33,473 nucleotides of DNA. Origin: Verrucomicrobiota bacterium (lineage in GTDB: Bacteria > Verrucomicrobiota > Verrucomicrobiia > Chthoniobacterales > UBA10450). This document shows positions 1 through 33,473 of the stretch, in pieces. The first letter of the stretch is position 1; each line of letters begins with the position of its first letter. A model generated the notes under the pieces. The model searched no databases, was not told the DNA's origin, and was given only the letters and a program-made list of their open reading frames with translations. The stretch is from assembly GCA_003218535.1 (NCBI GenBank), contig QHNV01000049.1:1-33473 (forward strand), in the 5' to 3' direction. A program made the position numbers and the translations under genes.

Positions 1-1
1 C

Positions 2-610
2 GTGACCGAGGTGGGACGATTCATCTTCGCCTCCAGTTCATCCGTTTACGGCGCGTCGAAAACGATCTCTTTCTCGGAAGGTCAATATCTTAGTCAGACG
101 CTCAGTCCTTACGGCGCGACGAAAATCGCCGGCGAATTTCTTTGCTCGACCTACTCACATCTTTATCAGTTGCGCGTGGTATCGCTTCGTTATTTCACCG
201 TTTATGGTCCGCGGCAACGGCCGGACCTTGCGATCCATAAATTCACCCGCCGCATTTACGCCGGACAACCGATCGATCAATTCGGTGATGGTACGACGCG
301 CCGCGATTACACTTACATCGACGACATTGTTCAGGGAACACTAGCGGCGCTCGGCTATGACGGGCCGCTGTTCGACATTTTTAATTTGGGGGAGAGCGAA
401 ACCATTCAGCTCAAGGATTTGATTTCCGCGATCGAGAAGGCGCTCGGAAAAAAGGCAAAAGTTAACCGGCTGCCGGAGCAACCCGGCGATATGCCGCTGA
501 CTTGCGCGGACATTTCGAAAGCGCGAAAGTTGCTTGGTTACAAGCCGATTACACGACTAAGCGACGGACTTCCGCGTTTTATCGATTGGTTTCTGGGCCA
601 AGTGAAATGA
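2..610 (+). CDS. NAD-dependent epimerase/dehydratase (extended SDR, nucleotide-sugar epimerase), 5' truncated by window edge
   Basis: FIFASSSSVYG, YGATK (YxxxK), LRYFTVYGPRQRPD, GDGTTRRDYTYIDDIV motifs; ORF open at left edge. Confidence 0.92.
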   Translation: MTEVGRFIFASSSSVYGASKTISFSEGQYLSQTLSPYGATKIAGEFLCSTYSHLYQLRVVSLRYFTVYGPRQRPDLAIHKFTRRIYAGQPIDQFGDGTTRRDYTYIDDIVQGTLAALGYDGPLFDIFNLGESETIQLKDLISAIEKALGKKAKVNRLPEQPGDMPLTCADISKARKLLGYKPITRLSDGLPRFIDWFLGQVK

Positions 611-659
611 ACATGTCGGTCTTGCAGCTATGGTGGCGCTCGCCGGGGCGGGCGGGGGA

Positions 660-678
660 GGCAACTTGCAAAGTTGCC
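660..678. repeat. Perfect palindrome 8+3+8 (ggcaactt-gca-aagttgcc) between epimerase and sulfotransferase
   Basis: Read directly; same stem/loop geometry as the other palindromes in the window. Confidence 0.7.
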
Positions 679-686
679 CCACATTG

Positions 687-1697
687 ATGATGTCACTGTG
701 TACTTTGCCATTCGAGGAGCGCGCCTGTTTTGTCGCCGGCCAGGCAAAGTCCGGCACCACGTTGTTAGTGGCGCTGCTCGATAATCACCCTGAGCTTCTC
801 GTGTTGCCGGAGGAAACTGCCTATTTCCCGACCGTCCTTACCAAGTACGCGCCCCGCGGCCGCCGGGCGCAGTTTGATTACCTGACGAAACAGTCGCTTT
901 CCAATGTGTTGTTTGGCGGGCCGTGCAAGTGGGGTAAACGAAATTACACTACGTTCCCACGCGAGAAATTTCTGGAAACGTTTGAGCGCGCAGCGTTCGA
1001 TCCTGTGAATGCAGAGGAAGATTTGCTCGTACTGATGGTAAAGGCTTACGCAGCCATGCTGGGGCGTTCGCTGGACACAGTCAGACGCTGGGTGGAAAAA
1101 ACACCCGCTAATCGCAATCACATTCCCGCGATTCTTGCTCGTTTCCCCCACGCGAAAATTCTCGTTACCATTCGCGATCCCAGGGCCATTCTGGCGGCGC
1201 AAATTGCGCTGGAAAAAACGAGAAAGACCGGAAGGTTTTCAACCTACTATGTGATCGCACATTGGTGTGTCGCCGCCAGGCTCGCCAGGCGCGTGGCCGA
1301 CGGCGAGATTCCCGGTTTTGTGGTGCAATATGAGGATTTGGTCTGCGAACCGGCCAAGATGATGGAAAAAGTTTGCGCTTACCTGGAGATCGACTTCGAC
1401 CGGGCTACAGTTCTTACGCCCACAAAAGTGGGCCAGTTCTGGAGCGGCAACTCAGCGGCGCGCATTCACTTTTCGCAGATCAGCACCGAACCCGTGACAC
1501 GCTGGCAGCGCGAGCTTTCCGAGGACGAAATCGGATGGGTGGAATGGCATTGCCGCGATCTGATGCCGGAATTCGGCTACGAGCCAAGACTGACCCGACG
1601 CGAATTGCGATATTTTATGCGGCCGATTCGCGGCGAACGCCCGCGGGAATATTTGAAATCACGCGCCTATTCTCTGCGAGACCAAATAACGCGCTAA
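687..1697 (+). CDS. Sulfotransferase family protein
   Basis: N-terminal PAPS-loop-like GQAKSGTTLLVALLDNHPEL, later KILVTIRDPRAI; start ATG 687 chosen inside the longer ORF 630..1697. Confidence 0.85.
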   Translation: MMSLCTLPFEERACFVAGQAKSGTTLLVALLDNHPELLVLPEETAYFPTVLTKYAPRGRRAQFDYLTKQSLSNVLFGGPCKWGKRNYTTFPREKFLETFERAAFDPVNAEEDLLVLMVKAYAAMLGRSLDTVRRWVEKTPANRNHIPAILARFPHAKILVTIRDPRAILAAQIALEKTRKTGRFSTYYVIAHWCVAARLARRVADGEIPGFVVQYEDLVCEPAKMMEKVCAYLEIDFDRATVLTPTKVGQFWSGNSAARIHFSQISTEPVTRWQRELSEDEIGWVEWHCRDLMPEFGYEPRLTRRELRYFMRPIRGERPREYLKSRAYSLRDQITR

Positions 1698-1816
1698 TCT
1701 GTCATTCCGAGCCGCGAAGACGGCGAGGGACCTCCCCTACGAAGTCTGTTACACCCGAGCCAGATTAGCGTGCTCCAGGAGCCTTTGAGCGATCCTTCGC
1801 TTCGCTCGGGATGACC
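1692..1816. repeat. Inverted-repeat intergenic element (GTCATTCCGAGC...GCTCGGGATGAC), with nested 10-bp inverted repeat cgctaatctg/cagattagcg
   Basis: Left arm gtcattccgagc at 1701; right arm gctcgggatgac ending ~1814; nested arms 1692-1701 and 1761-1770. Confidence 0.7.
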
Positions 1817-2190
1817 GCGCATCTGGTGGCGGCAGCAAGCGCACAGATCGTAAGCGCCACTTGCAATCGCGGCCGAAGGAGGCATAATCTCGACCGAGAT
1901 GTCGGGAATCTTCTTCGATCTTCCGAGCGTCCGGTTTCTACTACGATTCAGGTTTTTTGGAACCATGATGCGAATCTTTGCATCCTTACTGCGTCGTTGG
2001 TTGAGTGCGCCGGCTTGCGGTTCGAGAAAAGTCTATTTCCGGCTCGACGAGGCGGAGTTTTCAGCGGCGTCGCAGAGTGCTTGCAATTTGTTTGATTGGA
2101 CCATCGGTGATTCGCGCGCCGCGGACGGTGTCCCGAATGTTTCCGGGGCGCTCCGCCCATTTAACAATTGGGTCAAACGTGAAGATTATT

Positions 2191-2694
2191 ATGAACTCTT
2201 ATTCATCCGGAAGACGCTCACGCCGCTCGCGCGGTGGGGGCCGACGCAAAGGAAATCACGAACGATTTCGGCGTCAGCAAGGAGCAGCGAAAACTCAGAA
2301 AAAGACATTCTGGCAGCGGGTGGTCGAATTTTTTGGAAACGGCGGGACCACAAAGAAGAGAGCACCAACCGCGCGCAACGGCACGGAGCCTTCGCGCCAG
2401 GCGCGAAAACCTGAGGTCGTCGAGGTCACATCGCCGCGTCTTTACGTCGGCAACCTCTCCTTCGACGCCACTGAGAGCGATCTCTTTGAGTTGTTTAACG
2501 GCGTCGGACACGTGCAAAATGCCGAGGTAGTGAGCTACCGGCATAACCAGCGTTCCAAGGGATTTGCGTTCGTGCAGATGCAGACCATCGAGGAAGCGAA
2601 ACGCGCCGTGCAGGAATTGCACGACAAAGAATTCCTCGGGCGCAGACTCGTGGTAAGCGGCGCGAAATCCAGCGAGCATCAGATGCGCTCATAG
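2191..2694 (+). CDS. RNA-binding protein with one RRM domain and basic Arg/Gly-rich N-terminus
   Basis: RNP2-like LYVGNLSF and RNP1-like KGFAFVQM; start ATG 2191 is in frame with ORF 2005..2694. Confidence 0.88.
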   Translation: MNSYSSGRRSRRSRGGGRRKGNHERFRRQQGAAKTQKKTFWQRVVEFFGNGGTTKKRAPTARNGTEPSRQARKPEVVEVTSPRLYVGNLSFDATESDLFELFNGVGHVQNAEVVSYRHNQRSKGFAFVQMQTIEEAKRAVQELHDKEFLGRRLVVSGAKSSEHQMRS

Positions 2695-2786
2695 GCGGAT
2701 CGTTATTTTCAATCAGGAGACGCGATGCTGGAGGCCGACGTCTCCCGATTGTTGATATGTCTCGTAAATCTTACGGGTCATATTCA

Positions 2787-3632
2787 ATGCGGCGCATATT
2801 TTTCATTGTTGGGCCCACCGCCTCCGGAAAGACCGAGTTGGCCGCTGATGTCGCTCAAGAGATCGGCGCCGAAATCGTAAGCGCTGACGCGTTTCAAATT
2901 TATCAGGGCCTCGATCTTCTGACGGCCAAGCCCGAAGCCGGGACGCTGCAGAAAGTGGCGCATCATCTCATTGGCGTAACGCCGCTTCACGAAGAAATGA
3001 ATGCTGAGAAATTTCGTCATACGGCCACGCGCGCCATCGATGAAATTCACTCGCGCGGCAAATTTGCCATCGTTGTGGGTGGAAGCGGGCTCTATGTCAA
3101 AGCACTCACTCATGGCCTGACATCTCTTCCAGAGTCGGACCCAAAACTGCGCCAAAAGCTGAATGCGATGAGCTTAAATGAATTGCGCTCGGAGCTCGTG
3201 CAGCTCGATCCCGAAGCGGCGCGCAAAATTGACACCAACAATCGGCGTCGCGTGTTACGAGCCCTGGAGATTTGCCTGGTAACCGGCAAGCGCGTATCTG
3301 CACAGCGCAAGCAATGGGCTGTAGCCGCCTCGCTGCGCGAGGCGCGCCGCGGCGTGATTGAAGAAGTGCGCGCCGCTACCGCGGTCAGTGCGACTGCTTC
3401 GCAGATGATCGGTTTACGTCAGATTCGCGACCTGCTCAGAGGCAAGATGTCGATCTTGCAATGCATCGGCGAAATTCAGCAAGCAACCCGGCGTTACGCC
3501 AAAAGACAGTTGACCTGGTTTCGTCACCAAAGTAATTTTGAGCCGCTTAATTTATCGCTTTTCAGTCACAACGAAGCTGTGAAATGGATCTCGCAAAGAG
3601 CGCGTCGCTCATTTGCGCTCAGGAATGATTGA
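2787..3632 (+). CDS. miaA: tRNA dimethylallyltransferase, shortened with a repeat-derived internal segment
   Basis: FIVGPTASGKTELA P-loop, EIVSADAFQIYQGLDLLTAKP, SGLYVKALTHG, TRRYAKRQLTWFRHQ; followed by hflX. Confidence 0.93.
   Translation: MRRIFFIVGPTASGKTELAADVAQEIGAEIVSADAFQIYQGLDLLTAKPEAGTLQKVAHHLIGVTPLHEEMNAEKFRHTATRAIDEIHSRGKFAIVVGGSGLYVKALTHGLTSLPESDPKLRQKLNAMSLNELRSELVQLDPEAARKIDTNNRRRVLRALEICLVTGKRVSAQRKQWAVAASLREARRGVIEEVRAATAVSATASQMIGLRQIRDLLRGKMSILQCIGEIQQATRRYAKRQLTWFRHQSNFEPLNLSLFSHNEAVKWISQRARRSFALRND
3320..3344 (+). repeat. GTAG-headed REP-like palindrome inside miaA (TGTAGC + cgcctcgc-tgc-gcgaggcg)
   Basis: Perfect 8+3+8 palindrome at 3326-3344 preceded by tgtagc. Confidence 0.75.
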
Positions 3633-4896
3633 AACTCGCCCGCACAAAACACAAGAGCGCGCACTCCTGATCGGCTTGGAAAAGCAAGGCGTCTCGAAAT
3701 GGGACTTGCGCGATTCGCTCGAAGAACTCGCTGAGCTTGCTAATTCCGCAGGCGCAGAAGTCGTCGATACCGTTACGCAAAAATTACCGAAGCCGACAGC
3801 ACCTTACTACATTGGCCGCGGAAAAGCTGAATCGATCAAGGACGCGTGTCAGAACCGGCGCGTGACGTCGATCATATTCGACGATGAACTCTCGCCAGCG
3901 CAGGGTCGGAATCTCGAGAATCTATTCGCGCGCAAGGTTCTCGACCGAACACAGTTGATTCTAGATATTTTCGCCCAACGAGCGCGCAGCCGAGAAGGCC
4001 GATTGCAAATCGAGCTGGCACAATTGCAGTATCTCCTGCCGCGCCTGACTCGGATGTGGCATCATTTGTCGCGGCAGACGGGCGGGATCGGCACGCGCGG
4101 TCCAGGTGAAACCCAATTGGAAGTTGACCGCCGCCGCGTGCAGGAGCGCATTGCACGGCTCGAGCGGGAGTTGGAAGGGGTACGTAAAACGCGCGCCATC
4201 CAACGACAGGGCCGCAAACGTCATCAATGGCCCGTCGCCGCGGTCGTTGGCTACACGAACGCAGGCAAATCGACACTGCTGAATTTACTCACCGGCGCCG
4301 ACGTCGTTGCCGCAGACAAACTTTTCGCTACACTCGATCCGACCACGCGCAGCTTCGTTTTGCCTAACAAGCAGCGCGTTTTGCTCACCGACACCGTAGG
4401 ATTTCTGCGCAAACTGCCGCACACCTTAATTGAATCGTTTAAGGCAACGCTCGAGGAAGTGAGCGAAGCCGACCTGCTCATTCACATTGCCGATCTGAGC
4501 CACCCGCGCGTGGACGAGCAGATGGAAGCGGTCGATACCGTGATCAAAGAACTGGACGCTTACGGGAAGCAAACGGTGATCGTGTTTAACAAGATTGATA
4601 ATCTGCCGAATCGCGAACTGGTTGACTCATATTTAAGGCGATTTCCGGCGAGCGTGGCGATTTCCGCGCGTACGGGAGAAGGAGTCAACAAGCTCGTGCA
4701 AGCTCTTGAACAGGCACTCAGTTCCTGGCGACTGCGCTCGCGTTTTCGTATTCCGTCCGAGGAATCTGCATTGATCGCGGAGATTCATCGCGTCGGTCAC
4801 GTGCTCGAGCTGCGGTACGAAGGTAATGACGCTGTGATCGTCGCGCACGTGCCTGCCGATCTGGCGCAAAAGCTGGAACGCCACGCCATGGCGTAG
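3625..4896 (+). CDS. hflX: GTPase HflX
   Basis: YYIGRGKAESI, GGIGTRGPGETQLEVDRRR, GYTNAGKSTLLN (G1), DTVGFLRKLPH, NKID; overlaps miaA 3' end by 8 bp. Confidence 0.96.
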   Translation: MIETRPHKTQERALLIGLEKQGVSKWDLRDSLEELAELANSAGAEVVDTVTQKLPKPTAPYYIGRGKAESIKDACQNRRVTSIIFDDELSPAQGRNLENLFARKVLDRTQLILDIFAQRARSREGRLQIELAQLQYLLPRLTRMWHHLSRQTGGIGTRGPGETQLEVDRRRVQERIARLERELEGVRKTRAIQRQGRKRHQWPVAAVVGYTNAGKSTLLNLLTGADVVAADKLFATLDPTTRSFVLPNKQRVLLTDTVGFLRKLPHTLIESFKATLEEVSEADLLIHIADLSHPRVDEQMEAVDTVIKELDAYGKQTVIVFNKIDNLPNRELVDSYLRRFPASVAISARTGEGVNKLVQALEQALSSWRLRSRFRIPSEESALIAEIHRVGHVLELRYEGNDAVIVAHVPADLAQKLERHAMA

Positions 4897-4901
4897 TGGC
4901 G

Positions 4902-5618
4902 CTAATGTGTAGCCAGGTTGCGGACGGACGATTCGACGCTCTGGGCGATCTGTGACCAGCCTTCGCGATTGTTTGGAGTCGCTGCGAAATCGAGCGGCGC
5001 GCCAATTGCGATTTTAATTCGTGCGGGATGCGGAATTTTCCGGTGCGGCGGCAATGCTTCGAATGTTCCGGCGATGAAAGAGGGCACAACCGGCACTTGC
5101 GTTTCGGCAACAAGCATGCCGAGGCCGTGTTTGAAATGGGCCATACGGCCATCGCGACTGCGCGAGCCCTCAGGGAAAATTACGTAAATACATTTTTCTT
5201 CCTCCAATTTGCACCGCAGATCCGCTAGCGCGTGAGTGCCGCAATTCTTCCGCCACATTGGTAGCGCGTTTAGAACGATCGCTGAGAAGACGCTGACCGC
5301 CTTGGTTTGAAAAAAAACGTCCCCGGCGGCGATCGGAAAGGCGCGCTCGCGATGGCGCGGTTTCAATGCCGCCACAAGACAAAGCGCATCGAGATGGCTG
5401 CAATGATTCGCTGCCACAATGAAAGGTCCATGCGCGGGCAGGTGTTGCCAGCCGATGATTTGGAAACGATGGGCCACTGCCAAATAGATTCGAAGAACTG
5501 TGAACGAGAAATGATGCGCAAGGCTTTCGAGCAGGCCGCTCTCGCGCCGAACACTGCGAAACCGCTCGCTGGGAGTCAGGCCTGTGTCGCGCGCAGGCTG
5601 AAGGTTCCAAGATTCCAT
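4902..5618 (-). CDS. Lysophospholipid / 1-acyl-glycerol-3-phosphate acyltransferase (PlsC family)
   Basis: NHCSHLD (HX4D) and FPEGSRSRDG motifs. Confidence 0.92.
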   Translation of the reverse strand: MESWNLQPARDTGLTPSERFRSVRRESGLLESLAHHFSFTVLRIYLAVAHRFQIIGWQHLPAHGPFIVAANHCSHLDALCLVAALKPRHRERAFPIAAGDVFFQTKAVSVFSAIVLNALPMWRKNCGTHALADLRCKLEEEKCIYVIFPEGSRSRDGRMAHFKHGLGMLVAETQVPVVPSFIAGTFEALPPHRKIPHPARIKIAIGAPLDFAATPNNREGWSQIAQSVESSVRNLATH

Positions 5619-5626
5619 CCGATTTT

Positions 5627-6628
5627 CTATCCGCCGAAAATTTTCTGCGGCTGGCCAGCAGCGAAGCCGACAAAGTAATTCACGTAATGAAACACGGCGG
5701 GTGCGACAAGTATCAGACTGTCGAACCGATCAAGAATGCCGCCGTGGCCGGGAATAAGTTTCGCCGTGTCCTTGAGGCCGAGGTCGCGTTTGATGGAGGA
5801 AAGCATAAGATCACCGAATTGTCCCACTACACTGACGATAATGCCAAGGCCCAGCAAGCGGACGGGCGTGTCGAGCACCGTGCTCGACCAAACAAAATGC
5901 GCGCCGAGCGCAACGAGGGGTGTAGTCAATACTATTGCGCCAAGAGCGCCTCCTACTGTTTTGTTCGGACTGGTGTTAGGCACAAATTTTCGGTGACCGA
6001 ACACATGGCCGCAGATGTAAGCAAAGATGTCATTGAGCTCCACGGCGCATATGATCAGCAAAACGATCGGCCGATAGTTCCAATCGTTCGCCATGTAGCC
6101 AAGATGGCCAAGCGCGCTTCCGAAAAGAGCGAAGCCGAGCAGACCCAGACCAACGCGTTGAATGTAGCCCTTCGGTTGATCGGGGATCAACCCACCGCTG
6201 GCAATCAACGCGACTGTCAACGGAAACAACGCAACAAAGAGCCGATACCAATTGTCCAGCACCGAAAAGGTAATTAGAAGAATACCGATGACTACGATGA
6301 GGCTGATGGTTCGTTCCCGAAACAACCCGGTGATGCGGGCATATTCCCGATAACAAAGAAAACTCAGTGTAGCCACGGCGAGGATCGTCCAGAAAGCGCC
6401 TGCCAGAATGGGAATCAGAATGAACAGCGCCAGCCAAATCCATGATCGATAACGATCCCAGAGTTCCTTTCTCTTATCCCTGGTGCTATTGGCTACGCGG
6501 GTCACGATAAAAATCAGTAGCGGTGTTAAAAGGAGCAGAATGAGAACCGTCAGCGTCAGAACAACGGTCACGCGATCGTCAAAGGCGTGCTGAAACCCAA
6601 GGAGTCGCTCGCGCGTGACTGGGTTCAT
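5627..6628 (-). CDS. cdsA: Phosphatidate cytidylyltransferase (CdsA family)
   Basis: CdsA signature SSIKRDLGLKDTAKLIPGHGGILDRFDS; multiple TM segments. Confidence 0.93.
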   Translation of the reverse strand: MNPVTRERLLGFQHAFDDRVTVVLTLTVLILLLLTPLLIFIVTRVANSTRDKRKELWDRYRSWIWLALFILIPILAGAFWTILAVATLSFLCYREYARITGLFRERTISLIVVIGILLITFSVLDNWYRLFVALFPLTVALIASGGLIPDQPKGYIQRVGLGLLGFALFGSALGHLGYMANDWNYRPIVLLIICAVELNDIFAYICGHVFGHRKFVPNTSPNKTVGGALGAIVLTTPLVALGAHFVWSSTVLDTPVRLLGLGIIVSVVGQFGDLMLSSIKRDLGLKDTAKLIPGHGGILDRFDSLILVAPAVFHYVNYFVGFAAGQPQKIFGG

Positions 6629-7305
6629 TTCAGGGCGCGTGCGATTCGGCCAAGCCGGCGAATAACTGTGATTATGCAGCCGATGACGATCACCGCGAGT
6701 CCGAGACTCGTCAGACCGATCTGCAAATCGTTGAAAGCGATCATCTGCCAGGAACGCGGCGTGATTGCCGCGTATAAGCCAATCAGCGTGATAACCAACA
6801 TGCGATGTTGTTTCGCCATCGGTCCGCAGAACTCGTTAGGCGCGCCGGCGATTTTTCCTGCCGAACGAACATAAGCAGTGAAGATTGCCAGAATTGTTGC
6901 GATATAACCGAGTGCAACGTTTCCGCCCCACGCAAAGCCTGCGCCAATAAAAACGGCCGCATCCGAGATGCGATCTGGAAATTCGTTATAGAGCTCACCG
7001 ATTTTTGACGTGCGACCCGAAGCGATGGCGACCATGCCATCGAGCATATTCGCGGTCAGGCGCAGTTGTGCACCAAGCGCAGCGATAAGCCACAAGACTC
7101 GATAATCAGAAATCGATGTTAAACCGAGGGCGATCCCTGCGACAATGCAAGCGCACATGCCGGCGATCGAAATTGCATTCGGCGAAACATTTCGTGACGC
7201 GAGCCAGACCGTCACTGCTTGTGCCCATTTTCGATTACGCGTGGCGATTGGTCGACGATCAATTAGTTCCGCCGCCGATTCTTTCATCGTCGAATTGAAA
7301 TCCAT
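6625..7305 (-). CDS. CDP-alcohol phosphatidyltransferase family protein, variant active-site motif
   Basis: NMLDGMVAIASGRTSKIGELYNEFPDRISD resembles DxxDGxxAR(x8)Gx3Dx3D; 4-bp ATGA overlap with cdsA. Confidence 0.8.
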   Translation of the reverse strand: MDFNSTMKESAAELIDRRPIATRNRKWAQAVTVWLASRNVSPNAISIAGMCACIVAGIALGLTSISDYRVLWLIAALGAQLRLTANMLDGMVAIASGRTSKIGELYNEFPDRISDAAVFIGAGFAWGGNVALGYIATILAIFTAYVRSAGKIAGAPNEFCGPMAKQHRMLVITLIGLYAAITPRSWQMIAFNDLQIGLTSLGLAVIVIGCIITVIRRLGRIARALK

Positions 7306-7330
7306 AGCAGGCTTGGAGAATAATAGCGAG

Positions 7331-7993
7331 ATGACAACTCGGGAGCGCGTCGCCCAGCTTGTGAAAGCCTGGCCAAAGGTCTATTCAACCGCGCATTGCG
7401 AGCTGGATTTTCGGAATCCGCTGGAGCTGCTCGTAGCGACAATTCTTTCGGCGCAGTGTACGGACAAGCGGGTCAACATAGTCACGCCTGCTCTGTTTAG
7501 AAAATATCGGACGGCGAAAGACTATGCAGACGCGTCGCAAGTCGAGTTTGAAAATGCAATTAAATCGACAGGATTTTACCGCAACAAGGCGAAAAGCATC
7601 CGCGCAGCCATGCGCGCCATTGCAGATGAACATGGCGGCAAAGTTCCGGACACGATGGAGGAATTATGCGCCCTGCCGGGCGTGGGCCGCAAGACGGCGA
7701 ATGTTGTTCTCGGCAACGCGTTTGGTAAGAACCAAGGCATCGTGGTGGACACGCATGTCATCCGGCTCTCGCAGCGGCTGGGTCTAACGAAACACAATGA
7801 TCCCAGCAAAATTGAGCAAGACCTGATGAAACTGGTGCCGCGCGAGCATTGGACCGATTGGAGTCACTGGCTCATCTGGCATGGGCGCCGCCGTTGCTAT
7901 GCGCGCAAACCGGATTGCTCGAACTGCGAAGTTTTCCGCCTTTGTCCAAGCGGGAAAGTTTTCCTGCGAACCGGGAAAGCCCAAACTAGGTAG
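7331..7993 (+). CDS. nth: Endonuclease III
   Basis: LLVATILSAQCTDKRVN, LPGVGRKTANVVLGNAFG (HhH), VDTHVIRLSQRLGL, C-x6-C-x2-C-x5-C Fe-S motif; start ATG 7331 inside ORF 7145..7993. Confidence 0.96.
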   Translation: MTTRERVAQLVKAWPKVYSTAHCELDFRNPLELLVATILSAQCTDKRVNIVTPALFRKYRTAKDYADASQVEFENAIKSTGFYRNKAKSIRAAMRAIADEHGGKVPDTMEELCALPGVGRKTANVVLGNAFGKNQGIVVDTHVIRLSQRLGLTKHNDPSKIEQDLMKLVPREHWTDWSHWLIWHGRRRCYARKPDCSNCEVFRLCPSGKVFLRTGKAQTR

Positions 7994-8033
7994 CGCACGC
8001 GTCACGCGTGCTGGTTTCGGCGTCGCGCCGAAA
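7990..8033 (+). repeat. GTAG-headed double-hairpin REP-like element (gcacgcg-tca-cgcgtgc then tttcggcg-tcg-cgccgaaa)
   Basis: Two perfect consecutive palindromes at 7995-8011 and 8015-8033; TAG of GTAG is the nth stop. Confidence 0.8.
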
Positions 8034-8056
8034 CGAGTTCTCTGGGACGAAATTGC

Positions 8057-9469
8057 TTGAAGCGTCTGATCGCTACGGCCAAGATCGCGCACCAATTGAG
8101 CGCACTCGTCATCGCTTGTTTCACTCTTCTGGGGAGCGCCGCTTTGGCGCAAGCAGAGACATCGGAGCTACGACATTTGCGTTTCCAGCTCAAAGCAGCC
8201 AAAGAGGCGAATGACAAGCCGGCAATCATAGAATTGAGCCGGCGGATCGTCGCCATCAATCCTAAGAATTCCGACATCTGGGACACACTCGCTAAGACTC
8301 AGCTCGAGATTGATGACCTCGATCGCCTGGAGCAAACGCTCGATGCGTGGCAAAAAGTAGGACGGCGACCCGCTCCAGCGATCGAAGACTTTCGCGGCGG
8401 TCTGTGCTTCAAGCGCAAAGATTATCAATGCGCGGAACGACACTGGCTCGCCTTTATCGCGACAAAGCTGGCGAAGGCAGATGTCGCGACCGATTACGAT
8501 AACCTCGCGAACTTATGCGTTGAGCAAGCGCGTTGGGGGGACAACGCTGCCTATCGGACGAAGGCAATCGCCGCGCAGGACTCAGCTGCGCGCCGTGTGT
8601 TGCGTGCGTGCGCTTTCCTGCGCTTGCACAAATGGGACGCGGCTTACGCGGACATGGGGAAGGCGAATAAGATGGATCGCACGGATTCGCAATTGAAAGA
8701 GTGGCTGCCGCAGTTTGAGCGATTGCAGAAATTTCTGCCGCGCATAAAAGCACTCGACGCGCAGATCAGTAAATCACCCAACGACGTCACACTGTTGCTC
8801 GATCGCGCGCGGCTTTTCACTCTGGCTGATCGGCCCCTGCTGGCACTCGATGACGCCGAGCGCGCGCTGAAACTCCAGCCCGCATCGATGCGCGCGCGCA
8901 TCCAAACCGCCGAAGCGCTGCTCCAGGTGGATCGCGCGGAGGACGCAGCGAAATTGGAGGTCAGCAAAGATCTTGTTCGTGAGAAGGATAGGCTTGTTAC
9001 CGACGACGCGTTGCGCGAACTCGGCGCACTGGACACGCGTCTCCCGGCGAATCCCAAAGACATCGACGCGCTTGCGTCGCGCTCGAAAATCTTGAGAGAC
9101 GTGCGCCAATTCACCCTGGCACTTACTGACGTGCGCGCCGCGCTGGCGATCGACGATAAATCCGCAGCTGCGCATTTCGAAGCTGCGCATGATCTCGACG
9201 GGTTGGGCCAAACCGGGGAAGCGCTCGCGCATGCGCGAATCGCGACGGAGTTGGATTCGAACGATTCGGCAAAGTGGTTTTTTCGCGGCGTCCTCGAACG
9301 ACAGCGGGCAAACTTCGCTGCGGCGATCGAATCACAAACTCGCTCGCTCGAAATCGGCGAATCGCTTGTGGCGCTAAATGAACGAGAGGAATGCGAGCGC
9401 CGCATCGGGAAGACCAGCGAGGCCGATGCCGATCTTCGCCGGATTCAAGAACTCGCGCCGCAACGGTAA
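8057..9469 (+). CDS. Secreted/periplasmic TPR-repeat protein
   Basis: N-terminal signal-like segment ending SAALAQAE (TTG start); repeated helical TPR-like units; 5 bp upstream of the A2M gene. Confidence 0.8.
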   Translation: MKRLIATAKIAHQLSALVIACFTLLGSAALAQAETSELRHLRFQLKAAKEANDKPAIIELSRRIVAINPKNSDIWDTLAKTQLEIDDLDRLEQTLDAWQKVGRRPAPAIEDFRGGLCFKRKDYQCAERHWLAFIATKLAKADVATDYDNLANLCVEQARWGDNAAYRTKAIAAQDSAARRVLRACAFLRLHKWDAAYADMGKANKMDRTDSQLKEWLPQFERLQKFLPRIKALDAQISKSPNDVTLLLDRARLFTLADRPLLALDDAERALKLQPASMRARIQTAEALLQVDRAEDAAKLEVSKDLVREKDRLVTDDALRELGALDTRLPANPKDIDALASRSKILRDVRQFTLALTDVRAALAIDDKSAAAHFEAAHDLDGLGQTGEALAHARIATELDSNDSAKWFFRGVLERQRANFAAAIESQTRSLEIGESLVALNEREECERRIGKTSEADADLRRIQELAPQR

Positions 9470-9474
9470 CGGGA

Positions 9475-12400
9475 ATGGACCGGCGAATCGGAGAAACGGG
9501 GGACCGGCGATTTTGCCGATTCATACCTTTTCTGATTTGCGTTCTCGCTTTCGGCTTGGCATCTGTCGCACTCGCGCAGAACGAAGAGCAGGAGCCGGAA
9601 CCCACAAATGCAAAACCCGACGCCGGCGGAATTGTGATTGAACCGTCGGGAGGGAAAATTGGCGAGGGCGATCAGATCACGATCACGTTTCCGCAGGCGA
9701 TGGTTGCGCCCGATTTGATCGATGTCGGCAATCAAGCTCCTCCGTTTGTCAGCGAACCGAAACTCGACGGCAAGTTCCTGTGGAAAAGTCAGACCGAGGG
9801 CGTGTTTACGGTGAGCGGCGTTGTCGCCGGTGCGCGTCCTCGATTGATATTGGCGCCCGGGCTGAAAGATGCCGCGGACCATCCGTTCGTGGTGAAAGAT
9901 TGGAGCGCCGAATTTACGACGCCGGAGTTTGCGATTCGTAGCGATGTCACCATGCGGGAGCGTCTGCCGGCACGCCCGCAAATCTACCTTGGATCAAGTT
10001 ACGCCGTTCGCCTCGATGAAGCCGTTGAGCACATTTATTTTCAAGATCGCGATTCGCGAGAGCGTTTCCCAGTCGAAGTAATCCAAACGGCGGAAGAGAA
10101 GAGCACAGGCCCGCTCGAAGCGACTGGGTTCAGGGTCGAGCCGCGAGCGTCGCTGCCCGTCGGACGCACCTTTGATCTAATTGTGAATGGATTGGTCGAC
10201 GCAAAAAGCCGGCGTCCGCTTCCGTATTTGCAGGTGACCCCGCTGGGAAAAACTGAGCCGCTTAAAATCGAATGGCTCGGCGCGTTCAATCACGCCCTGG
10301 AGGACCCGGCGATCGGCATCAAGTTCAACGACTACATTGATCCTGTGGATGCAACGCCGGAACGAATCCGTGTCGAGCCTGCGGTGGAGAAAATGAAACT
10401 CCTCGCGAGCAACGACCAGATTAAAATCACGGGTAACTTCGATCTCAAGCAGCACTACAAAGTTACGATTTCGCCGGAGCTGAAAGGTGATCGCGGCTAC
10501 GGACTTCCTGCTGAATCCCGCTGGGGCGCGACGTTCCGCCCGAAAGAGTCGTGCCTGATCTTTCCGTCCACGCAGGTGTTTGCGCGCGCACGCCAGGAGT
10601 TGCGCTTTGCATTTTTCCAAGTCAACACGCCGCAGGTGACATGGAAACTGGCGCGCATCCCGGCGGAGAAACTTTCAGCAGTCACGGCGCGCGTCAGAGA
10701 ATTTGAAAAGGATGCCACCGATCCTGTCACCGGCGAGGTCGTAATCGATCCGCGCACAGGATTTTCGAAGCAGTTTCAAACCGAATTGCTCGTTGACGCC
10801 TTTCAACTGCCAGTGACGAGCAGTGGCACATTCGATGCCACCAGCGGCGACATCGAAACGCGGCGCGACGTTCATTGCACACCACCGGCGAACGAAGCAT
10901 TTGCAGGCGCATATCTCTTCGAAGCGAGCGCGACCTTACCCGATGGACGGATCGTTGGGAATCGATCGATCATTTGCGTCAACGATTATCTGCTGACGCA
11001 AAAACGAACGCCGATAAGCGTCCTGATGCGTCTGGCGAAAATGTCCGACGCGAATCCAGTGGCGGCCGTGACGGTGCACGCTGTGACCGAGGAGAACATC
11101 GAGCTTGCACGAGACGTTACTGACAAGGACGGCATCGCTCGCTTCGCAAAGGACACAATTTTTCCAAAGACGCATGATTCTAAGGCGAAAAGCGCCCATC
11201 TGTTTATCGCGGACACTGCGACCGGTCCGGCGCTGCAATTTGCCGAACGAACATCCTACCCCTCAGGCAGTGATTACGCAGCTCCTAGAGGAAGAGCGCA
11301 TGCGGAAATTATTACGGACAGAAATCTCTACCGGCCCGGCCAGACCGTAAAGATGAAAGGATTGGTGCGCGATGTGAGCGGCACCAGCCTGGCGATTCCG
11401 GTCGCTGCGCACGCGCACTGGAACGTGAAAGAAGGCGACGGCGAACGTGTCGTTGGCGAAGGCGAAGTGGCGGTTTCAGGTTACGGAGGATGGGAAGCTG
11501 ATTGGATCGTCCCAGAGATGGCGAAGCTTGGCGATTACATCATCGACTGTCGCGTGAAGCGGAACGATTACCAGGGTTCGACCAGAATCAGCGTTCAGGA
11601 ATATCGGGTGCCGCTTTTTTCGGTCATTGTTGAAGCAACGACTCCGGAGGTGGGCGCGACGGCGCATGCTCAAGTTTCCTCGTCGTATTTTCACGGCGCG
11701 CCAAATGTCGGCGCGCGGGTCCACTGGAAAGCGGTTTGGACAGCGTGGGCTGATTACGGGAGCGAGGAAGAGGGCCCTTCTCGAAAACGCTTCAACACTT
11801 ATCCCACGATCGGCCCATTCCTGGATCCCGACACCGAGGCGATGAAAACAATTGAAGGCGATGCACAACTCGATCGCGACGGAGTTGTGACGCTCGCGTG
11901 TGAATCGCCATTCAAAGATAATCCGGCCGTTGGGCGTGCGCAGGTGGTCTGGCGTGTGGACGTCACTTCAATCGATGGCCAAACGCTCACCGGCGGCGAT
12001 ATGGCGACGCTGTTCTCAGCGGAAACGCGCCTCGGCGTCCGCGCTAGCGAGCAGTTGACGGAGCCCGCTGGGGTAAAAGTCGAGATCGATGCTGTCGATC
12101 CGGAAGATGAAAAGGTGAATGGCGTTTCTGTTCGGGCCGATCTGTTTCATGTCACCACAAAAACGGTCAAGGAACAAATCGCGCCGTTCGTTTATCGCTA
12201 CCGCAACACCGATCAGTTTACCAAAGTCGCGGCACAAGAATCGAAAACACCAGCGGAACTGATTTTCCCAACGAGCGAGACCGGCCGATACGTCGTTGCG
12301 ATCACCGCGCCGGACGTCAAAGCGCCGCTTGTCAGCGATGAAACCACCGTCTCAGGCGAAAAGCCGGCGGAGCTGCCCGTGATAAACGAGACCACGTTCA

Positions 12401-15060
12401 AGATTGAGCATCGCAAGGAGCCATTCCTACCAGGCGACAAAGCCGCGCTCACGATCCAGGCGCCGTTTGGCGGCGTCGCTTGGGTGTCGGTCGAGACGGA
12501 CGAAGTGCTCGATACGTTGCTTGTTTCAGTAAAAGGCAACGCTGGCAGGATCGAGTTGCCGATAAAAAAGGAATACGCTCCGAATGCGACAGTTTCGATC
12601 TATCTCGTTAAGCCCGGCGGCGAGAACGAACTTCCCCGGGAACGTTTCGCGTACAGCGATATTGAAGTGCGCCGACCGGACCGCGAATTGAAAATCGAGC
12701 CGCGTCTCGTGAGCGCCACGGCGAAGCCGGGAGAGATCGTGCGCGGCGAAGTGCGCGTAACTTCGGAAAGAAAACCGGTCCCTGATGCAGATCTTCTCGT
12801 GTTCGCAGTAGATGATGCTGTACTGACGCTCGGCGATTGGAAGCTGCCGGCCGTCGGCGAGAAATTTTATCCGCGGAATCCTTTTTCCGTGCGGACGTAC
12901 GAGGCGCTGCACGGTTACATCGAAAATTTTGCCAAGCTCAGCCTCACTGAAAAAGGGTTCGTTATCGGTGACGGCGGCGAGGAAGCCATCTCCAACGTCA
13001 AAAATGTTCGCAAGGAATTTCGCACGCTCGCGTATTGGCAGGGGAATTTGAAAACTGACGCCAAAGGCAAGGTCGTTTTTGAGTTCACCGCTCCAGATAA
13101 TCTGACGACGTATCGGATCGTGGCCGTCGGCCAGACAAAGGCGAATCAGTTTGGCGGCGACGCGACGCAGACGGTAAAAATATCAAAGCCGCTCCTGATT
13201 GATCCGGCATTGCCACGTTTCTTGCGCGATGGCGATGAAGTCGAATTGCGCGCCGTGGTTCGGCAAAACTTTGCTGATAGCGATGGGATCACCGCGCGTT
13301 GCTTCACGGACGCACAGCTGAAACTCGTGGCCGCTGAGGCTGTGACCCAGTCATCGCGGCGCGATGCCCCGACGGTGTTCCGTTTCAAAGCGAAAGTGAC
13401 CGATGCCGATCTTCTGCCGGCAAAGATCCGGTTCCAAGCCGTCTCAAACTCAAATGACAAAATGTCAGACGTGGTGGCGATCACGCTTCCGGTGCAAGCG
13501 CCGACGATTGTGCGCAAGGAAAGCGTCGCCGGTTCGTTTCGTGCTGAGAAGTCGGGATTCGATGCGCATCGCGTGATGCCTGAAGCATGGAAACATGGTC
13601 GAGGCCAATTCACCACAACCATTTCCACTTCGCCGTGGTTGCCCGAAATCGTGGGCCTGCCGGTCATTCTGCAATATCCACACGGTTGTTTCGAACAAAT
13701 TTCAACGAAGCTGCTAGGTTACAGCTTACTGACGAATCTGCTCGGGTATCTGCCCGATTTTCAGCAGCGCGCCGCCGAGTATCGCACCACGCTCGAACAC
13801 GGGATGAAACAGTATGCCGACTCGCTGTTGAGCGACGGCATGCTTCCCTACTGGCCTGGAGGCAGCACTGGCAACGGCTTTGTGACCTGCCAAGCCTTGT
13901 GGTCGGTAAACGAATCTATCAATGCCGGCTTCGAAACGCCTCCGGAGTTGCAAGAGAAACTCGCTGGCGCGGTAAAGAAAATCGTGAAAGGCCAGCTTCC
14001 GGCGTCGCGATTTGAAAAATGTTTTGCCCTGTTAGTGCTCACGCAATCAGCAACTGACGACGACTTTCGAAGCGAATCGCAGGAACTGTATCTGCACCGG
14101 AACGAAGGGAGCGACGAAGATAGCGCGCTGCTGGCAATTGCGCTGCATCGGCAAAACATCATGGCACGTGAGCAGCAGCAATTGCTGCGTGAAATCGACG
14201 TGCCAATCAAGGAGCGCGCATTTAATCCGGCGACGTTCACGTCCATGACGCGCGCCGAGGCGATGCGCGCGTTTGCGTTCGACGTTATCGCGCCGCCAAC
14301 GTGGACGAAGCAACGGAGACAGCAGGCTCGCGAGCGCATGTCGAAGCTGATGGAATCGGCAGGATCACTTTCGACGCAGGAAAATCTGTGGCTGTTGCTC
14401 GCGTTCAAATCAATGCTCGGCGCGGAAACAGCACCGCCGTTGCAAGCCACGCAGCCGTCGGGCGTGCTCTCAAAAAATGGCCGCTCGGCTACATGGCTCG
14501 ATCGCAAAATGGAAGATGACCTCGTTGTCAAAGGTCTCAATGAAAACGCGCTGACGTTTTTGATCCAAGTGGAATATTCGACCAAAGAAGTTGATACTGA
14601 TCGAGTCGATCGCGGCTTTCGCATCGAACGCGTCGTCAAAAATCTGAGCGATCCAAAGCGCGTCGGCACTTCGGATGCGCCGTTGAAGCTCGGTGATCAA
14701 TTGCTCGTCACGTATCGATTGAACACCCGGAAGCTTCAAAATTTTGTGGCGCTCGAAGATTCTTTGCCGGCGGGTCTGGAGGTCGTGAATCCAAATCTTG
14801 CGCTCGTCGGAAAGTTTTTTCAGCTTCCGCCGCCCGATCCGCAGGATCGTTTGCTGGGATTGTCGTACTCCGAGATGCGTGATCGTTCGGCGCTGCTGTA
14901 CTTTGATGTAGTCGATCCAGGATCGGGAATCTATTCCGTTTTAGTGCGCGCCACCGCTGCGGGAACGTTTCGCTGGCCGGCGACGCAGGTCGCGCCTATG
15001 TACGACAGCCGTTTTTCGGGTCTTTCGCCATCAAGCGTATGCGTCATCTCCGCCGACTAA
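9475..15060 (+). CDS. Bacterial alpha-2-macroglobulin family protein with thioester motif
   Basis: Signal peptide (FGLASVALAQ), DRNLYRPGQTVKMKG, thioester YPHGCFEQ (CxEQ), very long ORF, followed by pbpC as in yfhM-pbpC loci. Confidence 0.95.
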   Translation: MDRRIGETGDRRFCRFIPFLICVLAFGLASVALAQNEEQEPEPTNAKPDAGGIVIEPSGGKIGEGDQITITFPQAMVAPDLIDVGNQAPPFVSEPKLDGKFLWKSQTEGVFTVSGVVAGARPRLILAPGLKDAADHPFVVKDWSAEFTTPEFAIRSDVTMRERLPARPQIYLGSSYAVRLDEAVEHIYFQDRDSRERFPVEVIQTAEEKSTGPLEATGFRVEPRASLPVGRTFDLIVNGLVDAKSRRPLPYLQVTPLGKTEPLKIEWLGAFNHALEDPAIGIKFNDYIDPVDATPERIRVEPAVEKMKLLASNDQIKITGNFDLKQHYKVTISPELKGDRGYGLPAESRWGATFRPKESCLIFPSTQVFARARQELRFAFFQVNTPQVTWKLARIPAEKLSAVTARVREFEKDATDPVTGEVVIDPRTGFSKQFQTELLVDAFQLPVTSSGTFDATSGDIETRRDVHCTPPANEAFAGAYLFEASATLPDGRIVGNRSIICVNDYLLTQKRTPISVLMRLAKMSDANPVAAVTVHAVTEENIELARDVTDKDGIARFAKDTIFPKTHDSKAKSAHLFIADTATGPALQFAERTSYPSGSDYAAPRGRAHAEIITDRNLYRPGQTVKMKGLVRDVSGTSLAIPVAAHAHWNVKEGDGERVVGEGEVAVSGYGGWEADWIVPEMAKLGDYIIDCRVKRNDYQGSTRISVQEYRVPLFSVIVEATTPEVGATAHAQVSSSYFHGAPNVGARVHWKAVWTAWADYGSEEEGPSRKRFNTYPTIGPFLDPDTEAMKTIEGDAQLDRDGVVTLACESPFKDNPAVGRAQVVWRVDVTSIDGQTLTGGDMATLFSAETRLGVRASEQLTEPAGVKVEIDAVDPEDEKVNGVSVRADLFHVTTKTVKEQIAPFVYRYRNTDQFTKVAAQESKTPAELIFPTSETGRYVVAITAPDVKAPLVSDETTVSGEKPAELPVINETTFKIEHRKEPFLPGDKAALTIQAPFGGVAWVSVETDEVLDTLLVSVKGNAGRIELPIKKEYAPNATVSIYLVKPGGENELPRERFAYSDIEVRRPDRELKIEPRLVSATAKPGEIVRGEVRVTSERKPVPDADLLVFAVDDAVLTLGDWKLPAVGEKFYPRNPFSVRTYEALHGYIENFAKLSLTEKGFVIGDGGEEAISNVKNVRKEFRTLAYWQGNLKTDAKGKVVFEFTAPDNLTTYRIVAVGQTKANQFGGDATQTVKISKPLLIDPALPRFLRDGDEVELRAVVRQNFADSDGITARCFTDAQLKLVAAEAVTQSSRRDAPTVFRFKAKVTDADLLPAKIRFQAVSNSNDKMSDVVAITLPVQAPTIVRKESVAGSFRAEKSGFDAHRVMPEAWKHGRGQFTTTISTSPWLPEIVGLPVILQYPHGCFEQISTKLLGYSLLTNLLGYLPDFQQRAAEYRTTLEHGMKQYADSLLSDGMLPYWPGGSTGNGFVTCQALWSVNESINAGFETPPELQEKLAGAVKKIVKGQLPASRFEKCFALLVLTQSATDDDFRSESQELYLHRNEGSDEDSALLAIALHRQNIMAREQQQLLREIDVPIKERAFNPATFTSMTRAEAMRAFAFDVIAPPTWTKQRRQQARERMSKLMESAGSLSTQENLWLLLAFKSMLGAETAPPLQATQPSGVLSKNGRSATWLDRKMEDDLVVKGLNENALTFLIQVEYSTKEVDTDRVDRGFRIERVVKNLSDPKRVGTSDAPLKLGDQLLVTYRLNTRKLQNFVALEDSLPAGLEVVNPNLALVGKFFQLPPPDPQDRLLGLSYSEMRDRSALLYFDVVDPGSGIYSVLVRATAAGTFRWPATQVAPMYDSRFSGLSPSSVCVISAD

Positions 15061-17279
15061 TTTCCAGATTTTGGCCTCGTTCATTACTCGCGATTTTCGC
15101 GGGACTTCTTGGGATTGCGATAGCGTTTGTTTGGTGGCTGCCGATTCCGACGGAGCTTAAAAGATCGCCCGCTGGAACTTTGACGCTGCTCGACAGTCGC
15201 GGCCGCGAACTTGCCGAGTTCGCATCGCCGGAAGCGCGCACGCAATTCCCGGTTGCGTTTGATCAGATGGGCGTGTGGTTGCCGCGAATCACGGTCGTGC
15301 TGGAAGATCGGCGCTTTTACAAACATCGTGGCATCGACTGGGGCGCCACAGTTGCCGCATGCGTGCGGAACTTGCGATCGTGCCACGTGATTTCCGGCGC
15401 ATCGACCATCACGCAGCAACTGGTGAAACTGGCAACGGGTCGCGAGCGACGCAGTTGGACCGGGAAATTCTATGAGGCAATCGTCGCCTGGAAATTAGAG
15501 CGACGCTGGAGCAAGCAGCGCATCCTCACCGAATATTTGAATCGCAGCAGCTATGGCAACCGCAGGATCGGCCCTGAAGCCGCAGCCCGGGCATATTTCG
15601 ATAAACCGGCGCGCGATCTCACTTTGAGCGAAGCAATTTTCCTCGCCGGTTTGCCGCAAGCGCCGACGCGGTTGAATCCGCGGCGGCACCCGGAGGAAGC
15701 AAATCGTAAATACTCGCGCTCGCTCATCCGACTCGCTGAGCTTGGCGTTATCACTCACGATGAGCAAACATTGCTCGCGCAGCCGCCGCAGGTTGTCCGA
15801 ATCGATCCGCCGCGGCGCGCGCCGCACTTTGTCGACGCACTCGTGGCGCGAAATCCGGGACTGCGCGGGACGGTGAGAACAACGCTGGACCTCGATCTGC
15901 AGACGACAGTCGAACGTCTGGTGCGCGCGCATTTATCGGCGCTCAATCGCTACGACATCACGCAGGCTGCCGTGGTGGTGATTCAAAACGCCACGGGCGC
16001 AGTTCGCGCCACGGTTGGCTCTGAGAATTATGCAGTGTCTCAAATCAATGGCGCAACGCAGCCGCGCAGTTGTGGATCGACATTGAAACCGTTCGTTTAC
16101 CTCGACGCCATAGATAAACGGCTCTTCACCGCGGCGAGCTTGTTGCCGGACACGCCCGATGCGATCCGCAATGAATACGCCGATTACGATCCGCAAAATT
16201 ACGCGCGTCATTATTTTGGACCGGTGCGCTTGCGCGAGGCGCTCGGGTGTTCGCTAAACGTGCCGGCAGTATTTGTGCTGAGCCAGCTCCGCGCGCGTCC
16301 AACGTTCTATCAGTTGCAGAAGTGGGGCTTCAATTTTCCACAGGGCCTCGAGCATTACGGTGCCGGTTTTGTTTTGGGAAATGCCGAGACGCGTCTGGTG
16401 GATCTTGCCGCCGCCTACGCTGGACTGGCCCGCGGCGGGACGGCCATGCGCGCGAAATTCTTCGCAGCGGAACATCAGCCGATCACCCGCATCGCCTCGG
16501 AAGAAGCGACAGCGATCATTACAGACATTTTGTGCGACAATGAGGCGAGACAGAAAAGTTTCGGATTGCATTCGCCACTCGCCTTCGAGCAACGCGTCGC
16601 GGCGAAGACTGGAACAAGCAGCGGTTTTCGCGACACCTGGACAGTGGGGTTTGACAGGGAACACACGGTCGCCGTTTGGGCGGGAAACTTCGATGGACGA
16701 CCGATGCGCGACACGTTCGCTGTGCGCGCAGCAACGCCGCTCTGGGCGGCGGTCATGCAGGAATTGCTCACGCATGATCACCCGCTCGATCTGCCGGCGG
16801 AAAACGACAAACTGGTGCGCCGCGCGATTTGCAAAGCAACAGGTCTGCTCCCATCTCGTTTTAGCAACGCAACGATGAGCGAGCTTTTTCTCGCAGGCAC
16901 CGAGCCGTGCGAAAATTCGGCAGACTACTTTGCGAACGATGGGAAATTGCTTTTGCAGGACGCATACGCGCGTTGGTGCGCGAGCAGCGACAACACCATT
17001 GGCGCGCATGTCCGGTCCGATTTTCGCATCACGAGTCCGCCGCCGAACGCGCGCTATCAGATTGATCCTGTCCTGCCATCGTCACAGCAGATGGTCGAAC
17101 TCACAGCGGCGTGCGCCAGCGATGTAGAGTGGTTCGTTAACGATGCGCGAGTCGCGCCAGCGCACGACGGCCGATTCTTCTGGCAGCTTGCCGCCGGTGA
17201 GTGGAACGTGCGCGCAGTCAGTCGCGGTAAAATCTCCCAGGAAAAAATCACCGTCGAAGGCATTATCGGCGCCAATTGA
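15039..17279 (+). CDS. pbpC: Penicillin-binding protein 1C
   Basis: GT51 EDRRFYKHRGIDWGA, GASTITQQLVKLATG, transpeptidase QPRSCGSTLKPFVYLDA and AAKTGTSSGFRDTW; overlaps A2M gene by 22 bp. Confidence 0.96.
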   Translation: MRHLRRLISRFWPRSLLAIFAGLLGIAIAFVWWLPIPTELKRSPAGTLTLLDSRGRELAEFASPEARTQFPVAFDQMGVWLPRITVVLEDRRFYKHRGIDWGATVAACVRNLRSCHVISGASTITQQLVKLATGRERRSWTGKFYEAIVAWKLERRWSKQRILTEYLNRSSYGNRRIGPEAAARAYFDKPARDLTLSEAIFLAGLPQAPTRLNPRRHPEEANRKYSRSLIRLAELGVITHDEQTLLAQPPQVVRIDPPRRAPHFVDALVARNPGLRGTVRTTLDLDLQTTVERLVRAHLSALNRYDITQAAVVVIQNATGAVRATVGSENYAVSQINGATQPRSCGSTLKPFVYLDAIDKRLFTAASLLPDTPDAIRNEYADYDPQNYARHYFGPVRLREALGCSLNVPAVFVLSQLRARPTFYQLQKWGFNFPQGLEHYGAGFVLGNAETRLVDLAAAYAGLARGGTAMRAKFFAAEHQPITRIASEEATAIITDILCDNEARQKSFGLHSPLAFEQRVAAKTGTSSGFRDTWTVGFDREHTVAVWAGNFDGRPMRDTFAVRAATPLWAAVMQELLTHDHPLDLPAENDKLVRRAICKATGLLPSRFSNATMSELFLAGTEPCENSADYFANDGKLLLQDAYARWCASSDNTIGAHVRSDFRITSPPPNARYQIDPVLPSSQQMVELTAACASDVEWFVNDARVAPAHDGRFFWQLAAGEWNVRAVSRGKISQEKITVEGIIGAN

Positions 17280-17289
17280 CGCGTTTCTT

Positions 17290-17760
17290 TTAGCGCGACT
17301 TTGTCAGCTTGACATCGCGACGATGTTTGCCGTCGTTTTCGGCTTTCCTGCGAAGTTTTTGAAACTGCTGTTCCAATTTTTTCAGTTCTTCGTCGGAGAG
17401 GTCCTCGAGATCGACAAGTTCGTTGCGCGCGCTTTTTAACGCACGAATCAGCTCGTCGAGTTTTAGATGCACAACTTTGGCATCTCGGTTCTGCGTGTTC
17501 TGGATCAGGAATACCATGAGAAACGTAACTACGGTTGTGGCGGTATTGATGACCAGCTGCCAGGTGTCCGAAAATTGAAAAGTCGGTCCAGCGAGCAGCC
17601 ATACGAGGACGACTACAACGGCGCCGGCAAACGCCCAGGCAGTGCCCAGAACAATCGACGATTGATGTGCGAAGATGCGAAATGCGTACTGCACCACCTC
17701 GAAAAACTTTCGCCGGGCGGCATGGTTTTGTAACTTTCTAACCTTGGTCTCAAGCGCCAT
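17290..17760 (-). CDS. Low-affinity iron permease family protein
   Basis: AFRIFAHQSSIVLGTAWAFAGAVVVVLVWLLAGPTFQFSDTWQLVINTATTVVTFLMVFLIQNTQNRD followed by coiled C-terminus. Confidence 0.85.
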   Translation of the reverse strand: MALETKVRKLQNHAARRKFFEVVQYAFRIFAHQSSIVLGTAWAFAGAVVVVLVWLLAGPTFQFSDTWQLVINTATTVVTFLMVFLIQNTQNRDAKVVHLKLDELIRALKSARNELVDLEDLSDEELKKLEQQFQKLRRKAENDGKHRRDVKLTKSR

Positions 17761-17783
17761 CTATCTTAGCTTCGTGACTGCCT

Positions 17784-18629
17784 TTGGAATTGCGCGCACT
17801 TCATCTGAATCTCGACGACGCCTGGCAATATGAACCATTGCGTTTACCGATAGTCAATGCACGCGAATGGGGGCCGCAATTACGCTTCTCTGCGCCACCG
17901 CGCTTGATAGAACGATTTTATCGTGACCACGAGGCGCATATGGCCGCGCCGTTTGTGCTTTACGGCTCCGGTGACTTTCATCATTTGACGGCGCTTCGAT
18001 TGCGCCGCATTGCCGGAGCAATCATCCTCGTTTCGTTTGATAATCATCCGGATTGGGATGTGCGCCCGCCAAAATGGGCCTGCGGCGCATGGGTGAATCG
18101 CGTCTTGGAATTTCCCCACATCAAGCATGTGGCAGTTTGGGGCTGCGGCAATTTTGAATGCTGGTGGCCACACCAAATTTTCGGCAACCGTCGCGCGGAA
18201 CGCGCCGGCAGGCTGGAAGTGCATCCTTGGGCAGATGATCGTCCCGCCAAAGATCGACAACGTCGGGGCGCGATTCTTCGCGACAATTGGCGACAGCGGT
18301 TTGGCCAGTTTCTAAATGATCTAGCTGATGAAAATATTTACGTTACCATCGATCTCGATTGTCTGCGCACCGAGGAAGCGGTGACGAACTGGGAGAACGG
18401 TCGGTTTACAACTGCCGATCTTGAGTGGGCGCTGGGAAAATTGCGCGAGTCTTGCCGGATTGTCGGTGGGGACATTTGCGGCGCGTATTCGCTGCCAAAA
18501 TACGCTCGCTGGAAACAGAAGTTCGCTTCAGAGTGGGATCATCCCAAGCTCGATCTGCCAAACGCGGAGCAAATTCGAAAGATAAACTTCTCTGCCCTGG
18601 AACGATTGTCGCCGGCGTTAGCTCAATGA
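17784..18629 (+). CDS. Arginase/ureohydrolase-fold family protein of unknown substrate
   Basis: GSGDFHH, FDNHPD (DxHxD), TIDLD (DxD), GGDICG in arginase-like order. Confidence 0.7.
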   Translation: MELRALHLNLDDAWQYEPLRLPIVNAREWGPQLRFSAPPRLIERFYRDHEAHMAAPFVLYGSGDFHHLTALRLRRIAGAIILVSFDNHPDWDVRPPKWACGAWVNRVLEFPHIKHVAVWGCGNFECWWPHQIFGNRRAERAGRLEVHPWADDRPAKDRQRRGAILRDNWRQRFGQFLNDLADENIYVTIDLDCLRTEEAVTNWENGRFTTADLEWALGKLRESCRIVGGDICGAYSLPKYARWKQKFASEWDHPKLDLPNAEQIRKINFSALERLSPALAQ

Positions 18630-18962
18630 CACCAGCACGATCCCAACGCTGATGAATAACGCGCCAAGCGTCAGGCGAAGGTTTAGTTTTTCCCGCAACA
18701 CGACTGCGGCGGCGAGACTAATTATAATGACGCTCAGTCCTTGAAATGGATAGACGTAGCTAAGATCGAGATGCCCAAGCAGGCCGAGTGTCACAAAGAA
18801 GTGGATGGTCATGGAAAAAATCCCGCAGCCGAGAAATGAAATAACCTGCGCGTCGCGAAATCCTTTGGCGGCGGAAGATTCCATGGCGTGTTTCAGAAAA
18901 AGCTGGCCGGCCACAAATGCCATCAGCGCGATCGGAATAAGAAAAAATACGGGCCAGCTCAT
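18618..18962 (-). CDS. SMR/EamA-like 4-TM small transporter subunit (second of pair)
   Basis: Four hydrophobic helices; LREKLNLRLTLGALFISVGIVLVSL C-terminal signature; ATG 18962 overlaps upstream stop (ATGA). Confidence 0.75.
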   Translation of the reverse strand: MSWPVFFLIPIALMAFVAGQLFLKHAMESSAAKGFRDAQVISFLGCGIFSMTIHFFVTLGLLGHLDLSYVYPFQGLSVIIISLAAAVVLREKLNLRLTLGALFISVGIVLVSLS

Positions 18963-19363
18963 AATTTCTCTTCCAATTGCGCGACTGGTTTCGCCGTCAG
19001 CATTAAGCCAATGACCACTAGCGCGATGCCGCACCAGCGACGCGAGGAAATGTTTTCGCCGAGAATAGCCCAGCAGCTCAGCGGAATCAGGACATCGACC
19101 GCGCGCGAGAGCGGAAACGCGATGGAAAGCGGAATGTATCTCAGAACGTAAAGCCAGCTGACCAAGCTAATGATCATTAGCGCCATCGCCAGCCAGACCA
19201 AGGGAGAAACCAGAGCGGTTATGCCTGTCCACGACCAGACTTCCGAAAGGTTCGCCGTCTCGCTGGCGCCGCGTTTCTGGAGCAATTCGTAAACAAGCAC
19301 ACAGACAACCCCGAATCCAAGTTGGAACCAGGGATTGGTAAAACCAGAGGGCCGATCACGCAT
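18959..19363 (-). CDS. SMR/EamA-like 4-TM small transporter subunit (first of pair)
   Basis: YVLRYIPLSIAFPLSRAVDVLIPLSCWAILGENISSRRWCGIALVVIGLMLTAK. Confidence 0.75.
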   Translation of the reverse strand: MRDRPSGFTNPWFQLGFGVVCVLVYELLQKRGASETANLSEVWSWTGITALVSPLVWLAMALMIISLVSWLYVLRYIPLSIAFPLSRAVDVLIPLSCWAILGENISSRRWCGIALVVIGLMLTAKPVAQLEEKL

Positions 19364-19460
19364 GATGTCGACTTTCTGTTATGTCGAGCGGAGTCGCCCG
19401 CCGCGCCGTAGCTTTGGGCGAATGCCAATTATGCCTGCTACAGTCTTCACGGGAGCTGGT

Positions 19461-20663
19461 TCAAAGTTCGTGCGCGTTGGGAAATTTGTGCAGCACGGGG
19501 TCATGCCGCGTTGGCCCGAGAAGTTTGAAGATGCGCCGAAACGCTGGATTGAGAAACGCGTTTGTGTGCGTTACGTAGAGGTCCAGCGGCACGAGCTCGC
19601 AATCGAGATGCAGCTTCGGCTCATAATTTAGCGGATTGCTGTAGTAGTATTTTAACCGTTGTCGCAACGCCCACGAGATGATGTCGCGCAGCGTGTAAAA
19701 ATACAGATGCAGATCGAGCGCGACACTATAATCGAGCCCGATACACTCGTCATAAATTGCATCGTCACAGACCAGACAAAAGCTAAATGCGACGATCTTC
19801 CCTGATTGCCGCCAGACGAAAAAACGGGCCCGGTCCGCCATACGTTGCCCGACAGCACGAAAATAATTTTCTGTGAGCTTCTCGAATTTTAACGGCGAAC
19901 GCTCATGCACCGCGAGGTAAAGCGGATACGCTTCGTCAATGCAGGGCGCGATATCGTTTACAATCTCTACCTCGATCTTCTGCGCGTGCTCGGCTTTCCG
20001 GAATTTCCTGCGCAAATCTTTCCGGGTCGCCTTGCTAAGCGTGCGAAAATACGCATCCCAATTCTCGTAACGAAGCGGAAGACACGTCATGGGCATGCTC
20101 GGGATTCGCGCGTAACCGTTTGAAGAAAATGTTTCAAAGACCACCCGATATTTTGCCCGGAAATCTTTGAGAACAATCAGAGATGCCCTCTTTTGCCGCG
20201 CATATTTATGAAGGCTCGCTCGCAACGCATTTGCCACCCACTTCTCGTTCTTTTCATCACACGCACCCAACTCTCCTGCTCCGGCAGCGCATCCGACCAT
20301 CAATACGCGCATAGTCAGAAAGCGCGGGAATATTTTTCGGACAAGATCGACAACCGAACGAATTTTCCCAGGCACGCCTTCGACAAGATTTTGCCGGACG
20401 AAGAACATCGGCTGGACTGCCCGCAGCTTGCCCGAATCATCCTCGAGCAGGAGGTAATGAAATTCGAAGCCTTCCAACGTCTCTTGGACGATCTCGTAGT
20501 AACGGTGGTCTTTGCAGTTATTCTGGAACGCGCGCTTCCATGCCTCGCAATTCTGTAACTCGGCGAGCGTAACCACTTTCGCCACGCCTTGCTCGAACGG
20601 AATGAAGTTGCCGACTGCCATGCGAGAAAAAGCCCGACGAGTCGATCGGAGCAAGCGCATCAA
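19461..20663 (-). CDS. GNAT/FemAB-like (BioF2-type) acyltransferase
   Basis: TLSKATRKDLRRKFRKAEHA, RFFVWRQSGKIVAFSFCLVCDDAIYDECIGLDY motifs; a later start (~20621) is possible. Confidence 0.78.
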   Translation of the reverse strand: MMRLLRSTRRAFSRMAVGNFIPFEQGVAKVVTLAELQNCEAWKRAFQNNCKDHRYYEIVQETLEGFEFHYLLLEDDSGKLRAVQPMFFVRQNLVEGVPGKIRSVVDLVRKIFPRFLTMRVLMVGCAAGAGELGACDEKNEKWVANALRASLHKYARQKRASLIVLKDFRAKYRVVFETFSSNGYARIPSMPMTCLPLRYENWDAYFRTLSKATRKDLRRKFRKAEHAQKIEVEIVNDIAPCIDEAYPLYLAVHERSPLKFEKLTENYFRAVGQRMADRARFFVWRQSGKIVAFSFCLVCDDAIYDECIGLDYSVALDLHLYFYTLRDIISWALRQRLKYYYSNPLNYEPKLHLDCELVPLDLYVTHTNAFLNPAFRRIFKLLGPTRHDPVLHKFPNAHEL

Positions 20664-20754
20664 TTACTCGCGACCAATGATTTTCTCAAGCCTTACTGAG
20701 GAAAAACACATATTGCCGGCCCTCCTTGTCGACCTTACAAGCAATAGAAAGAGC

Positions 20755-20787
20755 GAAGGGCGCCTTCGGTTTCCGAAAGCGCCCTTC
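20755..20787 (-). terminator. Strong hairpin downstream of rnpB, likely intrinsic terminator
   Basis: gaagggcgccttcgg-tt-tccgaaagcgcccttc; minus-strand downstream tract cgctctttctatt is only moderately U-rich. Confidence 0.6.
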
Positions 20788-20793
20788 ATATTT

Positions 20794-21262
20794 TCGATGG
20801 CGATAAGCCGAATTCTGTCGGCGTGATTGCTCACGCGGATGATCATTTATCTTCCAGCCCCAGTTTTTCTGGCCAGCTCTAACCAGCTCGCTGCCTTTCA
20901 GAAAAACTGGAGCTGGACGGGCCTTTTGCGTCGGCGGTCACAGACCGCCGCTACAATTTCGACCGCGTGCGACGATACCCGAGGATCTTGATCGGGCCGG
21001 CTGCCCTTCCTCTGTTTTGTCTTGCACCGCATGGGGTTTTTCCTGCCTCGCGAATTACTTCGCGAGCGGTGAGCTCTTACCTCGCCTTTTCACCCTTGCC
21101 TGCGCTTCTTTCAAAGAACCGGCGGTGTCTTTTCTGTGACACTCTCCGTCAACGTCGGCTTTCGCGGACGTCGCCCGCGTATTTTACGCGGCATGCTGCC
21201 GTATGGTGTTCGGACTTTCCTCCAGCGAATCTTGCGATTCACCAGCGATCATCTGCCATCGA
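20794..21262 (-). ncRNA. rnpB: RNase P RNA (bacterial type A-like)
   Basis: Minus strand contains GAGGAAAGTCCGAACACCATACGGCAG near 5' end and GACAGAATTCGGCTTAT near 3' end, GGTAAGAGCTCACCG internally; P1 pairing TCGATGGC/GCCATCGA defines ends. Confidence 0.93.
20932..20954 (-). repeat. GTAG-headed REP-like palindrome inside rnpB (GTAG + CGGCGGTC-TGT-GACCGCCG)
   Basis: Perfect 8+3+8 palindrome 20932-20950 with ttgtag head on minus strand. Confidence 0.75.
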
Positions 21263-21354
21263 TTGCCAATCTAACACAATCATCAAAGAAGAAAAGAGAA
21301 CCACGGATTACACGGATCCTTTCAGACAGAATTAACAAAATGAAATCCAATTTT

Positions 21355-21723
21355 TTATTTTGAAGATTCTGTCAATTCTGTCCAAGAACTCAGAATGGCG
21401 GCGGGACGGTCACCAGGAAAATAGCGATCATCGACAGCCCGATGGATTGCGCCCAAAATTGCTCCAAACATTCCCCATTTGGTCGCACCGAAATATTTCG
21501 CACCGAAATAGCCGGCGAAAATGTCGAGCGCATACGTCGCGAGCGTCAGCAGCACGAGCACGATTATCGTGCCCCAGCCGATGCTTTTCTCCGCCCCAAG
21601 CATGAGTCGGTGAATCACCGCGGCGGCAAGAATGATTGTCGTGCCGGGCAGGATCGGCGCGATCGTGCCGATCAGGCCGACAGCGAACAGCACAATCGTG
21701 ATAAGCCACCAAAACAGTTCCAT
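21355..21723 (-). CDS. DUF456-like small membrane protein, C-terminus probably altered
   Basis: LIGTIAPILPGTTIILAAAVIHRLM and DIFAGYFGAKYFGATKWGMFGAILGA; downstream residues non-hydrophobic and end in repeat-like sequence. Confidence 0.65.
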   Translation of the reverse strand: MELFWWLITIVLFAVGLIGTIAPILPGTTIILAAAVIHRLMLGAEKSIGWGTIIVLVLLTLATYALDIFAGYFGAKYFGATKWGMFGAILGAIHRAVDDRYFPGDRPAAILSSWTELTESSK

Positions 21724-21812
21724 GGTGTGGGGGTAGCAAAATTTTTGACCCCGCTGATCTGGATCTTATACTGAGTTTCTCCCCGCTTAAATTCAAACCG
21801 GAGGACTTATTT

Positions 21813-22307
21813 ATGCCACTTACAGTTGGAACCAAAGCGCCAGATTTCACTTTATCGAGTAAAACCGCCGATGGGCCGAAGCAAATCAAGCTCAGCGACA
21901 ATTTCGGAAAGAAAAACACACTGTTGCTTTTCTTTCCCATGGCGTTCACGGGCACGTGTACGACCGAAATGTGCGAAGTCAGTCAAGGCCTGAATGCTTA
22001 CAATGATTTGAACGCCGCGGTTTACGGAATCAGCGGGGATAATCCGTTCGCGCAGGAAGCATGGGCGCAAAAGGAAAAGATCACGGTGCCGCTGCTGAGC
22101 GATTACGAGCACAAAGTAGCGAGAGATTATGGGGTCATGTACGACTCGTTTCTGCCGCAAATGAATCTTGGGATGGGAGGCGTAGCCAAACGATCCGCGT
22201 TCATCATCGATAAGAACGGCGTAATCCAGTACGCGGAAAGCAAGGATGACGCCAGACAGCTGCCTAATTTCGACAACATCAAAGCGAAGCTGGAAGAAAT
22301 AAAATAA
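21813..22307 (+). CDS. Peroxiredoxin (AhpC/TSA family)
   Basis: [38 protein letters not shown]; upstream ggagga RBS-like. Confidence 0.92.
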
Positions 22308-22312
22308 ACCGC

Positions 22313-22396
22313 TGTCATGTCGAGCGAAGTCGAGACATCTCTTATCTATTGCAGCAAGAGATTCCTCGACTCCGCTGCGCTTCGCTCGGAATGACA
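22313..22396. repeat. Inverted-repeat intergenic element TGTCATGTCGAGCGAAG...CTTCGCTCGGAATGACA
   Basis: Arms of about 30-40 nt with gaps flanking a short centre; related to the 1692-1816 element. Confidence 0.75.
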
Positions 22397-22986
22397 CAGG
22401 TTGGATGCACGACGAATTCAAAACACTGAGGAAATTCGATGCCGGCAAGGGCCGCGAAGGATTTCTTTATTCGCTGCCCGCGCTGGAGGAGCAGGGCATT
22501 GGCAAAATTTCGCGGTTGCCAGTTAGCATTCGTATCGTGCTGGAATCACTGCTCCGAAATTGCGATGGGAAAAAAGCCCGGCGCAAAGATGTCGAGACGC
22601 TGGCTAACTGGAACGCGAAATCGCCCGCGAACTCGGAGATTCCATTCGTCGTCGCGCGTATCGTTTTGCAGGATTTCACCGGTGTGCCGCTGGTGGTTGA
22701 TCTCGCTGCAATGCGCAGCGCGGTGAAACGGCTCGGGCGCAACCCGAAAATCATTGAACCGCTGGTGCCGGTCGATCTGGTGGTCGATCACTCGGTCCAA
22801 GTGGATTTCTTTGGTTCAGCGCGAGCGCTGGAACTCAATCTGGAAATGGAATTCAAGCGCAACCGCGAGCGCTATCAGTTTCTCAAATGGGGGCAGCAGG
22901 CATTTAAAACTTTCCAGCTCATCCCACCGGGAATCGGTATCGTTCACCAAGTTAATCTCGAATACTTGGCCAAAGGCGTTCTCTCC

Positions 22987-23014
22987 TCTCAACCTTCAAC
23001 TCTCAACTCTCAAC
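22987..23014 (+). repeat. Heptamer tandem repeat (tctcaac/cttcaac x4) inside aconitase
   Basis: tctcaac cttcaac tctcaac tctcaac read directly. Confidence 0.85.
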
Positions 23015-24635
23015 TTTACTTCCCCGACACGCTAGTTGGCACGGACTCGCATACCACGATGATCAACGGTCTCGGCGTGGTTGGTTGGGGCGTGGGCGGA
23101 TGGACAGCCGGTTTACTTTTTGACGCCAGAAGTGGTGGGCGTGCACATGAGCGGGCAATTGCGCGAAGGCGTTACCGCGACTGATCTCGTCTTACACATC
23201 ACACAGCTGCTACGCGCGCAAAAAGTGGTTGGCAAATTCGTCGAGTTTTATGGAGAGGGCGCCGCGTCGCTCCCTGTGCCGGATCGCGCAACTATCGGAA
23301 ACATGTCGCCCGAGTACGGCGCGACGATGGGATATTTCCCAGTTGACCATGAATCGGTGGATTACCTGCGGGCCACGGGACGCAGTGAAGAACAATGCCT
23401 TGCGTTCGAAAGTTATTTTCGCGCCCAAAAAATGTTCGGCATGCCGCGCAAGGGCGAAGTCGATTACAGTGTCGATCTCGATCTGGATTTGGCAGACGTG
23501 CAGCCAAGCGTTGCCGGACCGAAAAGGCCGCAGGACCGGATCAACTTGCCGGAGCTCGGAAAGACATTTCGTGAGCTACTCGAGAAACCGGTGCATGACG
23601 GCGGCTACGGAAAAGAGCATGTCGATCTTCGTGAAAAACATCTCGTGGAACTGAACGGAAGCGCGCCAGGGAACGGCGGGATGTTTTCAACCGACAAAAA
23701 GGAGGACCAAGGGATCAGTCCGGGCGAAGAACGCAACGTGCTGGAGATGGTTGCAAACCGGCCAACCCCCGATCCAGGGAAAGAAATTGAGGCGGAATCA
23801 CGAGAAATCTTTACGCGAGGGCGAACGCACATCGGGCATGGCAGCGTCCTGATCGCCGCAATCACGAGTTGCACAAACACGAGCAACCCGAGCGTGATGA
23901 TCGCGTCCGGCTTGCTTGCAAAAAAAGCCGTCGAGCGTGGATTGCGCATCGATCCTGCAGTGAAAACATCACTGGCCCCCGGATCGCGCGTTGTTTCCGA
24001 TTATCTTCACAAAACTGGCCTGCAAAAATATCTCGACCAACTTGGGTTTAACCTTGTCGGTTACGGCTGCACGACCTGCATCGGCAACTCTGGGCCGTTG
24101 CATCCAAACATCGAGAAGACAATCCACGAACACGACCTGGTTGCAGCTTCAGTTCTTTCGGGCAATCGCAATTTCGAAGCGCGCGTGCATCAGCATATCA
24201 AAGCGAATTTCCTGATGTCGCCGCCGCTGGTTGTCGCCTTCGCCCTGGCCGGTCGGGTCCATATCGATCTCTCGCGCGACCCGATCGGAAAAGACAAGCA
24301 CGGCAACGAAACGTTTCTTCGCGATCTCTGGCCGACTCTCAGCGAAATCCGGGACATCATGCAATCCGCGCTCGCCCCTGAAACTTTCCGTCAACTCTAT
24401 CGCGATTTTGCCGGTCAAAATCCGAAGTGGAACGATATTCCATCGAGCACAGGCGACATCTATCAGTGGGACGAGAAAAGCGACTACATTCATGAGCCGC
24501 CGTTCTTTCAAAATTTTTCCATGGAGCCGGGGCACATCGAGGAAATCCGAAGCGCCCGCGCCCTTGGCATTTTCGGCAACACAGTTACCGAACTTGATGG
24601 TGCCCGGAACAGAAGGTGGTGTGACGAAATTCTGG

Positions 24636-24682
24636 GGAGCGCACGCGCCCTCGCGTGCAGTTGAAGGCGCCTCGCCTTCAAC
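24636..24682 (+). repeat. Double-hairpin REP-like element inside aconitase (gcacgcg-ccct-cgcgtgc then ttgaaggcg-cct-cgccttcaa)
   Basis: Two consecutive palindromes 24641-24658 and 24661-24681; first half closely matches the 7990 element (GGnAGCGCACGCG...CGCGTGC). Confidence 0.8.
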
Positions 24683-25139
24683 AAATGGAGAAGCGATGTC
24701 GATCTTCGATGCGGCTACGAAGTATGCGATGAAAAACAGACCGCTGATTATTCTTGCCGGTCACGAATACGGCGCTGGTTCATCGCGTGACTGGGCCGCG
24801 AAAGGAACGCGTTTGTTAGGCGTGAGGGCGGTCATCGCCGCGAGTTTCGAACGGATTCATCGCTCCAACCTTGTCGGTATGGGGGTTTTGCCGTTGCAAT
24901 TTCCCGATGGAACGACGGCGCAATCGCTCGGGCTCGACGGCTCGGAAACTTTTTCGATTACCGGGCTGTCGAATGGCATCAAACCCGGGCAAAAGCTAAC
25001 GCTCGAGATCGAAAGCAAGGACGGACAAGAACGATCAGTCCCGATGAAGCTGCGCATCGATACGCCGATCGAGATCGATTATTACCGGCATGGCGGGATT
25101 CTGCCGTTCGTCCTGCGACAATTGCTGGCGCCATAAACT

Positions 25140-25338
25140 CGGCGCCGAACCAAGTTTCATTTCCCGGCACGCGGGTTCCGCCAGTTGCTGCCGTCGCAAG
25201 AAAAACTGACTGGAACTCGGGGATCCCTTTCTGCCGACGCCGAATCTCCTCCGCGTGCGCCAGCGTGGGCGCGCTCGAGTCCGGGTTCACGGTTGAGCCG
25301 TGCGCGACAATCAAGAGCGCGCTGTCATCTGATCTCAC
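25140..25338 (-). pseudogene. Truncated CbiX / sirohydrochlorin cobaltochelatase-like fragment
   Basis: SDDSALLIVAHGSTVNPDSSAPTLAHAEEIRRR followed by sequence that does not continue the family; GTG start at 25338 possible. Confidence 0.55.
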
Positions 25339-25525
25339 AGACGAAACGTTCAACAGCCTGTTCTGAGCGCAAGTCGAATGAGGCCAAGGCCGAATTGCAG
25401 CGGAACTTTCGCTAAATACTGCGTCGTTTAGGGAGGCGTCAGACAACTTTTTCCACGCGATTTAGATTGAAAGTTTTCGTGGCAATCGGCTTAATCGCAG
25501 TTTGCGCGGACCTTCGGGTCTAACC

Positions 25526-28500
25526 ATGAACGCGCCGATTAAGCCGGCAGCCGCTTGCGCCACCCTTGCGGCGACGCTCGCCGTTTCCTTAATTTTCGTA
25601 TCGAGCGGGCTTGCTTAGGAGACGGCAGCTCCGGGCACGGTGGAAGCCGAGCGGGTGACCGTGACTGGCGAGCCCGTGATTGTGACTGGCTCTCTCATTC
25701 CAACCACGGAGGAAGTCGGCTCGAACCCAGTTTCAATTCTCAACCGCGATTTGATCAACAAGTCTGGTCAAGGCACCACCACGGAAGAGCTTCTCAAGAG
25801 TCTACCGATCGCAAGTGCGAACAGCATTCCCGTTCAGAATAATGCGACCGGCGCGGGCGGCCCGCCGGGGGCGGCGTCGATCTCCCTGCGTGGTTTCGAT
25901 CCAGGCGCCACACTTGTTCTCATCGACGGCCGCCGTGTCGCCCCGTATCCGGGGAGCTCCCCCGGGGGCGCCGCTTTCTTCGATCTAAATACTATTCCCA
26001 TTGCCGCTGTCCAGAGCATCGAAATTCAGAAGGACGGCGCTTCAACCACCTACGGAGCGGACGCGGTTGCCGGCGTGGTGAACCTCAAGTTATACAAAGA
26101 CTACCGCGGCGCTCAGTTGACTCTGTATTATGGCAACACGCTGGATAAAGACGCGGGCGAGTACGCCAGCGACATTCTTTTCGGCACGGGCGACGACAAA
26201 ACAAGTATCATCGGCGACATCTTTTTCTATCACCGTAACTCGATGTTCAATCGCGACCGGGGCAACTCCAATCGCCCGCCATTTTTGAGCCCGAACTCGA
26301 ATCCGTACAATCTTCAGTTGAGCAGCGATGTGGCGGCCGCCGCTGGCGGAGAGAATTTAAATCCGGGAGGTTTTGAATTTGCGACTCCGCCAAATTTTAC
26401 GAACGGATTAGTCCCGGCAAGCAATTATATTTACAGCACGAGACTTGTCCGGAGTAACTTCGGTTTGCTCCCTGCCTTTAACTTTAACGCGTTCGCCGGT
26501 TCTTTTCCCGACCAGGAACGCTGGGGCGGCTACGCGGCGTTCGAGCACAAAATCTGCGATGATCAGTTTCGGGTTTTCGGCGACTTCTATTACGCCCGGG
26601 TGAAGACGCATGACGAACTTGCGCCCCCCGCCACGGGTCCATTCGAGAATCCGGGCCAGGGTACACTCTACATCCCGCCTCATTCCCCTCTCCCGGGCGG
26701 AGTCGCGCCTCCGAACACGCCGACCATCGCGGAGACTGGCATGCCCGCGGATGCATTCAATCCATTCAACCCATTTGAGCAGATCATCTCCGGTTTCACT
26801 TGGGCACGCCTTGCCGATTTCGGCAATCGTTTGGTCGATGAGGAAAACATCGCCGAGCTTTTCACGGTTGGTGTAAAAGGCGACAAGCTCTTTAACGGAA
26901 GCTGGGGCTACGATGGAGCATTCCGCTATAGTCAAATCCAGGATACTTCTGAGCTTCGAAATGTCTCCGTCTCGCGCTTCAATCGCATTCTGAACGCGGC
27001 GGACTCAATCTTTAATCCCACCAAGCCGGATTTTATTGGAACCACTATCCCCTACAATCCGTTCGGAGACTTCCGCGTTCCGATCGCATCCAACCTGCCA
27101 TTGATCGACTATGCGATCATACATGCAAGGGACCTTAATACATCCAAACTGGCGACGCTGGACTTAAATATTTACACCACGGATCTGTTTGATTTGCCCG
27201 CAGGCGGCGTCGGACTCGCCTTTGGGGGAGTCTTTATTCGGGAATCTTTGACTGAAAATCCGGATGACGAAAACCGCACTAAAGACAACGTCGGCGTCTC
27301 GCAAGAGTTCCCTGTCAAGGTCGGACGCAAAGAATACGCGTTGTATGCGGAAACGCTTATTCCAATTTTCAGTCCCAAATGGAAGGTACCGTTCTTCTAC
27401 TCGCTGGAGTTCGCGGCCGGGGCCCGGTTTGAGGCCTTCAACAACGACACAAATTCGTTAGTGCCCAAAGTGGGGGTACGCTGGCAGCCGTTTGACGAAC
27501 AGCTTACGCTTCGCAGCACGTGGGGTGAAGGCTTCGTTGAGCCCTCGCTCACCGAGCTCTATGGACCTAGAATTTTCGGTTTCGAGGCAACGTCCTTCAA
27601 GGGCGACCGCAATCCGGAAACGACAATTCTAAACAACCCCAACCCACACCTCGGGCCGGAAGATTCCCGTAATTGGACTGGTGGTATTGTTTATACGCCG
27701 AAGTGGATTCGGGCGGGTGCATTGACATTGACGATTGACCTGTGGGATATCGAGCGGACGGGCGTTGTCATGACGCCTTCTGCTCAGAGCGTCATTGAAC
27801 ACTTTTTAGCCGGCAGACTCCAGCCTGGAGAAGCGGTTCATCTCGACCCGTCCGGAAACTTCATATCAGAGGTGGTATTCCCCTTTGTCAACGGTGGCCG
27901 CCAAAGCGCGCGTGGTGTTGACCTTGGCCTTGAGTACCAACTCAAGACTCGTTTTGGAACATTTACTTCCCTAACCCGGGCGACTTATCTGGATCAGTTC
28001 GTCTTCCAGTTCAAGGGAGACAGGGCATGGCAAGTGGCCGGGCGTACCAACGGCGATTGGTGGGGAGGCAGCGATTTTGGGATCGGTGGCGATGCCTGGT
28101 ACAAATGGAAGGGACTCTCCACACTTGACTGGACGTGGCACAACTTCGACTTGAACGCGACCGTGCATATGCTCGATGGATTCTGGGAAGAGATCTTTGC
28201 CAAGAAGTTTGATGGTAAGTTCAGGCAGCACTACGTGCATCCGACCTGGTTCACGGACGCGCAGCTCTCCTACAGCCTGATCTTCACGCCACCGGTGGAA
28301 ACGGCACCGGTGGCCGGGTACTCAAAGGATAGCAAGGAAGTGATGGGCAAAGAGAAGGAAGCGGCGCCCACAGCTGCCTACGCCATACCATGCTGGAAAA
28401 AGATCGTGAACAACTCCACGGTCACCGTTGGTGTGAACAATATATTTGGTGAGGACCCACCGCACGAGTTTGGGTTCGAATTTGGCAGCCCCATAGGCTA

Positions 28501-28564
28501 TCCGGGCTTCGCCTATGATAACCTGGGACGATTCTGGTATGTTCGACTGATCAAGAAGTTCTAA
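25526..28564 (+). CDS. TonB-dependent receptor with in-frame TAG after the signal peptide
   Basis: SISLRGFDPGATLVLIDGRRVAPYP, TTYGADAVAGVVNLKLYKDY plug; long C-terminal barrel ending WYVRLIKKF; TAG at 25616-25618 in frame with ATG 25526. Confidence 0.9.
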
Positions 28565-28568
28565 GGAG

Positions 28569-31415
28569 CTATCTGCTGGCGGCTTTGGCTGCGGCAACGA
28601 TTTTGTCGAAGCGCTTGTCACCGCGCAAATCATCCCAGCACGGATTGAGAAGCAGATCGCCGTATGTGACTGCATCATGCCAGACTCCCGGAAGGGTCGC
28701 GACTTTTTCGAGTTGCTCGAGCGCGCGGTCGTGCTCGCCGGTCCACGCGTAAACCAACGCTAGATTGGCAGCCAACGCTGGACCGTTGAGCGAGTCCTTG
28801 GCAATCGGCTGGAGCTCGACCGCGCGGCGCGCCTCGCGGATCGCCTCTTCTTTGCGTCCAAGCCCAGCGTCAAGTTTTGCAACGCCCGCGAAGTAGTCCG
28901 CATCCTTGGGTTTGTCGCCCTGTTGGGCTTCCATTTTCTGGCGTGCGGCTGCAAACGCCGCTAGCGCCTTCTGCCGATCGCCCTGCGCACGCGCGACCTG
29001 TCCATAAGCCCAACCCGAACCTGTCTCGCTGGAGCTGGTCTCCGCCGAGTTTGCAGGATTCGCGGCAATCACCCGATTCACCACGTCGTAATCTCGCAAG
29101 TAAAGCGCTGCCTTGAATCTGACGTCCCAAATCCATCCGCCCGGATCATACTCCGGCGGCACTTGATCTAGAAGAGATTGAGCCGCGACTGGATCACCCT
29201 GTGCCAGCTTCATCATAGGTAGCCAATTGAAAGGGTCCTCTAGTGGACCGGTTCGGGGTCCGCCGCTGGCAGCCTGTTTCTTTATGAATTGTTCCAACTC
29301 GGAGTAGCGGCGCATCTCAAAATAAATCTGCTCGAGACGGTATGCGACCTCACCATTGCTTGGATCCAGCTCGCTCGCCCTTTGGAGATTAGCCAGCGAA
29401 GCGTCCCAGCGATTTTGGCGCCTGCCAATCGTCGCGTCGATCAGAAGGGCTTCGGCATTATTTGGCAACATGCGGCGAACGATCGCCAACTCATCACGTG
29501 CCTGGGCGTAGGCAGCCTCTCTGTCAACACCAAGAATAGAGTCAGGAGCGAGCCAGTAATACCGGGCGAGCGCTAAATGACCCTCAGCCAAATCTGGACG
29601 CAGTCGCAAAGCAGTCTCCGCAGCTTTCTTTGCTAACTCGAAGTTTTCAAGATCGAGCTGCGCTTTCGCGAGCTTGCAATACGCCAAGGCGAAGTTCGGA
29701 TCGCGCTGCGTGGCTTTTTCGAGCAGTTCCACTTTTTGCTTCGCGGCTTTTTCATTTTCTGCACCCTCCCAATTGCTGTAGATGTCGATCTCCTTGGCCT
29801 TTGTGTAATAGGCATAGGCCACTGGATCGGCGGTCGGGCGTTCGGCGATCGCAGCTTTTTCCGCGGTAGAGAGCTTGGCCTGAAGTTGATTAGCGATTTG
29901 CTCCGCAATCTCAGTCTGAACAGCAAACACGTCTGCGACATCGCGATCGTAATGCTCAGCCCAAAGATGTGTGTCAGTGCGCGCATCAATTAGTTGCACC
30001 GACACCCGCACCTTGTTGCTGGCGCGACTAACACTACCTTCCACCACGTTGTTAACACCTAATTGCTGGGCGATCTCTTTGAGATTGCGCGCGATGCCGC
30101 TCTTATACTGCATGACCGAAGTACGGCTGATCACTTTCAGCTCCGCAATCTTGGAAAGATCAGTGAGGATTTCGTCCTGCACGCCTCCGGCGAAAAATGC
30201 GTTTTCGGGATCGGCGCTCAGATTTTCAAACGGAAGCACCGCAATCGATTTTCTCGGCAACGCCGTCGGTGCGGCTGCTGATGGCGCGATGTTCCCCGCA
30301 GAGGCAGACGTTATTTTTTGACGATTTACTCGGAGCGTGAAGAACGTTGTCGCGACAATAGCCACGACGGCGATCAACGCGGCCAGTTTGTAGAAAACGC
30401 CGATGCGATTAGCCAGCTTCCGGCGGCAGGATTCCAGGGCTTCCATCAACTCGCGAGCCGATGCGGATCGTTTGCTGGGATCGATGGCAAGCGTGGAGCG
30501 CAGCAGTTTTACTACCGGTTCAGGAACTTTCCTTGCAACTAATTGCGCGATTGGCAGATCATCGCGGGTTTGACGCTCGCGAATTTCTTCGATCGTTTTG
30601 CCGGAGTGTGGCGGCAATCCGGTGAGCGCAAACCACAGCGTGGCGCCTAGCGAATAGATATCCGACCGCGCGTCGACCGGGCCAGTTCCAAATTGCTCAG
30701 GGCTCGCGAAACTCGGTGTGCCGACAAATTCCCCATGTGTCAGATCCATCTCTCCTCCGGCATCGGCAATCGCCTTGGCCAGACCGAAGTCGATGACTTT
30801 TACTTCCAGTTCCGTCGTCGCAGCGTTACCAGCCGTTAGCATGATATTACCCGGCTTCAGATCGCGATGGATCAAGTTCTGGGCCGCCGCAGCCATCAAT
30901 GCCCGCGTAGTTTGGATCGCAATTTCCAGAGCGAGTTCCACCTTAAGAGGACCATCCCTCCGAACGCGCGCCGCCAAGGTTTCGCCCTCGACTAGCTCCA
31001 TCGCGTAATAGCAGTAAGTGCTATCGGGGGAAGTTCCGAACTGGAAGACCGCAGCCACATTCGGATGTCGGAGAGCTGCCGCGGCGCGGGCTTCACGCAA
31101 AAAGCGTTCGCGCACAGCTTGTGAGCCGCGTGCGGCCGCTGGAACGTCGATCACTTTCAACGCCACTCTGCGGCGCAACACTTTGTCCACGGCGAGATAG
31201 GTCACTCCCATGGCGCCGTGACCGAGTTCCCAGTAAGAGCCGTCTGCGCCTTGCTCGACCTCGAAGTCGCCAAAGACCAACGCTGACGGTTTGGTTTCGA
31301 CGAGTGTTTCCTCGAGGCCCGTCCGAAGCAGACAAGCCGGGCAGTCGCCTTTCGCGTTCAACGGCTGGCCGCATACCGAACAGACCACAACGCCAGATGC
31401 CAGTGGTGTTGCCAT
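28569..31415 (-). CDS. Serine/threonine protein kinase with N-terminal zinc ribbon, FlgO/TolB-like segment and C-terminal TPRs
   Basis: CSVCGQ...CPAC, LGHGAMGVTYLA, HRDLKPGNIML, VIDFGLAKAI, single TM (LAALIAVVAIVATTFF), SIAVLPFENLSADPENAFFAGGVQDEI. Confidence 0.94.
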   Translation of the reverse strand: MATPLASGVVVCSVCGQPLNAKGDCPACLLRTGLEETLVETKPSALVFGDFEVEQGADGSYWELGHGAMGVTYLAVDKVLRRRVALKVIDVPAAARGSQAVRERFLREARAAAALRHPNVAAVFQFGTSPDSTYCYYAMELVEGETLAARVRRDGPLKVELALEIAIQTTRALMAAAAQNLIHRDLKPGNIMLTAGNAATTELEVKVIDFGLAKAIADAGGEMDLTHGEFVGTPSFASPEQFGTGPVDARSDIYSLGATLWFALTGLPPHSGKTIEEIRERQTRDDLPIAQLVARKVPEPVVKLLRSTLAIDPSKRSASARELMEALESCRRKLANRIGVFYKLAALIAVVAIVATTFFTLRVNRQKITSASAGNIAPSAAAPTALPRKSIAVLPFENLSADPENAFFAGGVQDEILTDLSKIAELKVISRTSVMQYKSGIARNLKEIAQQLGVNNVVEGSVSRASNKVRVSVQLIDARTDTHLWAEHYDRDVADVFAVQTEIAEQIANQLQAKLSTAEKAAIAERPTADPVAYAYYTKAKEIDIYSNWEGAENEKAAKQKVELLEKATQRDPNFALAYCKLAKAQLDLENFELAKKAAETALRLRPDLAEGHLALARYYWLAPDSILGVDREAAYAQARDELAIVRRMLPNNAEALLIDATIGRRQNRWDASLANLQRASELDPSNGEVAYRLEQIYFEMRRYSELEQFIKKQAASGGPRTGPLEDPFNWLPMMKLAQGDPVAAQSLLDQVPPEYDPGGWIWDVRFKAALYLRDYDVVNRVIAANPANSAETSSSETGSGWAYGQVARAQGDRQKALAAFAAARQKMEAQQGDKPKDADYFAGVAKLDAGLGRKEEAIREARRAVELQPIAKDSLNGPALAANLALVYAWTGEHDRALEQLEKVATLPGVWHDAVTYGDLLLNPCWDDLRGDKRFDKIVAAAKAASR

Positions 31416-31427
31416 GGCGCGTCTCCC

Positions 31428-32189
31428 TTAAACTTCCGTTAGCACACGGAGTAAGTCGTGCAACTCTTCGTCCACCTCCGCTTCGGTCTCTACGGTTTGG
31501 CGCACCTCAGCGCGCAACGCTTCGCGGTAACGCGCTCGCAGGCGGGTGACATGGCTGCGTAGTGTTGACTCCGTCATGCCCAGCCGAACTGCCAGCTCAG
31601 CGTAACTCGGCAGTGGTTCTGCGCCACCGGCAACAAAAATCCTCAATTCGTTGAAGAGCTTCTTCTTGGCCTCACCTTTGTAATCTGTCGAGAGCCGTTC
31701 CAGTCCGGCAGCGATTAACGCCTCCGCCCAGGTGCGATCAAAGAGCGAATCTTCGCTGCTCATGGCGCTGTGAGTTTGGAAAAGCGACTCCGCCTCTTTG
31801 GCCTGCTCTTCATGCAGAGGCAGAAAACTTTGTCCGCCGCCGCGCTTGAGCGTCCGTTCGCGGTCGGAAGCGTCAGCGAGAAAATTTTTCAGCGAGGCGA
31901 GCAGAAATGAGCGGAACTTGCCTTTCTGCCGATCGACGCGGGCGTAGATTTTATGTTCGATCAAGTACGCGAAAAAGCTCTGCGTGAGATCCTGCGCATC
32001 ATGCACGGTGTATCCGCGGCTGCGCACGAAACTGTAAAGCGGCGCCCAATAGGTTTGGCAAAGCTCGGTCAGTGCGGCCTGCGCAATCTCCGGATCGGTC
32101 TGGCTTCTCCCCGCCGCGAGAACCGCGCTCCAGTGAGTGGAAGGAAATAGAGCACTCTGGCTAGAAGCGTTTCCCGCGAGGGTCTTCAC
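31428..32189 (-). CDS. ECF-like RNA polymerase sigma factor
   Basis: AQDLTQSFFAYLIE region 2-like, GKFRSFLLASLKNFLAD, PSYAELAVRLGMTESTLRSHVTRLRARYREAL region 4 HTH; 12 bp upstream of kinase. Confidence 0.88.
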   Translation of the reverse strand: MKTLAGNASSQSALFPSTHWSAVLAAGRSQTDPEIAQAALTELCQTYWAPLYSFVRSRGYTVHDAQDLTQSFFAYLIEHKIYARVDRQKGKFRSFLLASLKNFLADASDRERTLKRGGGQSFLPLHEEQAKEAESLFQTHSAMSSEDSLFDRTWAEALIAAGLERLSTDYKGEAKKKLFNELRIFVAGGAEPLPSYAELAVRLGMTESTLRSHVTRLRARYREALRAEVRQTVETEAEVDEELHDLLRVLTEV

Positions 32190-32310
32190 GTTAATAAGGT
32201 TCTATCAAGAGCGCAGAAGAAACGCAACTTGCGAGAAAAAATTTAAAATTGCATGCAGCGCGCGCTCCAAAATCCCTTTGTAAGAGGGAAAGCAAAAGAA
32301 AGGAACAACC

Positions 32311-33222
32311 ATGAATCCACTAACTCACTTCAGAAAAATACGAATCCTGCCACTCCTCAGTCTTGGCTCGATCTTCGCGTTAGTCACCGCCGCTCACGCA
32401 CAGAACCTCTACGTCTCAGCTAACGTCCCCGGCGGAAATCACGCAATCTTCGAGTACACGCCGACTGGGACGCAGAGCACTTACGCTACCGGGCTAGATA
32501 ACCCTCGAGGCTTGGCCTTTGACAGCATCGGCAATCTTTTCGCGACAACAGCCCACAATGCCGACGACATTGATCTTGGAAAAGTGCTGAAATTTAACCC
32601 GCGTAACCATGTCAATACCGTTGGCAGCGCCGCTCACTTTTTCTTTGAAGGCCTCGCGATAGACATCGCGGGCAATGCCTATGTCATGGCGAACGATGAC
32701 AGAAGTCCCACAGGCGCCAGCACTATCTTCAAGTTCACACTAAATGGAGACCGAATTGTCTTCGGCTCGATTCCCGGTCAAGGCTGGGGCCTGGCTTTTG
32801 ACAGCACCGGCAACCTCTACGCAGCAGAGGGCGGTATAAATTTTGGCGGAGAGCGCGCGATCTATAAATTCGCTCCGGATGGGACCCGCACCGTTTTCGC
32901 CGGGCCAAGCGAGTTTGCTGAGGGCGAATATCCTATAGGCCTGGCCTTTGATAGCAGCAGCGGCAATCTGTACGTTTCCATTGAAACCTTTACCGATCCA
33001 GGAGCCGACTCGATTGTTTATTTCACTCCAATGGGCGCGAAGAGCATCTTCGCGATCGGCCTAACTACACCTCGTGGCCTGGCCTTTGACAGCTTCGGCA
33101 ATCTCTTTGTAGCCGAGGCAATTACGAACGGCCCTATCTTGAAGTTCACTGGCGGAGTGCAAAGCACCTTTGCCTCCAGCCCCGGCCGCCCAGAATTCCT
33201 CACCTTCGGGCCTCCGCGATAA
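32311..33222 (+). CDS. Secreted NHL/SMP-30-like beta-propeller protein
   Basis: Signal peptide ending AHAQ; five LAFDSxGNLF/Y-type repeats. Confidence 0.82.
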   Translation: MNPLTHFRKIRILPLLSLGSIFALVTAAHAQNLYVSANVPGGNHAIFEYTPTGTQSTYATGLDNPRGLAFDSIGNLFATTAHNADDIDLGKVLKFNPRNHVNTVGSAAHFFFEGLAIDIAGNAYVMANDDRSPTGASTIFKFTLNGDRIVFGSIPGQGWGLAFDSTGNLYAAEGGINFGGERAIYKFAPDGTRTVFAGPSEFAEGEYPIGLAFDSSSGNLYVSIETFTDPGADSIVYFTPMGAKSIFAIGLTTPRGLAFDSFGNLFVAEAITNGPILKFTGGVQSTFASSPGRPEFLTFGPPR

Positions 33223-33234
33223 GACTCACGTAAT

Positions 33235-33270
33235 TGCGCCGCGCTGCATTTTCTTTTGCAACGCGGCGCA
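33235..33270. terminator. Stem-loop after the propeller gene (tgcgccgcg...cgcggcgca)
   Basis: 9-bp GC-rich inverted repeat followed by gaattt; weak U tract. Confidence 0.45.
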
Positions 33271-33317
33271 GAATTTAAGTAGCCGACATCGATCCCAAGG
33301 AACCTCTTGTCCAGCCG

Positions 33318-33435
33318 CGACCTGATTGGCGCTGAGACGAGCGGCACTAATTCCGCGAGCGCAGCATCGTCGCCATCACTCCATCGCACTAGGAGAATCG
33401 GTCACTCGTTCCTGAGAGACAGAAGGCGCGTCCAT
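33318..33435 (-). pseudogene. Remnant of an ECF-type sigma factor N-terminus
   Basis: MDAPSVSQERVTD then, in another frame, ILLVRWSDGDDAALAELVPLV, after which similarity to sigma region 2 is lost. Confidence 0.4.
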
Positions 33436-33473
33436 AACACCCCTTTTGAGACCCTATCACCCGCGCAAGCGTC

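Follow-up and report, generated by a model that had tools for sequence, protein, structure and literature searches.

The window analysed here, a stretch of 33,473 nt, carries rnpB, the gene of RNase P RNA, on the minus strand at 20788..21264. In cmscan, this gene matches RF00010 over the full length of the model (positions 1-367; 204.4 bits, E 2.9e-66), above the gathering score, which is consistent with an RNase P RNA of class A. No second RF00010 match was found across the genome. A preliminary description of this DNA had given rnpB a length of about 469 nt and noted that it exceeds the E. coli RNA of about 377 nt. The gene is indeed long; however, the covariance model gives 477 nt, and the excess stems partly from P18. 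From the 3' strand of P15 to AGATAAATG there are 112 nt in the gene for 22 model positions (cmscan, RF00010), indicating that the model lacks a helix for the hairpin singled out in that description, which is thus not a standard element of the family. On the minus strand, we distinguish an extra helix, specific to the lineage and lying between P15 and P18, at 20917..20968 (outer stem, internal loop and REP tip), defined by the fold of the module and by a covarying counterpart in relatives; a P18 predicted by folding to be extended to ∼63 nt (20916-20854); and, 3' of P18, the conserved AGATAAATGATC segment (20841..20852), recognized from its sequence and from the RF00010 alignment. The palindrome of the long P18, CCAGTTTTTCTG..CAGAAAAACTGG, occurs once in the genome, so that the extended helix is rejected as another mobile repeat. 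The REP and the long, single-copy P18 together account for the length beyond that of a standard class A RNA. Further along the window, a frame that we call aconitase-like from its translated sequence alone (22405-25136, plus strand) is broken into overlapping frames, with a shift near 23.1 kb, and has odd inserts, including a CAACTCTCAACTCTCAACT run at ∼22990-23016 and a segment near 24635-24690.

The tip of the P15-P18 helix is a solo REP of 24 nt (20932..20955, minus strand), with the structure T-GTAG-CGGCGGTC-TGT-GACCGCCG. The GTAG tag lies at 20954-20951, the two arms at 20950-20943 and 20939-20932 and the TGT loop at 20942-20940, so the extra perfect 8-bp hairpin described earlier within rnpB is confirmed at 20950-20932. 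The window holds a single copy of the element, with 0.00 expected from shuffled sequences even at 3 mismatches. In the 2.69-Mb genome, the 23-mer GTAGCGGCGGTCTNTGACCGCCG has 26 copies at ≤2 mismatches and its reversed control has none, which bears out the earlier proposal that the palindrome is a dispersed repeat of the REP class. The borders of the family are sharp: the alignment of copies holds from -2 to +22 and breaks down just outside, and a T stands at -1 in all the copies from which the consensus was built. Moreover, a G-to-C swap in the stem recurs among the copies with its partner changed too, and copies often form inverted pairs separated by short spacers (for example L003, L089 and L103). 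With its GTAG tag, its perfect 8-bp stem and 3-nt loop, and its dispersal as solo and inverted-pair copies, the rnpB hairpin is a GTAG-class REP.

Past mobility of the family was probably due to a RAYT-type HUH transposase. Two proteins of the genome score above the cut-off of NF047646 (NCBIfam, REP-associated tyrosine transposase, or RAYT). Both loci are flanked by other GTAG hairpins, and no copy of the rnpB-type family was found within about 1.5 kb of either of them, a result that counts against the explanation favoured below. G044, a genome of the same order with 99% completeness, contains 23 copies of the rnpB-type REP at ≤2 mismatches. No Y1_Tnp match was found in it despite these copies, which counts in the same direction; its mobilising enzyme may have been lost, may have gone undetected or may be of another kind.

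The preliminary description had pictured the insertion site as a short linker in E. coli. This agrees with the Rfam consensus, but in the window's lineage the site is already a covarying helix. In most REP-free relatives, a helix of ∼8 bp closed by a 4-nt loop is folded at the same place, with P18 coming next, and the tip is of a plain GNRA type in most relatives. Among 12 different empty versions of the helix, 97.9% of the cells are paired, 25 cells are changed on both sides (8.5 in shuffled alignments) and the covariation score reaches 0.848 (0.343 when shuffled). All REP carriers retain the outer stem and have the REP in place of the tip. Thus, the REP replaces the tip of a helix that is present in the lineage with or without it, and the site is not an empty linker. 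Genus g25 provides a filled and an empty gene with matching borders: G150 has CATCACGCGGC-GCGCGAGCG-CCGCGGGCG, whereas G143 has 35 nt including a REP variant between CATCACGCGGC and CCGCGGGCG, and its P18 is nearly as in G150. No clean target-site border exists in the window's own lineage, because G031, the closest genome by module, differs beyond the insert, and this also counts against our favoured explanation. In another pair of rnpB genes, L195 (G081) and L197 (G072), the flanks of the P15-P18 helix are shared and the tip in G081 is a different GTAG hairpin, GTAGCGGCCCCCGAAAGCATTCGGGGCCG, which looks like an in-place remodelling of the REP.

The REP of the window is found at the P15-P18 helix, always in one orientation, in 14 of the 54 rnpB genes tested in the family. 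The earlier view of a mobile palindrome in an essential ribozyme, at a tolerated peripheral site, holds as regards the REP, its dispersal and its peripheral position; however, the insertion is not a one-off event. Of the 29 rnpB genes of the genus that have the module, 6 contain the REP, all exact and in one orientation, and 8 of the 25 further family genes placed on the tree contain it as well. Most relatives lack the hairpin, which is thus far from universal, and this REP was absent from all rnpB genes that we examined in the other families of the order. A pattern scan of GTDB species genomes, restricted to exact letters and one orientation, returned 13 rnpB genes with the REP, all confirmed as RF00010, several of them from genomes already in the family set. 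The insert is present in assemblies from several projects. Among the relatives' records, one is named uncultured Candidatus Udaeobacter and others Verrucomicrobia, Chthoniobacterales or Spartobacteria. The genus of the window is presumably Udaeobacter, and the bacteria with a REP-bearing rnpB are soil relatives of Candidatus Udaeobacter.

REP presence follows no phylogeny. On the family rnpB tree, it changes 13 times, compared with a mean of 12.6 for shuffled labels; 5 changes are forced by well-supported branches alone, and many branches are weak. Two further trees, one of rpoB and a smaller one of rnpB, require 8 changes each; the mapping on the rpoB species tree is limited by apparently misbinned contigs in G022 and G012, whose rpoB genes are near-identical and whose rnpB loci are unlike. 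The modules formed by the helix and P18 are mosaic too. The 68-nt module is the same, letter for letter, in G165 and G191, whose backbones are only 83.8% identical, a finding that points to exchange by recombination, and G191 goes with G132 in the adjoining parts of the gene and in the downstream DNA. Conversely, G013 and G031 have unlike modules, with flanks that are 92-94% identical over their best stretches, and the module of G031 resembles that of the window. Nearly all genomes are metagenome assemblies and some contigs are misbinned, which likewise counts against the favoured explanation; however, an assembly chimera in G191 would require two switches in little over 100 nt. Recombination within rnpB best accounts for modules that do not follow their backbones. 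The scattered distribution and the mosaic modules disfavour a single ancient insertion inherited solely vertically, and an early insertion followed by many losses and exchanges may have taken place. Three other rnpB genes, L009 (G021), L010 (G032) and L012 (G009), have neither the P15-P18 helix nor P18 (CGGGTATGTCGCTAAGATAAATGA). In its 5' part, L009 matches L028 exactly, beyond which the two diverge, and it could be a mosaic or an assembly chimera.

Other hairpins are found in rnpB. A second type of GTAG element is present at P12 in three relatives from three genera: L036 (G028) carries an exact copy of the element GTAGGGGAAGCTGTCAGCTTCCC, which is dispersed in the genus of G028, and L185 (G067) and L198 (G089) carry similar GTAG elements, of the GTAGGGGAAGCT..AGCTTCCC type or similar. 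In addition, a GTCCCGC-NNNN-GCGGGAY hairpin recurs in rnpB of L024, L033, L020, L062 and others, at differing helices (P3, the P15-P18 helix and P18). No enrichment of this hairpin was found in the window, and as no dispersal of it emerged, we rejected it as a further REP; such hairpins may be copied within the rnpB gene.

These observations are, in our view, probably explained by the entry of a GTAG-class REP into the tip of the P15-P18 helix, where it was tolerated and from where it was spread and lost by recombination. A REP once mobilised by a RAYT-type enzyme would have inserted into the tip of the lineage-specific helix of the class A RNA, leaving the outer stem in place and the catalytic core untouched, so that its 8-bp hairpin became the new tip. 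The module of helix and P18 would then have been remodelled, lost and exchanged among related bacteria through short-tract homologous recombination, the conserved rnpB sequence on both sides providing the homology. The REP would presumably be retained in the mature RNA and tolerated without benefit. The copies in rnpB are, however, more intact than tolerance alone would predict: 13 of the 14 are exact over 23 nt and the 14th, the variant of G143, has a compensatory stem swap and a GTGG tag, whereas dispersed copies in the genome are often degraded. High occupancy and exactness may stem from selection or a preference for the site, or from recent spread or exchange, and the carriers are not independent; we therefore favour tolerated insertion combined with recombination, and keep domestication and hot-spot targeting in view as rivals. 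A broader proposal, that mobile REP hairpins serve as exchangeable structural parts of RNase P RNA in the family, each element type at its own helix tip (family 1 at the P15-P18 helix and a family-2-like element at P12), preserved by selection and passed from species to species by recombination, is in our opinion rather unlikely.

The intactness of the rnpB copies, together with the outer stem kept in all carriers and the single orientation, would also be expected if the hairpin had been domesticated, that is, if selection kept it as a functional tip that aids folding or stability or makes a tertiary contact, and the useful module spread by exchange. We regard this as unlikely, since most relatives manage with a GNRA-type tip, the REP does not persist along the phylogeny, and the GTAG tag, needless for RNA pairing, is equally intact, which rather suggests recency or a cause at the DNA level. 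It is less plausible still that the helix tip is a hot spot of repeated, specific insertion, single-stranded hairpin tips being targets of the transposase. The six filled genes of the genus do exceed the ∼0.1 or less given for the helix by a random-insertion estimate, albeit a rough one that sets the noncoding fraction at 10-15% and treats events as independent in carriers that are not, and the P12 elements of three genera point the same way; but modules are common to different backbones, no target sequence common to the empty relatives was seen and the other tips of rnpB lack the rnpB-type REP. Although peripheral rnpB helices are highly variable and the genomes come mostly from metagenomes, a chance hairpin or assembly artefact is hardly credible, chance resemblance being ruled out by the exact 23-nt match to a dispersed family and an artefact being opposed by the assemblies of several projects.

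REPs are mostly regarded as intergenic DNA. STRR repeats were reportedly noted by Vioque in 1997 in rnpB of heterocyst-forming cyanobacteria; they are tandem repeats of the heptamer type. They resemble the REP of the window in being a genome repeat family inside an RNase P RNA gene, and differ in being tandem and in having no GTAG palindrome linked to a RAYT. In Verrucomicrobia, GTAG-tagged REPs are known from Opitutus terrae (PMC3733652). In the account given there, they share with the REP of the window a GTAG at one end, a stem of 6-9 bp, solo and inverted-pair copies and some intragenic copies. The passages of PMC3733652 on intragenic REPs concern protein genes (uvrA, recB and tRNA modification genes) and RNase P does not come up in that paper; the REP of the window resides in an essential ribozyme, always at one and the same helix and recurrently among relatives. 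The Rickettsia palindromic elements, as presented in the same paper (RPE-1, RPE-4 and RPE-6), are likewise palindromic repeats inside genes, but the hosts described there are protein genes, their sequence families are different and RPE-1 is longer. In the literature collection searched, no report of a REP inside RNase P RNA was found.

Here, a REP lies in the essential ribozyme of many related genomes, in natural filled and empty versions, and these pairs are ready material for probing the tolerance of RNase P RNA. The patchy presence suggests that this ribozyme tolerates foreign hairpins at a helix tip, where they are gained, lost and exchanged repeatedly. It offers a traceable case of how mobile DNA can become peripheral helices of a catalytic RNA and pass from one species to another.
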